From: Vicinamibacterales bacterium
GTDB lineage: Bacteria > Acidobacteriota > Vicinamibacteria > Vicinamibacterales > Fen-181
DNA length: 64,000 bases
Assembly: GCA_036504215.1 (NCBI GenBank)
Contig: DASXVO010000021.1
Span: 206,428-270,427 of the forward strand
Reading direction: 5' to 3'
The notes below the pieces were generated by a model. The model saw only the letters and a list, made by a program, of their open reading frames with translations, was not told where the DNA came from and did no database searches. How positions within the stretch are numbered: position 1 is the stretch's first letter; every line of letters starts with the position of its first letter. Position numbers and translations under genes: made by a program. This document shows positions 1 through 64,000 of the stretch, piece by piece.

Positions 1-641
1 TGATGACGGTGGCGGACACCGGCAGCGGCATGGCCGATGAGGTCAAGGTCCGGGCGTTCGAACCGTTCTTCACGACCAAGGCCGTGGGCCACGGCACCGG
101 CCTCGGCCTCTCGACCTGCTACGGCATTGTCAAGCAGAACGGGGGACACATTCGGCTGGAGAGCGAGCCCGGCCAGGGCACGGTGTTCACGATCTACCTC
201 CCTCGCACGGGGGACGAGGACCGGCCTGTGGTCGAGTGCCGCCCGCAGGACGACCGACTGCGCGGACACGAGACGGTGCTGGTCGCCGAGGACGAGAGCG
301 CCATTCGAAGGCTGGCTGCCGCGACGCTCCGCGCGCACGGATACCACGTGCTCGAGGCGGCGAACGGGCAGGAGGCGCTCGACGTTCTCGCGAGCCACCG
401 CGGGCACGTGGACGTGCTCATCACCGACGTCGTGATGCCCGAGATGGGAGCGCAGGAACTGGTCGCACGACTGCAGACGCTCGGCCATCAGCCGCTCGTC
501 CTCTTTGTCTCCGGCTACCCGGATGCCGGTGGCGGAGACACCCATGGATCCGGAGCGGCCTTCCTCGCGAAGCCATTCGTGCCGATGGCACTTCTTCGCA
601 AGGTGCGCGACCTGCTCGCCCGCCCGCCGCAATCCTCCTGA
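1..641 (+). CDS. Hybrid sensor histidine kinase, C-terminal part (5' partial)
   Basis: The gene is already open at the window edge, so its N-terminus and phosphoacceptor histidine are outside. What remains is the end of a HATPase_c domain (N/G1 box DTGSGM, F box FEPFFTTK, G2 box GTGLGLS), a linker, and a C-terminal receiver domain. The receiver has an acidic pair (AEDES), a phosphorylatable Asp in [11 protein letters not shown] and the conserved Lys in FLAKPF. The order kinase-then-receiver is that of a cytoplasmic hybrid kinase passing phosphate to its own receiver. It ends about 140 bp before the next operon, which also carries two hybrid kinases, so it may belong to the same signalling locus (inference). 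Input signal unknown. Confidence 0.9.
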
Positions 642-783
642 TCGGCGCGGAGGATCGCGGGGATTCTCGAGCTCAACCCGGCCGGCCCGTGCGCCGATTA
701 CCGGATGGAGGACCGCGGGGGGTGTACAGGCAGCACCCTCCCGTTGGAGCGGGGTGGGGGGGGCTGTGTCCGGAGCTGCACCA

Positions 784-2358
784 ATGATGTGTCGTATTCG
801 CTCTCGGATCGTGGCCGGGCCAACGGCCTCTTGCTCAGCCCTGGCCCTGTGGGTGCTCCTCTTCGCCCCTGGCGTGGCGATCGCCCAACCGGCTGGCGTG
901 GCGCGGCCCGCGGCGGCCGGCGTGGGCTCGGTCCCGGAGATGTCGCTCGAAGAATGCCTGCGCGTGGCCTTCGAGAGGAATCGGCAGCGGCCGGCTTCTC
1001 GCGACTCGATTGCAGTGGCCGAAGCACAGCATCGGCAGGCGCTGGCAGCGTACTGGCCGCAGGTGACCTTCAGCGGCGGGTTTCAGCGGCTCGACCGGGC
1101 GCCGAACTTCGTATTCCCGCCGAGCGCCTTCTACCTGCCCGCCCAGTCGGTCACGATCCCCGGGGGTACGGCGCTCGTCACGGTGCCGCCGGGCGTCTTC
1201 GGCCCGGCCCCCGTGAACCTGCCGGTCAGCGTGCCCGCGCAGACGATCAACACGCCGGCTCAGGCCTACCCGGTGCCCGCGCAGGACGTCAAGTTGATGG
1301 ACGAGGACTCGTGGCTCGCCAACGTCGGCGCGAAATGGCTGCTCGTCGATGGTGGGCTGCGCAAGGGCTATCGGCAGCAGGCCGGGGCCGCGGTGGACAT
1401 CGCCAAGGAGGACGCGCGGCTGACGGATCTCGAGATTCGCGACACCGTGACACGCTTCTACTACGGAGCGGTGCTCGCGCGCCTGCTTCGCCAACTCGGC
1501 GAGGATACGCTCGCGCGTCTGGAGGCCACGCTCGGCATGACCGAAGCGGTCTACAAGGAGGGCGCCGGAACCGTCACGAAAGCGGACTACCTCGACAACA
1601 AGATGATGGTCGAGACGGTCCGATCGATGGTGGCAATCCTCGAAAAGAACCACCTCATGAGCCAGGCGGCCCTCGCGAACGCGATCGGGAAGCCTTGGAA
1701 CGAGAGCGTCGCGCCGTCGGACCGCGCTCTGCCGCCACCCCCGCCTGCCGTTGATCTCGACGACGCGGTCGGCACGGCATTCCGCTTCAATCCGGATTGG
1801 GAGAAGCTCGAGGCGGCCTTGCGGGCGGCCGAGGGCGGCTTGACGACGGCCAAGAGCGGATTCATGCCCAAGCTCGCCCTGACCGGTACCCTCCGCCGAT
1901 GGTGGAACGACTACAGCTACGGACTCGCCACGGACCAGAACCGGACGGGGTGGACGCTCGGCGCGGGCGTCGAAATCCCGCTGTTCGACGGGTTCCTCAC
2001 AAAGAACAAGGTGGCCGAGGCGAGGGCGCAGATTCACCGGCTCGAGCAGCAGCAGTTCCTCCTGAAGGATGGTCTCGGCCTGCAGGTCAAGGACATCGTG
2101 CTCGGCCTGTCAGCCGCCTCGAAGGGCGCCCGCGCAACCTACGACGCCATGACGGCGGCATCGGAGAACCGCGAGCTCAATCTGCGCGCCTACCAGAACC
2201 AGTTGGTCGAGACCGACAAGGTCATCCGCGCGCAGTTGGCCGAGGCGATGACCTCGGCGCAGTACTACATGACGCTGTTCACCTGCGTGGACCTGCAGTC
2301 GAGGCTCCAGTTGCTGGTCGGTTCGGCCGTCCAGACCCAGATCGGACAGGCACGATGA
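784..2358 (+). CDS. TolC-like outer-membrane efflux protein
   Basis: A 524-residue protein with an N-terminal signal peptide (hydrophobic core ALALWVLLFAPGVAIA) followed by two outer-membrane-efflux repeats rich in long amphipathic helices, as in the TolC family. It has the usual length of such trimeric channel proteins. A Pro/Val-rich insert lies at about residues 115-165. The frame is open further upstream, but ATG at 784 has GGAG at 772-775 and leads straight into the signal peptide, so I use it. Its stop overlaps the start of the binding-protein gene (ATGA), implying translational coupling. No periplasmic adaptor or RND/MFS/ABC pump lies nearby, so a classical efflux role is not supported by context; it may supply the outer-membrane channel for the signalling operon (inference). 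Confidence 0.85.
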   Translation: MMCRIRSRIVAGPTASCSALALWVLLFAPGVAIAQPAGVARPAAAGVGSVPEMSLEECLRVAFERNRQRPASRDSIAVAEAQHRQALAAYWPQVTFSGGFQRLDRAPNFVFPPSAFYLPAQSVTIPGGTALVTVPPGVFGPAPVNLPVSVPAQTINTPAQAYPVPAQDVKLMDEDSWLANVGAKWLLVDGGLRKGYRQQAGAAVDIAKEDARLTDLEIRDTVTRFYYGAVLARLLRQLGEDTLARLEATLGMTEAVYKEGAGTVTKADYLDNKMMVETVRSMVAILEKNHLMSQAALANAIGKPWNESVAPSDRALPPPPPAVDLDDAVGTAFRFNPDWEKLEAALRAAEGGLTTAKSGFMPKLALTGTLRRWWNDYSYGLATDQNRTGWTLGAGVEIPLFDGFLTKNKVAEARAQIHRLEQQQFLLKDGLGLQVKDIVLGLSAASKGARATYDAMTAASENRELNLRAYQNQLVETDKVIRAQLAEAMTSAQYYMTLFTCVDLQSRLQLLVGSAVQTQIGQAR

Positions 2359-3335
2359 GCACGACGCGGGCTCGGACGCGTCTCGTCGTCGAGTGTGCGG
2401 CCGTCGTCCTCGCGTGTGCGTGCGTGCTGTCGGCCAACGTTCGCGAACAGGACCGCGGCCCGCTCACGGATCGGCCGACGACATCCTTCCTCCGGGTCGG
2501 CTTCGTCGATGCCGTGTTCGGCGAGGTCAACCACAACGACGCGCGGGCAGCCCTCAAGGCGTGGTCTCAGCGGGTCATCGCGGCGGCCGGGCTCGCCTTC
2601 GAGGGCGATGTCAAGCTGTTCGGCGACTCGGCCGCGCTCAAGGCGGCCGTGGATGCGGGCGCGATCGACATCATCGTCATCGAGACTGCCGAATACCTGC
2701 GCGTATTCACGCAGACCTCACGGCGGGACTGGATCCTGGCCGCCGAACGTCGAGGAACGCCGTTCGAGAGCTTCGTCCTGCTCACCAGAGTGGACAGCGG
2801 CATCCGACAGTTCAAGGACCTGCGGGGACGCGACGTGCTGGTCGTGGGGAACGCCCTCGGGGGCCTCGTCGGTTCGTGGCTCGATGTGTTGACCGGGAAG
2901 GAAGGCGACCGGATCGCCGCCGAGTTCTTCGGCGTCATCAACAAGAGGACGCAGGTGTCGAAGGCGGTGCTGCCGGTGTTCTTCCGGCAGGCGGCGGCGT
3001 GTGTCGTCACGCGCGCGGCGTACCAGACCATGTGCGAGCTGAACCCGCAGTTGGGACATCAACTCCGCATCGTCGCGGAGTCGGCGCCGGTCGTGACGGG
3101 AATCGCCTGCCTGGTCCGCCACTATGACCCGAAGGTGCAGGACAGGATCGAGCAGGCTGTGCTCAACCTCAATGTCTCGCCGGGTGGCCAGCAGGTGATG
3201 ACGCTGTTCCAATTCGACAAGCTGGTGCGCCAGCCGCCGACGTGCCTGGATAGTGCCCGCAGCCTGCTGGAAGAGCAGTCTCGGCAGTACGTCCGCCTGA
3301 AACGCGCCGCGCCCGGCGCCGGCGTTGCGAAGTAG
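2355..3335 (+). CDS. PhnD-like periplasmic substrate-binding protein, orphan
   Basis: A 326-residue exported protein: an Arg-rich start, a hydrophobic stretch (LVVECAAVVLACACVLSA), then a type-2 periplasmic binding fold of the phosphate/phosphite/phosphonate (PhnD) class. Recognisable features are VGFVDAVFGEVNHNDA at the first strand, IDIIVIETAEYLRV, the hinge segment FKDLRGRDVLVVG, and a C-terminal helix region. The start ATG overlaps the TolC-like stop by 4 bp. There is no ABC ATPase or permease gene in the window next to it; instead a membrane hybrid kinase starts 13 bp downstream. Such orphan binding proteins often present a ligand to a sensor kinase, as TorT does for TorS (family knowledge), so a sensory role is more likely than transport (inference). 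Ligand unknown. Confidence 0.75.
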   Translation: MSTTRARTRLVVECAAVVLACACVLSANVREQDRGPLTDRPTTSFLRVGFVDAVFGEVNHNDARAALKAWSQRVIAAAGLAFEGDVKLFGDSAALKAAVDAGAIDIIVIETAEYLRVFTQTSRRDWILAAERRGTPFESFVLLTRVDSGIRQFKDLRGRDVLVVGNALGGLVGSWLDVLTGKEGDRIAAEFFGVINKRTQVSKAVLPVFFRQAAACVVTRAAYQTMCELNPQLGHQLRIVAESAPVVTGIACLVRHYDPKVQDRIEQAVLNLNVSPGGQQVMTLFQFDKLVRQPPTCLDSARSLLEEQSRQYVRLKRAAPGAGVAK

Positions 3336-3348
3336 GAACCGAACGGCA

Positions 3349-6300
3349 ATGCAGAGCCCGACCCCGCCGCCTCGACGACGCCGTCTCGGCATTCTCGCAC
3401 GCACGGCATTGGTGTCGTGGCTCGGGACACTCGTCAGCCTCGTGCTGTTCATCGCCGTCATCATCCCGGCCGAGAAGGCTGTCTTCCTGCGCAACCTGGA
3501 ATCGAAGGCAACCGGCATCTCGGCCTCGCTCCAGAGCATTGCCGCCAGCTCCGCGGTGTCCGAGGACTTCACGACGGTCGTCGACTATTGCACGACCGTG
3601 TTGAGGCACGACCCGTCGATACGGTACCTGGTCCTGACCCGAAGGGGCGACGGCTTCTCGCTCGTGCACCGGCAATCGGATTGGCACGAGGATCGGCTCG
3701 ACGGGATCTGGCGGCCGACTGGCAACGAGTCAACCGGCGTGATTCGCGCGGTCCCGACCGTCGACGGACAGGTCTACCACTACACCACGCCGTTCGCCTA
3801 CTCTGGCATCGCGTGGGGGTGGATCCACATCGGCCTCTCGCTCGACGCGTACGACGACAGCGTGGCCGCGCTGTACCGGCGGACGGCACTGGCCGCGCTG
3901 TTCTGCGTTCTCGTCGCCCTCGTTGCGTCGTACGTCTACGCGCGGCAGCTCACCAATCCGATCCTGAGCCTGCAGGACGCGGTGCAGCAGGTGGCCAGGG
4001 GAGACCTCTCGGTCGCGGTCTCGTCAACCTCGCGTGACGAGGTCGGGGATCTGGCCCGGAGCTTCCACCAGATGACGCAGTCCCTCGTCGCGCGCGATCG
4101 CGTGCTGCACAGCGTGCGTTTCGCCGCCGAGCAGTTTCTGGCGGCCGACAACTGGCGCGACGCGGCGGACAGCGTGCTGGAGAGCGTCGGCTCCGCGCTT
4201 GGCGTCGATCGCTTGACGCTGTTCGAGATTCTCGACGACGACCAGCACAACCAGGTCGCGGCCTGGCGCGTGAGCTGGGCCAGACCCGGGATGCCGGAGT
4301 CGCCCTCCGCCGGCGCAACCGTTCCGTTGCGGGCTCTGCAACTGGACACCGGTGAGACGGCGCACGGCGCGACCACGTGCCATGCCGCGCCCGGGCCGAT
4401 CGGGAGTGGAGACAGCCCGGACGTGCTGGCGATGCTCGGGGCCCGCTCACTGCTGCCGGTACCGGTGATGGTCGGCGGTCGGTGCTGGGGCGCCCTGACG
4501 ATTGTCGACGCCCAGCGCGAGCGCACGTGGTCCGACACGGAGGTCAGCCTGCTGCGCGCGACCGCGGATACGCTCGGGTCGGCTATCGAACGCCAGCGGG
4601 CGCGCGAGGCCCTCGTGATCACCAGGGATGCGGCCGAGTCAGCCAGCCGGGCCAAGTCGCAGTTCCTGGCGAACATGAGCCACGAAATTCGTACGCCGAT
4701 CAACGGTGTGATGGGCATGCTGCACCTGCTCCAGCGCACCACCATGACGCCCCGCCAGGAACGCTACGCCGCCAACGCCCTGAGTTCGGCGCAGGCGCTG
4801 CTGTCGGTGGTCGGCGAGGTGCTCGATTTCTCCAAGATCGAGGCGGGCCGGCTGGAACTGGAGGCAGCGGTCTTCTCAGTTCCCGAGGTGATGGATCGGG
4901 CCGTCCGGATTTTCGCCGGCAAAGCGGACGAGAAGAGCCTCGAGCTGGCGTACCTGGTTGACGACGACGTGCCGGCCGACGTCATTGGTGATGCCGACCG
5001 CCTGTCGCAGATCCTCATCAATCTGGTCGGCAACGCCATGAAGTTCACGAGCCGCGGCGAGGTCGTCGCGCGGGTCCGCGCGGACACACTGACCGCCGAC
5101 GCCGTCCGACTCCGGTTCGAGGTGCGCGATACCGGGTGCGGTGTTCCACCCGAGCAGCAGGCGATCATCTTCGACTCGTTCTCCCAGGGCGACGCATCGA
5201 TGACGCGCGCCCACGGTGGCACAGGCCTCGGCCTGACCATCTCGCGTGAGCTGTGCCGGCTCATGGACGGTGAGATCGGCGTCCAGAGCGAGGTGGGGCG
5301 GGGATCCACGTTCTGGTTCACCGCGACCTTCAGGCCGGCCGCCAGTTCGGTGAGCAGGCGCCAACTCGTCCAGCCGGTCGGGCTGCCCATCTTGATCGTG
5401 GACGACAGCGCGCCGTCGCGCGAAACCGTACGCGAGTGCGTGGTCTCATGGAAGGGGCGCCCAGAGGAGGCCGCAAACGCGCCCGAAGCGCTCGTGCGGC
5501 TCCGAACCGCGGCCGCGGGCGGACAGCCGTTCAGAGTCGTCGTGATCGACTGGCAAATGCCCGGCCAGGACGGGCTCGCGCTCGCAAGGACCATCAGGGC
5601 TGAGCCGGAACTGGGCAACCCCGGCCTGATTCTACTCAGCAGCTTCTCGCGACTGGCCGACCACGAGGACGCCGCCGCGGACCTGTTCTCGGGATTTCTC
5701 GCCAAACCAATACGCCGCTCGGATCTCTACAACGCCATCGTGCGGGCCGCGAACCACCAGCCCGCAGCGCTTCACACGACGCGGCCGGCGATTCGGCAAG
5801 CCCGGGTGGTGGCGGCCGGATCGCGCGCGGCCACGGTCATCCTCGCCGAGGACAACGAGGTCAACCAGGAGTTCGCCGCGGAGGTGTTGGCCGAACTCGG
5901 CTACCAGTGCATCCGGGTGCGGAACGGGCGTGACGCGCTCGAGGCGGCACAGCGTGACGGTGCCGACATCGTCCTGATGGACTGCCAGATGCCTGAGATG
6001 GACGGCTATGAAGCGTCGCGCCAGATCCGCGCGTGGGAGGCGTCCACCGGGCGGCCACGCATGCCGATCGTGGCGCTCACGGCCCACGCCATGTCTGGCG
6101 ACCGTGACCGGTGTCTGCAGGCCGGGATGGACGACTACCTCTCGAAGCCGCTCGAGCCCGAGCGTCTTGCGGACGCCGTGAGCAAATGGGTGGTGCGGCC
6201 CGCGCAGCTTGCGCCGACGGTCGCTCCGACCGCCCTGCCCGGGATCGACGACGAGGAACTGCTGCGCCGCTGCATGAACAAGCGGCCACTGGCCGATCGG

Positions 6301-6603
6301 CTGGTGCGGAAGTTCGCCGAACAGGCGGCCGGGGATCTACGAGAACTCGCGGCGGGCATCATGGACGGCGACGCCGACAGTCTGCGCGCAACGTCTCACC
6401 GACTGAAGGGGGCCGCCGCCAATGTCGCCGCCGCGGAAATCCGGACGCTGGCCGCGCGCGTCGAAGACCTGGCGCGCCGGCACGATCTCGCCGGGATCGC
6501 GCCGCTCTATCAGGATCTGGTCGACCGGGTCGGCGTCCTGGCCAGCGTGTTCGCAGAAGTCGGCTTCGAACCCGTCGTCATCTCGCACGAGGAACGCTCA
6601 TGA
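3349..6603 (+). CDS. Membrane hybrid histidine kinase (HAMP-GAF-HisKA-HATPase-REC-REC-HPt)
   Basis: About 1084 residues, a BarA/TorS-like phosphorelay kinase. Order: TM1 (about 14-38), periplasmic sensor domain (about 40-175), TM2 (about 178-200), HAMP (about 200-255), a GAF-like domain (about 270-420), HisKA with the phosphoacceptor near His445 in FLANMSHEIRTPING, HATPase_c to about 670, a receiver with Asp about 734 (VIDWQMPGQDG), a second receiver with Asp about 878 (LMDCQMPEMDG), and an HPt domain with His about 1017 (SHRLKGAAANV). All phosphotransfer residues are present. ATG 3349 is preferred; an in-frame TTG at 3325 would overlap the binding-protein gene. Its stop overlaps the next kinase start (ATGA). 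The periplasmic domain is the natural docking partner for the coupled PhnD-like protein (inference). Confidence 0.92.
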   Translation: MQSPTPPPRRRRLGILARTALVSWLGTLVSLVLFIAVIIPAEKAVFLRNLESKATGISASLQSIAASSAVSEDFTTVVDYCTTVLRHDPSIRYLVLTRRGDGFSLVHRQSDWHEDRLDGIWRPTGNESTGVIRAVPTVDGQVYHYTTPFAYSGIAWGWIHIGLSLDAYDDSVAALYRRTALAALFCVLVALVASYVYARQLTNPILSLQDAVQQVARGDLSVAVSSTSRDEVGDLARSFHQMTQSLVARDRVLHSVRFAAEQFLAADNWRDAADSVLESVGSALGVDRLTLFEILDDDQHNQVAAWRVSWARPGMPESPSAGATVPLRALQLDTGETAHGATTCHAAPGPIGSGDSPDVLAMLGARSLLPVPVMVGGRCWGALTIVDAQRERTWSDTEVSLLRATADTLGSAIERQRAREALVITRDAAESASRAKSQFLANMSHEIRTPINGVMGMLHLLQRTTMTPRQERYAANALSSAQALLSVVGEVLDFSKIEAGRLELEAAVFSVPEVMDRAVRIFAGKADEKSLELAYLVDDDVPADVIGDADRLSQILINLVGNAMKFTSRGEVVARVRADTLTADAVRLRFEVRDTGCGVPPEQQAIIFDSFSQGDASMTRAHGGTGLGLTISRELCRLMDGEIGVQSEVGRGSTFWFTATFRPAASSVSRRQLVQPVGLPILIVDDSAPSRETVRECVVSWKGRPEEAANAPEALVRLRTAAAGGQPFRVVVIDWQMPGQDGLALARTIRAEPELGNPGLILLSSFSRLADHEDAAADLFSGFLAKPIRRSDLYNAIVRAANHQPAALHTTRPAIRQARVVAAGSRAATVILAEDNEVNQEFAAEVLAELGYQCIRVRNGRDALEAAQRDGADIVLMDCQMPEMDGYEASRQIRAWEASTGRPRMPIVALTAHAMSGDRDRCLQAGMDDYLSKPLEPERLADAVSKWVVRPAQLAPTVAPTALPGIDDEELLRRCMNKRPLADRLVRKFAEQAAGDLRELAAGIMDGDADSLRATSHRLKGAAANVAAAEIRTLAARVEDLARRHDLAGIAPLYQDLVDRVGVLASVFAEVGFEPVVISHEERS

Positions 6604-8561
6604 ACAGCGGTCGCCCCAACACGAATTCCAGCCGGGTCTGGCTGATCGACGACGATGAGACGGTGCTGTTGCTGGGTGAGGAGATCCTGCGAGCCGAGGG
6701 CTTCGACGTCAGAGTCTTCTCCGCCGCTGAGCCCGCCTGGGCCGCCACCGCGTCGGGCCTTCCAGACCTCGTCATTCTCGACGTCCTGATGCCGGGAATC
6801 GGGGGGTTCGAATTCTGCGCCCGCCTGCGCCGGGTACCCGGTACCGAAGATGTGCCGGTCCTCATGATGACCTCGCTCGACGACGCCGAGTCGATCAACC
6901 GGGCGTTCGAAGCCGGTGCCACCGCGTTCGCGACCAAGCCGCTCAACTGGATCAACGAAGCCCACCACGTGCGGTACATGCTCCGCGCCGCAAAGGTCGC
7001 GCGAGACCTTCGGAAGGAGGAGGCCGAGAACCGGCGGGCGCGGGACACCTGGGAGAAGACGTTCAACGCGATCCGCGACGTCGTCACGGTCCTCGATCCC
7101 ACGCTGCACATCGTCCAGGCCAATGCTGCGGCCGTCGGGTTGTTCGGTGGCCCGGCCGAGGCGATTGGCGGCGCGTCGTTGCAGGGTCTCTTCCCAGGGC
7201 CCGCTGGCGAGCAAGCGGAGGCTCCGGCCAGGGAAACGCTCGCGACCGGTCGAAGCGCGACCGTTGAACTGACCTGCGGCCGGTTGGAGCGCATCTGGCG
7301 GGTGGAGACGGCGCCCGTGACCGGAGACGGGGGATCGATCGTACAGGTCGTCCACGTGGCGCGGGACCTGACCAACGAACGGCGCCTGGAATCGGCGGTC
7401 CGCCAGCAGCAAAAACTGGAGGCGGTCGGGAAGCTGGCGGGCGGAATGGCCCACGACCTCAACAACCTGTTGCACATTGTCCTCGGGCACGCCGACCTCA
7501 TCGAGGCCGATCTCGCGCCCGGCCGCCAGATCCCGAGCCTGACTCAGATTCGCGAAGCCGCGGGTCGCGGCAGCGCGCTCATCGGGCAACTGCTGACGTT
7601 CAGTCGTCACGGTGCGGCGAAATGCCACAAGGAACCGACCGACGCGAACAAGGCAGTGGCCAGCGTTCACCGGATGCTGGAGCGTCTCTTGCCCGTCGGC
7701 GTGTGGGTCGAGACCTTCCTGGCGTCGGCACCCACCATCGTGGATGCCGACCCCGGACAATTGCAGCAGGCGATCGTGAATCTCGTGATCAACGCGTCAC
7801 AGGCGATGCCGGACGGCGGCCGGCTGACCATCCGGGTCGGTACCCGCCACGTGGGTCCCGACGAACCGCCGGTGGCGCCGGGCGCGCCGTCGGGCGACCT
7901 CGTGTCGATCGCAGTGGCCGACACCGGGCACGGCATGAACCGCGAGACCATGGAGCAGATGTACGAGCCGTTCTTCACGACCAGGGAGGCCGGCTCCGGC
8001 CCGGGGCTCGGACTGTCCGTTGTCTACGGCATCATGCGGAGTCATGGGGGCGGGATCGCCTGCACGAGCGAGCCTGGCAAGGGCACCGTATTCACGTTGT
8101 ACCTGCCAGCCGCGAAACCGGCACGGGCGGTCACCCCGGCGGCCGAGCGCCGGCCGTCAGCGCCGCAGGTGGGCGTCTCCAGGACGATCCTGGTCGTCGA
8201 CGATGAGCCGGCGATACGCAACTTCCTGCAACACGCGCTGACGCGAATCGGGTTCTCGGTCGTGACGGCGGCGGATGGCGAGTCAGGGCTTCAGATCTAC
8301 GGCGAAGCGCCCACGCCCCCGGACCTCGTGATTCTCGACTTGGGGATGCCTGGCATAGGCGGCTGGGAGTGCCTGAAACGTCTGCGCGAGGCGCACCCGA
8401 CGGCAACGGTCCTCGTTGCGACCGGATTCGGCGGAGATGATGTCACCGAGCGGGCCCTCGCGCTCGGTGCGTGTGGCGTGGCATTCAAGCCGTACGCCGT
8501 GGCCGAACTTCGCCGGACCATCGGCGAGATCCTCGCTCGCGGGGACTCGACAGCAGACTGA
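6600..8561 (+). CDS. Cytoplasmic hybrid kinase, REC-PAS-HisKA-HATPase-REC
   Basis: A soluble 653-residue signalling protein starting in the 4-bp overlap with the preceding kinase. Domains: N-terminal receiver (about 13-130) with acceptor near Asp61 (VILDVLMPG) and Lys in FATKPLN; a PAS domain (about 150-265); HisKA with His about 285 in GGMAHDLNNLLHIV; HATPase_c with N box VINASQAM and DTGHGM, FFTT, GPGLGLS; and a C-terminal receiver with Asp about 580 (VILDLGMPG). The HDLNNLL type of H box is common in hybrid kinases with terminal receivers. No DNA-binding output is present. The N-terminal receiver is a plausible acceptor for the HPt domain of the upstream kinase, which would make a two-kinase relay (inference). 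Confidence 0.92.
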   Translation: MNSGRPNTNSSRVWLIDDDETVLLLGEEILRAEGFDVRVFSAAEPAWAATASGLPDLVILDVLMPGIGGFEFCARLRRVPGTEDVPVLMMTSLDDAESINRAFEAGATAFATKPLNWINEAHHVRYMLRAAKVARDLRKEEAENRRARDTWEKTFNAIRDVVTVLDPTLHIVQANAAAVGLFGGPAEAIGGASLQGLFPGPAGEQAEAPARETLATGRSATVELTCGRLERIWRVETAPVTGDGGSIVQVVHVARDLTNERRLESAVRQQQKLEAVGKLAGGMAHDLNNLLHIVLGHADLIEADLAPGRQIPSLTQIREAAGRGSALIGQLLTFSRHGAAKCHKEPTDANKAVASVHRMLERLLPVGVWVETFLASAPTIVDADPGQLQQAIVNLVINASQAMPDGGRLTIRVGTRHVGPDEPPVAPGAPSGDLVSIAVADTGHGMNRETMEQMYEPFFTTREAGSGPGLGLSVVYGIMRSHGGGIACTSEPGKGTVFTLYLPAAKPARAVTPAAERRPSAPQVGVSRTILVVDDEPAIRNFLQHALTRIGFSVVTAADGESGLQIYGEAPTPPDLVILDLGMPGIGGWECLKRLREAHPTATVLVATGFGGDDVTERALALGACGVAFKPYAVAELRRTIGEILARGDSTAD

Positions 8562-8682
8562 GCCCGAACACCGAGCGGCAATGGAAGCGCCAGGACCGGG
8601 CGGCGACGTCGCGTCGGGGCTCCTACCGGCAAATACCAGACGATCGCGCTGTCGGGCCGATGTCTCCTTGCTGGAGGTCGCC

Positions 8683-9558
8683 GTGCTGGTTCACGTCCTG
8701 TTCGCCATACTGCTCTGCCCGCCACACCTGCTCGCCTCGCCCGCCCAGGAACTGCCCCGAGGCACCATCGTCGACAAGGTGATCTGTCGAGGGAACGCCA
8801 GCCAGAGTTACGCGCTCTACCTCCCATCCGGCTATTCGACCGATCGGCAGTGGCCAATCCTCTACGCGTTCGACGCTGGCGCCAGGGGTCGGCTGCCCGT
8901 CGAGCGGTTCAGGGGCGCCGCAGAGACATACGGCTTCATCGTGGTGGGTTCGAACAACTCGCACAATGGCCCGCTCACCATCGCCCAGGATGCGATCAAC
9001 GCCATGCTGGCCGATACGCGTGCCCGTTTCTCGCTGGATCACCAGCGTGTGTACGTCACTGGTTTCTCCGGGGGCGCGCGCGTGGCGGTGATGGCCGGGT
9101 TGGCGATGAAGGGACAGGTGGCTGGGGTCATTGGATTCGGGGCCGGATTCCCGGCGGGCGTCGCGCCGTCCGCCTCGGTGCCGTTCGCGTATTTCACGGC
9201 GGCCGGCACCGATGACTTCAACTACCCGGAACTGAAGGAACTGGACCAGGTGTTCGGGAAGCTTGGGCTCCTGCATCGGTTCGAGCTGTTCGAGGGCGGC
9301 CACGATTGGCCGCCAGAAGCAGTCTGTGCCCGAGCGGTCGAGTGGATGGTGACTCGGACCTGGAGTCACTGCGAGGAGAGGCCGCATTTCGCCAGATCCT
9401 CGACGTCATCGGGAAACGACAGTGAGCGCTACCCGGCGAATCTGTACCCGAGCCCGTGGATCGTGAGGATGAACTGCGGGTGCCGAGGGCTGGCCTCGAT
9501 CTTCTGCCGCAGCCACGCCACGTGGACGTCGACCGTGCGCGTGGAGGGCATCGAGTGA
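8683..9558 (+). CDS. Secreted alpha/beta-hydrolase (esterase/depolymerase-like)
   Basis: About 291 residues from GTG 8683, which has GGAGG at 8673-8677 and begins a clean signal peptide (MLVHVLFAILLCPPHLLAS). ATG 8581 is in frame but adds a Pro/Arg-rich stretch. The mature part is an alpha/beta-hydrolase: nucleophile elbow GFSGG, probable acid in GTDDF, and His in EGGHDWPPEAV, the arrangement seen in polyhydroxybutyrate-depolymerase/LpqC-like esterases. The hydrolase fold should end soon after WMVTRTW (about 9363); the remaining 60 or so residues have no hydrolase character, and the last 130 bp run antisense through the end of the OmpR-type regulator gene. The original stop may have been lost. 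Substrate unknown. Confidence 0.75.
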   Translation: MLVHVLFAILLCPPHLLASPAQELPRGTIVDKVICRGNASQSYALYLPSGYSTDRQWPILYAFDAGARGRLPVERFRGAAETYGFIVVGSNNSHNGPLTIAQDAINAMLADTRARFSLDHQRVYVTGFSGGARVAVMAGLAMKGQVAGVIGFGAGFPAGVAPSASVPFAYFTAAGTDDFNYPELKELDQVFGKLGLLHRFELFEGGHDWPPEAVCARAVEWMVTRTWSHCEERPHFARSSTSSGNDSERYPANLYPSPWIVRMNCGCRGLASIFCRSHATWTSTVRVEGIE

Positions 9559-10109
9559 TACCCCCAGACATCGTTCAGCAGTTGGTCGCGGCTCAACGTC
9601 TCGCCGCGATGCTCGATGAAGTATTTCAACAGCAGGAACTCTCGCGCGGACACGTCGACCACGGCGCCAGCGCGCGTCACTTCGGCCTTGCGTGTGTCCA
9701 CGACGACGTCGCCGAAACGCAGGTGCCCCGCATCTGACGTCGACGGCGTCGTCCGGCGCAGCTGCACCTCGATTCGCGCCAGCAGTTCCATCATGTCGAA
9801 CGGCTTGGTCAGATAGTCGTCGGCCCCGAGCTTGAGCCCCAGCACTTTGTCGACGACCTGGCCGCGCGCCGTCAGCATGATCACCGGCGTGGCGATGCCC
9901 CGTTGGCGCAGGTCGCGGCAGACGTCGAAGCCGCTCATGCCGGGCAGCATCACGTCGAGGAGGATGACGTCCCACGCCTCGCGCTCGGCGAGGGCCAGGC
10001 CGGCGCGGCCATCCATGGCCGACGTGACATCGTAACCTTCGGCGCGGAGACGGTCGGTCAGCGTGAGGACGAGTCCTGGTTCGTCCTCGACCAGAAGGAT
10101 CCGTTTCAC
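9429..10109 (-). CDS. OmpR/PhoB-family response regulator
   Basis: 226 residues: an N-terminal receiver with acidic pocket (VEDE, residues 7-10), phosphoacceptor Asp52 (LLDVMLPG), Thr80 and Lys102 (YLTKPFD), then a winged-helix Trans_reg_C DNA-binding domain (about 128-224) ending GLGYRF. It is transcribed after the sensor kinase, with ATG at 10109 inside the last 4 bp of the kinase gene, a standard kinase/regulator coupling. OmpR/PhoB-type regulators bind direct repeats spaced by about 11 bp; exactly such repeats lie at 12150-12178 upstream of the kinase gene. The regulator therefore probably controls its own operon, the divergent gene pair at 12261, or both (inference). Confidence 0.95.
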   Translation of the reverse strand: MKRILLVEDEPGLVLTLTDRLRAEGYDVTSAMDGRAGLALAEREAWDVILLDVMLPGMSGFDVCRDLRQRGIATPVIMLTARGQVVDKVLGLKLGADDYLTKPFDMMELLARIEVQLRRTTPSTSDAGHLRFGDVVVDTRKAEVTRAGAVVDVSAREFLLLKYFIEHRGETLSRDQLLNDVWGYHSMPSTRTVDVHVAWLRQKIEASPRHPQFILTIHGLGYRFAG

Positions 10110-12079
10110 GGCTGACTCCCCGCGACGGCGTCTGCCGGCGCTGACCGAGCGGGCAGGCTGATCACGAACGTGGCCCCCTCGCCGGGCGACGACCTGACGG
10201 TCACCCGGCCGCCGTGAGCCTCGACAATCCGCTTCACCAGGCTGAGGCCCAGACCGTTACCGTGGATCTGCTGCGCGATCGCGTGCCTGCCCCGCCGGAA
10301 TGGCTCGAACACGTGCGACAGATCCGCCACGTCGATGCCACGGCCGCGGTCGCTCACGCTCACCTGCACCTCGCGGCCTCCGTCCCCAGGGCCTGACGAG
10401 ACCTTCACCCCGATCCATCGGCCATCGACACCATGTTTCGCCGCGTTCGTGATGAGGTTGGCCACCGCGCGACCGATGGCGGCTTCGTCTCCCATCACCG
10501 CCGGCACCTCCTCGTCGGGTTCGCCGAGGTCGACCTCGAGCGCGCATCCGGCTGCCTCACAGGACGGCCGGCACGACGCCGCGACATCCTCGACGAGCGC
10601 AGCGATATCGACCTCCCGTGGCGACCGGACGCGCCGCTGTCCCTCCAAACCGGCGTAATCGAGCACCTGTTCGACCATGTCGGTCAGCCGCCGGCCTTCG
10701 CCCTCGATGAGATCGCCATAGCGCTTCGCCTGCGCCGGATCGGCAACCACCCCCGCCGAGAGGTTCTGTGCCGCCGATCGGATCACCGCGAGCGGCGTTC
10801 GCAGTTCATGCGATACCGTCGCCACGAAGTCCATCTGACGCGCGGCCAGTTGCCCCGCCCGCCGGGCATTGATCATCACCAGCGCGACACCGGCCGCTAG
10901 GACCGCCAGGATGCCGAAACTCAGCCAGAGGTTTCGCCGTCGCGCCTGGGACACGGCCGCGTCCAGGGATCCCGAACCGTGCTGGAGCACCAGGCGCCAT
11001 CCCCCGCGGGGCGGCAGGACGCGGGCACGGACGGCCGATGGGGAGCCGTCGCGCCCGCTCACGGACCTCGCGTCCATCAGCAGCGAGAACCGTGTGACCG
11101 CGCCGTCCCCCGGGCCTTTCGGCGCTCTGGCCTCAGCTGAGATCATCTGGCCAGGCGGTGTCGTTCCGGCCTCGATCCGCAGGGCCTCGGCCATCAAGTC
11201 CGCGCGCAGCGTGAAGATCGGCATCGCCACATCCGCACGCTCGGCCGCGACGGCGGCGCCGTTCGGAAAACCTCGCTGGAAGATTCGCGCTCCCGAACCG
11301 GTCGTCACGGCAAGCCGGTATCCGTCTGACCCTTCGCGCGGGAAGTAGCGGTCCGCCAGCGCCGGCAGGACGACGTTCGCGAGGTACTCTCGATCGAGAT
11401 CGACGACGAGGGACGAACGCATCATCTCGACAAGGCGGCGCCTGTTGGGGTCGGCCTCCGAGCGGACGACCGCCTCACCCCTGATGCTTCCCGTCACGTT
11501 CGCAAATGGGCGCGCGAGCGGAATCACGAGCGCCGGGGCATCGGCCACGACCGGCATCAGTGAGATCGCGATGATTTGCACCTTGCCGTTGCGCAACGCA
11601 GACGCCGCGGGCGCCGGGAGCACCGGTTCGGGCGTCGTCGTGGCCGCGAGGACCCGGCGGACCGGTTCGAGGTGCGGGGGCCAGGCCTCCGACTGCCCTG
11701 GCTCGAATGCCTTCGCCTCCGAGTTGTATCGCCGCAGCGATACCTGCCCGTCCGCGGGCACGGCCAGGAACACACCGCGCACCATCCTCGGATAGCGGGC
11801 CGTGTTGCGCCAGCCGTCCAGGGCGGCGGCGACCCCGTGTTCGTCCTTCTCTGCCAGACCGGCGCACGAGGTCTGCATGGCCAGGTAGAGGCGTGTGATC
11901 TCGCGGTCGAAGTCGTCGGCCAACTCCCGCGCCCGCTGCGTCAGCGAGCGACTGAGTTGATCGCGTTCGGCCTCGGACACCTTCCCGAGCCAGCGGTACT
12001 GCAGCGCGGCCAGGAGACCGACCAGTCCGACGAGCAGCGCCGGCAGCAGGATTCCGACCGGGAGGCGTCGCCTCAGCAT
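10106..12079 (-). CDS. Membrane sensor histidine kinase
   Basis: 657 residues. TM1 covers about 8-27 (ILLPALLVGLVGLLAALQY), followed by a large extracytoplasmic region (about 30-385), TM2 (LWLSFGILAVLAAGVALVMI), a short linker without an obvious HAMP domain, HisKA with His424 in FVATVSHELRTPLAVI, and HATPase_c with NLITNAAKHG, SDRGRGID and GNGLGLSLV. The C-terminus carries no receiver. The downstream overlapping response regulator is its cognate partner. The extracytoplasmic part includes many Arg and Pro residues and has no domain I can name, so the signal is unknown. The short leader upstream (12080-12260) holds the phased CTTAAC repeats. Confidence 0.92.
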   Translation of the reverse strand: MLRRRLPVGILLPALLVGLVGLLAALQYRWLGKVSEAERDQLSRSLTQRARELADDFDREITRLYLAMQTSCAGLAEKDEHGVAAALDGWRNTARYPRMVRGVFLAVPADGQVSLRRYNSEAKAFEPGQSEAWPPHLEPVRRVLAATTTPEPVLPAPAASALRNGKVQIIAISLMPVVADAPALVIPLARPFANVTGSIRGEAVVRSEADPNRRRLVEMMRSSLVVDLDREYLANVVLPALADRYFPREGSDGYRLAVTTGSGARIFQRGFPNGAAVAAERADVAMPIFTLRADLMAEALRIEAGTTPPGQMISAEARAPKGPGDGAVTRFSLLMDARSVSGRDGSPSAVRARVLPPRGGWRLVLQHGSGSLDAAVSQARRRNLWLSFGILAVLAAGVALVMINARRAGQLAARQMDFVATVSHELRTPLAVIRSAAQNLSAGVVADPAQAKRYGDLIEGEGRRLTDMVEQVLDYAGLEGQRRVRSPREVDIAALVEDVAASCRPSCEAAGCALEVDLGEPDEEVPAVMGDEAAIGRAVANLITNAAKHGVDGRWIGVKVSSGPGDGGREVQVSVSDRGRGIDVADLSHVFEPFRRGRHAIAQQIHGNGLGLSLVKRIVEAHGGRVTVRSSPGEGATFVISLPARSAPADAVAGSQP

Positions 12080-12140
12080 GGCCGAAGTGTACTACGCGGA
12101 TACTCCGGAAGGACCCCGGCCGGCCGCCGATCTCACACCT

Positions 12141-12178
12141 CTTTACGTACTTAACGATCTCTTAACGAGGGCTTAACC
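12141..12178. promoter_or_regulatory. Probable OmpR/PhoB-type operator: phased CTTAAC direct repeats
   Basis: CTTAACG at 12150-12156, CTTAACG at 12161-12167 and CTTAACC at 12172-12178 are spaced exactly 11 bp apart; a weaker copy, CTTTACG, lies at 12141-12147. Three heptamers on an 11-bp pitch is the geometry of tandem OmpR/PhoB-family binding sites (family knowledge). The array is AT-rich against GC-rich surroundings and sits in the intergenic space between the divergent kinase/regulator operon and the secreted-protein/TonB-receptor operon. Assignment to the adjacent regulator is inference. Confidence 0.65.
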
Positions 12179-12260
12179 ACCTCGCGGCGCCAAAACGCCA
12201 GAATGGCTCGTCCAAGGATGGTGAAGAGCGGCGGACAGGATCCTGATGGAGGCAGATGGC

Positions 12261-13280
12261 ATGAATTCCATGGTGAAGGTCGCAGCGATCGCGGTCATCG
12301 CGGCAGAGACGCTCGTCGCGGGCCAGGGCAAGGACGCCGCTCGAGTGCTGTCGGAGGTGCGCAAGGCCTTGGGCGGCGAGAAACTCGCCGCGGTCAAGAC
12401 GCTGTCGGCTGAAGGGCGCTCGCTACGAACCGGCCCGGATGGCAACACGCGCGAGAGCGAGTTCGAGCTGTCGATGGATCTGCCCGACAGGTACCTCATG
12501 CGCATGGCCATGGTGGCGATGGGCAACATGAGCATCTACCGGATGTCCGGGTTCAACGGCGGTCAGCCGATCGACGAAATCGACCGTCCACCGAACCTCG
12601 CTGGCGGCAACGTCGTGATTCGTTTCGCCGGGCCGGGCGGGTCGTCGATCGATCCGGAGAAGGCAACACCGGAACAGAAGGCGGAACTGGACCGGATGCG
12701 GCTGCTCCAGAACAAGCGCGAGTTCGCGCGCCTGACGCTCGGCATGTTCGCCACGTCGCTCTCTTCGTTCCCGCTCGAATTCACCTACGCCGGCGAGGCC
12801 GAGTCGGCAGACGGCAAAGCCGACGTCCTCGACATCAAGGGCGACGGCGACTTCAAGGCCCGCCTCTTCGTCGATCAGCAGACGCACCTGCCGCTGATGA
12901 TCAGCTGGATGGACAAGGAACCTGTCTCGATCACGATGGGGCCGCGCGGGACGGTGCCCGCCGGGGCCGGCGGGCCGGTTGCGGTCGGCGGCGGCGGCAC
13001 GGTCGTGCAGCGTTTCGACGGCGCCGGTGGCGCGCCCTCGTCGCCGGAGGAAAGGGAGAAACTGCTGAAGGAACTCGAAGCGAAGCGCAAGGAGGCGGAG
13101 GCCAACCGGCGCACGGTCGAGTACCGGCTCTACTACGCCGACTACCAGTCCACGGGCGGCGTGAAGCTGCCCCACAAGTTCCAGCGGTCGATCGACGGCA
13201 AGACCACCGAGGAGATGATCTTCGACACGCTGAAGGTCAACCCGAAGATCGATGCCAAGAGATTTCAGGTTTCCAAGTAG
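12261..13280 (+). CDS. Secreted LolA-like protein of unknown function
   Basis: 339 residues. ATG 12261 is preferred over ATG 12246 because GGAGG at 12248-12252 is ideally spaced. A short signal-like segment (MVKVAAIAVIAAETLVAG) is followed by a region of alternating hydrophobic strands resembling the outer-membrane lipoprotein-sorting (LolA/LolB) fold, then a Gly/Pro-rich linker (about residues 230-260), a charged helix (EEREKLLKELEAKRKEAEANRR) and a last strand block containing GGVKLPHKFQRSIDG, a pattern typical of LolA-like secreted proteins. The TonB-like receptor starts 28 bp downstream, so the two are probably an operon, preceded by the phased repeats. Function not assigned. Confidence 0.75.
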   Translation: MNSMVKVAAIAVIAAETLVAGQGKDAARVLSEVRKALGGEKLAAVKTLSAEGRSLRTGPDGNTRESEFELSMDLPDRYLMRMAMVAMGNMSIYRMSGFNGGQPIDEIDRPPNLAGGNVVIRFAGPGGSSIDPEKATPEQKAELDRMRLLQNKREFARLTLGMFATSLSSFPLEFTYAGEAESADGKADVLDIKGDGDFKARLFVDQQTHLPLMISWMDKEPVSITMGPRGTVPAGAGGPVAVGGGGTVVQRFDGAGGAPSSPEEREKLLKELEAKRKEAEANRRTVEYRLYYADYQSTGGVKLPHKFQRSIDGKTTEEMIFDTLKVNPKIDAKRFQVSK

Positions 13281-13308
13281 CCCCGTGATTCCAGCCAAGG
13301 AGTGGCCC

Positions 13309-15948
13309 GTGTCTCGTTCGTCGTTCCTCGCGATGGTGTGCGCACTTGTCGCGGTGCTCGGGGCCTCCCCGTCTGCCGACGGCCAGACGCGCCGGGGTCG
13401 GCTGATCGTTGCCGTGGCCGATCAGACGAACGCCATGATCCCCCGGGCCACCGTCACCGTGATGCGGCAGGACGGATCCGCCGCGGATCCCGCATTCGCG
13501 CCGGTCATGACCGGCGCCGAGGGTGTGGCGGTCATCGAAGGGCTCCCCGATGGCCGCTATACCCTTCAGGTGGAATTCTCTGGCTTCGCCACCGCGATTG
13601 TGCGGGACATCCGCGTTCGCGGCGGCGATACGCGCCGCCGTGTCACACTGCAGATCGGCAAGCTCGACGAAGCCGTGACCGTCAGCCGCGACCGACAGTC
13701 CTCCTCGCTCGATCCCAGAGGCAGCGCCTTCAGCAGCGTGCTGACGCGTGAACAGATCGACGCCCTTCCCGACGACCCTGACGAGATGGAAGCCGCACTG
13801 AAGGCGATGGCGCCCCCGGGTTCGACCATCCGCGTGGACGGCTTCAGCGGAGGCAAGCTGCCGCCCAAGTCGCAGATTCGTTCCATCCGCCTGCCGCGCC
13901 TCGACATGTTCGCGGCGCAGAATCACGGCGGGATGACGGGCATGATGTTCATCGACATCATGACGATGCCCGGCAACGGTCCGTTGCGGGGCAACGTGGA
14001 CTTCAACTTCCTCGACGACGCGCTGAACGCGCGCAACGCGTTCACGCCGAACAAGCCGCAGGAACAGATGCGTCAGTTCGGCTGGGGTCTGTCGGGCACC
14101 ATCAGGCCCAACAAGACGTCGTTCTCGATCAACGGCGGCGCCGGTTCGCAGTACTCGTCGCCGAACCTGCTCGCGGTGTTGCCGGATGGATCGACCACGA
14201 CCGCGACGTTGAGGCAGCCGCGGGACAGCTACAACGTCACGGCCAGGATCGACCACGCGATCACCAAGGACCACGCCCTCCGCGCCAGCTTCGATCGCGA
14301 CGCCAGCACGTCGGGGAACCTGGGCGTGGGCGGCTACAACCTGTTCGACCGGGCATACGACACGGACGTCTCGACCAGCACGTTCCGCTTCTCCGAGAAC
14401 GGGCCGATCGGACGACGCCTGTTCGTCGACTCGCGCCTCCAGTTGCGGTGGACCGACACCGAAAGCCGTTCTGCCGTGGAATCGCCGACGATCAGGGTTC
14501 AGGACGCCTTCACGGCGGGCGGAGCGCAACTGCGCGGCGGCCGACGCGGGTTCGAGTTCGAACTTGCCTCCGATCTCGACTACGTCAAGGGTGCCCACTC
14601 CTGGCGCACGGGCATCCTCCTCGAAGGCGGCCGCTTCAGGTCCGACGACACGACGAACTACCTGGGCACCTACACGTTCGCCAGCATGGCCGACTATCTG
14701 GCAGGTCGGGCGTCGAACTTCACGCGGCGGGTCGGCGAGCCGAACATCCAGTACTCGACGATCCAGGCCGGCGTGTACCTGCAGGACGACTGGCGCATCA
14801 CGCGAGGCCTGCTGCTCTCACCAGGCATGCGGTTCGGCGCGCAGCAGCACGTGGACGACCGATGGAACGCCTCGCCGCGGATGTCGGCGGCGTGGTCACC
14901 CCGGCGTAACGGCACGTTCACGGTCCGCGGGAGCTACGGGTACTTCTACGACTGGATCCCGAGCGACCTCTACAAACAGACCTTGTTGATCGATGGGGTC
15001 CGCCAGCGCGAGATCAACGTCTTCAGGCCGTCGTTTCCCGATCCGGGGGACGCCGGCGTGGCTCTGCCCACCAATCGGTACCTGTGGTCGAACGATCTCG
15101 ACCTTCCGACGGCGCATCGCCTGACCGTCGGCGCCGAGCAGACCGTGAGCAAGAACGGGCGCCTGAACTTCAGCTACTCGCGGGGCTGGGGACGCGGCCT
15201 GCTGCGTGGTCGAAACCTGAATGCCCCAATCGGCGGCGTACGTCCCGACCAGCATCTCGCGAACACCGTGGAACTCGTGACCGACGCCGAATCGCGCTCG
15301 CAGTCCTTCGGGGTGTTCTACAGTTTCGTGCGCCCCGACTGGCGGCGCACCTTCCTGATGATGAACTACAACTGGAGCCGGAACGAGACGAACACGTCCG
15401 GGGCCTTCGCGATCCCGGCCGGTGGCGACAGCCTCGCTTCGGAGTGGGGACCGTCGGGTGGCGACATCCGGCACCGTGTCGGAACGTCGTTCAGTTCCTC
15501 GCCCTTCAGGAACGTGACGGTGGGACTGAACCTGCGCGGCCAGTCCGGCATGCCCTACAACGTGACGACGGGGCGCGACGACAACGCGGACGGTCTCTTC
15601 AACGATCGCCCGGCTGGCACGGCCCGCAACTCGGCGCGGGGCGCGTGGCAGTGGGACCTCGGCGGCCGGGCGTCCTATGCCATTGGCTTCGGCAAGCCGA
15701 GGCCGACCGGCGGCGACCAGGGTGGGGTGAGGATTGCGATGGGCGGCGGAGGCGGCCTGGCGCCCGCCTTCGGCGGCGGCGCGGCGGGCAAGCGGTACCG
15801 CGTGGAGTTCTACGCGGCGGTCCAGAACCTGCTCAACCGCGCGAACTACACCGCCTACAGCTTCGTCATGACATCGCCCTTCTTCGGACGTGCAATTGCC
15901 GCCTCGCAGCCGCGCAAGCTGCAGGTGGGCGTCAGGTTCGCGTTCTAG
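13309..15948 (+). CDS. TonB-dependent-receptor-like outer-membrane protein with carboxypeptidase-regulatory N-domain
   Basis: About 879 residues from GTG 13309, chosen for AAGGAG at 13297-13302 and a signal peptide (FLAMVCALVAVLGASPSA, cleaved near DGQ). An N-terminal carboxypeptidase-regulatory-like beta domain (about 27-115; GLPDGRYTLQVEFSGF) leads to a reduced plug region and a long beta-barrel with many alternating aromatic strands, ending RKLQVGVRFAF. The terminal Phe is the usual outer-membrane insertion signal. The plug is atypical and I see no clear TonB box. Such proteins are numerous in Acidobacteriota and probably take up polymers or chelates; the substrate is unknown. It follows the LolA-like gene and lies downstream of the putative regulator site. 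Confidence 0.85.
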   Translation: MSRSSFLAMVCALVAVLGASPSADGQTRRGRLIVAVADQTNAMIPRATVTVMRQDGSAADPAFAPVMTGAEGVAVIEGLPDGRYTLQVEFSGFATAIVRDIRVRGGDTRRRVTLQIGKLDEAVTVSRDRQSSSLDPRGSAFSSVLTREQIDALPDDPDEMEAALKAMAPPGSTIRVDGFSGGKLPPKSQIRSIRLPRLDMFAAQNHGGMTGMMFIDIMTMPGNGPLRGNVDFNFLDDALNARNAFTPNKPQEQMRQFGWGLSGTIRPNKTSFSINGGAGSQYSSPNLLAVLPDGSTTTATLRQPRDSYNVTARIDHAITKDHALRASFDRDASTSGNLGVGGYNLFDRAYDTDVSTSTFRFSENGPIGRRLFVDSRLQLRWTDTESRSAVESPTIRVQDAFTAGGAQLRGGRRGFEFELASDLDYVKGAHSWRTGILLEGGRFRSDDTTNYLGTYTFASMADYLAGRASNFTRRVGEPNIQYSTIQAGVYLQDDWRITRGLLLSPGMRFGAQQHVDDRWNASPRMSAAWSPRRNGTFTVRGSYGYFYDWIPSDLYKQTLLIDGVRQREINVFRPSFPDPGDAGVALPTNRYLWSNDLDLPTAHRLTVGAEQTVSKNGRLNFSYSRGWGRGLLRGRNLNAPIGGVRPDQHLANTVELVTDAESRSQSFGVFYSFVRPDWRRTFLMMNYNWSRNETNTSGAFAIPAGGDSLASEWGPSGGDIRHRVGTSFSSSPFRNVTVGLNLRGQSGMPYNVTTGRDDNADGLFNDRPAGTARNSARGAWQWDLGGRASYAIGFGKPRPTGGDQGGVRIAMGGGGGLAPAFGGGAAGKRYRVEFYAAVQNLLNRANYTAYSFVMTSPFFGRAIAASQPRKLQVGVRFAF

Positions 15949-15962
15949 CGGAGCAGCCGATC

Positions 15963-18359
15963 TCATCGTCGGGCGAGGGCCGCGCGCTCCCGCCGGGCCA
16001 CCGCCAGGAGCGGCGCATCCGGATCGGCGTCCTTCCACGATTCAAGAAAGGCATCGTACGCGGCCAGGCTTCGGACCGTGTCGCCAGATTCCCGCACGGC
16101 CCGCGCAAGCCCCAGCCGCGCGAACGCCACCCACGGTGTCGCAGGTGCAACGGCACGGAGGCGGATCACCTCTTCGAAAGCACCAGCCGCGTCCTTCGAC
16201 CGTCGCGCCGAGAACTCGACGAGTCCGCGCGCTCCCAGCGGAACGAGACCAAACTCGCCCCCCCGCTCGAACCGAGCCACCGGTTGCAGGATTCGGCTGG
16301 CCATGTCCCCGTGCCCCAGGGAAGACTCGACGAGCGCCTGGGCCACCTGAAGCCAGACCAGCAACTCGGTCTGATCGGGCGCCGCCTGTCGGGACACGTC
16401 GTCGAGGATGGCACTGGCACGAGCCGAATCGCCCACCAGGGCCAACGCGCTCGCCGAAGACAGCAGCGTGGCAGTCCCGGCGTCGGCGGCGAGGGCCGCG
16501 TCCACGGCGATCCGCGCCGCGCGGGCGTCTCCAACGAGCGCCTCGGCTTCAGCCTGGTAGGTTCGGATGTCAGCAACACGTTTCGCGGGCCCGATCTCGC
16601 CGGCCTTTGCGAGCGTTTCCGGCCACAGGCGCCGGGCCTCACGCAAGCGCCCGCCAGCCATGGCCGCCGACGCGCGGAGCCGCAGCGAGAGCAGCGCCGT
16701 CAGCGGATCGCCGGACGCCCACCGGATCTCCTGCTCGAGGGCGGCTCGATCTCCATCGAACAGAGCCAGGTTCAACAGGTGACGATGGATGAACCGATCA
16801 CCGATGCCGCGGCTCATGGCCTCGGCAATCGCCTGTCGTGCCTCGGCCATTCGGCCAGAGCCCAGACACGCCTCGACGAGGTTGGAATAGGCCAGCGAGC
16901 TGTACCGGGCAAGGCGAACCGCCTCGCGCGCCTCGATCAGGGCCGCATCGTACTGACCCATCGTGTCCGAGTAGATCGATGCAAGGTTGGTCGGCGGAAC
17001 GGGTGAGCCCGGGTACACCTCCTTCCAGGCCTGGTAGACCTCCAGGGCCTTCAGCGGATTCCCTGCAACGAGGCGGTAGTAGTGTCCTTCGATATAGAAC
17101 CGCTCGGGTTGGCTCACCCGATCCCGGAGTTCATAGGCCCGGCGAAGGGCGGGAACCGCTTCTTCGTTCAGGCCGAAATTGCGGGCGGCCGCGCCGCGCC
17201 GGGCCCAGGCGAGCGCAAAGGCCGGGTCGAGCTCGGTTGCCTGCCGATAGAGCGCGATCGCATCGCCGAGACGCGCATGGTCGCGGTGATCGTCGCCCAG
17301 GGTGAGCGCCCTGAGCGCCTCGAGCGACGGCGTCGTGGCCCGGACGAGGGGGACGTCGTGCCGCTGCAGTGAGCCGCGTGATTCTCCGAGCTTTCGCCGG
17401 ATCTGCGTTGCCCCTCGATCGAGCGCTCCGAGCACCTGTTCTTTGCGATCGACCTCTTCGAGCGCCCGACCCAGCGCCTCGCCGGAGTCGCACGCGATCG
17501 CCTCGACGCCCACCGCGTAACGGGATCCGACCGGTGCGATCGAGCCGGCCAGCAGCACGGTGGCCCCTTCGCGCCGGCACACGTCCAGCGCCAGCGGCCC
17601 GACGACCCGGTCGTCCGGCGCCCGGCCCATCCGGACGAGGGCGGCGCGTGCGGCCTCCTGGGGCAGCAGGCGAACGAACGGGGCCTGCTCCAGATTCACC
17701 GCGAGAGCGAGGCGCAACGTGTCATCGAAGACGCGGTCGCGGGTAGTGTTGTGCACGTCCGCGAGCAGGACCGTGTCCTTGTCCGTCAACACCCGTGCCG
17801 GTATGCGGGGCATCAGGGCGACGGCCACCAGGCCGATGACCACGGCAGCCAGCACCACACCCATCGACACGCGCACTCGCCAGGCTGAACGCCGTACCGT
17901 GCCGGCTGTTGCCGGCGTTGCGGCGGGCTGCGACGCGCTCGCCTCCGGGTGGTCCGGTCCAGACCCGATCGGCTCACACTGGTCCGGCGCGGCGTCCGCC
18001 CGCGCCGCCCTCTCCAGCCACACGACCGGCGCGATGACTCGGTAGCCGCGCTTGAGGATGGTCTCGATGATGCGTGGCTGCTGGGCGTCGTCCTGGAGGA
18101 CCTGGCGCAGTTCGGCGACGCACCTCGACAGGCCTGATTCGGCGATGAACTGTCCCTGCCAGACCTCGTTCAGGATTTCGTCCCTGAGCACGATGGCGCC
18201 CGGGCGTTTCGCCAGACAGATCAGCAGGTCGACCAACTGCGGGCGCAGTTTCTCGACGGTGTCGCCTCGGAAGACCCGGCACTCCCTCGGGTCAACCAGC
18301 CAGTCGCCAACAGTGAAGGAGCCGACGTGGGCGGTGGGCCGTGAGGTCGAAGAGTTCAT
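15963..18359 (-). CDS. CadC-like membrane protein: winged-helix DNA-binding domain, TM, TPR region
   Basis: 798 residues. The N-terminus is a Trans_reg_C winged helix (about 15-112; GDWLVDPRECRVFRGD, LRPQLVDLLICLAKRPG, LSRCVAELRQVLQDD, ETILKRGYRVIAPV). A charged linker, one TM helix (about 177-197, MGVVLAAVVIGLVAVALM) and a long periplasmic part follow. That part begins with a nucleotide/FlgO-like beta domain (VLLADVHNTTRD) and continues as many TPR-like helix pairs. This is the layout of CadC/ToxR-style one-component regulators with a TPR sensor, abundant in Acidobacteriota. The protein at 23186-25567 is a full-length paralogue with near-identical motifs. It converges on the TonB-like receptor gene; its start faces the DUF5916 remnant. 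Confidence 0.9.
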   Translation of the reverse strand: MNSSTSRPTAHVGSFTVGDWLVDPRECRVFRGDTVEKLRPQLVDLLICLAKRPGAIVLRDEILNEVWQGQFIAESGLSRCVAELRQVLQDDAQQPRIIETILKRGYRVIAPVVWLERAARADAAPDQCEPIGSGPDHPEASASQPAATPATAGTVRRSAWRVRVSMGVVLAAVVIGLVAVALMPRIPARVLTDKDTVLLADVHNTTRDRVFDDTLRLALAVNLEQAPFVRLLPQEAARAALVRMGRAPDDRVVGPLALDVCRREGATVLLAGSIAPVGSRYAVGVEAIACDSGEALGRALEEVDRKEQVLGALDRGATQIRRKLGESRGSLQRHDVPLVRATTPSLEALRALTLGDDHRDHARLGDAIALYRQATELDPAFALAWARRGAAARNFGLNEEAVPALRRAYELRDRVSQPERFYIEGHYYRLVAGNPLKALEVYQAWKEVYPGSPVPPTNLASIYSDTMGQYDAALIEAREAVRLARYSSLAYSNLVEACLGSGRMAEARQAIAEAMSRGIGDRFIHRHLLNLALFDGDRAALEQEIRWASGDPLTALLSLRLRASAAMAGGRLREARRLWPETLAKAGEIGPAKRVADIRTYQAEAEALVGDARAARIAVDAALAADAGTATLLSSASALALVGDSARASAILDDVSRQAAPDQTELLVWLQVAQALVESSLGHGDMASRILQPVARFERGGEFGLVPLGARGLVEFSARRSKDAAGAFEEVIRLRAVAPATPWVAFARLGLARAVRESGDTVRSLAAYDAFLESWKDADPDAPLLAVARRERAALARR

Positions 18360-18437
18360 AGGGCCTCAGCCAAGCCTATCCTATACCTCTGCCGCTTACG
18401 ACACCGGGAACAGCCCGGGCAGGTCCGGCGAACAAAC

Positions 18438-18889
18438 GTGTTTCGAGGCCCGAACGAGCACCGATGTAGCAGCCTCTGGCCCGGCCCGACGCTGGATGGC
18501 GACAACATTCCGTGTCCCATCAGGACCGACTGCCTGGTGACCTGCGACGCGACGAACCTCTACGTGGCCGTTCGCGCTTTCGACCCCCGGCCCGCCGAAA
18601 TCCGCGCATACCTCGTGCAGCTCGAGGCCGTCTTCCACCTCAACGTCCGTACCGTCGTCCGGGCGATCCTGCAGTACACTGACATCTCACGCGATCCGAC
18701 GCTCCATACGTACGCCGTCGAGGCGCGCACGCGCCGGTTGTTCTCCCAATTCTCTTCTCGTACAAGCTCAATCCCCAGGCCGTGCTGTTCCTCGGGTATT
18801 CCGACAACGCGATTGGCATCCAGGGAGTGGATCTTCGCCAGCAGGATCGGACAGTGTTCGTGAAGGTGGGTTACGCGTGGGCACTGTAG
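18438..18889 (+). pseudogene. Remnant of a CBM9/DUF5916-type outer-membrane protein
   Basis: Two pieces of one known protein type are joined. The first (about 18495-18617) matches the early CBM9-like domain (CDATNLYVAVRAFDPRPAEI). The second matches the very C-terminus (VRTVVRAILQYTDISRD, then KLNPQAVLFLGYSDNA, QQDRTVFVKVGYAWAL, stop at 18887-18889). The central 600 or so residues expected in this family are missing, with the junction near 18618-18627. In addition the frame shifts near 18750-18753, where one base appears lost from a TTC-CTC-TTC run, so the last 45 codons are read in another frame. No credible start or signal peptide precedes it. Family identification is from memory of conserved motifs. 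Confidence 0.7.
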
Positions 18890-18919
18890 CGAGGCTCGCA
18901 GGCTCCCCGTCCACACAGG

Positions 18920-20344
18920 ATGATCACGACCATGAACAGCGCGCATCTGCTTCTCGTCCTGTGCTGCATCGGGCTGCCGGCACTCCGCGCACACCACGCG
19001 GCTGCGCCGCCCACGGGAGGACAAGCGTCCGAAGGCGACGTCTTCGCGATCCTGCGTACCATCGACCAGGCTGACACGCGGCAGGCATGGCCTGGATTTC
19101 GTCTGTCGGACTGGCCCCTCGCCGTGTTCGACGGGAAGCAGACGTTCCTCCTCCGTCATCCCAGCCCGCCGGTCGAGTTCACGCCGCTCGTCGGCCGGCC
19201 CGGCGTCTTCGTGGCCGCGGGCCGGTACCCGGCCGTGGTCGGCAACTCGACGGTGTACATCGGGGGCGTGCGCACTGCCACGGTCATCGCAACTCCAGGC
19301 CCGGCTCCAGACTCCACGTTGCTCGCGTACGTCGAGGAGGTGTTTCACGTCTTCTGGCTGCGCCGCCACACCAACTTCCGCCCGAATGAGATGGCGCGCT
19401 ACGCCTACCCGGTCAAGGACGACCGGAATCTCCGTCGCGTGCTGGGTGAAGACGAGGCCCTCTCGCGTGCGCTCGAGGCGGCCAGCGCGCGGCAGGCGGC
19501 CGCGTGGGTCGCGCTGGCGCTGCAGCTCCGTCACGAGCGGAACGCCTGGCTGACCGACGACGACCGGGCGTTCGAGACCGGACTCGAGATGATGGAAGGG
19601 ACGGCGAACTGCGTCGCGCGGGTCGTCGTGGGCGAGAAGCCAGGGGCCACCGCGGCTCGCCTTCGCACCGAACGACCCGCGGATCAGATCCGCTGGCGGT
19701 ACTACGATTCGGGCGCTGCCGTCTGTCTGCTGCTCGAACGGCTCCAGCCAGACTGGAAAGATCGCATCGACGCCGAGCCGGATCAGACCACGGTCGGTCT
19801 GCTCGAGGCAGCCGCCACACGATCAGGCGCACGGCCGGCAGCATTCTCGGCGGCCGAGTTGTCGCGCTTCGAGGTTCACGCCGCGACGGCCATCGCGGAA
19901 CTGTCCGCCCGCCAGGGCCGTTTGCGTGAGGAAATCCAGGGCCGTGCCGGACCCCGCATCGTCGTTGAGATCGCGAGCGGCGTCGAGCCGTTGCGCGTCA
20001 CGAGGTTCGATCCGATCAACCTGCTCGTCCTCGACGCGGGCGAGGTGGCTCATCCCCGCTACCTCACACTCTCCGGCGCGGACGGCGTGATCGAGGTGAC
20101 CAATCCCGGCTACGAACGCGGCTCGTTCGCCGGCACGGTCGTGCTGACGCGGCCGGCGGGCCGTCATCCGCTCGGCGAGGGAATCCGGATGGCTTCGATC
20201 GTGGGGCTGCGAACGGCGCCAACGGTCGAGCGTCGTGAGGGCCGACTCACCCTCGAGACCGAGGGCGTGCGCATCACGCTTCGCGACGCGGAGGTGCGCA
20301 CCGAGGGTGAGACGCTTCGCATCGTCGTGTCTCCTCGACGGTGA
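18920..20344 (+). CDS. Secreted protein of unknown function
   Basis: 474 residues with a signal peptide (SAHLLLVLCCIGLPALRA). ATG 18920 and ATG 18932 are both possible. The body contains VFHVFWLRRHTNFRPNEM, a helical stretch of LRHERNAW type, and an acidic helix with EMMEGTANCVARVV. The order of charged pair, then E-G-x-A, is reminiscent of membrane or secreted gluzincin-like peptidases, but no HExxH motif is visible, so I do not assign peptidase activity. The C-terminal third is beta-rich (IEVTNPGYERGSF, GVRITLRDAEVRTEGE). It is followed by a short broken fragment and then the oxidoreductase gene; no operon partner is obvious. Confidence 0.75.
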   Translation: MITTMNSAHLLLVLCCIGLPALRAHHAAAPPTGGQASEGDVFAILRTIDQADTRQAWPGFRLSDWPLAVFDGKQTFLLRHPSPPVEFTPLVGRPGVFVAAGRYPAVVGNSTVYIGGVRTATVIATPGPAPDSTLLAYVEEVFHVFWLRRHTNFRPNEMARYAYPVKDDRNLRRVLGEDEALSRALEAASARQAAAWVALALQLRHERNAWLTDDDRAFETGLEMMEGTANCVARVVVGEKPGATAARLRTERPADQIRWRYYDSGAAVCLLLERLQPDWKDRIDAEPDQTTVGLLEAAATRSGARPAAFSAAELSRFEVHAATAIAELSARQGRLREEIQGRAGPRIVVEIASGVEPLRVTRFDPINLLVLDAGEVAHPRYLTLSGADGVIEVTNPGYERGSFAGTVVLTRPAGRHPLGEGIRMASIVGLRTAPTVERREGRLTLETEGVRITLRDAEVRTEGETLRIVVSPRR

Positions 20345-20410
20345 GAGGGCCGGCCGCCGGCCGAGGGAGCCGTTGGCTGCGCGAACATGTTCCCAAACGA
20401 GACGGACCTT

Positions 20411-20642
20411 GGGAGCGTGGTACTCGCAGAAGGCCGCCAAGCCGGTCGTTGGCTTCCTGGGGCCGAACGCGCTCAAGGGACTTCGGGTCGAGATCGACTA
20501 CGCCAAAGGCGCGGTCTCAGCCGCGACGCTGGGGACCGTCGTCGATGCGCTTGGTGGGAAACCTGGCGACGTGCGGGTGCTGGTCCTCGACCGTCAGGGC
20601 AAACGAATTCGAGTCGAAGCCCGCGTGCACCGCTTCATGTAG
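20411..20642 (+). pseudogene. C-terminal fragment of an aspartyl-protease/PDZ-type protein
   Basis: A reading frame without a credible start ends with two recognisable parts. GFLGPNALKGLRVEIDYAKG looks like the last strands of a retropepsin-like aspartyl protease domain. LGTVVDALGGKPGDVRVLVLDRQG looks like the last half of a PDZ domain, ending at a stop at 20640-20642. The sequence normally between them (PDZ start, with its carboxylate-binding loop) is absent, so this is best read as a deletion remnant. It is the second such scar within 2 kb. An alternative is a short real protein with an unusual start. Confidence 0.45.
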
Positions 20643-20691
20643 TGTCGCGGATTTTTGAGCGGAGGCGGTGCTGCAGCCCGTTTGCGGTAGC

Positions 20692-22116
20692 ATGATGGCG
20701 ATGGATAGAAGAAGACGAACCTCGCCTGTCGATTCGCCCGCCGGCGGAATCGACCGCCGCCAATTCATGTCGACGTCGATCGCCGCGGGCGCGGCCCTGC
20801 TGCTGGGAGCCGACCGGGCGTGGGGCCAGACCTCGCCGCCGGCGCACGTCGTACCGTCGGACAGGCCGCTCAACCTTGCATGCATCGGCATCGGCAACCG
20901 CGGCAACGACATGGTCAAGGCGTTCGCCAAGACGGGGATGGCGAACTTCACGGCCTTCTGCGATGTGGACGTCGATGGTCCCCACACGGAGGAGACCCGG
21001 CGCCTCTATCCCTCGGTGCCGCGCTTCCGCGACTTCCGAGCAATGTTCGACAGGATGGGCGCGTCGGTCGACGCCGTCGTGATCGCCACGCCGGATCATT
21101 CGCACTTCCCGCTGGCCATGCACGCGATGCGGCTCGGCAAGCACGTCTACCTGGAGAAGCCTCTCGCGCACACGTTCCAGGAAGTGGATCTCCTGATCGC
21201 GGCGGCCGCGAAGGCCGGCGTGGTCACCCAGATGGGCAACCAGGGCCACTCCGGCAACAACTACTTCCAGTTCCGGGCGTGGACCCAGGCGGGCGTCATC
21301 AAGGACGTGACGAAGATCGTCATGTTCCAGAACTCGGAGCGGCGGTGGCACGGGTGGAAGGTGGACGGATTCCCGTCGGGCGAGGCGCTGCCTCCGGGGA
21401 TGGACTGGGATGCCTGGCACGCCGCGCGCCCCACCCATCCATTCAGCAGGCGGTTGCACCCGCAGAACTGGCGCGGGTGGTTCGCCTACGGGAATGGCGC
21501 GCTCGGTGACTGGGGCCCGCACATCCTCGACACGGCCCACCAGTTCCTCGATCTGGGGCTGCCGCACACCATCGAGGCCGTCAGGCGCGACGAGTCGAGC
21601 GAGTTCATCTTCCCGCAGGCGTCCACCCTCCGCTTCGATTTCGCGGCCAGGCCCACGATGCCGCCGGTCGAGGTGTTCTGGTACGACGGCTTGAGCAATC
21701 GGCCGCCGCTGCCGGCAGAACTCGGACCCGGCGCCACTCTGACGCAGGTCAGCGGCAAGTTCATCTACAGCAGGGATCTCGTGTTCAAGGGCGGCACGCA
21801 CGGAGATACGCTGCGCATCATCCCGGACGACCGCATGCGTGAGATGGCTGCGTCGATTCCGAAGGTCGTCGGCACGTTCTCGAACCACGAGGCGAACTTC
21901 GTTCTCGCGTGCCAGGGCAAAGAGGAGAGCCGTTCGCCGTTCAAGATTGGCGGACCGCTGACGCAGGTGTTCCTCCTCGGCGTGATCGCGCAGCGTCTGG
22001 GGGGGCAGTTGACCTTCGATTCATTGCGCCGGGAATTCCGGGACAATCCGGCCGCCAACGCGCTGCTCGCCGGACCGCCGCCACGGGCGGGCTGGGAGGA
22101 GTACTACCGGAGCTGA
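20692..22116 (+). CDS. Exported Gfo/Idh/MocA-family oxidoreductase
   Basis: 474 residues with a twin-arginine signal (DRRQFMSTSIAAGAALLLGA) that would deliver a folded, cofactor-loaded enzyme to the periplasm. The mature part has the Rossmann NAD(P) fold (LACIGIGNRGNDMV), the family's EKP motif (YLEKPLAHTF) and a C-terminal alpha/beta domain with GNGALGDWGPHILDT, whose Asp-x-x-x-His resembles the usual catalytic pair. Several ATG codons are clustered at 20692, 20695 and 20701; I take the first. Members of this Tat-exported group act on sugars or inositols, some as glycosidases using a tightly bound NAD (family knowledge); the substrate here is unknown. A REP-like hairpin repeat follows immediately. 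Confidence 0.88.
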   Translation: MMAMDRRRRTSPVDSPAGGIDRRQFMSTSIAAGAALLLGADRAWGQTSPPAHVVPSDRPLNLACIGIGNRGNDMVKAFAKTGMANFTAFCDVDVDGPHTEETRRLYPSVPRFRDFRAMFDRMGASVDAVVIATPDHSHFPLAMHAMRLGKHVYLEKPLAHTFQEVDLLIAAAAKAGVVTQMGNQGHSGNNYFQFRAWTQAGVIKDVTKIVMFQNSERRWHGWKVDGFPSGEALPPGMDWDAWHAARPTHPFSRRLHPQNWRGWFAYGNGALGDWGPHILDTAHQFLDLGLPHTIEAVRRDESSEFIFPQASTLRFDFAARPTMPPVEVFWYDGLSNRPPLPAELGPGATLTQVSGKFIYSRDLVFKGGTHGDTLRIIPDDRMREMAASIPKVVGTFSNHEANFVLACQGKEESRSPFKIGGPLTQVFLLGVIAQRLGGQLTFDSLRREFRDNPAANALLAGPPPRAGWEEYYRS

Positions 22117-22165
22117 GACGCCGCGGCACGGGCGGGACGCCGCGGCACGGGCGGGACGCCCGTGC
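22117..22165. repeat. REP-like GC-rich repeat with hairpin
   Basis: A 19-bp unit beginning GACGCCGCGGCACGG occurs twice in direct succession (22117-22135, 22136-22154). The second copy runs into a palindrome: GCACGGGCG at 22145-22153, loop GA-type, CGCCCGTGC at 22157-22165, a 9-bp stem with a 3-base loop. Read in one frame it gives the GRDARAT peptide that marks a dispersed intergenic repeat in several GC-rich phyla (from memory). It lies between the convergent oxidoreductase and DUF4097 genes and could stop transcription from either side, although no T-run follows. Confidence 0.75.
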
Positions 22166-22263
22166 TACTCATTCAACCGTGCTGTACACGCCTGTACTCG
22201 CGTGAAAACCGAGCGTGTCCAGGGGCAGCAGGTCGCCGACCTTTCGCTGCTTCTAACCGCCTC

Positions 22264-23055
22264 TCAGTACCGCTCCAGGCGGATTGAGCCGTTGCCGGTG
22301 TGCAGGTTCACCGACCCACCACCGCCGTTGAGCGTCCCTCGAACGTGTGATCGGTTCACGGAACCGGAAATGGCGACCGGCAGGTCGAGCGTCATGTGGC
22401 CGTCACCCGTGCGGGCATCGACGTCGGCCTTGAAGTCCCCTGGAAGACGCAGGGTCACGGATCCGTCTCCCGTCCTGACGCTCCACGCGGCCGCGACGGT
22501 GGAACCAGCCTTCGCGGCAGCCTCCACGGAACCGTCACCCGTGTGGAGGTCCAGCGCGTCGAACCGCCCCTCGACGGTGATGTGGCCGTCGCCGGTCGAA
22601 GCGACGAGGCGCCCGTCCAACCCCTTGGCATCGATGCCGCCGTCCCCGGTGTGGAGACGGACATCACCCTTCGCACCCGCAACGCTCACTCCGCCGTCGC
22701 CGGTGTGCAGGTCGAGATTCGCCTCGCGAGGAACCTTCAAGGTGACGGTCACCGAGTGCCGGCCGGTGTGGATGCCCCAGTTCATGGGCGGGAACTTGAG
22801 TTCAATTGAAATCCGGTTGCCGGATTGGCTCTCGATCAACTGGAAGTCCTTGTTGATCTCGTAACCGACCGTGTCGATGCGCGCCTCGACGCGAGCCTCG
22901 TCCCAGACGTCGACCCGGACATCGCCGTCGCCTGTCGAGGTCATGAGATCCAGCCTGCCGGAGACAGGATAGGTCTTCGACCACTGGTCGGCGGCGGCGG
23001 GAAGGGCCAACCCTGACACCAGCGCGATCGTCGCGACAATCACACAAAGACGCAT
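22264..23055 (-). CDS. Exported DUF4097-type protein with TGDG beta-repeats
   Basis: 263 residues with a signal peptide (MRLCVIVATIALVSGLALPAAA). The start at 23055 has AGGAGG just upstream (about 23065-23071). The mature protein is a run of roughly 16-25-residue repeats, each with a TGDG or TGNG turn: STGDGDV, HTGDGGV, HTGDGGI, STGDGHI, HTGDGSV, RTGDGSV, RTGDGHM, HTGNGSI. This regular pattern predicts a right-handed beta-helix or roll, as in the DUF4097 'putative adhesin' family. It is divergently transcribed from the wHTH-TPR regulator at 23186 with about 130 bp between starts, so that regulator may control it (inference). Role unknown; surface or periplasmic location is likely. Confidence 0.85.
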   Translation of the reverse strand: MRLCVIVATIALVSGLALPAAADQWSKTYPVSGRLDLMTSTGDGDVRVDVWDEARVEARIDTVGYEINKDFQLIESQSGNRISIELKFPPMNWGIHTGRHSVTVTLKVPREANLDLHTGDGGVSVAGAKGDVRLHTGDGGIDAKGLDGRLVASTGDGHITVEGRFDALDLHTGDGSVEAAAKAGSTVAAAWSVRTGDGSVTLRLPGDFKADVDARTGDGHMTLDLPVAISGSVNRSHVRGTLNGGGGSVNLHTGNGSIRLERY

Positions 23056-23185
23056 CACACACCCCCTCCTGGCAACACCGACGCCATCCCTCCAAGAGAC
23101 GGCGTGGAGCGTGGAAAGGTTCGCTGCGTCGATTCGTGACCACGCGGAGGCAACGAGGGTATAGTAGGCTTCGCTCATACGCACC

Positions 23186-25567
23186 ATGCCATCGGATACT
23201 CCCCTCAACGTCCCCCGCCTGCACCCCTTCACGCTGGGTGATTGGCTCGTCGAACCCAAGGCCTGTCGCGTCTCCAGAGGCGACATCGTCGTCAAGCTGC
23301 GTCCGCAACTCGCCGACCTGCTGCTCTGCCTCGCGCGACATGCCGGCGAGATTGCGCTCAAAGACGAGATCCTGGCCGAGGTGTGGCCCGGGCAGTACAT
23401 CGCCGAGTCGGGCCTGTCGCGATGCGTCGCCGAGTTGCGTCAGATCCTGCAGGACGACGCGCAGCAGCCGCGCTTCATCGAGACATTTCCCAAGCGCGGC
23501 TACCGGTTGATCGCGCCCGTGGTCTGGTTGGATCGGGAGCCGCAGGAGGGTGCGGCACCGAAGGAGGCTCCACCAGGGCCGGATCCGGCGGCGCGCACGC
23601 CGGACATTGGGACGCCGCCGCCGGAGGTCGAAGAACCCGACGGCAAGGCGCGGCGGACGGTCGGCCGGCGTTGGATCCTGCTGGCGATCGTGCTGGTGCT
23701 GCTGGCGGCGGCCATCATCGCGATCGCCGTGCTGGCACATACGCCCGCCAGCGTGCTGACCGAACGCGATCCGGTGTTGCTCGCCTTCGAGAACCGGACG
23801 GGCGACGCCGTGTTCGACGAGACAATCCCGCTGGCGCTGTCGATCCAGCTGGAACAGTCTCCCTATCTGGGCCTGCTGTCGCCCGAGCGCGTCCACGAAG
23901 TGCTGCGCATGATGAAGCGGCCGCCGGAGACGCTGCTGACGCGCGAAGTCGGCTTGGAGGTCTGCGAGCGGGTAGGTGGACGGGCGCTCATCGTCACGTC
24001 GATCAGCCGGCTGGGCCCGCAGTACGTCATCGGTCTCGAGGCGGTCGCCTGCGGCACCAGCGCCGTGCTCGCCAGGCAACAGGCGACGACCGTGCGCAAA
24101 CAAGACGTGCTCGGTGCGCTGCAGCGCGCGGCCGGCCAAATCCGCCTCGCCGTTGGAGAGTCGCCCGCGTCTCTCGAGCGCTACAACGTGCCGATCGTCG
24201 AGGCCACGACCGCTTCGCTGGAGGCGCTCCGGGCGGTGCGCCGGGGCGACATGGCGAAGGAGCGGGGACAAGTGGATCTGGCCCTCGGGTTCTACCGGGA
24301 CGCCGTGTCGCTGGATCCGGATTTTGCGCTCGCCTACAGCCGCCTGGGAACCGTCACCAGCGCCGAAGCCGAAGGCTTCTCGGCATTCGAGAAGGCGTAC
24401 GCGCTCCGGCAGCGCGTCACGGTGCCCGAGCGGCTGGAAATCGAGGCGTCGTATCACAAGTACGTGACAGGTGAGCGAGCGAAGGTGGTCGAGGCACTGG
24501 AGTTGCTCAGGCGCTCGTACCCGCGGCGCGCGATGGTTCGTCGCGGATTGGTCGATGAATACACGCAAAGCGGACGATACGACGCGGCGCTGGCCGAAGC
24601 CCTCCAGGCGCTGGGCGTCGAACCGAAGAGCACGATGAACCTGGTTGCCGTGGCCAGGGCACATCTCTACCTGAACCAACTCGTCGAAGCCAGACACGCC
24701 GCCGAGGCGGCGATCGCCAACGGCGGGGCCACGCCGAGAATCCATATCATCCTGTTCCAATGTGCGCTCGCGGCCAATGACGAGGCCTTGCTGGCACGGG
24801 AGCGCGGCTGGGCGGCCGGGCATCCCGAGGCGGCCGGTAGTTGGCTGGACGTCGAGGCCGAGGAGTCGGTGAATCGCGGCCGTCTCGGTGATGCCATCGA
24901 CCAGTTGCAGCAAATCGAGCGGCTGGCCGACACGAGCGGTGCTCCAGAGGGCGCGGCGATGTACCGGCTCCGGATCGCCAGGTACGAAGCGTTGTGTGGA
25001 CTCGGGGCACGGGCCATGCAACGCGTCGACGCCGAACTCGCACACAACATCGGCCCCGATCGGACGATCGACGCGGTCAAGGTGGCCATCTCCGCCGGGG
25101 CATTCGGTCGGGCCGAGAGCCTACTGGACCAGCTCGAGCGCAGGGGTCGGCCGGGCGCGTCGGAGCCCGGCGCGACGCTCGCGCGCGCGTACCGGGCAGC
25201 CATTGCCGCCAGCCGTGGCAGGGCGAAACAGGCGATCGAATTGCTCGCGCCGCTGCAACCCTTCGAACTGGGACTCGCCTACGGGTTCATTCCGCTCTTC
25301 GAGCGGGCGCACGCACACTACCTCGTCGGCGACTGGCCGAAGGCCCGCCTCGCGTACGAAACGATCCTCGCTCATTCCACCGTCGACTCCGGTCGCAAGC
25401 TGCTGCCCTTCGCTGAGCTCGGCCTGGCGCGCACGCTGGCCCGCGCGGGCGACGTGGCGGGCAGCCGCCGCACCTACGATCAGTTCTTCGAACGGTGGCG
25501 CCAGGCGGATCCCGATCTGCCTGTGCTGCTCGAAGCCCGTCGCGAGTACGCGGCGTTGCCGAAGTAG
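23186..25567 (+). CDS. CadC-like membrane protein: winged-helix domain, TM, TPR region (paralogue)
   Basis: 793 residues with the same plan as the protein at 15963-18359: Trans_reg_C winged helix (about 10-110; GDWLVEPKACRVSRGD, GLSRCVAELRQILQDD, FPKRGYRLIAPVVW), a Pro/Glu-rich linker, a TM helix (about 172-193, WILLAIVLVLLAAAIIAIAVL), a beta domain (VLLAFENRTGD) and a long array of TPR-like helices (SLDPDFALAYSRLG marks one). Both proteins end in a similar FFERWRQADPD/LESWKDADPD segment. The N-terminal domain should bind DNA at the membrane; the extracytoplasmic part probably senses. It is divergent from the DUF4097 gene. The first codon choice is supported by alignment with the paralogue. 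Confidence 0.9.
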   Translation: MPSDTPLNVPRLHPFTLGDWLVEPKACRVSRGDIVVKLRPQLADLLLCLARHAGEIALKDEILAEVWPGQYIAESGLSRCVAELRQILQDDAQQPRFIETFPKRGYRLIAPVVWLDREPQEGAAPKEAPPGPDPAARTPDIGTPPPEVEEPDGKARRTVGRRWILLAIVLVLLAAAIIAIAVLAHTPASVLTERDPVLLAFENRTGDAVFDETIPLALSIQLEQSPYLGLLSPERVHEVLRMMKRPPETLLTREVGLEVCERVGGRALIVTSISRLGPQYVIGLEAVACGTSAVLARQQATTVRKQDVLGALQRAAGQIRLAVGESPASLERYNVPIVEATTASLEALRAVRRGDMAKERGQVDLALGFYRDAVSLDPDFALAYSRLGTVTSAEAEGFSAFEKAYALRQRVTVPERLEIEASYHKYVTGERAKVVEALELLRRSYPRRAMVRRGLVDEYTQSGRYDAALAEALQALGVEPKSTMNLVAVARAHLYLNQLVEARHAAEAAIANGGATPRIHIILFQCALAANDEALLARERGWAAGHPEAAGSWLDVEAEESVNRGRLGDAIDQLQQIERLADTSGAPEGAAMYRLRIARYEALCGLGARAMQRVDAELAHNIGPDRTIDAVKVAISAGAFGRAESLLDQLERRGRPGASEPGATLARAYRAAIAASRGRAKQAIELLAPLQPFELGLAYGFIPLFERAHAHYLVGDWPKARLAYETILAHSTVDSGRKLLPFAELGLARTLARAGDVAGSRRTYDQFFERWRQADPDLPVLLEARREYAALPK

Positions 25568-25605
25568 CGGGGCCGCAGGGCAAAGCGATCCCCCCGCGAC
25601 TGTGC

Positions 25606-27930
25606 TCATGGTTCGGCGTTGCCGGGGAGGTCGCTGTCCAGCGCGTCGCGCACCTTGCGTGCCAGGTCGGCCTCGCTGAACGGTTTGCTGATGAACCTCA
25701 TGCCGGGGTCGAGGACGCCGTGATGAACGATGGCGTTGTCCGTGTACCCCGACATGTAGAGGACCCGCATGGACGGCCGCACCTTCTGGAGGCGCTCGGC
25801 CAACTGGCGCCCGCTCATCTGCGGCATCACGACGTCGGTCACCAGCAGATCGATCTCGCCACGGTGCTGTTCGCACGTCAGCAGGGCCTCGCCGCCGTTG
25901 GCGGCCGTCAGCACCCGATACCCAGCCGCGAGCAGCATGCGCACCACCACGTTGCGGACCGCCTCACCGTCCTCGGCCACGAGGATGGTCTCCGTACCGA
26001 CCGCGGGCCGCTCAGGAGCGCGGCTCGTCGCTGATGACCCGGCCTCCTCGACGAAGCGTGGCAGATACACCTTGACGGTCGTGCCATGGCCAGGCTCGCT
26101 GTAGATCCAGATGTTGCCGCCGCTCTGCTTGACGATGCCGTACACGGTCGACAGGCCCAGTCCCGTGCCCTTCCCCTTCGCCTTGGTCGTGAAGAACGGT
26201 TCGAACAACCGCTCCCGCGTGGCGGCGTCCATGCCGCACCCGGTGTCACTGATCGCCAGGAGGATGTAGGGTCCAGGCACGACCACCACGTGCTGCGCCA
26301 CGTACTCCTCGTCGAGGTCGACATTGGCGGTGTCGATCGTCAGCCGGCCCCCGTTCGGCATCGCGTCGCGGGCATTGACGACCAGGTTCATGATGACCTG
26401 CTCGATCTGTCCCGGATCGGCCCTGACCGGCCCGAGGTTCGGCGCCAGCACCTGCTGGAGATCGATGTCCTCGCCAATCAGGCGGCGCAGCATCTTCTCG
26501 AGGTTGATCACGACATGGTTGAGATCGAGCACCTGGGGCTCGAGCACCTGCTTTCTGCTGAAGGCGAGAAGCTGTCTCGTGAGCACCGCTGCGCGCTCGC
26601 CGGCCTTCTGGACCTCCAGGAGATCCTCCCGGAGCGGATCGCCCTCACGCAGGGTCTCAATCGCGAACGCCGTGCAGCCCAGGATGACGGTGAGCAGATT
26701 GTTGAAGTCGTGCGCCACGCCGCCGGCGAGGCTGCCGATGGCTTCCATCTTCTGCGACGCCCGCAACTGCTCCTCGAGCCGCAGGTGCGCGGTCATATCC
26801 CGCTCGACGGCAACGAAGTTGATGATCCGGCCCGTGGGGTCACACACCGGCGAGATGGTCGCCTCCTCGGTATAGAGCGTGCCGTCCTTGCGCCTGTTGA
26901 CGATGCGTCCCTTCCACGTGCGGCCACCGGAGATGGTGGCCCACAGCTCGCGGTACCAGGCGGCGTCGTGTTGACCGCTCTTGAGGATGCTCGGCGTGCG
27001 CCCGAGCGCCTCCTGCCGTGTGTAGCCGGTCACGGCCTCGAACGTCGGGTTGACATACCGGATGGTTCCATCGGGGTCGGTGATGAAGATGATCTCCCCG
27101 GACTGCTCGATCGCCGCCATCAGCCGCTCGCGCTCTGCCTCGGCCAGTTTGCGCTCGGTGATGACGTCGAACACTGCCACGAAGTGCTCTCTCTCCGGCG
27201 AGTACACGGACAGGTCGAGCCACATGTCCAGGGCGGCGAGATAGAACTCGAATCGCTCGGGCTGGCCGGTCGATGCCACCCTGGCGTACCGTTCGAACAG
27301 GGCGGGATCGGTTTCGCGGATGCCGGGAATGACATCGGAGACCCTCTTGCCGGCGACCCCTTTCAATCCAGTCAGGGTCTCGAACGCGTCGTTGACGGCG
27401 AGGTAGACGAAATCCTGCGGCCGGCCGTCCTCGAACAGCATCCGACAGTAGGCGAATCCCTCCACCATGTTCTCGAAGAGCGTCCGGTAGCGCATCTCGC
27501 TCGCCCGCAGAGCGTCCTCCGCCTGCTTGCGCGCGGTGATGTCGGTGTGCGTGCCGGTCATCCGCGTGGGACGACCCGTCGCGTCCCGCGCAGACACCTT
27601 GCCGCGGGTCAACACCCACAGGTACTCGCCGGATTTGGCCCTGAGCCGCTGCTCCACTTGAAAGAACGGCGCCTGTCCGGCCAAGTGCGCGTCCAGGGCG
27701 GCGTTGGTGGGAGGGAGATCGTCGGGGTGCACCATGGCGTTCCAGGCCGTCACGTCGGCTGAGAATTCCGCCGGCTCGTAGCCGAACATCCTGCAGCCGC
27801 GCGGACTCAGGACCACCGCGTTCGTCCCCATATCCACGTCCCAGATGCCATCGTTGGCGCCCTCCAGGGCGAATTTCAGCCGTTCTTCGCTCTCCCGCAG
27901 CGACGCGCCGCCCCGAGGCTGGGGTTTCAT
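25606..27930 (-). CDS. PAS-containing hybrid histidine kinase with C-terminal receiver
   Basis: 774 residues, no TM segment, so cytoplasmic. Three PAS domains: about 12-135 (with PAC end GTHTDITARKQAE), about 140-265 (ending VFDVITERKLAE) and about 270-390 (ENGEIIF-like start, ending AVERDMTAHLRLEEQ). Then HisKA with His407 in GSLAGGVAHDFNNLLTVI, HATPase_c with NLVVNARDAM, SDTGCGM, FFTTKAKGKGTGLGLS, and a receiver with Asp699 (LVTDVVMPQMSG) and Lys in FISKPFS. All catalytic motifs are intact. It is divergent from the RhlE-type helicase gene with about 130 bp between starts and has no DNA-binding partner beside it. Signals are probably small molecules or redox through PAS; not determinable here. 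Confidence 0.93.
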   Translation of the reverse strand: MKPQPRGGASLRESEERLKFALEGANDGIWDVDMGTNAVVLSPRGCRMFGYEPAEFSADVTAWNAMVHPDDLPPTNAALDAHLAGQAPFFQVEQRLRAKSGEYLWVLTRGKVSARDATGRPTRMTGTHTDITARKQAEDALRASEMRYRTLFENMVEGFAYCRMLFEDGRPQDFVYLAVNDAFETLTGLKGVAGKRVSDVIPGIRETDPALFERYARVASTGQPERFEFYLAALDMWLDLSVYSPEREHFVAVFDVITERKLAEAERERLMAAIEQSGEIIFITDPDGTIRYVNPTFEAVTGYTRQEALGRTPSILKSGQHDAAWYRELWATISGGRTWKGRIVNRRKDGTLYTEEATISPVCDPTGRIINFVAVERDMTAHLRLEEQLRASQKMEAIGSLAGGVAHDFNNLLTVILGCTAFAIETLREGDPLREDLLEVQKAGERAAVLTRQLLAFSRKQVLEPQVLDLNHVVINLEKMLRRLIGEDIDLQQVLAPNLGPVRADPGQIEQVIMNLVVNARDAMPNGGRLTIDTANVDLDEEYVAQHVVVVPGPYILLAISDTGCGMDAATRERLFEPFFTTKAKGKGTGLGLSTVYGIVKQSGGNIWIYSEPGHGTTVKVYLPRFVEEAGSSATSRAPERPAVGTETILVAEDGEAVRNVVVRMLLAAGYRVLTAANGGEALLTCEQHRGEIDLLVTDVVMPQMSGRQLAERLQKVRPSMRVLYMSGYTDNAIVHHGVLDPGMRFISKPFSEADLARKVRDALDSDLPGNAEP

Positions 27931-28061
27931 AGGTGGATGCTCCCTCCAGCGCCGATTCGTTCAGGATGGCCGGTGCCCGTGTGCGGCATCGGCACGGTGC
28001 TCAGAAAGCGAGATTCTACCCGATCCGACGCATGTCGGACCGAGAGCGAGTATCCTGTTGC

Positions 28062-29396
<1,335 letters not shown>

Positions 29397-29403
29397 CGAC
29401 CGA

Positions 29404-30069
29404 ATGAGTCAACCTGTCACCATGAGCGCAAACGCCGAGCGACATACCGCCCACACCGAAGTCATCGCGGACCCGACCCCTGTCGGCCTGATCTGCCTGG
29501 CCGTGGGGTGCGCGGCCCTCGTGCCGATCGCGTTCGGCGCGGGCCTCACGCCCGCCGGCCTCAGAACGGCCGCAGTCTTCTGCCTCCTGTTCGGAGCTGG
29601 CGGTCAGCTCATCGCCGGGCTGGGCAATCTGTTGAACAAGAACCTCTACGGCGGAACGCTGTTCACGTCGTTTGCGTTCAACTGGGTCATCAATTGGTGG
29701 GTACTGGATGGCCTCTCGCGCGGGCAGGTGGCGGATCCGACGATCGTCTGCGCGGTTGACGTCTGCTTTCTCATCGTTTTTCTCGTGTTCACGTACGGCT
29801 TCGGGTTCTTCTCGTCGCTGCTGATGGCCTTCCTCGTTGACATCGATCTGCTCTACATCGCGCGGATCGCGAGACACCTTGGTGGAGGAGACTGGCTCGG
29901 CGTCGTCGCGGGACTCTGCACCGTGGCCCTTGGCGGCATCTCCCTCTGGATTGCGTTCGCGTTGCTGATCAATCCGACAGCCGGGCGCATGGTGTTTGCC
30001 TTCCCCGGGCCGGCGTTCCACCCCAGGTCGATCCCGCGGACAGAGTCCGATTCTGACGCTGGCCACTGA
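29404..30069 (+). CDS. GPR1/FUN34/YaaH-family acetate (succinate) transporter
   Basis: 221 residues with six predicted TM helices. The family signature near the N-terminus appears as DPTPVGLICLAVG (usual form NPAPLGL). Other conserved features are the NKNLYGGTLFTSFAFNW segment and the C-terminal FALLINPT end. SatP-like members move acetate or succinate with protons. The gene begins 7 bp after the helicase stop, so they may be co-transcribed without functional relation. The N-terminus is about 20 residues longer than in compact bacterial members; ATG 29422 (second Met) is an alternative start. Confidence 0.85.
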   Translation: MSQPVTMSANAERHTAHTEVIADPTPVGLICLAVGCAALVPIAFGAGLTPAGLRTAAVFCLLFGAGGQLIAGLGNLLNKNLYGGTLFTSFAFNWVINWWVLDGLSRGQVADPTIVCAVDVCFLIVFLVFTYGFGFFSSLLMAFLVDIDLLYIARIARHLGGGDWLGVVAGLCTVALGGISLWIAFALLINPTAGRMVFAFPGPAFHPRSIPRTESDSDAGH

Positions 30070-30210
30070 ATCGGCGGCCCTCGTTTCGCCCTGCGGTTCG
30101 CCTCGATCCTGCGAAAGGCGTTCAAGTCGGTCATCGACACCGTTTGGGCGGGTTCAATCCGGCGAACACCAGCCGCGCCGTGCTCGTCTATGGGCATGGA
30201 GGTGCCGGAC

Positions 30211-32640
30211 GTGCGAACCAGCCTCGTCTCCGATCTCGTTGTGGCCTGCCGGTCGATGCGAACCACCCCCGCGGCCGTTACCGCCGCGGTGGTCGCGCTC
30301 GGTCTCGGCATCGGGCTGACATCGGTCACCTGGAGCATCGTCTACGCCATGACGATGCGGGGCCTGCCGTTTCCTGGTGCCGACCGCATCATGTCCGTGG
30401 ATCGACGGATCCGTTCGGGCAGTTCCGACGACCTCGTCCCGACCATGCAGCACGACCTTGCCGACTGGCGGGAACGCCAGCGCTCGTTCGAGGGTCTCGG
30501 CGCCTTCCAGCTGGTCAGCGTGAATCTCAGCGGATCGGCGCGACAGCCGGAGCGAATCCCCGGGGCGCGCCTGACGGCCAACACGTTCAGCCTGCTGCGC
30601 GTCCAGCCTGCACGCGGGCGGGCCTTCGTGGACGCTGATGAGGCGCCGGGCGCGCCGGCCGTTGCGATCATCAGTTCCACGCTCTGGTCGAACCGCTTCG
30701 GGAGCGATCCCGCCGTCGTCGGACGCACGGTGCGCGTCGGCGGCGTGCCGACGACCATCGTCGGCGTGATGGACCCAGACTTCCGGTTCCCGCTGCACCA
30801 ATCGATCTGGCTGCCGCTTCCACTCGACCCACTGCCGGCCAGGCGAGGCGAGGGGCCGTCAGTTGGAGTGTTCGGGCGATTGCGGACGGGTGTAGCGCTT
30901 GCGACGGCTCGGCGGGAGTTCTCCGCTCTGGCGGACGACCTGCGGAAGCGCTTCCCCGATACGAACCGCGACACAGGCGTCAGCGTCGGGCCATTCGTGC
31001 TCCGCTACGTCACGGGCGGCGACGACAGGGCCATCGCCGGTTCCTACACGATGTTGGCCGCGGTCTTCGGCGTCCTGCTGATCGCCTGCGCAAACGTGTC
31101 GAACTTCCTGCTCGCACGCGCGGTCGTCCGGCGCCGCGAGTTGGCCGTGCGCGCCGCGCTCGGCGCGCCTCGTCGCCGACTGATGTCCTTGGTCCTCGCC
31201 GAATCCACGGTCATTGCGGCACTCGGCGGCGTGCTGGGGACCGGCTGCGCGTGGGTCGGCCTCACGTGGTTCCGTGGTGCGGCGGCGGACACCAACCCGC
31301 CCTTCTGGCTGAAGTTCGAACTCGATCCCCCGATACTGATCTTCGTGATCGCGGCCTCCGTGTTGTCGGCCCTCGTGGCGGGCGTGGTCCCGGCCCTCCG
31401 GGCGTCGAGGCCGAACATGGCCTCCACCCTGAACGACGTTGGTCGCGGCGGATCGAGTCTTCGTCTGGGCCGCCTCAGCCGGGGGCTCGTCGCGGTCGAG
31501 TTGATCTTCGCATGGGCGCTCCTGCTGCCGGCCGGGACGATCACGCGCAGTATCATCAACCTCCAGACGACCGACTTCGGCTTTGCGGTCGATGACGTCA
31601 TGACGGCGCGCATTACGCTGCCGACGGCCGACTATCCGAGCGCCGCGCGTCGCCTGGCCGTCTTCGAGGAGTTGTTGCGCCGCGTGCAGGCCAATCCGGC
31701 CATCCGCGCCGCTGCAGCCGGTACCGACATGGCCGGCGGCGGCGGGAGTCGCGAGGGCATCGAGGTGGAGGGACGGCCGGTGTCGGACGGCAAGGCAGGA
31801 TCGCAGGCAGGCGTGGTGGCGATCAGTCCCGACTATTTCACCGCCTCCGGCGTGGCGCTCCTCGAGGGACGTGCCTTCACCACGGCCGATCGAGCCGGAT
31901 CCGCGTCGGTCGCCATCGTGAACAGTCGCTTTGCCGATCGTTTCCTGGCTGGCGGGTCACCGGTCGGTCGCCGCGTCCGGGTTCGAGAGGGCAGCTCGCC
32001 GGGACCGTGGCTAACCGTGGTCGGTGTGGTTCCGGACCTGTTCTTCGGCGGACTCAGGCCCAACAGCCAGGCCGGCCTCTATGTTCCCCTCGCCCAGAGT
32101 GAAGTGGTGGGCGCTTCGCTGATCGTCCGCACCGCGGGTCCGCCGGCGCCGATTGTTCCATTTCTCAGGGCTCAGACGTCGGCCATCGATGCCGAGCTGC
32201 CGCTCGATGAGGTTCGTACCATGCGGCGCGTCCTGTACGAGGCCACGTTGTTCGTCAGCCTGTTCGGCACGCTGTTCATCGCGTTCGGACTGACGGCGCT
32301 GGTCCTGACTGCGGTGGGGGCCTTCGGCGTGGCCACCTTCTCGGCGCGCCAGCGGACGCATGAGATTGGCATTCGCGTGGCGCTTGGCGCGACGGGCTGC
32401 CAGGTCGTGCTGTTGATGATGAAGCAGAGCCTGTGGCTGCTCGGCGGCGGCGGCGCGATTGGCTTGGCGTTCGGCCTCGGACTCTCGCGCCTGGTTGCCG
32501 GCATCCTCTATCGTGTATCCCCGGCCGATCCGTTGACCCTGGAGATCGTGACGGTCGTCCTCGTGGCAACCACGGGACTTGCGCACTTCTGGCCGGCGTG
32601 GCAAGCGGCGCGCCTCGAGCCGGTGGATGCGCTGAGGTAA
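30211..32640 (+). CDS. ADOP-type orphan ABC permease (duplicated MacB/FtsX domains)
   Basis: About 809 residues from GTG 30211, chosen because GGAGG sits at 30198-30202 and because the family normally begins a few residues before the first TM helix. Architecture: TM helix (AAVTAAVVALGLGIGLTSV), MacB-like periplasmic domain (about 45-230), three TM helices (from YTMLAAVFGVLLIACANVSNFLL), a second TM/MacB-like periplasmic domain, and three final TM helices ending ARLEPVDALR. The FtsX signature R-R-R-E-L-A-V-R-A-A-L-G-A appears in the middle and RTHEIGIRVALGA at the end. This duplicated permease without an adjacent ATPase is characteristic of Acidobacteriota. Substrate and partner ATPase unknown. 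Confidence 0.92.
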   Translation: MRTSLVSDLVVACRSMRTTPAAVTAAVVALGLGIGLTSVTWSIVYAMTMRGLPFPGADRIMSVDRRIRSGSSDDLVPTMQHDLADWRERQRSFEGLGAFQLVSVNLSGSARQPERIPGARLTANTFSLLRVQPARGRAFVDADEAPGAPAVAIISSTLWSNRFGSDPAVVGRTVRVGGVPTTIVGVMDPDFRFPLHQSIWLPLPLDPLPARRGEGPSVGVFGRLRTGVALATARREFSALADDLRKRFPDTNRDTGVSVGPFVLRYVTGGDDRAIAGSYTMLAAVFGVLLIACANVSNFLLARAVVRRRELAVRAALGAPRRRLMSLVLAESTVIAALGGVLGTGCAWVGLTWFRGAAADTNPPFWLKFELDPPILIFVIAASVLSALVAGVVPALRASRPNMASTLNDVGRGGSSLRLGRLSRGLVAVELIFAWALLLPAGTITRSIINLQTTDFGFAVDDVMTARITLPTADYPSAARRLAVFEELLRRVQANPAIRAAAAGTDMAGGGGSREGIEVEGRPVSDGKAGSQAGVVAISPDYFTASGVALLEGRAFTTADRAGSASVAIVNSRFADRFLAGGSPVGRRVRVREGSSPGPWLTVVGVVPDLFFGGLRPNSQAGLYVPLAQSEVVGASLIVRTAGPPAPIVPFLRAQTSAIDAELPLDEVRTMRRVLYEATLFVSLFGTLFIAFGLTALVLTAVGAFGVATFSARQRTHEIGIRVALGATGCQVVLLMMKQSLWLLGGGGAIGLAFGLGLSRLVAGILYRVSPADPLTLEIVTVVLVATTGLAHFWPAWQAARLEPVDALR

Positions 32641-32662
32641 GATTCCCGTATCCTTGTCGGTC

Positions 32663-32687
32663 CCCGGGGCACGGCGGGCGCCCCGGG
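32663..32687. terminator. GC-rich hairpin after the ADOP permease gene
   Basis: CCCGGGGC at 32663-32670 pairs perfectly with GCCCCGGG at 32680-32687 around a 9-base loop. It starts 22 bp after the permease stop and lies 24 bp before the start codon of the broken phosphorylase gene. There is no T-tract, so termination is only likely, not shown. Confidence 0.45.
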
Positions 32688-32710
32688 CGGTGCACGAGGG
32701 AGGGGCGACC

Positions 32711-33145
32711 ATGCCTACCATCCGACGGCCTGACGAGAGCGGCGGGCACGATCTCTCGGATCGAGTTCGATACCACCTCCGGTACTCCCTCATCAAGAAC
32801 GCAGGTCAGGCCAGCCGGCGCGACGTGTTCCGGGCCACTGCCCTGGCCTGTCGCGAGCTGCTGGTGGACCGAATTATCGAGACCGAGCAGCGCTACGAGC
32901 ACCGTCAATCCACGCGCCTCTGCTATCTGTCGATGGAGTTCCTCACGGTCAAGCGTGACAACAAGGACCGCCTGGCGAACTCGATCCAGAGCACGGCGTG
33001 GAGGCTTGGGCGCCTGGCGGCAATCCGACCGACAATACTCGCCAGGACTTCTTGCGGATTTCGAAACGTCTGCAGGTCGGACGTGATCTCGAACAGGGTG
33101 TCGAGGCTCTCCCAACTGGCTCCCAGTTCCTTCAGCAGGTCCTGA
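32711..33145 (+). pseudogene. 5' fragment of a glycogen/starch phosphorylase gene
   Basis: A good Shine-Dalgarno run (GGAGGGG at 32699-32705) and ATG 32711 lead into about 78 residues that match the N-terminus of glycogen phosphorylase: RVRYHLRYSLIKNAG, RRDVFRATALACRELLVDR, ETEQRYEHRQ and the hallmark LCYLSMEFL. Immediately afterwards, near 32943, the similarity stops; the active-site and pyridoxal-phosphate regions (some 750 residues) are missing and the frame runs on through unrelated sequence to 33145. From about 32945 the DNA carries another truncated gene on the opposite strand. The fragment cannot encode an enzyme. Confidence 0.75.
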
Positions 33146-33432
33146 TCCTCGTACTCGCGCTCGACGTGGTCCAGCGCGACGTCGACGAGCCTGCGTACGA
33201 CCGGGCCGAGCCCCGGCTGCCCGCCGCGTTCGCAAAGGAGCAGCGCACCCACCGGCTGCTGCCGGTGACGGACGGGCTTCGACTCGCAGAGGCCACCCGA
33301 GCAGACGCAGCCGGAGTGCGTCACGATCCACTCCGTGCGGCCGTCCACCGTGACCGCGAGAGCGAACCCTCCGTGCTCGGCGACCGGCGCGGTCCTGGCG
33401 AACGGTTCGTCCGCGTGGTGGTGGTGGTGAAA
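32923..33432 (-). pseudogene. 5' fragment of a regulator gene (possibly SpoIIE/RsbU-type)
   Basis: On the minus strand a frame opens after a stop at 33433-33435. It reads ADEPFARTAPVAEHGGFALA, GRTEWIVTHSG, QPVGALLLCERG, then a coiled/GAF-like part (LVDVALDHVEREYEDQDL, ELGASWESLDTLFEITSDL, LHAVLWI). This resembles the N-terminal region of RsbU/SpoIIE-type phosphatase or GAF regulators (from memory, moderate certainty). There is no ATG at the expected start; only GTG 33348 lies inside. Similarity ends near 32943-32960 exactly where the phosphorylase fragment ends, so both genes are cut at one junction. Its beginning also overlaps the 3' end of the SnoaL-like gene in another frame. Confidence 0.5.
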
Positions 33433-33983
33433 TTACGGAGCGGCACGGCGTCCCCGTCGTCAGAACGAGTGGCCTCGGCGCGAACCTTGTCCGACGCGAA
33501 CGAAAAGTGCATCTGGACGATGACCCACGCGCCGTTTCGCTTCTCGAGCACGCCGGTCCAGCGCGTGTCCTTCCAGCCCGTGGGCTTGGCGTCCCACTCG
33601 GCCAGATCGTCGAGGATTGCGGAAAACCACGCGACGTCCCCAGAGCGCGAAAACGTCGTCCGCAGGTCGCGCACGTCGAAGCTGGTGGCCTTGAATCTGG
33701 GATTCATCCAGAACTCGAAGTTCTTGACGAAGGCGTCCCAGCCGACCGTCGTCGACTTTGAGTCCGGGTTGAACATGAAGAGATCCGGGTCGTGCGCAAT
33801 GATGCGCTCGAGCAGCGGCCGATCCTTCGTGAGTGCCCAGCCGATGGAATCGCGGATGGCCTGCTCCACGATGACGCGGTCCCTGGCCCTGCCCTCGCTG
33901 GTCGCGTCCACCTTGCGCTGTCCGAGCGCGGTGGATGCCACCAGCGCGACGATCACGCCAATCCACACAAGTCCTGTGCGCAT
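33321..33983 (-). CDS. Secreted SnoaL/NTF2-like domain protein
   Basis: 220 residues. A signal peptide (MRTGLVWIGVIVALVASTALG) precedes a SnoaL-type fold (about 35-155): VEQAIRDSIGWALTKDRP, HDPDLFMFNPD, FSRSGDVAWFSAILDDLAEW, WTGVLEKRNGAWVIVQMHFSFA. The last motif normally ends this fold. The remaining 50 residues are Thr/Ser/Arg-rich and out of character, and overlap the start of the broken regulator frame, so the original stop was probably lost when the neighbouring region was rearranged. The core domain should still fold. SnoaL-like proteins range from ketosteroid-isomerase-type enzymes to ligand binders; no activity can be assigned. Confidence 0.75.
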   Translation of the reverse strand: MRTGLVWIGVIVALVASTALGQRKVDATSEGRARDRVIVEQAIRDSIGWALTKDRPLLERIIAHDPDLFMFNPDSKSTTVGWDAFVKNFEFWMNPRFKATSFDVRDLRTTFSRSGDVAWFSAILDDLAEWDAKPTGWKDTRWTGVLEKRNGAWVIVQMHFSFASDKVRAEATRSDDGDAVPLRNFTTTTTRTNRSPGPRRSPSTEGSLSRSRWTAARSGS

Positions 33984-34064
33984 GCCGCCTCCTTGTCTCG
34001 CTGGTACATTGGCCGCGGCGGCACCAGTTGGGCCCTACATCCGTCCTCCATGCGGATTCGAATG

Positions 34065-35435
34065 CTATTCGCGAGTATCTGGCGAGGGAGTTCCTGCGCG
34101 CGGGACCCGAAGCGTCCACAGCGTGAGCCCGAGACCCATCCAGAGGCCGAGCGCCACCCACTCAGAAGCGGTGAAGCTGCCGGGGACGAAGGGCAGCACT
34201 TTCATGGCGATGAGGACGAGCGAGACCAGGACGCCTGCCGCAGCCATTGTGCGGCCCTCTCGCTCGCGCCGTGCGAGACAGGCGGCACACGCCGACAGCC
34301 ACCCGATACCGGCCGCCAGCGACCCGACCTCGGTGATCGGCACGAGCAGCGCATCACCCAGCAGCGAAGCCACCGCGGTGAGGGCGGCGAGCATCCAGAT
34401 CGCCACGGCCGGCGTCCCGTGGGAGCCGTGGACGCGCCCCAGCCCGCGGTGCACCAGGCCCCGGCGTCCCATTGCGAACAGCAGCCGGGTGGCCGCCACG
34501 AAGTTCCCGTTGAAGACCTTGAGCAGCGAGAGGAACGCGCCCGCCAGGATCAGCCTGGCGATCTGGTGCGATCCGAAGGCGCGCTCGAACGCTGCCTCGG
34601 TGCCGACGTGGCCCGCGACGATCTCGCGCCAGGGGTAGACGTACGACACCACGGCCACGATCACCACGTAGAAGACGACCGCCGCCACAACCGCGGCATA
34701 CATCGCCTTCGCGAAATCGCGTGGAGGGAATCCGACGCGCGCCTCCTCCGCTCCCTTGACGACGGACTCGAAGCCGGTCATGAAATACGGAACGATCTGC
34801 GCCGCGAGGATGACGGACAGGATACCGCCGGCGAGACCCGGCCGCGAGAACAACGGCTGGAGGTTGGAGACGTCACCCCGTGCGAACCCCAGGCTGACGA
34901 AGACCGCGAACGCCGCCAGCAGTCCGAACGTCGTGAGATTCTGGAACTGGCCGCTCGGCCGGATGCCGCGCACGTTGACCCAGGCCACCAGGCCCGTGAG
35001 CAGCAGGCCCGCAGCCACCCTCGGCGCGAAGATCGTCTTGCCGGCAATCGTGTAGAGCGGGAACGTGTTGACCGCCGGGACAATCCGCCCGAGGAGGTTG
35101 CCGATCGCGACGGCCTCCCACGGGCACACGATGGCGTAGGCCAGGACCATCGTCCAGCCGGCCGCGAAAGAGAGGACAGGGGGGAACACACCCTCGGTGT
35201 AGGCCACTTCGGCGCCCGCATCGGGAATGCGCCGCACGAGGACGCCGTAGGTCGCGGCGACTGGCAGGAGGAGCAGGCCGCCGGCCAGGAACCCGAGCAT
35301 GGCGGCGCCCGGCCCGCCTCGGCCGAGCCAGTCGTCGATCAAGACGAGCCAGCCGACACCGACCATCGAGCCGAAGCCAAATGTGAAGTACTCGACGATC
35401 GTCAGCCGCCGAAGGAGCGTGGGTGCAGTCGGCAT
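34065..35435 (-). CDS. APC-superfamily amino-acid/polyamine permease
   Basis: 456 residues with about 12 hydrophobic segments. The first helix contains the APC substrate-binding turn (FGFGSMVGVGWLVL, a G-S-x-V-G variant of the usual G-x-I-I-G), and helix 6 contains YFMTGFESVVKGAEEA, the conserved F-x-G-F-E/D motif. No N-terminal extension or ligand-binding domain is present. It follows the papain-like peptidase gene by 14 bp on the same strand, which suggests that peptides or amino acids released by the peptidase are imported (inference). Exact substrate unknown. Confidence 0.88.
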   Translation of the reverse strand: MPTAPTLLRRLTIVEYFTFGFGSMVGVGWLVLIDDWLGRGGPGAAMLGFLAGGLLLLPVAATYGVLVRRIPDAGAEVAYTEGVFPPVLSFAAGWTMVLAYAIVCPWEAVAIGNLLGRIVPAVNTFPLYTIAGKTIFAPRVAAGLLLTGLVAWVNVRGIRPSGQFQNLTTFGLLAAFAVFVSLGFARGDVSNLQPLFSRPGLAGGILSVILAAQIVPYFMTGFESVVKGAEEARVGFPPRDFAKAMYAAVVAAVVFYVVIVAVVSYVYPWREIVAGHVGTEAAFERAFGSHQIARLILAGAFLSLLKVFNGNFVAATRLLFAMGRRGLVHRGLGRVHGSHGTPAVAIWMLAALTAVASLLGDALLVPITEVGSLAAGIGWLSACAACLARREREGRTMAAAGVLVSLVLIAMKVLPFVPGSFTASEWVALGLWMGLGLTLWTLRVPRAGTPSPDTRE

Positions 35436-35449
35436 CGTGGCGCGGGCGA

Positions 35450-36667
35450 CTATCGCTTCTCCAGCAGGCCCTTCACGGCATCCTTGTGCACGAGGTAGCC
35501 GAGAACCTTCAGCTTCACGTAGTCCTCATGGAAGAAGTAGTAGCCGGGATGGTCGTTGTTCCAGGCGCTGCTCCACGAGTCCTTCACCAAGTACCAATCC
35601 TTGCCGTTCTTCTGCATCCAGCCGACGACGTGAAGGCCGTGGTCGTCGGTGGTGGTACCGTTGGCGAAGCGGAAGTGGCGCGCATTCGCATCGATGTAGG
35701 CGGACGGGATGTCCCAGGTCGGGACGACGGCGAGGCCGGGTGCGCCGATCGAATAGCCCGGTTCGGAGAAGTCGGCCGCGATCGCGATCGAGTAGCCCTG
35801 GCGGATTGCCTGCTTGAGCCCGGTCATGAACGTGTCGAGCGGGACGTTCAGATACTCCTTGCCGTGCCACCAGTTGTCGGGCACCTCGTACTCCACCGAC
35901 TGGAAGTACGGCTTGTCGGTCATCGACAGCAGTTCCACGTAGTCGTCCAGGTTGATCCGAACCACCTGCTGGAGGTACTGCTGGGGCGTCAGCGACCGGC
36001 CATCCACCTCAACCGTCGAGGGCGGTACGCCGAGGTGCGAGTCGAGGATGGCGCGCACGGTCGCGAGAACCGCTTCTTCGTTCCACGCACCGGCGGACTT
36101 TACACCATCGAGGTAGGCCCTGAGCTCGGCGTACACGGTGGACTCGTGGTCGTAGTTCTTCGCGTCGCCCTTGAGCCCCGTGTAGACGGCCGCAGGCACC
36201 GCACCGTGCTTCCGCCACGCGCGAAGCACGGCGGCCGCTTGGGAACCCTCGCCGAACACCGACTTGCCGCGGCTCTGCACGAACCCGCGCGCCTTCTCGA
36301 CGTACTCCCAGTAGATCGAGTGGACCACGGAGAAGCGCATCTCCCGTTTCGTGAGGCGGTAGACCTCCGACTCGAAGAAGGACGTCATGGAGAAGCACCA
36401 GCACATCCCGGAGAGCCCCTGGCACACCGAGGGCTGGTGCCACACGCTCGCGAACTCCGACACCGCCTTCGGAGCGTTGACGGCCGAGAAGTCGATCCAC
36501 ATCTGGTTCTTCTCGGGCACGCCAGCCGGCTTGCGAACCTCGCTCTTGATGGCGTCGAGCTTCGCGTCCTTCTTCGGCGCGAAGACGGCCTTGTCGCGCT
36601 GCTCCTGCGCCGCAACGGCAACCGTGGCGGCGACGCCGATGACGACCAGCCATGCGTGGACTCTCAC
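35450..36667 (-). CDS. Exported C1 (papain/bleomycin-hydrolase-like) cysteine peptidase
   Basis: 405 residues with a signal peptide (AWLVVIGVAATVAVAA). The catalytic motifs of the C1B group are visible: oxyanion Gln and nucleophile Cys89 in CQGLSGMCWCFSM, and the general-base His in DDHGLHVVGW. The third position, usually Asn in N-S-W, is Asp here (YLVKDSW). A cytosolic bleomycin hydrolase would lack the signal peptide, so this is a periplasmic or secreted relative, probably an aminopeptidase. The spacing of 14 bp to the amino-acid permease gene supports an operon. The divergent methyltransferase gene starts 112 bp away. Confidence 0.88.
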   Translation of the reverse strand: MRVHAWLVVIGVAATVAVAAQEQRDKAVFAPKKDAKLDAIKSEVRKPAGVPEKNQMWIDFSAVNAPKAVSEFASVWHQPSVCQGLSGMCWCFSMTSFFESEVYRLTKREMRFSVVHSIYWEYVEKARGFVQSRGKSVFGEGSQAAAVLRAWRKHGAVPAAVYTGLKGDAKNYDHESTVYAELRAYLDGVKSAGAWNEEAVLATVRAILDSHLGVPPSTVEVDGRSLTPQQYLQQVVRINLDDYVELLSMTDKPYFQSVEYEVPDNWWHGKEYLNVPLDTFMTGLKQAIRQGYSIAIAADFSEPGYSIGAPGLAVVPTWDIPSAYIDANARHFRFANGTTTDDHGLHVVGWMQKNGKDWYLVKDSWSSAWNNDHPGYYFFHEDYVKLKVLGYLVHKDAVKGLLEKR

Positions 36668-36779
36668 GGTGAACCTCCGGTTGAAAGGGGCGTGGAGATT
36701 CTACAGGCGAGCGGAACAGTTCGTCGAGTCGCGCGCGAACGCCGTCCGTTTGTCGTAGGATGGACGAACGGGAGGCATC

Positions 36780-37397
36780 ATGGCTACCGACGCCGGAGCG
36801 ATCCTGAAGAACCTGCTCGGCTTCTACGACTTCGACGGCAAGACGATTGTGGCCGCCGGGGCGGGGGGCGGACAGTTGGCCGGCTACGCGTCTCGTGCGC
36901 GCCGTGTCGTGGCGGTCGATCCGGATGCACTCGCCATCGAACGCCTGGCCGAAGCGGCCGAGCGCCTGGGCATCGCCGATCGATTCGAGTACGTCACCGG
37001 AACGTTCGAGGCGTGCGATGTACGCGGCGATGTCGTCCTGTTCGAATTCTGCCTGCACGAGATGGCCGATCCCGCCGTCTCGCTCGCGCACGCTCTCAGC
37101 CTTGCGCCCGACATCGTCGTCGTCGACCACCTGGCCGGATCGGCGTGGGCCTACTGCGGCGACGAGGATGAGAAGGCAGCGAGAAGCTGGCGGGCCGTCG
37201 AGGCAATCGGCATCGCCGATCGGGCGGTCTTCGAGGCCGAACAACATTTCCGAGATTTCGAGGAGTTGAACAACCGGCTGCTCGGCCAGGGCGCGGAAAG
37301 CCTGCGCCGCATTCAGCCGTTCCGCGGCGACACGGACATCGTGATCCCGATGGTCTACGCCATCGTCCGCGTTCGGGGGGAGGCCGACGGAGGCTAG
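36780..37397 (+). CDS. Class I SAM-dependent methyltransferase-like protein
   Basis: 205 residues. The N-terminal half has a Rossmann methyltransferase layout: a glycine-rich loop (TIVAAGAGGGQLAGYA), an acidic residue at the end of strand 2 (VVAVDPDA), then RFEYVTGTFE and VVLFEFCLHEM at strand 4. The motif I glycine run is intact, so SAM binding is plausible. The acceptor substrate cannot be deduced. The gene is divergent from the peptidase gene and overlaps the end of zwf by 4 bp (convergent). A Gly/Ala-rich fold of this sort could be confused with an oxidoreductase, but no dinucleotide motif is present. Confidence 0.7.
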   Translation: MATDAGAILKNLLGFYDFDGKTIVAAGAGGGQLAGYASRARRVVAVDPDALAIERLAEAAERLGIADRFEYVTGTFEACDVRGDVVLFEFCLHEMADPAVSLAHALSLAPDIVVVDHLAGSAWAYCGDEDEKAARSWRAVEAIGIADRAVFEAEQHFRDFEELNNRLLGQGAESLRRIQPFRGDTDIVIPMVYAIVRVRGEADGG

Positions 37398-38929
37398 ACC
37401 TCGGGCCTTCTCGCCTGCCGTCCGTCCCTGGAGAGCAGGGCGTCGGCCTCGGGTGGTCCCCAGGTGAACGCGGGATACTGGTGGAGCAGCGCCGAAGGTG
37501 ACGCCGCGACGACGTCCAGAATGGGGGCAACGACTCGCCAGCCGGCTTCCACCATGTCAGCCCGGTGGAACAGCGTCGCGTCGCCGTTCATGCAGTCGTA
37601 GAGCAGCGTCTCGTAGCCGGTGTCAGGCGCGCTGGCGAAGTAGTCCGCGTAGCTGAACGCCATGTTGACCTCGCCGAGGCGCATCTGCGGACCGGGCACC
37701 TTGGCCTGGAACGCGAGGGCGATCCCTTCGTCCGGCTGGATCCGGATGACCAGTTGATTGGGATCGAAGCACTCCACCGGAGTGTCGCGAAACAGCTGTA
37801 GCGGCGGCCGACGGAACTGCACCGCGATTTCGGAGACACGCGTCGGGAGCCGTTTCCCGGTGCGCAGGTAGAACGGCACGTCCGCCCATCGCCAGTTGTC
37901 GATGAGCAGCTTGAGCGCCACGTAGGTTTCTGTCGTCGAGCCGGGCGCGACGCTCCGTTCGCCCCGATACCCGGGAACGGACTTTCCGCCGGTCTCGCCA
38001 GCCACGTACTGGCCCCGCACGGCGGTCGTCATCACCTCGTCTGGCGAGGAGAGGTGGATGGCGTGCAGCACCTTGACGCGTTCGTCGCGCACGTCGTCCG
38101 CCATGAAGGAGACGGGGGGTTCCATCGCGGTCAGCGCCAGCAACTGGAACATGTGGTTCTGTACCATGTCCCGGAGCGCGCCCGCTCCGTCGTAGTATCC
38201 GCCGCGGTCCTCGACGCCGACGGTTTCGGCGACGGTGATCTGGACGTGGTCCACGTAGCGTCTGTTCCAGATCGGCTCGAAGATGCCGTTCGCGAACCGG
38301 AACGCCATCAGGTTCTGGACCGTTTCCTTTCCCAGGTAGTGGTCGATGCGGTAGATCTGGTGCTCGGCGAGGTCGGAGCGCAACTGCCGGTTGAGGTCAA
38401 TCGCGGAGGCCAGGTCATAGCCGAACGGCTTCTCGATGATCACGCGGCGCCACCGGTCGGGCTCTTCGTTCAGCAGGCCGACGGCGCCGAGGCGCAAGAC
38501 GATGTCGGCCATCGCGCTCGGCGGCGTGGCGAGATAGAACAGGTAGCCCGGTGGCGGCGCTCCCGGCCTGTCGAGCGACTCCAGCCTGTCCGACAGGGAC
38601 TCGTAGCTCGCGAGATCGTCGAGGGCCTCGCAGGCGTAGAACAGCCGGGGCCCGAACCGTTCCCATCGGACGGGATCCGGCGGAGCCGTCCCGAAGTCGC
38701 GGAGATCCTGGAGCACCTTCTCCCTGTACGCTTCGTCTGTCATCGGCTTGCGACCGACCGCCAGGACGTTGAATCGGTCGGGCAACACCTGCCGGCCGGC
38801 CAGGTTGTCGAGCGCCGGCAGCAGCTTCCGTTTGGCGAGATCGCCGGTGGCACCGAAGATCACGATCGTGCACGGGTTCGTGACGGGTGGCGCCGGCTCA
38901 CTGGAGGCTTTCCCGCAGTTGGCGTTCAC
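37394..38929 (-). CDS. zwf: Glucose-6-phosphate 1-dehydrogenase
   Basis: 511 residues, the normal length. It oxidises glucose 6-phosphate to 6-phosphogluconolactone, making NADPH in the oxidative pentose-phosphate pathway. Visible motifs are the nucleotide-binding GATGDLAKRKLLPAL, EKPFGYD, and the signature RIDHYLGKETVQN with catalytic His and Lys. Its start ATG lies in the last 4 bp of the 6-phosphogluconolactonase gene, so the two successive enzymes are translationally coupled. The 3' end overlaps the convergent methyltransferase gene by 4 bp. Confidence 0.96.
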   Translation of the reverse strand: MNANCGKASSEPAPPVTNPCTIVIFGATGDLAKRKLLPALDNLAGRQVLPDRFNVLAVGRKPMTDEAYREKVLQDLRDFGTAPPDPVRWERFGPRLFYACEALDDLASYESLSDRLESLDRPGAPPPGYLFYLATPPSAMADIVLRLGAVGLLNEEPDRWRRVIIEKPFGYDLASAIDLNRQLRSDLAEHQIYRIDHYLGKETVQNLMAFRFANGIFEPIWNRRYVDHVQITVAETVGVEDRGGYYDGAGALRDMVQNHMFQLLALTAMEPPVSFMADDVRDERVKVLHAIHLSSPDEVMTTAVRGQYVAGETGGKSVPGYRGERSVAPGSTTETYVALKLLIDNWRWADVPFYLRTGKRLPTRVSEIAVQFRRPPLQLFRDTPVECFDPNQLVIRIQPDEGIALAFQAKVPGPQMRLGEVNMAFSYADYFASAPDTGYETLLYDCMNGDATLFHRADMVEAGWRVVAPILDVVAASPSALLHQYPAFTWGPPEADALLSRDGRQARRPEV

Positions 38930-39717
38930 AGGCTTTTCTCCCTGGTTGGTTCTGTTGCGATCTGCGCGGGCGAGCGCGTCAGCGCTGACGCCGCCGCGCG
39001 GTCGGCCAGCCAGCTGATCCGACCGGTCGACTCCCGCAGACCCTGAATCGGGAAGCGTTCCGGTTGATGCGGACCTTCGAGCACGTCACGCAGCGTGGCG
39101 GCCTTCTCCGAACCCGCGATCAGCACGAGGGTGGTCGCCGCGCCGGTCAGCACCGGCAGCGACAGCGTGATCCGATAAGCGGCGAGTGTGCCCACCCACG
39201 GCGCAATGACCAGCCGCGTCCGCTCCGCCAGGGCGGGCGAGCCCGGAAAGAGCGACGCCGTGTGTCCATCGGACCCCATGCCCAGGAGCATCAGATCGAA
39301 CGACGGGCGCTCGCCCTCGCCGAGATCGAACACCTCGCGAAGCGTCCGCTCGTACGCCCACGCAGCGGAGTCCGCATCCGCGTACTCGGCGGCGATCCGA
39401 TGGATCTGCGCCGCGGGTATCGGAACGTGGCAGAGCAACGCCTCGGAGACCATCCGATAGTTGCTGTCAGGATGCGTCGGTGGAACGTGGCGCTCGTCGC
39501 CCCAGCACACGTGGACGCCCTGCCAGGGAACGGCATCTCGAAGCGTGGCCTCCTCCGCGAGCAGCCGGTAGAGGCGCTTCGGGGTCGAGCCGCCCGACAG
39601 CGCGATGACGAAGCGGCCGCGGCGCTCAACCGCCTCCTTCGCAAGACGCACCACCGCATCGGCCGCGGTTCGGGCGACATCCTCAGGGTTGTCGACGACG
39701 GTCAGCCCAGGTCGCAT
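38926..39717 (-). CDS. pgl: 6-phosphogluconolactonase (DevB/Pgl type)
   Basis: About 263 residues. It hydrolyses the lactone made by Zwf. Motifs are LSGGSTPKRLY (phosphate-binding loop), VCWGDERHVPP and GMGSDGHTASLFPGSP with the catalytic His. The start at 39717 (MRPGLTVVD) is the best match to family length; 39729 (MLGV) is equally open, and the frame continues to 39792, but that would crowd the divergent ugd promoter. It overlaps zwf by 4 bp. Gene order pgl-zwf is a common pairing and points to one mRNA. Confidence 0.94.
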   Translation of the reverse strand: MRPGLTVVDNPEDVARTAADAVVRLAKEAVERRGRFVIALSGGSTPKRLYRLLAEEATLRDAVPWQGVHVCWGDERHVPPTHPDSNYRMVSEALLCHVPIPAAQIHRIAAEYADADSAAWAYERTLREVFDLGEGERPSFDLMLLGMGSDGHTASLFPGSPALAERTRLVIAPWVGTLAAYRITLSLPVLTGAATTLVLIAGSEKAATLRDVLEGPHQPERFPIQGLRESTGRISWLADRAAASALTRSPAQIATEPTREKSL

Positions 39718-39829
39718 GACACCCAGCATACGTCCGTTGGCGTCCTCACGGGTGCGTGAACAGACGTCCCACACACGGTCCTGCGGTATCATCTACGGTC
39801 CAGTCTGATCGGAGTGAGGGCGTGCAACC

Positions 39830-41206
39830 ATGAACACTCGTGTGAACGTTCTCTGTATCGGCGCGGGCTACGTCGGGGGACCGACGATGGCGGTGATTGC
39901 CGACCGATGTCCGCACGCCACGGTCAATGTCGTTGACATCAACCAGGCCCGCATCGCAGCCTGGCAGAGCGACGATCTTCCCATCTTCGAACCCGGCCTT
40001 CTCGAGGTGGTGAAGCGGGCTCGCGGCCGGAACCTCCACTTCTCGACCGACATCGAGGCGGGCATCGCCGCTGCCGACATCATCTTCGTCTCCGTGAACA
40101 CGCCGACAAAGACCTTCGGTGAGGGAGCGGGACGGGCCGCGGACCTGCAGTACTGGGAGAAGACGGCCCGGCAGATCCTCGCGTGCGCCACGGGCAACAA
40201 GATCGTCGTCGAGAAATCGACGCTGCCGGTGAGGACTGCCGAGGCGATGGATCGGATCCTCAACAGCAACACCCGCGGCCTGCGGTTCGAGGTCGTGTCG
40301 AACCCGGAGTTTCTCGCGGAGGGCACGGCCATCTCTGATCTCGAGAAGCCGGACCGGGTCCTCATCGGATCGCACGACACGCCAGACGGGATTCGCGCGA
40401 GGCTTGCGGTGGCCGAGCTGTACGCGACGTGGGTCCCGCGCGAACGGATCATCGAGTCGAGCCTCTGGAGCGCCGAGCTGACGAAACTGGTGGCCAACGC
40501 CTTTTTAGCTCAGAGGATTTCGTCGATCAATTCAATCTCTGCGCTCTGCGAGGTGACTGAGGCGGACGTGGACGAGGTGGCGTACGCGGTTGGCGCCGAC
40601 TCGCGCATCGGGCCCCGCTTTCTCAGGGCGAGCGTGGGCTTCGGCGGGTCCTGCTTCAAGAAGGACATCCTCAACCTCGTGTACATCGCGCAGAGCCACG
40701 GGCTGGATGAGGTGGCTCGGTACTGGGAAGCCGTCGTGCAGATGAACGAGTGGCAGGAGGCCCGCTTCGTCCGCCGGATGCTCGTCAGCATGTTCAACAC
40801 CGTGGCCGGCAAGCGGATCGCGCTCTTCGGCTTCGCGTTCAAGGCGGAGACCGGAGATACGCGCGAATCGCCCGCCCTGGCCGTCACGCGGCAACTCGCG
40901 GAGGAGCGCGCGTACCTGGTGATCACCGATCCCAAGGCGCTCGACAATGCACGCGTGGATACGGCGGGCCTGGCGTGTGCGATCGAGTTCGAGCCGGACC
41001 CCTACCTGGCGGCCCGCGGTGCGCACGCGATCGCGGTGCTGACCGAATGGACGCTGTACCGGACGCTCGACTGGGAGCGGCTGCTCGCGTCGATGGAGCG
41101 CCCGGCGTTCGTGTTCGACGGCCGCAACATCCTCGATCACCAGCGCCTGTTCGATCTCGGGTTCAATGTCTTCGCCATTGGCAAGCGCCCGCTTCGACAC
41201 GTGTGA
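39830..41206 (+). CDS. ugd: UDP-glucose 6-dehydrogenase, animal-like type
   Basis: 458 residues. It oxidises UDP-glucose to UDP-glucuronate with two NAD+, feeding polysaccharide and nucleotide-sugar synthesis. N-terminal NAD fold: VLCIGAGYVGGPTMAVIA. Motifs shared with animal enzymes include SVNTPTKT, VVEKSTLPVR, SNPEFLAEGTAI, NAFLAQRISSINSISALCE and the catalytic-Cys segment ASVGFGGSCFKKDILNLVY; GFAFKAETGDTRES and PAFVFDGRNILD mark the C-terminal domain. The short bacterial Ugd type lacks several of these. Within the NAFLAQR motif the codons turn suddenly AT-rich, including a rare TTA (40499-40545). The gene is divergent from pgl. Confidence 0.95.
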   Translation: MNTRVNVLCIGAGYVGGPTMAVIADRCPHATVNVVDINQARIAAWQSDDLPIFEPGLLEVVKRARGRNLHFSTDIEAGIAAADIIFVSVNTPTKTFGEGAGRAADLQYWEKTARQILACATGNKIVVEKSTLPVRTAEAMDRILNSNTRGLRFEVVSNPEFLAEGTAISDLEKPDRVLIGSHDTPDGIRARLAVAELYATWVPRERIIESSLWSAELTKLVANAFLAQRISSINSISALCEVTEADVDEVAYAVGADSRIGPRFLRASVGFGGSCFKKDILNLVYIAQSHGLDEVARYWEAVVQMNEWQEARFVRRMLVSMFNTVAGKRIALFGFAFKAETGDTRESPALAVTRQLAEERAYLVITDPKALDNARVDTAGLACAIEFEPDPYLAARGAHAIAVLTEWTLYRTLDWERLLASMERPAFVFDGRNILDHQRLFDLGFNVFAIGKRPLRHV

Positions 41207-41414
41207 GCCGTGCGGGCCGACGCGGGGGTGGAGCCTGGCCGTCGATGGGCGCGCCCTGGCAGATGAGCGTCCGGATGTCGCGACAGACCGTCCGCACCGA
41301 CACCAACACCGACACCAACCGCCGCGCCAACGAACGAGGGTCGGTGTTTCCCGGCGCCGCGACCGGTTCGACGGTTCGAGTGTGCAGCCGGTGGAGCGAC
41401 CGTGGACGAGAAGT

Positions 41415-41444
41415 GCCTCTGAGGCGCGGAAGCGCCCCAGAGGC
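41415..41444. terminator. Strong hairpin between convergent ugd and receptor genes
   Basis: GCCTCTG at 41415-41421 and GGCGC at 41423-41427 pair with GCGCC at 41432-41436 and CAGAGGC at 41438-41444. The stem has 12 pairs with a single A/C mismatch and is closed by a GGAA (GNRA-type) tetraloop. It stands 30 bp beyond the stop of the receptor gene and 208 bp beyond ugd, suitable as a shared bidirectional stop or 3'-end stabiliser. No T-tract follows on either strand. The rest of 41207-41473 shows no gene. Confidence 0.6.
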
Positions 41445-41473
41445 CCGCTGGCAGGTGGATCGACGAGCGAACG

Positions 41474-44374
41474 CTAGAACGTCATGCGGACGCCGACCCG
41501 CATGATGCGCGGCTGGAGGATCTCCATGACCGCGGTATACCCGGTCGCGCCGGTGGCTCCCCTGTCGTACTGGCGGCCGAGGGGCGTTGCCGAATTGAAC
41601 AGGTTGAAGATGTCGAGGTCCGCGTTCATCGACACCGGCCCGAACCTGAACGTCTTGCCGATACGCACATCGAGCGTGGACATCGCCGGCAGCCGATCCT
41701 GCACGAAGTCCGACACCAGCAACACGCGCTTCCGGTCGGTGAACGCGTCGCCCGTGCTGATCTCCTGGTACCACGGCATCGGGTAGCCCTGTCGCACCAG
41801 GAAGCTCGCGCCGAGGTCGATGCCGTATGGCGCCTGGTAGGCACCGTTCGCGATGAACTGGTACTTCGGCTGGACCATGTAGATGCCGCTCTTGCCCGAA
41901 CCGCCCGCGGCCGACACGACGGCGCCGCCGTCAATCAGCGGTCCGATGGTACCGGCCTGGGTCTGGTTCCAGCTTCCGGCGATGTGGGTGGGATCGATGA
42001 TCGACTTCGACGGATCGGTGAAGTACTCGCGCCAGTCGTTGGTCGAGAAGCCGAAGCGAGCCATCCAGCGTTTGGACATTCGCTTGGTGGCGCTGACCTC
42101 GAAACCCATGTATCGCTGGTGGTATCCCTGGCGCGTCTGATACTCGGTGCCCCCGGCGGGATTCCGCTCGACGGCAGCGTCGGAGACGACGTAGTACGGC
42201 GCGCTGTACGAGCCACCGGTCGTCCCGTCGAACCCGGTCGGCAGCGTCCCGGTGAGCGTCCCGCCCAGCACGAAGTCCTTGCTCGTCGTCCCGATGAGTG
42301 GACGCCAGTTGAAGTCGTAGGAGTACCGATAGGTGAACGAGGCGCTGACGCCGAAGTTCGGCATCAGTTCGTGGTCCACGCCGACGATGAGCTCGTGGGT
42401 CTTCGGCGCGGAGTAGCTCCCGACCTGGTTGATCGCGGTCAGGGTCTTGGGATTCGCCGGATCGAACCCGCTGTAGCTGATGATGCGCGACCGGTCGAGC
42501 TCGCCCGGATCGGCCACGCGGTTGCCGTTTGTGTCCACGGCATTGAAGACAGCATACCGGTACTGCGCCAGCGACATGAACGTCGCCGCCGAGCTGCCGA
42601 GCTGTGACGTGAACATCGCGTACGTCCCGCGCAACTGGGTCTTTCGCGCCTCGTCCAGCGAGTACGTGACGCCGATGCGGGGCTGGATCGCGCTCTGCTT
42701 CAGCACGTCGTCCATGCCTGGCGCGACGATCTCCGGGAACAGGTTCTCGAACCCCGCGAGCGCCGGCTCGACCGACGGCAGGATCGATGCGGATTGCCGA
42801 TCGTAGCGCACGCCGGCGTTGATGGTGGCCCGCTTCAGCGTAATCGTGTCGCCAACGTAGAAGTTCATGTACTTCGAGCTGCCGTCGGCAACGTAGTCGG
42901 CGGTGACCTGCGCGCGGATGTTCGGATAGGTCCGCCACCGGCTGATGATTCGGCTGCCCGGCCACTGCGACACCGAGTGCACCTCGGTCTTCCGCCAGGT
43001 GAATCCGAACTTCAGTTCGTGGTTCCCCTTGAAATAGTTGCCATCCACCACCACCGAGTCCTGCGGTCGCTTGGTGGAGTAGTAGTAGTACGACCCGTGC
43101 CACACCCGGGCATCGTCCCGGTACGCATTCGCGTTCAGTCCACCTTCAGGCGTGAAGGTGAAGGGGCTGTCGACGTATGCGAAGCGGCCAATCAGGAACA
43201 GGTTGCTGCCGACCACGTAGTTCAGTTCGCCCTTGTAGAACTTGCTGGGGCCGTCCTGGTCGAACGTCGTTTCCTGCGTCCGGGTCGTGCTGGCGTCACG
43301 GCCGAACTTCTGCTTGTTGGCCGAGTAGTAGGTGAACGAACCTCGGAGCGCCCTGGACATCTGCCCCTGGGTCTTCAGAGAGGTGTTCTTGAGCAGCGTC
43401 CGGTCGTGCACACCCGCCAGCTTGAGGACTCGGATGTCCTGCTTCCCGTAGGCCGCCCAGAACCACCAACGGTCCTTCAGGACGGGTCCACCGAGGTCGC
43501 CGCCCCAGTCCGTCAACTGCTCGGTCCGGTCGCCCTTGCCCGTCCTCCCGGCCAGGTACTGCAGGTCCGACGGAAGGTTCGTGCTCTGCATCCCCTCGTT
43601 CTCGAACAGGCCTCGCCCGCCTCCGTGGAAGGCGTTGGTGCCGGACTTCAGCATCATGTTCATCTGGATGCCGCCGGTCGCGCTCTTCGGATCGGAGCCG
43701 CCCGTCACGACGCTCATCTCCTGGAACATGTCGAAGTCATAGTAGAAGGGCGACGACAACGACGACATGTCCGTGATCGGCATGCCGTCCACGTTCCAGG
43801 TGGTGTCGTTGCTGCCGGAGCCCTTGCCCATGAAGCCGGCCTGCTGGCCCGACTCCGACCCGCCGACGTTGACGCGGTCCATCACGATGCCCGGCGCGGA
43901 CTGCATGACCACCCAGGGATCGCGCGCGGTCGGCACCTTCTGGAGTTCATCGAGTGACACCGTGACAGCCGTCGTCTGCTTCTTGTTGTCGAGAACTGGC
44001 ACCTCGCCGGTGACCGTCACGTTCTCGGTGGTTCCCGTCAACCCGAGCTTGATCGCCAGCGGGACGGAGACGCCAGCCGACACAGGGATGTTCCTGTTCT
44101 GCCAGTCCTTGAACCCGGCGAGTGTCGCCTTCATCCCGTAGGTGCCGACAGTCAAGTTGAGGAAGTGGGCCTCGCCACGAGCGTCGGTCGTAGCCGTCTG
44201 GTTGATGGGGCCTGTGAGTTCGACGAGGACTCCCGGCACGCGGCCACCGGTCGAATCCTCGATGGCCACGTCGATGCGACCGGTTGACGTCTGCGCCGAC
44301 GCCCCCGCCGCGATGCCGACGATGGCGGCCATCGCGGTAGCGAGCGCCAGTGGGCGGACAAGAGAAAGAAACAT
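41474..44374 (-). CDS. TonB-dependent receptor with carboxypeptidase-regulatory N-domain
   Basis: About 966 residues from ATG 44374, which has GGAGGG closely upstream and a signal peptide (ALATAMAAIVGIAAGASA). An N-terminal beta-sandwich (about 28-115; SGRIDVAIEDSTGGRVPG-type start, HFLNLTVGTYGMKATLAGFKD) precedes a TonB plug (VTVTGEVPVLD, MQSAPGIVMDRVNVGG, NVDGMPITDM) and a long barrel ending RIMRVGVRMTF. This is the Acidobacteriota version of SusC-like or oligomer receptors; the cargo cannot be read from sequence. No SusD-like partner lies nearby. The upstream 213 bp (44375-44587) hold no gene I can support. Confidence 0.9.
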   Translation of the reverse strand: MFLSLVRPLALATAMAAIVGIAAGASAQTSTGRIDVAIEDSTGGRVPGVLVELTGPINQTATTDARGEAHFLNLTVGTYGMKATLAGFKDWQNRNIPVSAGVSVPLAIKLGLTGTTENVTVTGEVPVLDNKKQTTAVTVSLDELQKVPTARDPWVVMQSAPGIVMDRVNVGGSESGQQAGFMGKGSGSNDTTWNVDGMPITDMSSLSSPFYYDFDMFQEMSVVTGGSDPKSATGGIQMNMMLKSGTNAFHGGGRGLFENEGMQSTNLPSDLQYLAGRTGKGDRTEQLTDWGGDLGGPVLKDRWWFWAAYGKQDIRVLKLAGVHDRTLLKNTSLKTQGQMSRALRGSFTYYSANKQKFGRDASTTRTQETTFDQDGPSKFYKGELNYVVGSNLFLIGRFAYVDSPFTFTPEGGLNANAYRDDARVWHGSYYYYSTKRPQDSVVVDGNYFKGNHELKFGFTWRKTEVHSVSQWPGSRIISRWRTYPNIRAQVTADYVADGSSKYMNFYVGDTITLKRATINAGVRYDRQSASILPSVEPALAGFENLFPEIVAPGMDDVLKQSAIQPRIGVTYSLDEARKTQLRGTYAMFTSQLGSSAATFMSLAQYRYAVFNAVDTNGNRVADPGELDRSRIISYSGFDPANPKTLTAINQVGSYSAPKTHELIVGVDHELMPNFGVSASFTYRYSYDFNWRPLIGTTSKDFVLGGTLTGTLPTGFDGTTGGSYSAPYYVVSDAAVERNPAGGTEYQTRQGYHQRYMGFEVSATKRMSKRWMARFGFSTNDWREYFTDPSKSIIDPTHIAGSWNQTQAGTIGPLIDGGAVVSAAGGSGKSGIYMVQPKYQFIANGAYQAPYGIDLGASFLVRQGYPMPWYQEISTGDAFTDRKRVLLVSDFVQDRLPAMSTLDVRIGKTFRFGPVSMNADLDIFNLFNSATPLGRQYDRGATGATGYTAVMEILQPRIMRVGVRMTF

Positions 44375-44587
44375 ACCTGATCCCTCCAGCAGAGCGTGTG
44401 AACCATCCGCGAACGCGCGGTGGAATCGTCCGATCGATCTTAGGAATCCAGCGGTGGAAGGTCTTTCCGGAAGCGATCGGTTTTCGCTCGATAGATCAGT
44501 GAGGCGACAGGGAGGATGGGAATTCAGGCGATCCATGATTCTGGATGGCGTCGATCTCCATCTATTCGGATCCGATCCAGCAGACGA

Positions 44588-46021
44588 TCAGTGCAGAGAC
44601 TCCAAGGCCGCCGCCGCCGCCACTTCGGGCCCGTGCCCCTGGACGACGGATACACCGGGGGGCAGCGCTCGCAGTAGATTCCGAACCAGCTCCGACGGCG
44701 CACGCGGAGAACCATCGCCACCTGGCGCCCAGACGTCTCCCACGAAGAGCACGCCCGACATCGCGAAGTAGACGAGCAGGTCCGAGCTGCTGTGGAGGCC
44801 AAAGCAGGGAAACAGCCAGATCTGCTCTCCGTCGAACGGCAGCAGGTAGCCCCACAGGCGGCCTTTCCCCCGCCGGGCATCTCCCGGGAATTCCCGGCGT
44901 TGGACGATGCCCGCCGACGCGAGATAGGGAAGGCGGGGCCCGCGAACGATGATGGTGTCGGCGGCCGCCAGGACGTTCGCCTCGGTGTGGCCGGGATGAT
45001 CATGGGTATTGATCACGACGCGCGGCTGCCCATATCCGCGCTCCCGAAGCCACGCGGCGAGCGGATGAAGCGTGCGCAGCCACCCGGGGTCCACCAGCAG
45101 CGGGTCTCCTGCGCTGACGCAGACGCCGATGCTCGTACGGTTCGAGTACGGAAACACGACACGATGAACGAAGGGGGGAAAGGTGCTCACCGACGGCGGC
45201 TGCACCTCGGTCGTCGGCGCGCGACGCGCCGCAAGGCGTCGCGCCACGTCGGCGTGGCCATAGGCGACCGCAAGGTCCAGCGGTGAATCGCCGTTTGCGT
45301 CGAGCGCGTCGAGCCTCGCCCCCGCCTGGATGAGCTCTTCGGCGACGTCTGGGGCCCCGTATTGTGCGGCTTCGTGAAGGGCGTTTCTCGAGCGACGGTT
45401 CAGACGGTTCGGATTGGCTCCCGCCGCGAGCACAACCGCCGCAACCGATACCTCGCCGAGGCGCGCCGCATAGTGCAATGCCGTTCCGGCCGGACCGATG
45501 ATCGCGTCGGGATCCGCTCCTTCGTCGAGCAGCCGGCGCGTGGTTTCCGGAAAACGACAGACCACGGCATCGAGCAGCGCGAGGCGCGCACCCTTCCGCC
45601 GAAGCAGGCGCACGACTTCCGTTCGACCGCGGAGCGCCGCGATTTGAAGCGGAGTCCGATGGCGACGATCGGTGGCGAGGAGGTTCGCGCCGTGGCGCAA
45701 CATCGTCGCGACCACAGCAAGATCGCCATGGCGTGCGGCCAGGTGCAGGGGAGAGTCGCCCTCATCGTCCTGCACGTTCACGCCGGCGCCGCGCTGAAGC
45801 AGGAACTGCAGGAGTCGGCGGTTCCCGGTCGCGAGCGCGACATGAACCAGCGTCCGACCGAAGGGGTCTCGCAGGTTGAGGGAGTCGGGCCGGTCCTCGA
45901 CCAGGCGCACGACCCGCTCGGCATCTCCTCGAAGTGCGGCGGCAAACACCTGCGGCACAGTCCGTTGGCGGTGAAACCACCCGGGTGCCGGGACAGCCTG
46001 TTCGTGCGCGCCATCAAGCAT
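44588..46021 (-). CDS. Ankyrin-repeat protein fused to a metallo-beta-lactamase-fold domain
   Basis: About 477 residues from ATG 46021 (AAGGAGAGG 5 bp upstream); no signal peptide, so cytoplasmic. Residues about 35-290 form seven or so ankyrin repeats (FGRTLVHVALATGNRRLLQF, GDSPLHLAARHGDLAVV, HRTPLQIAALRGRTEVVRLL, GTALHYAARLGEVSVA, SRNALHEAAQYGAPDVAEEL, GDSPLDLAVAYGHADVARRL). Residues about 305-470 are a metallo-beta-lactamase fold: LLVDPGW, the metal motif HDHPGH (about 339-344), a later His in GLHSSSD, Asp in VLFVGDVW, and His in QGHGPE. The usual H-x-H-x-D-H has Gly in place of the Asp, so the second metal site may be changed. I know no named family with this order. Substrate unknown. Confidence 0.85.
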   Translation of the reverse strand: MLDGAHEQAVPAPGWFHRQRTVPQVFAAALRGDAERVVRLVEDRPDSLNLRDPFGRTLVHVALATGNRRLLQFLLQRGAGVNVQDDEGDSPLHLAARHGDLAVVATMLRHGANLLATDRRHRTPLQIAALRGRTEVVRLLRRKGARLALLDAVVCRFPETTRRLLDEGADPDAIIGPAGTALHYAARLGEVSVAAVVLAAGANPNRLNRRSRNALHEAAQYGAPDVAEELIQAGARLDALDANGDSPLDLAVAYGHADVARRLAARRAPTTEVQPPSVSTFPPFVHRVVFPYSNRTSIGVCVSAGDPLLVDPGWLRTLHPLAAWLRERGYGQPRVVINTHDHPGHTEANVLAAADTIIVRGPRLPYLASAGIVQRREFPGDARRGKGRLWGYLLPFDGEQIWLFPCFGLHSSSDLLVYFAMSGVLFVGDVWAPGGDGSPRAPSELVRNLLRALPPGVSVVQGHGPEVAAAAALESLH

Positions 46022-46180
46022 AAGATCCTCTCCTTGCGGATTAGACGAAACCCGGGCGAGGAAGACCTTACGTTCTGGTTCGATTTGCGCGATAAGTGCA
46101 CCGGGTGTGGGCACTCGTGCGTCCGGAGGAAATTCGAAGGTTACGCGAAGAGCGGGCGCCCGCGTCGCGCCGAGGGGTCC

Positions 46181-46675
46181 TCAGTACAGCAAAGGAATGA
46201 GTCTCCGCACGCGCCTTTGATAGGTGCGGTAACCCGGGAACCTGTCTGCCAACCACCTCTCCTCACGGCGTGACTTCAGATCGAGGAACACGAAGAGCAC
46301 GACCGCGTACCCCACCGTCAGCCAACTGCCAACATACAGCGCCCAGCCGAGGGCGAGGACCATCCCTCCGAAGTACATCGGATGGCGAACAAGCGCGTAG
46401 GGGCCGGTATCGATGAGCGTCGCACCGTCCTTCGGGTAGGGCAACGGCGTCAAGCCTGGGCCCAGCCTGATGATGCCCGCGATGAGGAACCCGGTCCCGG
46501 CAATCATCAGGACGAGACCCAGCGTGCCGCAGGCGCGCGGGAAGGGAAACATCGGCAGGGCTCGGTCGGCAAGCGTGCGGGGTCCGAAGAAGACCAGCGC
46601 GATCAGGGCGACCTGGACCACGACAAGCCATTCGCCGCGGGCTCCCTGCCACCAGCGTTCGTGATTGTCAGCCAT
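46181..46675 (-). CDS. Isoprenylcysteine-methyltransferase-like membrane methyltransferase
   Basis: 164 residues with four to five TM helices. The C-terminal half carries the ICMT/PEMT-type signature: GPYALVRHPMYFGGMVLALGWAL, followed by a helical hairpin, then REERWLADRFPGYRTYQRRV, the usual E-E..L...F...Y..Y pattern. Bacterial members methylate lipids, quinones or isoprenoid acceptors, or are uncharacterised. It lies 159 bp before the ankyrin-MBL start on the same strand; an operon is possible but not evident. It is divergent from the D-aminopeptidase gene. Confidence 0.88.
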   Translation of the reverse strand: MADNHERWWQGARGEWLVVVQVALIALVFFGPRTLADRALPMFPFPRACGTLGLVLMIAGTGFLIAGIIRLGPGLTPLPYPKDGATLIDTGPYALVRHPMYFGGMVLALGWALYVGSWLTVGYAVVLFVFLDLKSRREERWLADRFPGYRTYQRRVRRLIPLLY

Positions 46676-46903
46676 CAGCGTGAGCCCTTCGCAATCTGGA
46701 CACGGATCTTCTACACCTCGCCGTGTCGCTGGTCAACAGGCGGAGACAGATCGTCAGGATGATCCTGCGCGCGGGCGTCGCGCTGGCCGGCGCCGCACAC
46801 GCACCGCCGACGCCGCATCGACCTGGCCCTGTCCTCGGTGTTCGCGGTATGCTTCGCGCGCCACGAGAACGCTCTGCCTTTTCGCGCCGATCGGAGGTTC
46901 GCC

Positions 46904-47968
46904 ATGCGGGTTCGCCATCTCGTCACCGTCTTCCTCGCAGTCCTGGTCTGCACGGTCACGGCAGCCGGCCCCCGTCCGCTGAAGGTCCTTGTCCTGTGCG
47001 ACATGGAAGGCGTGTCGGAAGCCACCAGCCTCGCGCACACCAACTACAACACGCCCGAGTATCAGGAGGCGCGAATCTCTCTCACAGCCGATGTCAACGC
47101 GGCGATTGCCGGCCTGAAGGCCGCCGGCGTCGGCGAGATCGTCGTCGTCGACGGCCATGGATCGGGCAACACCGTCGAGCCGGACGTGTTCGAGAACAAG
47201 CTGGTTGCGCCAGCCAGGATGATCTCGAGGAACGCACCGTTCGACATCTACATGGACAGCTACGATCACTCGGTCGACGCCGTCGTGGCGATCGCCATGC
47301 ACGCCGGCGCCGGTAACCGGTCGGGCTTCCTGTCCCACACGTACAGCGGCGTGGCGGTGGACTATCGGGTGAACGGTGCGCCGTTCAACGAAACGATGAT
47401 CCTTGCCATGGGTGCTGCGCGGCTGAAGATCCCGATCGTGGCCGTGAGCGGCGACGACCAACTCGAAAGGGAGCTGCGACGGAACCTGCCGTGGGTCCAG
47501 TACGCCATGGTCAAGCACGCCGTCGACCGCACCAGGGCCGAACCGCTGGCCCGCGATGAGATCGACCGGCGCATCACCGCCGCCGCCCGCGCTGGCATCG
47601 AGAAGCTCGATGCGGCGCGCCTCCCCGACGTGGGTGGGCCGTATCGATTCGCCTTGACCTTCCGAGACGAAGCCGAGACCACCAACGCCGCACTCTTCCC
47701 CGGCGCCGACACCGCGCTCAACGCACGAACCGTGCAGGTGCGTGCGAACGACTTCGAGGAAGGTTATCGCAAGAGCCTGCGCCTGCTCGGTCTCGCTGGT
47801 GCCGCGGCGCGCGAGACGGCGCTGCAGGCCGTGATGGCAACGGCACCGGATGCGGCCGCGTGGCGGGCTCGAATCGGTGAGTGGAACGGCGAACGCTTCC
47901 TGGATCGCGTCTCGCCGCCCGTCGCCTCCGCGCCGACCGGAAAGCCCCGCTATTGGGGCGCGCGGTAA
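46904..47968 (+). CDS. M55-family (DppA-like) D-aminopeptidase, exported
   Basis: 354 residues from ATG 46904 (GGAGG six bases upstream) with a signal peptide (LVTVFLAVLVCTVTAAG). The DppA metal ligands are recognisable: D-x-E in CDMEGVS, His in VVDGHGSGN, His in AIAMHAGAG, and Glu in FNETMILA. DppA-type peptidases cut D-amino-acid-containing peptides such as those from peptidoglycan; the exported location here fits cell-wall peptide recycling or scavenging (inference). It is followed 63 bp later by the Asp-box protein on the same strand. Confidence 0.9.
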   Translation: MRVRHLVTVFLAVLVCTVTAAGPRPLKVLVLCDMEGVSEATSLAHTNYNTPEYQEARISLTADVNAAIAGLKAAGVGEIVVVDGHGSGNTVEPDVFENKLVAPARMISRNAPFDIYMDSYDHSVDAVVAIAMHAGAGNRSGFLSHTYSGVAVDYRVNGAPFNETMILAMGAARLKIPIVAVSGDDQLERELRRNLPWVQYAMVKHAVDRTRAEPLARDEIDRRITAAARAGIEKLDAARLPDVGGPYRFALTFRDEAETTNAALFPGADTALNARTVQVRANDFEEGYRKSLRLLGLAGAAARETALQAVMATAPDAAAWRARIGEWNGERFLDRVSPPVASAPTGKPRYWGAR

Positions 47969-48031
47969 GCGAGCGAGCCGGCGTGGTATGCTGCGAAACG
48001 CTCGCCATCCACCTGCATTCGGAGGTCTACC

Positions 48032-51000
48032 GTGCTGCTGCGTCGACCGTCACCCTGGGCGCTGCTCCTCGCCCTGTTCCCGTGTCTGGTACTCGCGCAG
48101 TCGTCCGGACGACACTCCGCGGCACCAGCGAAGGCCCCCGCCGCCGTCACGGCGCCGGTGGCCGCACTGACGTCACCGCCGTCCTTGTCCGATCGGTTCC
48201 CCGGCCTCGAGTTTCGGAGCATTGGTCCGTTCCGCGGCGGCCGGTCCGTGGCCGTGACGGGCGTTCGTGGCCAGCCCCTGGTCTACTACTTTGGAGCCAC
48301 CGGAGGCGGTGTCTGGAAGACGACCGACGGTGGTGCTTCGTGGCAGAACGTGTCCGACAAGTTCTTCAAGACCAGTTCGATCGGCGCCGTGGCCGTGGCC
48401 GACTCCGACGCCAACGTCGTCTACGTCGGGACCGGAGAGACCGCGATTCGCGGCAGCACGAGCTCGCACGGCGACGGTGTCTACCGGTCCACGGATGGCG
48501 GCGCGACGTGGACGAACGTCGGTTTGTCCGACACGCGGCAGATTGCCCGCATCCGGATCGATCCCCGGAACCCTGACATCGCATTTGTCGCGTCCCAGGG
48601 CCATATCTGGGGCCCCAACGACGCGCGCGGCGTCTACCGCACGCTCGACGGCGGGAAGACCTGGAAGCACGTTCTCTACGTCGACGACAAGACCGGCGCG
48701 TCCGATCTGGCGATGGATCCGACGAACCCGCGCATCCTGTATGCCGCGTTCTGGCAGGTCTACCGCAAGGCGTGGACGCTGCAGAGCGGCGGGCCGGGAG
48801 GCGGGCTCTACAAGTCGATCGACGGGGGCGACACCTGGAAGAAGCTGGCCGACGGCCTCCCGGAAGGTATGGTCGGCAAGTGCACCGTCACGGTGTCTGC
48901 GGCCAGGCCGTCCAGGATCTGGGCAATGGTCGAGGCCGAGAAGGGTGGCTTGTACCGGAGCGACAACGGCGGCGAGAAGTGGTTGCTCGTCAACGCCTCC
49001 CACCGAGTACGCCAGCGGGCGTGGTACTACTCGGGCGTCTATGCCGATCCTCGCAACGACGAGATCGTCTACGCGCCCAACATCTCCTTCCTGAAGTCAA
49101 TCGACGGTGGCAAGTCCTTCTCGAGCATCCGCGTCCGCCATGGCGACACGCACGATCTCTGGATCGATCCCGACAATCCCTCCCGGATGATCCTCGGCGA
49201 CGATGGCGGTGCGGAAGTGACGTTCAACGGCGGGCAGAGCTGGTCATCGGAGGACAACCAGCCGACCGCGCAGATCTACCGCGTGACCACTGACACGAGA
49301 TTCCCGTACTGGATCTACGGCTCGCAGCAGGACAACACCAGTATCGCGATTCCGAGCGGCGTGCGCGGCGCGGGCATCGTCCGGACCGACTGGTACGACG
49401 TGGCAGGCGGCGAATCGGGTTGGATCGCCCCCGACCCGCGCAATGCGGACATCGTCTTCGCGGGCGGGTACGGTGGATCGATCACACGCTACGACCGCCG
49501 CTCGGGAGAAGCGCGGGAAATCGTCGCGTGGCCGCAGGTCATCGACGGCCGCGCGGCGCGCGACCTGAAATACCGATTCCAGTGGACGGCGCCGATCCTC
49601 CTGTCCCCGCACGACCCGGACACGCTGTACCACGCAGCTCAGGTACTCCTGAAGACGCGAGATGGCGGACAGACGTGGCAGGAGATCAGTCCAGACCTCA
49701 CCCGCAACGACCGTGCAAAGCAGGACTACAGCGGCGGCCCCATCTCACACGAGTTCACGGGGGTCGAAACCTACGACACCATCTTCTACGTGGTGGAGTC
49801 ACCGCACGAAGCGGGCACCATCTGGGTGGGAACAGACGACGGGTTGGTGCAGATCACGCGCGACGGGGGGAAGACCTGGCAGAACGTGACGCCGCCGGGC
49901 ATTCCCGAGTGGATCCGTATCAACGCGATCGAGGTGTCGCCACACCACAAGGCGACCGCCTACGTCGCCGCGATGATGAACCAGCACGACGACCTCCGCC
50001 CCTACATCTACAAGACCACCGACTACGGCAAGACCTGGACGAAGATCGTCACCGGCATTCCCGACACGACGTTCGCACGCGTCGTGCGCGAAGACACCGA
50101 ACGGGCCGGGCTCCTCTACGCCGGGACCGAGACCGGCCTCTACATCTCGTTCGACGGCGGCGCCAATTGGCAGCCGTTCCAGCGCAACCTGCCTGTCGTG
50201 CCGATCACCGACATGACGGTCAAGCACGAGGACCTGGTCGTGGCCACGGAAGGCCGCTCGTTCTGGATCCTCGACGACGTGACGCCGCTCCGCCAGTGGA
50301 AGACCGAGATCGGGCAGTCGCCGGCATACCTGTTCGCACCTCGTCCCAGCCATCGTCTGCCTGGCGAGCCCTCGCCACGGCCCGACGTGGGCAAGAACCG
50401 GCCGAACGGCGTCATCGTGAACTTCTGGCTGAAGGAGAAACAGAAGAGCGATGTCCCGGTCACGCTCGAATTCCTGGAGGGATCGACCGTGCTTCGCACG
50501 GTCTCCAGCATCGCCAAGCCGGTGGACGATGAACTGGCGGAGAAGGGAGATGAGGACGAGGAGGGAGAGAAGCCGCTCGAACCGGTGGCCGGGGTGAATC
50601 GGTACGTCTGGAACCTGCGGCAGACCGTGCCGAACCTCCTCATGCCGCGATACACGTTTGGCGATTTCCCGCCGCAGGGCATCCGGGTGACGCCCGGCCG
50701 CTACAGCGTCCGGTTCAAGGCCGGCGCGCAGTCGTTCGACGCGCCGTTCGAGGTGCGTTCGAATCCGGCGGTCAACGTGCCGGTTTCGGATCTCGAGGCC
50801 CAGGCCGCCCTGCTGCGCGCCATTCGCGACGACCTCATGACCGTTCACGGCGCGGTCCGCCGGATCAAGGATGTCAGGCTGCAGGTGGCCGGGCTGTTGA
50901 GGCGCGCAGACGCGATCGGCAGGGGGCAAGGGCTCAAAGCCAGGGCTGAAGCGCTAAACGAGAAGCTGTCCGCCATCGCGGACGCGCTCTACAACCCGAA

Positions 51001-51262
51001 CCTGAAGACCAGCCAGGACTCGCTGAACTACCTGCCGAAGCTCGATTTCCAGTTCGCCGGGCTCGCGGGCGTCGCGGACACAGCCGACGCCAAGCCGACA
51101 GCGGGCGAAATGGCTCGCTACACCGAGTTGAAGGGGCAACTCACCGAACTGCTCGGGCGGCTCCAGACGGTGCAGGACGCGGACTTGAAGGACTTCAACA
51201 AGGCGGTGGCGGATGCCGGCGTGCCGCCTGTCGTCCTGATGCCCTTCGACAAGAAGGACTGA
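48032..51262 (+). CDS. Large secreted Asp-box (VPS10/sortilin-like) beta-propeller protein
   Basis: 1076 residues from GTG 48032 (GGAGG upstream) with a signal peptide (ALLLALFPCLVLAQ). About eleven Asp-box repeats are visible: KTTDGGASW, RSTDGGATW, RTLDGGKTW, KSIDGGDTW, RSDNGGEKW, KSIDGGKSF, TFNGGQSW, KTRDGGQTW, ITRDGGKTW, KTTDYGKTW, SFDGGANW. They predict one or two large propellers as in sortilin-type proteins, often annotated as glycosyl hydrolases. No sialidase Arg triad is evident, so catalysis is not assured. The C-terminal 250 residues form a beta domain (NRYVWNLRQTVPNLLMP) and a helical region. The family is frequent in Acidobacteriota and Bacteroidota secretomes. Confidence 0.88.
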   Translation: MLLRRPSPWALLLALFPCLVLAQSSGRHSAAPAKAPAAVTAPVAALTSPPSLSDRFPGLEFRSIGPFRGGRSVAVTGVRGQPLVYYFGATGGGVWKTTDGGASWQNVSDKFFKTSSIGAVAVADSDANVVYVGTGETAIRGSTSSHGDGVYRSTDGGATWTNVGLSDTRQIARIRIDPRNPDIAFVASQGHIWGPNDARGVYRTLDGGKTWKHVLYVDDKTGASDLAMDPTNPRILYAAFWQVYRKAWTLQSGGPGGGLYKSIDGGDTWKKLADGLPEGMVGKCTVTVSAARPSRIWAMVEAEKGGLYRSDNGGEKWLLVNASHRVRQRAWYYSGVYADPRNDEIVYAPNISFLKSIDGGKSFSSIRVRHGDTHDLWIDPDNPSRMILGDDGGAEVTFNGGQSWSSEDNQPTAQIYRVTTDTRFPYWIYGSQQDNTSIAIPSGVRGAGIVRTDWYDVAGGESGWIAPDPRNADIVFAGGYGGSITRYDRRSGEAREIVAWPQVIDGRAARDLKYRFQWTAPILLSPHDPDTLYHAAQVLLKTRDGGQTWQEISPDLTRNDRAKQDYSGGPISHEFTGVETYDTIFYVVESPHEAGTIWVGTDDGLVQITRDGGKTWQNVTPPGIPEWIRINAIEVSPHHKATAYVAAMMNQHDDLRPYIYKTTDYGKTWTKIVTGIPDTTFARVVREDTERAGLLYAGTETGLYISFDGGANWQPFQRNLPVVPITDMTVKHEDLVVATEGRSFWILDDVTPLRQWKTEIGQSPAYLFAPRPSHRLPGEPSPRPDVGKNRPNGVIVNFWLKEKQKSDVPVTLEFLEGSTVLRTVSSIAKPVDDELAEKGDEDEEGEKPLEPVAGVNRYVWNLRQTVPNLLMPRYTFGDFPPQGIRVTPGRYSVRFKAGAQSFDAPFEVRSNPAVNVPVSDLEAQAALLRAIRDDLMTVHGAVRRIKDVRLQVAGLLRRADAIGRGQGLKARAEALNEKLSAIADALYNPNLKTSQDSLNYLPKLDFQFAGLAGVADTADAKPTAGEMARYTELKGQLTELLGRLQTVQDADLKDFNKAVADAGVPPVVLMPFDKKD

Positions 51263-51388
51263 CGGCCCCTCGCAGACATCCTGCCGAAGTCGGATACGAT
51301 TGTAGGTGTGGTCACCGACAGTTGAAGACGACGGGCCCGGCGGAGCTTTGCCGGCCAGCGGCATGAGCAACAACAAGGAGCAGTGACG

Positions 51389-52438
51389 ATGAACAAGGTC
51401 ATTGGATACGCGGCGCAGAGTGCCACGGCACCGCTCGAGTCGTATGGTTTCGAACGCCGCGAACCTGGAGCGGGAGATGTGCAGATTGCCATCCAGTTCT
51501 GCGGCGTCTGCCATTCGGATCTGCACACGGTCCGCAATGAATGGATGAACACGACATATCCGGTCGTCCCGGGTCACGAGATCGTGGGCCGCGTCAGTCG
51601 TGTCGGCGGCGGTGTGAAGAGATTCAAGGTCGGGGATCAGGTCGGGGTGGGCTGCATGGTGGACTCATGTCGAACCTGTCAGGACTGCCGGGAAGGACTC
51701 GAGCAGTACTGTCAGAACGGGCTCATTCTCACCTACAACAGCCCGGACAAGCACACGGGTGGCGTGACATACGGCGGCTACTCGAGCGACATCGTCGTGG
51801 ACGAGCACTTCGTGTTGCGCGTGTCCGAGAGGCTGCCCCTCCCCAACGTGGCGCCACTGCTCTGCGCAGGAATCACCACCTACTCGCCGCTGCGCCACTG
51901 GAACGTGAACGCCGGGAAGAAGGTGGGCATTGTCGGCCTCGGCGGACTCGGTCACATGGGGCTGAAGTTCGCGCATGCGTTCGGCGCCCACGTCGTGCTG
52001 TTCACGACCTCTCCGAGCAAGACGGCGGATGCACTCCGGCTGGGTGCCGACCAGGTCGTGCTCTCGACGAACAGCGGTGACATGAAGCTCCACGCCGGCA
52101 GCTTCGACTTCATCCTGGACACCGTGGCAGCCCCGCACGATCTCGATGCCTTCACCGCGCTCCTCAAGCGCGATGCGACGTTGTGTCTGGTGGGCGCGCC
52201 TGCACAACCGCATCCATCGCCCGCGGTCTTCAACCTGATCTTCCGACGCCGGCAACTGGCCGGGTCGTTGATTGGCGGAATTCGCGAGACACAGGAGATG
52301 CTCGATTTCTGCGCCGAGCATGGCATCACGTCGGATGTGGAGGTGATTCCGATCCAGGCCATCAACGAGGCCTACGAGCGCATGCTGAAGAGCGATGTGA
52401 AATACCGCTTCGTGATCGACCTCTCGACGTTGCGCTAG
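51389..52438 (+). CDS. Zinc-dependent NAD(P) alcohol dehydrogenase (CAD/YahK-like)
   Basis: 349 residues. Catalytic zinc site: CGVCHSDLH and GHEIVG; structural zinc site: four Cys in DSCRTCQDCREGLEQYC; cofactor loop: VGIVGLGGLGHMGLKFA. The arrangement is that of the cinnamyl-alcohol/YahK group, which reduces a range of aldehydes, usually with NADPH. ATG 51389 is preferred because AAGGAG at 51375-51380 is spaced 8 bp from it; GTG 51383 is closer and unlikely. It stands alone, 127 bp after the Asp-box protein, and may serve aldehyde detoxification (inference). Confidence 0.93.
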   Translation: MNKVIGYAAQSATAPLESYGFERREPGAGDVQIAIQFCGVCHSDLHTVRNEWMNTTYPVVPGHEIVGRVSRVGGGVKRFKVGDQVGVGCMVDSCRTCQDCREGLEQYCQNGLILTYNSPDKHTGGVTYGGYSSDIVVDEHFVLRVSERLPLPNVAPLLCAGITTYSPLRHWNVNAGKKVGIVGLGGLGHMGLKFAHAFGAHVVLFTTSPSKTADALRLGADQVVLSTNSGDMKLHAGSFDFILDTVAAPHDLDAFTALLKRDATLCLVGAPAQPHPSPAVFNLIFRRRQLAGSLIGGIRETQEMLDFCAEHGITSDVEVIPIQAINEAYERMLKSDVKYRFVIDLSTLR

Positions 52439-52473
52439 CGCGAGAGTCCCTGGCCGGCGGTCCGCGAACCGGA

Positions 52474-52692
52474 TTACCAACCGTTCCGGACCGCCCACCA
52501 GAGCACAACGCCGATGACGGCTCCTGTGGCAAGCAGCGAGACGAGATCGGTTGTGAAGTACGGATACACCATCAGCAGAAGCCCCGCGACCAGGTGCGGC
52601 CATCGTCTCTGCTTCCTGCCGTACACGAACAGTACGAATCCGACCCCACCCGGAATGAGCGATACGAACAGCCACGTCGGATCAAACGACAT
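52474..52692 (-). CDS. Small conserved two- to three-helix membrane protein
   Basis: 72 residues, nearly all in hydrophobic segments: WLFVSLIPGGVGFVLFVYG, a short basic loop (RKQRRWPHL), VAGLLLMVYPYFTTDLVSLL and GAVIGVVLWWAV. The start MSFDPTWLF and the segment LVAGLLLMVYPYFTT match a small protein sometimes annotated as an amino-acid transport protein, a label I do not think is supported by evidence. Function unknown. It converges on the alcohol dehydrogenase gene with a 35-bp gap. Confidence 0.75.
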   Translation of the reverse strand: MSFDPTWLFVSLIPGGVGFVLFVYGRKQRRWPHLVAGLLLMVYPYFTTDLVSLLATGAVIGVVLWWAVRNGW

Positions 52693-52739
52693 GTGTCACG
52701 ACCGGAATTGGCGCCACTGATCTGACGAACCGGGCGGCA

Positions 52740-53007
52740 ACGTCGCCTCTGTCAGCGCCAACGTTCCGACTCGGGATCGAACGGCTCGTCCTTCCTTGAC
52801 GCTGCGAACACCGGAAGGCCGCTCTGCACGGACTTGTCGGATTTCTACTATGCCCCGTCCCAGCAAAACCCGTCGGCCTCGAACATCGGCGCGAATGGGG
52901 AGACGAACGCGGTGTCGTTTGCGGGGCTCGAAGCGGGCACGCTCCTTGCGACCCGGTTCACGGTCCTGAGCGGTCTGGCGGGGCCGAGCAGCGGGGTGTT
53001 CGACTGA
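52740..53007 (+). pseudogene. Possible C-terminal remnant of a secreted protein
   Basis: A frame without a start ends with a stop at 53005-53007 and reads DSGSNGSSFLDAANTGRP, LSDFYYAPSQQNPSASNI, GANGETNAVSFAGLEAGT and LLATRFTVLSGLAGPSSGVF. The Ser/Asn/Gly-rich, low-charge composition is that of an extracellular protein tail and unlike the Arg/Pro-rich shadow frames around it. The N-terminal part is absent and no family is recognised. This is the only coding-like signal in the 414-bp space 52693-53106. Confidence 0.35.
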
Positions 53008-53106
53008 GGTCTGCCGTCCTTCGGCGGTCGCAACACCTTGCGGCCATCGGGTCCGAGAGCACTCCTGCCGGCTCGGGCACGCACTGGGCATACTGGCCGC
53101 CCCGCC

Positions 53107-53514
53107 TTATTTCCAGCCGGTCGATCTGCGCGTGAAGCGCGCGGGCAAGGCCGGCTTCGCCTCCGGCGCAGGCTCCGGCTCACCTGACGCGGCGGCGATC
53201 TCCTGCTCGAGGTCGTCGGCGTTCGGCAAGCCGGCGAGCTGGTCCACGAACATCAACGAATGTTGCGAAGGGATCTCGAATTTCTTCCCGCACGCCTTGC
53301 AGGTGACATCGTCGTCGAGCCGAAGCAGGTAGTCGCGCATCTTCGCGAACTTGGCCCGATCGGCCTCGTCAGCCCCCGGCGGCAGGTTCGCTTTCCTGGA
53401 TCGCCGAACCCACCGAATGCTGTACTCGGCGGGCCGCCGGCACTTCGGGCACTGATACCGGGCTTGTCGAGTCTCCGGCTTCTCTGAGAAGAAGGCGCGT
53501 TCGTCCATGGCCAT
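53107..53514 (-). CDS. Small zinc-ribbon-like protein of unknown function
   Basis: 135 residues. Two Cys pairs, CPKC (about residues 22-25) and CKAC (about 72-75), are spaced as in a zinc ribbon, separated by a basic and helical insert (IRWVRRSRKANLPPG, AKFAKMRDYLLRLDDD). The C-terminal third is acidic then Ala/Pro-rich (EQEIAAASGEPEPAPEAKPA) and ends in a basic tail. Soluble. It may bind nucleic acid or act as an adaptor, but nothing in the sequence decides. It is the last gene of a long minus-strand series starting at 60432, with 182 bp (53515-53696) before it where I see no gene. Confidence 0.65.
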   Translation of the reverse strand: MAMDERAFFSEKPETRQARYQCPKCRRPAEYSIRWVRRSRKANLPPGADEADRAKFAKMRDYLLRLDDDVTCKACGKKFEIPSQHSLMFVDQLAGLPNADDLEQEIAAASGEPEPAPEAKPALPARFTRRSTGWK

Positions 53515-53696
53515 ACGCCTATGTTAGCAACGAACGGCCTCGAACGCGGCGACGAACGTCACGATGGCGGCAAGGACGGCGGCATCGACGGCGAGCTCGT
53601 TTCGTTCGTCCTGGCGCCTACCGGCGTCGTGGCCGGATGTCCGGCCCAAAAAGAGGGGGTCGTGCTCGATGGCCCGGCGGCGGGCTCACCAGCGCG

Positions 53697-54053
53697 TCAG
53701 CCCTTGACCCCAAACCCTTTCTTCAACAACAACTCGCGAAGCCGATCGCGAAGATCGCCTTGGAGTTCAATCGCGTTGTCTCTGACCGTGCCTCCCGCTC
53801 CGCAAGCCCGCTTCAGTTCCTGGCACAGGTCCTTGAGGAAGGCGGCGTTAGCCGGCAGGTCGTACACGACGCTGACGGTCTTTCCACCGCGCCCCGCCTT
53901 CTCGACGCGCAGCTTCGCGACGACGCGGACCGGCACCGGTTCGTGTGGGTGGCGTGCGCCGCACCGGCAGTCGCGAGGCGGGAGGCCGCAGCCTGGACAC
54001 ACTCTGCCCGTATCGGTGGAGTAGACGAGCCGGCTGTTGTTGCGTGCGGCCAT
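53697..54053 (-). CDS. yciH: SUI1/eIF1-like translation factor YciH
   Basis: 118 residues. N-terminal Cys-rich segment (RVCPGCGLPPRDCRCG) followed by the SUI1/eIF1 fold: VRVVAKLRVEKAGRGGKTVSVVYDL-type core strands, CQELKRACGAGGTVRDNAIEL (the family's G-C-G-G-T-V-K signature) and a terminal helix with LLLKKGFGV. Bacterial YciH proteins influence start-site fidelity. It starts 7 bp after the amidohydrolase stop, so it is co-transcribed with the metabolic genes upstream, an unusual place for a translation factor. Confidence 0.93.
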   Translation of the reverse strand: MAARNNSRLVYSTDTGRVCPGCGLPPRDCRCGARHPHEPVPVRVVAKLRVEKAGRGGKTVSVVYDLPANAAFLKDLCQELKRACGAGGTVRDNAIELQGDLRDRLRELLLKKGFGVKG

Positions 54054-54060
54054 GGCGCGA

Positions 54061-55062
54061 TCATGCGCGAAGTGCCGCGCCCGCCTCGCCGAGAAGCCGC
54101 GCCGCGTTGCCGCCGAGGATGCCGGCCTTTGCCGATTCGTCGATCTCCAGCGCGCGAAGGCTCGAGAGCATCTTGGGGATGCTGCCGATCTGGTGCGGAT
54201 AGTCGCTGCCGGCCATCACGTGATCGGCCCCGGCAAAGGCGATGGCCAGCTTCAGCGCATTCGCGTCGAAGTTGACCGTGTCGTAGTAGAAGCGCCTCAG
54301 GTGTTCGCCCGGCGGGCGCGTGATGTGCTCGCGGCACTCCTTGAACGCGAAGAACCCGCGGTCGAGCCGCTCGGCCAGATACGGGATCGCCCCTCCGAGG
54401 TGTCCGAGCACCCATCTGATGCGGGGGAATCGCTCGGTGACGCCCGCGAACACGAGGTGCGCGGCCGCGAGCGTCGTGTCCATCAGGAAGCCGACGAGCG
54501 GCATCAGCCAGTACTCCGTCATGGCCTCCACGCTCACCGGGTGGTTCGGGTGAATGTAGAGGACGGCACCCAGTTCGTTGGCCTTCTCATAGACCGGCCA
54601 GAACCGGCGGTCGGCGAGCGCGACGCCGTTGATGTTGCTGAAAACCATCGCCCCCGGCAGCCGCAGCGTCGTCATGGCTCGATCCAATTCGCGGGCCGCT
54701 GCTGCGGGATCGTTGAGCGGCAGCGTGGCCAGCGCCGCAAAACGGTGGCCGCGCGTCGCGACGACCTCCGCGAACTCGTCGTTGACGAGACGCGCGAGAT
54801 CGGCCGCGCGCTGCGGCGTCTCCACGTGCGTGCCGGGCGTGGTCAGCGTCAACACCTGCCGATCGACGCCCAGGTCGGCCAGCACCCGTTCCCTGAAGTC
54901 GATGTCGCGGTGCCCTGGCACGACGATGTTGTAGTCGCCGGGGTAGTACAAGAGCGGATTGCCGTCAGCATCGACACCGACCGTCACGTTGGTGCCCGTC
55001 GTCCGGAGCGCATCCAGGTACGCGGGCGGATAGTAGTGGTTGTGAAAATCGACAATCGGCAT
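54061..55062 (-). CDS. Amidohydrolase-family protein, ACMSD-like decarboxylase/hydrolase
   Basis: 333 residues, a TIM-barrel metal enzyme. Start 55062 opens directly with the metal motif VDFHNHYYPP (H-x-H). Further motifs are LYIHPNHPV (metal His), LGHLGGAIPYLAERLDRG (conserved His) and AGSDYPHQIG (the metal Asp). This set matches the aminocarboxymuconate-semialdehyde decarboxylase group (nonhydrolytic C-C cleavage with one metal) better than classical hydrolases. The natural substrate could be a breakdown product of an aromatic amino acid, which would fit the amino-acid permeases upstream (inference). It lies 35 bp after the APC permease and 7 bp before yciH. Confidence 0.88.
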   Translation of the reverse strand: MPIVDFHNHYYPPAYLDALRTTGTNVTVGVDADGNPLLYYPGDYNIVVPGHRDIDFRERVLADLGVDRQVLTLTTPGTHVETPQRAADLARLVNDEFAEVVATRGHRFAALATLPLNDPAAAARELDRAMTTLRLPGAMVFSNINGVALADRRFWPVYEKANELGAVLYIHPNHPVSVEAMTEYWLMPLVGFLMDTTLAAAHLVFAGVTERFPRIRWVLGHLGGAIPYLAERLDRGFFAFKECREHITRPPGEHLRRFYYDTVNFDANALKLAIAFAGADHVMAGSDYPHQIGSIPKMLSSLRALEIDESAKAGILGGNAARLLGEAGAALRA

Positions 55063-55097
55063 GCGAGCGTCTCCGTGTTCCCTTCTGCGTGTTGTGG

Positions 55098-56453
55098 TCA
55101 TGCGTCCCGGCGCCTGCGGGCGGCGTCTTCGCTTGGAGCCTGGCGCCGCCTGCCAAGATAGTACGCCGGAAGCCCGGCGCCGACCAGGAGGAGGCCGATC
55201 AGGGCCTCTGGTGGATCCGAGACGAGCTGGCTGACGGCGATCGCGATGGCCACGACGGCAAACAGCGCGGGCACCGCCGGGTATCCCGGCATGCGGTACG
55301 CCGGCGCGTACCCCGGCCGGCGCCGCGCGGCCGCCAGCCCGACGGCCAGCGCCGCGAAGAAGATCCACTCGGTGTAGACCACGCGTGTGAACAGGACGCG
55401 ATACGTGCCGGTGGCCACGAGCACCGACGACCAGGCGGCCTGGATCGCAATGGCCCGGTACGGGGTCTGGAATCGAGGGTGGACGGCACCGAGCCACCCG
55501 AACCAGCGATGGTCCCCGGCCATCGAGAAGTACACCCGCGGGCCCAGCAAGACGATGCCGCTGAGGGCGCCGAAGGTCGAGAAGACGACGAGCGCCGCGA
55601 TGATGGCGCCGCCGCCGGACCCGAGCACGGCGTCAGCCGCGTCGGCGGCAACGCGCGACGACGCGATCACCGTGTCGAGCGGCAGCACATAGAAGTACAC
55701 GACGTTCAGCATCACGTAACAGGCCGTGACGATCGCCGTGCCTGCCATCAGGGCCCTCGGGATGGTGCGGCGCGCCTGGACCGTCTCGCCGGCAGCATAG
55801 GTCACCATGTGCCAGCCACCGAACGCGAAGAGCCCCGCCGCGACCGCCGCGGGAAACCGGCTCAGCAGGGCTGCCTCCGTGCGATCTCCGACGAAGTGGG
55901 GCAGGTGCCAGCCCGCCACGAACCCGGTCACGATCAACACCGCAACCGCGAGCAGCTTGCCGATCGTGAACGTCGCCTGCACGCGGCTCCCGAACCGCAC
56001 GCCGAGGTAGTTGACGGCCGACAGGAGGAGGATGACGGCGATCGCCATCCCGCGCTGCCCGGTGGCGGAGAGCGGTACCAGGTAGGCGGTATACCGGGCG
56101 CAGATGACCGCGATCGCGGCGATGATGCCGGAGTGCATGCTCCAGAACATCGCCCAGGCCCACAGGAAGCCGGCCGCGGGCGACACGGTCTCGCTGAGAT
56201 ACACGTAGACCCCGCCGGTCCGGGGATAGGCCGACGCCAGCTCGGCGCAGATGAGCGAGCCGACCACGGTCAGGAGACCTGCGACGGTCCACGCCAGCAG
56301 GAGACCCGGGATCGATGGCAGCGCGCTACTCATCTCCGACGGCTGGACGAAGATGGACGCTCCGATGATCGTACCCACGACCATCGCGGTCGTGTGGGAG
56401 AGCCGGAGGGTCTGTCGGAGGTCAGGGCCGCCGGACGTGTGCGGCGTCGGCAT
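55098..56453 (-). CDS. APC-superfamily amino-acid permease (LAT-like)
   Basis: 451 residues with 12 TM segments. Helix 1 has the substrate-binding turn AMVVGTIIGASIFV; further family features are ELASAYPRTGGVYVYL and YAAGETVQARRTIPRAL. The closest group is LAT/YfnA-like permeases. The basic C-terminus (LGRRRQAPSEDAARRRRDA) is cytoplasmic. It follows the AAT-type permease by 15 bp and precedes the amidohydrolase by 35 bp, so two amino-acid importers of different subfamilies are stacked in one operon. Confidence 0.9.
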   Translation of the reverse strand: MPTPHTSGGPDLRQTLRLSHTTAMVVGTIIGASIFVQPSEMSSALPSIPGLLLAWTVAGLLTVVGSLICAELASAYPRTGGVYVYLSETVSPAAGFLWAWAMFWSMHSGIIAAIAVICARYTAYLVPLSATGQRGMAIAVILLLSAVNYLGVRFGSRVQATFTIGKLLAVAVLIVTGFVAGWHLPHFVGDRTEAALLSRFPAAVAAGLFAFGGWHMVTYAAGETVQARRTIPRALMAGTAIVTACYVMLNVVYFYVLPLDTVIASSRVAADAADAVLGSGGGAIIAALVVFSTFGALSGIVLLGPRVYFSMAGDHRWFGWLGAVHPRFQTPYRAIAIQAAWSSVLVATGTYRVLFTRVVYTEWIFFAALAVGLAAARRRPGYAPAYRMPGYPAVPALFAVVAIAIAVSQLVSDPPEALIGLLLVGAGLPAYYLGRRRQAPSEDAARRRRDA

Positions 56454-56468
56454 GGAGGCGGAATCGTA

Positions 56469-57857
56469 TCACGAGAGGCGGGCGGCTCGCGCACGCGACG
56501 CCAGATAGCCGAGCGAGATGATGCCGAGCCACACCCCGCCGGCCGCCCACGCGACGCCGAGGCCGACGAAGAAGCAATCCACCAGCACCAGCACGAGCGC
56601 GACGATCCCGAGGATCGGCAGCCATGGGTAGAAGGGCACGCGGACCCTGCCGGGCGGCAGCCCCAGCCTCGCTCTCGTCCGCCTGAAGGCCAGCAGCGTC
56701 ACGAGCACCACGATCCACACGAGGATGCCGCCGAAGATCGCGATGCCGAACAGCCACTGGTAGGCCGAACTGGCGTACTCGACCGACAGCACGGCGGCGA
56801 GCGCCAGGCCGATCGTCGACGTCAGGATCGCGTTTCGCGGCGAGCCCTGCGGGGACAAGCGGCCGAACGCCGCCGGCGCGAAGCCGCTCCTGGCGAGCGA
56901 GAACAGCATCCGACCCGTGAGGTACAGGTTCGTGTTCATCGACGACAGGGCCGCCGTCAGGACGACGAAGTTCATCAGGCCTGCGGCGAAGGGCACGCCG
57001 AGAGTTCGGAAGACCGTGACGAACGGACTCTCCGCCAGGCCGGCCCGCTGCCACGGCACGATTGCCACGACCAGGGCGATCGCCACGATGTAGAACAGAC
57101 CCAGGCGGAAGACCATGCTCCGCAGGGCGCGCGGCACTTCCCGCTCGGGCTCCAGCGCTTCGCCGGCCGTCACGGCGATGATCTCGATGCCGTAGAACGA
57201 GAAGACGACAACGAGCATCGCCTTCATGACGCCCGTCAGCCCGTGCGGCAGGAACCCGCCGGTTGCCGGGTTCAACAGGTTCCCGAGGCCGACGGGCGCA
57301 ACCACCCCGAACCCGGTGAAGACGTACCCGACGCCCAGCACGACGAAGATCAGGATGGCCGACACCTTGATCATCGCGAACCAGTACTCGAACTCGCCGA
57401 AGAGGCGGACGGCCGTGAGATTGACGAGGATGAGCGCGGCCGAGTAGAGGGTCACCCAGACCCACAGCGACACGCCCGGGAACCAGAACTGGGTGTAGAT
57501 GCCAGCGGCTGTCACCTCACCGCCCACGGCCACGACCTGGGCAAACCAGTACGTGTAGCGGACGACGAACCCGGCCCAGCGATTGAGGTAGATCTCGGCG
57601 TAGACGCCGAATGAACCGGCCGTGGGATGGACGACCGCCATCTCGGCCAGCGCGTACATCATGATCAGGCAGAGGCCGACACCCAGGACATACGACACGA
57701 TCACGCCCGGGCCGGCCTGTCCGACGGCCATGCCGCTGCCGAGAAACAGCCCGGTACCGATCGCGCCGCCCATCGCAATCATCGTCATGTGGCGACGAGT
57801 GAGCTGCCGGTGGAGGCCGCGCTCGCGATCGACCAACTGATCGCCCAATGACGTCAT
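56469..57857 (-). CDS. AAT-family amino-acid permease
   Basis: 462 residues with 12 TM segments and the AAT-family N-terminus: LHRQLTRRHMTMIAMGGAIGTGLFLGSG. Other family marks are ALAEMAVVHPTAGSFGVYAE and SFYGIEIIAVTAGEALEPER. AAT members carry aromatic amino acids, GABA, proline or basic amino acids with protons; the specificity here is unknown. ATG 57857 overlaps the AOR stop by 4 bp, so transport and aldehyde oxidation are translationally coupled. Confidence 0.93.
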   Translation of the reverse strand: MTSLGDQLVDRERGLHRQLTRRHMTMIAMGGAIGTGLFLGSGMAVGQAGPGVIVSYVLGVGLCLIMMYALAEMAVVHPTAGSFGVYAEIYLNRWAGFVVRYTYWFAQVVAVGGEVTAAGIYTQFWFPGVSLWVWVTLYSAALILVNLTAVRLFGEFEYWFAMIKVSAILIFVVLGVGYVFTGFGVVAPVGLGNLLNPATGGFLPHGLTGVMKAMLVVVFSFYGIEIIAVTAGEALEPEREVPRALRSMVFRLGLFYIVAIALVVAIVPWQRAGLAESPFVTVFRTLGVPFAAGLMNFVVLTAALSSMNTNLYLTGRMLFSLARSGFAPAAFGRLSPQGSPRNAILTSTIGLALAAVLSVEYASSAYQWLFGIAIFGGILVWIVVLVTLLAFRRTRARLGLPPGRVRVPFYPWLPILGIVALVLVLVDCFFVGLGVAWAAGGVWLGIISLGYLASRARAARLS

Positions 57858-59650
57858 TGTTCGTGGAGCCGGTAGTACTCGTGGAGCATTCTGGGGAGAT
57901 CGACGACCGAGCCGCGCGTCGGCCCTTCAGCCAGCGGTTCGTGGAGGAACCGGTCGGGGAGCGTGTCTTGCGCCTTCGTCACGCCGAAACGTCGGTTCAG
58001 ACCCAGGTCACGTTGCACCGCGTCGCCGAAGTGCGCCTCCAGCCGTTCGGGCGTGTATTTCACGCCCGTGGCCGCGCCGAGCAGCCCCGCAGCGCTGTCG
58101 AGGTTGATCACGTCCATGCAGAGGCCGACGTTCTTGCACATGGTGAGCGAGTCGGTGAGCAGGGCGATCTTCTCCGAGTAGGTGACGAGCGCGGCCTTGC
58201 CCTCCTCGGCCAGGCGGTCGGCCGCCTTCTCGGTGCCGAACCGCTGCCGCGCCACCTCCCAGCGCTCGGTCAGCTCGAAATACGGCTCGGCTCGCAGGTG
58301 GTCGGCGCCGCGTGACGCCACCGCATACGTCAGGCCGTAGGCCTTGATGCCGCGTGGATCGCCGCAGATGATGTCGAGACCCTTGACCTGCATCACCAGT
58401 CTCTGCGCCGCCTCCGAGAAGCGCCGGGAGAACCGCGTCGCGCCCTCGGCCAGCGCGTCGCCAATCCCGCGCCTGTGGGCGATGAGTTCGACCAGCCGCC
58501 GCACCGTGTCGCAGTCGCCCCACGCGACCCGCATGCCGTCCACGTCCTCGGGTGTCACCAGGCCCTTGTCCTGGCACTCCATGAGCCAGCCGACGATCTC
58601 GCAGACGGCCAGCGAGTCCATCCCGTACTGGTTCAGCGTGCGGTTCATCTCGAGCGCGAACGGCAGGCTGCGGCTGCCGATGCGCGACGTGAAGCCGCAC
58701 AGCGTCTCGAACTCCGGCCCTTCGGCTTCAACCCCCTCGCAGACGTAGTAGCGCGAGCAGTGGACGTGGCAGTTGTAGCAGCTCTTGTTCTTGACCTTGT
58801 AGGTGGATGCCAGCGTCTCGCCCGACACCTCGTCCACATACGAGCACAGGCCCTCCTGGAAGTGCCGCGTGGGCAGAATGCCGATGCGGTTGAGGTCCTG
58901 CATCAGCATCGTCGTGCCGAGGCGGCGGCGCTTGTCGTACTCGGGATGATCGAGGATGGCGCGGTGGACCTTGCGCACCTCGTCGAAGAACCGCAGCGGA
59001 TCGTGGAGGCGTACCGCGCGCCTGCCGCGCACGGCGATCGCCTTGAGGTTCTTCGATCCCATGACCGCACCCATCCCGGCACGGCCGTTCACGCGGTGGC
59101 CACTCGACACGAGCGCGGCAAAGCGCACGCGGTTCTCGCCGGCAACGCCGATCGCCGCGACCTGGATGTCCCAGTCGCCGTGGTCCTGGCGGATGGCGGC
59201 GGTCGTCTCGACCACGTCGCGGCCGGCGAGGTCTGGGCACGGGACGAACCTCACGCCCTCTTCCGAGACGAGCAGGTACGTGAGGCTGTCGGCGCAGCCG
59301 GTGATGACGATCTGGTCGAACCCCGTCAACTTCATCTCGGGGCCGAAATGGCCGCCCGCGGCGGAGTCTCCGAGAATCCCGGTCAGGGGGGAGCGGGCCG
59401 TGACCGTGTAGTAGGCAGAGGCGGGCAGCAGTGTGCCGGTGAGGGGGCCGATGCCGAAGATGAGGACGTTGCCCGGACCCATCGGATCGCTCGCGGGGTC
59501 GAGATCCTCGGCGAGCCGCTTGGTGTTGGCGGCGCGCCCTCCGACCACGTCCTTGATCCAGCGCGGATCGAGCGGTTCGACCTCGAACCGGCGCGACGTC
59601 AGGTCCACGCGGAGGATCCGGCCGCCGTAGCCGCAGGTACGGTCAGCCAC
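57854..59650 (-). CDS. Tungsten-type aldehyde:ferredoxin oxidoreductase
   Basis: 598 residues from GTG 59650, the point where similarity starts (CGYGGRILRVDLTSR), although the frame is open upstream. Family marks: VVGGRAANTKRLAEDLDP, SPLTGILGDSAAGGHFGPEMKL, VNGRAGMGAVMGSKNLKAIAV, the cluster Cys of KNKSCYNCHVHCSRYY and a late Cys in DSLTMCKNVGLC. The enzyme oxidises aldehydes to carboxylic acids, or the reverse, using a tungstopterin and one [4Fe-4S] cluster, with ferredoxin as partner. It overlaps the polyferredoxin by 8 bp and the permease by 4 bp. AOR is best known from anaerobes, so it suggests anaerobic or fermentative capacity (inference). Confidence 0.95.
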   Translation of the reverse strand: MADRTCGYGGRILRVDLTSRRFEVEPLDPRWIKDVVGGRAANTKRLAEDLDPASDPMGPGNVLIFGIGPLTGTLLPASAYYTVTARSPLTGILGDSAAGGHFGPEMKLTGFDQIVITGCADSLTYLLVSEEGVRFVPCPDLAGRDVVETTAAIRQDHGDWDIQVAAIGVAGENRVRFAALVSSGHRVNGRAGMGAVMGSKNLKAIAVRGRRAVRLHDPLRFFDEVRKVHRAILDHPEYDKRRRLGTTMLMQDLNRIGILPTRHFQEGLCSYVDEVSGETLASTYKVKNKSCYNCHVHCSRYYVCEGVEAEGPEFETLCGFTSRIGSRSLPFALEMNRTLNQYGMDSLAVCEIVGWLMECQDKGLVTPEDVDGMRVAWGDCDTVRRLVELIAHRRGIGDALAEGATRFSRRFSEAAQRLVMQVKGLDIICGDPRGIKAYGLTYAVASRGADHLRAEPYFELTERWEVARQRFGTEKAADRLAEEGKAALVTYSEKIALLTDSLTMCKNVGLCMDVINLDSAAGLLGAATGVKYTPERLEAHFGDAVQRDLGLNRRFGVTKAQDTLPDRFLHEPLAEGPTRGSVVDLPRMLHEYYRLHEQ

Positions 59651-60161
59651 GCGCCACCCCCCATGTTGCGCGGGCCGACAGGCCGATCGATCGCACGAAC
59701 AACGCCCGCTTGTGGCTCGGCCCGAGCCGCTCGCTGCCCGCCTTGAACGGGGCGAGCGACAAGACGCCGCCCGCGCACGGCGCGAATTCGATCGCGCCCT
59801 GCGTGCACGCCTCCACGCATCGCGGCTGGCCTCCGCACAGGTCGCAGACGTACGCGATGCCGTCCACCGGCTCGATGGCGCCGATTGGGCACGAGCGGGC
59901 GCAGGCGCCGCACTCCGAGCAGAGGGTGGGCGAGACGACGACCTGGCCGAGCGGACCCAGCGTGAGGGCGTCCGCAGGGCACGCCAGGCAATAGCGCTCC
60001 GCGCACTGCTGGCAGACGACAGGCGCGTCCACGCCGATCTCGTAGAGATTGACAACGCGGATGCGGGCCAGGTGCCGGCCCCCGCTGCCGGTATGATGAA
60101 ACGCGCAGGCAGCCTCGCAACAGCGGCAGCCCGTGCACTTGCCCACGTCAATCCGGATCAT
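59643..60161 (-). CDS. Polyferredoxin-like electron-transfer subunit, four [4Fe-4S] clusters
   Basis: 172 residues starting MIRIDVGKCTGC at 60161. Four four-Cys motifs are visible: CTGCRCCEAAC, CQQCAERYCLACP, CSECGACARSCP and CDLCGGQPRCVEAC, giving 16 Cys as in DmsB/HycB-type iron-sulfur proteins. The last 35 residues are basic and hydrophobic (GPSHKRALFVRSIGL) without cysteines. Its stop overlaps the AOR start by 8 bp and its start overlaps the preceding small gene by 14 bp, so it should be the dedicated electron acceptor or donor of the oxidoreductase (inference). Confidence 0.93.
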   Translation of the reverse strand: MIRIDVGKCTGCRCCEAACAFHHTGSGGRHLARIRVVNLYEIGVDAPVVCQQCAERYCLACPADALTLGPLGQVVVSPTLCSECGACARSCPIGAIEPVDGIAYVCDLCGGQPRCVEACTQGAIEFAPCAGGVLSLAPFKAGSERLGPSHKRALFVRSIGLSARATWGVARG

Positions 60162-60432
60162 CGACCAGCCTCTCCACGCGGAACAGGACCTGGCCCTTCG
60201 GATCGGGGCAGGTGAAGTGGCGCACGGAGTGGACCCAATGGCTGGACGGCAGATGTTCCTGCACGCCAAGGACGGGGAACACCGGCATCATGCTCTGAAG
60301 CGCCCACATGCAGACGAACTTCCCGTCAGGGACCGACAGCTTCGACCCGTCGAGGTAGAACGAATCCCCAATCATCATCGGCAGGTTGCAGCAGCCGCCG
60401 ACACGTTCGACCGACACCTTGATCCTGGCCAT
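60148..60432 (-). CDS. Small TIGR04076-like protein coupled to AOR
   Basis: 94 residues from ATG 60432 (MARIKVSVERVGGCCNLP). The layout, a short beta start, IGDSFYLDG, CMWALQSMMPVFPVLG, and the end CPDPKGQVLFRVERL, fits the TIGR04076 family (from memory), whose function is unknown. Cys at about 13, 14, 40 and near 80 could bind a metal. The gene overlaps the polyferredoxin start by 14 bp and is the first gene of the AOR operon. A role in enzyme maturation or electron transfer is a guess. Confidence 0.75.
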   Translation of the reverse strand: MARIKVSVERVGGCCNLPMMIGDSFYLDGSKLSVPDGKFVCMWALQSMMPVFPVLGVQEHLPSSHWVHSVRHFTCPDPKGQVLFRVERLVDDPD

Positions 60433-60582
60433 TCCGGCTCCTTCTGCCCGGTGCGAAGCCGGTATCATACTGCATCCGAGTACATCGCAGCCGGCATCGC
60501 CGCCGAAGGGACATGTACAGCGCCCAGGACCTGGTCGCCATGATGGCCGCTGGGTGGCCACGGGCCAGCGGCGGTCGGTTCG

Positions 60583-61932
60583 CTACCGGATCCGGTAGAT
60601 CTGCAGCTTGAAGGTCGCGCGACAGGAGTAACCCTCCAGGCGCAGTTCCACACGGTGCATGTCCTTCAGGTACGCGTGCAGCTGGCCCGGTCCCGAGACC
60701 TCGAGATCGCGGCCGCCGGCCGGACTGCCACACGTGCCGCCGGCCTCGCAGCAGACGGGCTTTGCGTCGATCAGGAGACGGAACTTGCCAGGGGCGCTCA
60801 CCACGAACCGCCAGATGCCCTCGCGGAAGTACCCGTCACCGCGCCACTCCACCGCCCGTTCCACCCGATCCAGGTCCGCCCCATCCGGCGTACTGATGGT
60901 GGGCTGGTTCAGGCACGGCCCCGCGTGACCGCAGTCCACGGTCTCCAGGCTGGTGCAGATCCAGATGGGCCGCGCCGAGCTGCCGAGGCCAGCCACCAGC
61001 TCCACCTCGTGCACGTCACGGCCCTGGAGACCGAGCTTCACCTGCAGGCCGTCCCGCAGCGCCGTCTTCAGAAGCGCCAGCAGCGGCGAATCCGCATGCA
61101 CGAGGACCGTCAGCTTCTGCGGGGTGAAGGTCCCGTTGTCGGACACATCGCCTTCCGGCGTCTGGCCGGGCGCGGTCGTGCACACCACCTCCACGTGCGA
61201 GGCGGCGAGAGCGTCCGCAGCCGTGTAGCTCTCATACCGCTGGCCGAGTCTCTCGATGAACGCGTACCTGTAGTCGAGATCGGCGGCTGGAAGCACGACG
61301 AAGCGGCACGTCTGGATGTAGCCCGCCGCGGTGGTCTCGCCTTTGCCGTCCGTTGCGGCATCGAGCTTCACCCCTTTGTCGGCGCCGGGCGTGTGCTCTG
61401 GCGCCACCATCAACTGCAGGGGACGGCGCGTCCTGTGGGCCCGCTGGATCATCTCGAGCTCTGCTTGTCCGGTCCCGGGATCGGGACGCTGCAGGTCGAG
61501 CAGGAGACCTTCCACGATGCCGTCGTCGCGGAGCAACGAGATGGCAGCAAGGTCCGGGGCGTCCCGGTACGGTGAGCTGCCAGATTCCGGACCGCGCTCG
61601 GTGATCGACACGCCGATCACGACGCCCTCCACGAGCCGCGACCCGCGCCGGCCGTCGATCGACTGCCGCGGCACGATGGTCACGTCCTGGATGAGGTTGC
61701 CCTGGCTCGCGTCGGACGTGAAGTTCAGTTCCACGGGCTCCACACGGGCCAGCGCGTCGCGCAGCAGGCTGAGTTGCCCCAGCCTCTTGTGTGCCTGGGT
61801 CAGATCGCCGTCGAGGTTGGGAATGAAGAAGGTTGTGATCGCGTTGCCGGCGTGCACCGCCTTGACGACGGTTTCCACCCAGCCATCGTCCCGCACCAGC
61901 GTGGATTGAACGAAGCCTCGATAAGTCGCCAT
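60583..61932 (-). CDS. Protein of unknown function, no recognised domain
   Basis: 449 residues, no signal peptide or TM helix. The N-terminal part (YRGFVQSTLVRDDGW, AITTFFIPNLDGDLT) and centre (QLMVAPEHTPGADKGVKLD, YIQTCRFVVLPAADLDYRYAFIERLGQRY) are soluble, beta/alpha-like. The C-terminus is Cys-rich (CTSLETVDCGHAGPC, PVCCEAGGTCG) and beta-like up to LKMQIYRIR-type end LQIYRIR. I do not recognise the family. It stands 65 bp after the gene at 61998, apparently in one operon with it and the edge gene; the AOR operon begins 150 bp downstream, perhaps from its own promoter. Confidence 0.75.
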   Translation of the reverse strand: MATYRGFVQSTLVRDDGWVETVVKAVHAGNAITTFFIPNLDGDLTQAHKRLGQLSLLRDALARVEPVELNFTSDASQGNLIQDVTIVPRQSIDGRRGSRLVEGVVIGVSITERGPESGSSPYRDAPDLAAISLLRDDGIVEGLLLDLQRPDPGTGQAELEMIQRAHRTRRPLQLMVAPEHTPGADKGVKLDAATDGKGETTAAGYIQTCRFVVLPAADLDYRYAFIERLGQRYESYTAADALAASHVEVVCTTAPGQTPEGDVSDNGTFTPQKLTVLVHADSPLLALLKTALRDGLQVKLGLQGRDVHEVELVAGLGSSARPIWICTSLETVDCGHAGPCLNQPTISTPDGADLDRVERAVEWRGDGYFREGIWRFVVSAPGKFRLLIDAKPVCCEAGGTCGSPAGGRDLEVSGPGQLHAYLKDMHRVELRLEGYSCRATFKLQIYRIR

Positions 61933-61997
61933 ATCACTCCTTCCGCGCTGTCCGGGGGGCGCCCCCGCGCGCGTCGCCGCCGGCCTGGCGGGGTCGG

Positions 61998-63680
61998 CTA
62001 GCGTCCACCGGCCGGCTCGTTGTCCCAGTAGGTCGAATGTTGAATGTCGCTCGCCTGGAGCGTGTGCGTGGTGATCACAGCGAGGTCACCCTTGATCACG
62101 ATGCCCGCCCGGAAGATGTCGGTGGCGTTCACCGTGATGGTGATGCGTCCGACACCGGTGAAATTACTGGGCAGGCCGGTGATGGGCGGATAGTCGTCCG
62201 CCTCGATCAGAGCGGCGATCTGACCCGGGTCCACGCTGGCGCACTTCGGATCGTCGGCCGTGAATCCACCGGCGTGCGCGTGGAACTTGATGCCACCGTC
62301 CGGCTGCATTTCCGGCGTCAGGGTCAACGGCCCGGAGAAATTGATGTGCGCATCGGGCCAACACTGGATGTGCACCGTGGCCTGGCCGGCGATCCAGACA
62401 TGGCCGACCGCCTGGCCGTGCTCGCCGGGGTCCGACAGATCTGCCGTGAGGTCGTGCACTTCCACGTCGTGGCCCTGGATGTTCCGTGTGCGCCCGTTCT
62501 CCGCGGCGATCACGGGCTGGATCGTCGCATTCACCTTGTCCCGGTTCACGCTCACGGCGAACCCCGAGGTCCCGGTGAACACGTCGGGGGTATCGCATGC
62601 GCCACCGACCGGCTCGATCTGGAGGGCCAGCACCTGCTGGCTCACGGTGGTGGGAACGAATGTCGTCAGGTCCATGGCGGCCCCGCTCGCCGGGGGATCG
62701 GGCTTGAAGATCGGCACGATCAGGTGCGAGGCGTAGTCGACGAGCTCGGCGGCGATGAGATCGCGGACCTGCTGGCGCGACGGGACGTCCTCGTGGAAAT
62801 CGCCGAGCCCGCTGACGGCCGTCGCAATCTGGGCGCGGACGGTGGAGTCTCCGCCGACGGTATAGAGGTTGGGGCTCGCATAGTCGATCGCCACGTTGGC
62901 GGCCGTCACCGTCGAGAGCGAGACGGTGACGCGGTCGTCGGTCGGGTTCACTGGAAGGGTGACCGCCACGGTGACATGGACGGTCATGTCCGTGTCGATC
63001 CGGGTGGCGTTGTTGATGTTCTTTGCTTTCAGGTGACCGGGCAGATTGATCTTGACGTGACCCTGGTCGGGCACGTCCACGGTGATCGCTCCGCGAAAGC
63101 CCGGACTCCCCGGCGCGTCGTCGTAGATGTCCACCGTCACCTGCCACACATCGTCGGGGGCGGACAGCCCGGTGGCGACGCCCGACTTCACCTGATGCTG
63201 GAAGCTCGGATTCGCCTGATACAACGCATGTACTCGCGGCTCGACCAGTGCCGGCGTCAGGACGATCGCTCCACCATCGAGGGTGAGATTGAGACTTCCC
63301 GTGGTGACCGCGGGAAATGTCATGTTCAGGACGGGCGGCACGGCCGCGCTCTTCACCATGACGCCCGGGAAAGCGAATGCAGCCTGGTAGACGATGGAGT
63401 CGAGGATGGGAATCTCGGTGATCTGCGCCTGGACGCTCATCCGGAGGTGCAGGACGAACGCGAGATCGGCCGCCAGCAGATCCATGGTCGGCGGGTGAGT
63501 ATCGAGATCGCTGAGGTGCGCGTCCACGGTCGCGTGATAGGTACCGACCGCGACGTTCTCCCGGTGGAACGAGGTCTGAATCCCGGCCGCATCTGCTTCC
63601 TTGAGAATGCCGTCGATCATCCCGTTCAAGGTGTTCGTCGGCAGTTCGATGATGTATCGGAAACAAGACGTCAGCGACAC
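61998..63680 (-). CDS. Protein of unknown function, beta-rich, large
   Basis: 560 residues, no signal peptide, no TM segment. It begins MSLTSCFRYIIELPTNTLNG, then a helix (MIDGILKEADAAGIQT), and continues as long alternating strands with few Cys (FAFPGVMVKSAAVPPVLNMTFP, VHVTVAVTLPVNPTDDRVTVSL, GHVWIAGQATVHIQCW, VGRITITVNATDIFRAG). The two beta-rich halves separated by a helical stretch (DVPSRQQVRDLIAAELVDYA) vaguely recall a lipid-binding TULIP-like plan, but I cannot confirm it. Lacking a signal, it is likely cytoplasmic or exported by a non-Sec route. Confidence 0.72.
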   Translation of the reverse strand: MSLTSCFRYIIELPTNTLNGMIDGILKEADAAGIQTSFHRENVAVGTYHATVDAHLSDLDTHPPTMDLLAADLAFVLHLRMSVQAQITEIPILDSIVYQAAFAFPGVMVKSAAVPPVLNMTFPAVTTGSLNLTLDGGAIVLTPALVEPRVHALYQANPSFQHQVKSGVATGLSAPDDVWQVTVDIYDDAPGSPGFRGAITVDVPDQGHVKINLPGHLKAKNINNATRIDTDMTVHVTVAVTLPVNPTDDRVTVSLSTVTAANVAIDYASPNLYTVGGDSTVRAQIATAVSGLGDFHEDVPSRQQVRDLIAAELVDYASHLIVPIFKPDPPASGAAMDLTTFVPTTVSQQVLALQIEPVGGACDTPDVFTGTSGFAVSVNRDKVNATIQPVIAAENGRTRNIQGHDVEVHDLTADLSDPGEHGQAVGHVWIAGQATVHIQCWPDAHINFSGPLTLTPEMQPDGGIKFHAHAGGFTADDPKCASVDPGQIAALIEADDYPPITGLPSNFTGVGRITITVNATDIFRAGIVIKGDLAVITTHTLQASDIQHSTYWDNEPAGGR

Positions 63681-63704
63681 AGGCCGTCCTCCATGTTCTC
63701 CCGA

Positions 63705-64000
63705 TCACACCTTGAAGGTGATCGAGTCCAGCCAGCACTGTTTCCGGTCGCCGCGTTTGTAAGCCTCGTAGGTCGATCGCGGGTGGAAAGTGAGTCCCCC
63801 TTTTCGCACGGCGTCGTACTCCAGCAGTCGAACCACCAGCGGATGCTGCGGTCCATACGCGCGCAGCCGGCCGGGCTCGAGTCTCGCCGGGTGGGCGGCC
63901 TCCTGCCCGAGTGGAGGCAGCTTGAGATGCGTGAACAGCAGCTCGGCTCGATGCTCGGGCGACACCGGGATTTCCGGCCTTCCGGTGATTCGCTCCAACT
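63705..64000 (-). CDS. Unknown protein, 3' part only (cut by window edge)
   Basis: The frame is open to the last base. The visible 97 residues include RAELLFTHLKLPPLGQEA, LRAYGPQHPLVVRLLEYDAV, GGLTFHPRSTYEAYKRGDRK and the end CWLDSITFKV. A TTG at 63998 is the only start-like codon and is probably internal. It precedes the 560-residue unknown by 24 bp and so belongs to the same unassigned operon. No family recognised. Confidence 0.6.
   Translation of the reverse strand, partial: LERITGRPEIPVSPEHRAELLFTHLKLPPLGQEAAHPARLEPGRLRAYGPQHPLVVRLLEYDAVRKGGLTFHPRSTYEAYKRGDRKQCWLDSITFKV

Follow-up and report, generated by a model that had tools for sequence, protein, structure and literature searches.

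The locus lies on contig DASXVO010000021.1 (positions 206,428-270,427) of a Vicinamibacterales bacterium of the Acidobacteriota (assembly GCA_036504215.1); the window, by which we mean the whole stretch of DNA that was analysed, is 64,000 nt long. On its minus strand a single reading frame, P0001, runs from an ATG at 46021 to a stop codon at 44588 and joins ankyrin repeats (ANK) to a metallo-beta-lactamase (MBL) fold. The features of the locus, in window coordinates, are as follows:

46181..46675, minus strand: PEMT/ICMT-type methyltransferase on the same strand as P0001, lying about 160 bp upstream of its ATG
46030..46035, minus strand: Shine-Dalgarno-like AAGGAG, 8 nt before the P0001 ATG
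44588..46021, minus strand: ANK-MBL fusion gene P0001, 477 residues plus stop (open reading frame, Pfam, AF2 model)
45215..45952, minus strand: eight ankyrin repeats, residues 24-269, repeats 4 and 5 degenerate (Pfam Ank_2, AF2 helix pairs)
44591..45193, minus strand: compact MBL fold, residues about 277-477 (Pfam, AF2, BcII structure match)
44987..45004, minus strand: altered metal motif His340-Asp-His342-Pro-Gly344-His345, sequence THDHPGH, HxHxDH in the family (alignments)
44990..44992, minus strand: Gly344 in place of Asp120; its codon, GGC, differs from GAC by a single base
44792..44794, minus strand: His410, equivalent to His196, in GLHSSSD (alignment with family ligands)
44735..44737, minus strand: Asp429, the bridging Asp, in GDVW (alignment with family ligands)
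44633..44635, minus strand: His463, equivalent to His263, in QGHG (alignment with family ligands)

That P0001 is a chance reading frame is ruled out by its Pfam matches, the Shine-Dalgarno sequence, the AF2 model and its relatives. Ank_2 matches with an E value of 2.6e-49 (several ankyrin models score), Lactamase_B (PF00753) matches with an E value of 1.9e-5 and 25.1 bits, above the Pfam gathering score of 22.7, and the codon-position GC of the frame is coding-like. An initial annotation of this DNA had placed ankyrin repeats directly before an MBL fold in one frame of about 477 residues; the arrangement is real and its coordinates were correct, and we add the strand (minus), which had been left unstated.

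The AF2 model of the whole protein, built from a 38-row alignment, consists of an ankyrin solenoid and an MBL domain (mean pLDDT 88). Fold searches with this full model returned matches filled by ankyrin proteins, and the MBL domain was therefore modelled separately (pLDDT 90.3). The resulting model has the alpha-beta-beta-alpha fold of the MBL superfamily and matches the class B1 beta-lactamase BcII with a Z score of 18.9 (rmsd 2.7 over 182 aligned residues, 19% identity; VIA-align); the structure of the BcII D120S mutant (2uyx) is among the equal matches. P0001 and BcII have in common the compact fold and the three His residues of site 1, whereas P0001 has a bridging Asp in place of Cys221, a Gly in place of Asp120, and an added ankyrin domain; judged from the predicted model, the likeness to class B beta-lactamases is one of fold only.

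The superfamily motif HxHxDH reads HDHPGH in P0001, and all of the alignments made place Gly344 opposite Asp120, which bears out the earlier observation that the Asp is missing and that the other ligands (His410, Asp429 and His463 among them) are retained. Six of the seven metal ligands are thus kept. By alignment, site 1 is complete (His340, His342, His410 and the bridging Asp429), and site 2 keeps His345, His463 and the bridging Asp, with Gly344 in place of Asp120. The initial annotation's term 'metal-poor' is too strong, because the three-His-plus-Asp site is whole and one ligand is missing from the second site only. Nor is Gly standard at this position in related MBLs, whereas the annotation had reckoned with its being so in a known active subfamily. 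Of the 154 distinct sequences of related MBLs in which a [TS]HxHx?H motif could be read, a count blind to sequences in which another His has changed, 148 have Asp at the position, 5 have Glu, and P0001 alone has Gly. Related MBLs with HxHxEH were also seen (L047-L050), of which at least L048 and L049 are without the bridging Asp (VGA or VGG for GD).

Whole-genome searches numbered 1048 (some genomes repeated, all Acidobacteriota; in large genomes only the best candidates were scored), and a domain-architecture search of the kind proposed earlier finds ankyrin repeats directly before the same MBL subfamily, in one frame as in P0001, in five other Acidobacteriota genomes (L022/L087, L042, L043, L196 and L214). 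The domain order is therefore not unique, as had been implied, and belongs to a small Acidobacteriota family. One of these relatives, L196, is collinear with P0001 over both domains (residues 24-467, E value 1e-54 for the pair), and this, together with the fusions in four other genomes, disposes of the earlier concern that two genes had been joined by error. An assembly or sequencing artefact, either a chimeric joining or a base error turning GAC into GGC, is on the whole very improbable: the codon does lie one base from that of Asp and the genome is a draft in 90 contigs, but the same fusion order recurs in the five other genomes, L196 continues across the junction, and the divergence flanking the motif (EAN in place of the family's xGN, and loss of the LLLS loop) exceeds a single base.

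The Asp of HxHxDH is kept in all five of the other fusions, in contrast to the Gly of P0001. A different change is seen in L214 (G629, 958-2301), in which the motif reads THSDWDH and Asp replaces the second metal-binding His. L022/L087 and L042 carry an additional N-terminal LamG/DUF1080-like domain before the ankyrin and MBL parts. The same MBL subfamily also includes unfused secreted proteins (L215, L216 and L217) and a double-MBL protein (L044), which, unlike P0001, have no ankyrin repeats and a canonical HxHxDH. A second locus of the family lies in the genome of P0001 itself (L161, G000:C54:134500-139500, about 1962-3082); it is of the LamG/DUF1080-ankyrin-MBL type and is broken: its reading frame changes downstream of the LamG region, and between AFPWGMM and DDVLDVFP the MBL core is for the most part absent, so that the locus may represent either a pseudogene or an assembly error. 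Scans of a species-wide genome collection, which use short exact motifs that fusions can escape, gave no relative with P0001 alone and 76 relatives with alignment A2, none of which was seen to carry HxHxGH; a plasmid search with the MBL part of P0001 gave no match. A single text search of open-access papers found no description of an ankyrin-MBL family, and NCBIfam holds no model specific to it, so that the family is apparently undescribed and unnamed.

The fusions form, together with L086 (a sequence cut by its contig end), L044 and L215-L217, an MBL clade that is split from other MBLs with support of 100/99 (100/100 with further relatives). The MBL domain of P0001 falls inside this clade, its exact place made unsure by a terminal branch of 2.7-2.8, the longest in the clade (medians 0.25-0.66), and the branching order within the clade is likewise unsure. 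An approximately unbiased (AU) test rejected the six fusions as a single clade, a result that is uninformative because the truncated L086 nests among them; on the sequences at hand, the fusion may plausibly have arisen once.

P0001 differs from its relatives at 24 of the 48 family-conserved columns yet keeps six of its seven metal ligands, a retention that is weakly significant (Fisher p 0.049; 0.12 without the tail gaps). It lacks the conserved loop that follows GD (LLLSxSxPAV in the family), and the C-terminal tail of its relatives, about 60 residues long, is missing as well. Such losses raise the question of decay, in which P0001 would be drifting toward a pseudogene after loss of its export signal and the Gly would be one of many unselected changes. 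Change at half of the conserved columns, the missing tail and the second, visibly broken family locus are what such drift would produce; the intact 477-residue frame with its good Shine-Dalgarno sequence, the coding-like codon-position GC, and the retained ligands within a confidently predicted fold argue against it, and we regard it as unlikely.

The N-terminal region of P0001 has a best 12-residue mean hydropathy of 0.81 (0.58 from an upstream GTG start), against 2.18-3.86 in nine relatives compared, with and without ankyrin repeats, and the hydropathy scan finds no signal peptide of the kind by which the other members would be exported. All of the five other fusions have a signal-peptide-like start. 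The earlier description of the protein as cytoplasmic is thereby supported, and P0001 would be a cytoplasmic offshoot of an otherwise exported family.

The gene neighbourhood offers no functional hint. A scan for promoters and terminators at the locus gave nothing above chance, and a TonB-dependent receptor lies downstream. The upstream methyltransferase is a possible operon partner; a conserved operon of the two genes is unsupported, because a 54% identical relative of the methyltransferase in G006 lacks a neighbouring ANK-MBL gene across the 11.6 kb inspected. In two distant Acidobacteriota, G041 and G556, ANK-MBL genes adjoin genes for ankyrin-PD40 (WD40-like propeller) proteins (clusters at L213, G556:C23, 2802-11299, and L087, 135-4762), and none of the neighbours of P0001 that were scanned is such a gene. 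The G556 cluster also contains a plain MBL, and 9869-11299 of L213 encodes an MBL-like protein whose tail is formed by TPR, the only part that Pfam detects; its motif region, NTVDRLDLIGGN, apparently lacks the metal-binding His.

P0001 was also compared with several known groups. The FprA-like diiron grouping, a comparison suggested earlier, does not apply: the second motif position is His and not Glu (no HxExD), and the ODP profile scores 11.5 bits against a cut-off of 27.2. Pfam finds no HAGH_C match, the C-terminal domain of glyoxalase II, in P0001. Matches to Dot/Icm ankyrin effectors (AnkY, AnkH and others) fall far below the NCBIfam equivalog cut-offs (86 bits against 600, others likewise) and are, at the level of sequence, generic ankyrin similarity.

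What the loss of Asp120 would mean for activity can be gauged from enzymes in which this residue has been replaced. Any substitution in CphA strongly lowers activity, most of which is lost (PMC5018959); the Asp120Asn change in BcII lowers it more than 100-fold with the second zinc still bound, and Asp120 mutants of L1 retain about a tenth (PMC2422870), so that a dead enzyme is not implied for P0001. ETHE1 and some other MBL-fold enzymes use one metal with the second-site residues kept, and CPSF100 and INTS9 are catalytically inactive MBL-fold proteins held to act by partner binding, CPSF100 being inactive through a broken HxHxDH motif (PMC4819959); the latter two differ from P0001 in belonging to an unrelated, eukaryotic subfamily with a beta-CASP domain. 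The L1 mutants and ETHE1, together with the complete first site, also leave room for an active enzyme, a hydrolase or oxygenase with a mononuclear or an asymmetric dinuclear site. A single Zn or Fe in the His3-Asp site would then be catalytic, the ankyrin domain would deliver the substrate and Asp120 would be dispensable. The near-invariance of Asp120 in related MBLs, the missing GD loop and tail, and the very long branch weigh against such an enzyme, which we consider doubtful and yet the chief rival of the reading that we favour.

Taken with the literature on Asp120 mutants, ETHE1 and CPSF100/INTS9, the evidence leads us to favour, with slightly less than even confidence, a relocated and diverged ANK-MBL protein that is probably a one-metal protein, catalytically weak or dead, and acts mainly by ankyrin-mediated binding. 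The gene would descend from the exported Acidobacteriota family, and its product, if expressed, would be cytoplasmic, where the ankyrin solenoid may bind a putative partner protein and hold the MBL domain beside it. In the predicted model this domain is still folded, and a single divalent metal ion probably occupies its His340/His342/His410/Asp429 site. Gly344 would represent the loss of the catalytic Asp that orients the second metal, and this loss, with that of the GD loop and the C-terminal tail, would leave the domain catalytically poor or dead; the main role of P0001 would then probably be binding or scaffolding, as with CPSF100 and INTS9. A bolder version, in which an exported metalloenzyme family moved to the cytoplasm and became an ankyrin-guided one-metal regulator or acquired a new, Asp-independent chemistry, seems to us improbable.

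In a small and apparently undescribed family of the Acidobacteriota, ankyrin repeats are thus fused to an MBL domain, and two of its members carry different changes in the metal motif (in P0001 Gly replaces Asp, in L214 Asp replaces the second His). Because these two altered members stand beside canonical relatives that can serve as natural controls, the family offers a tractable test of how MBL metal chemistry is lost or changed when the domain is tethered to a binding domain.
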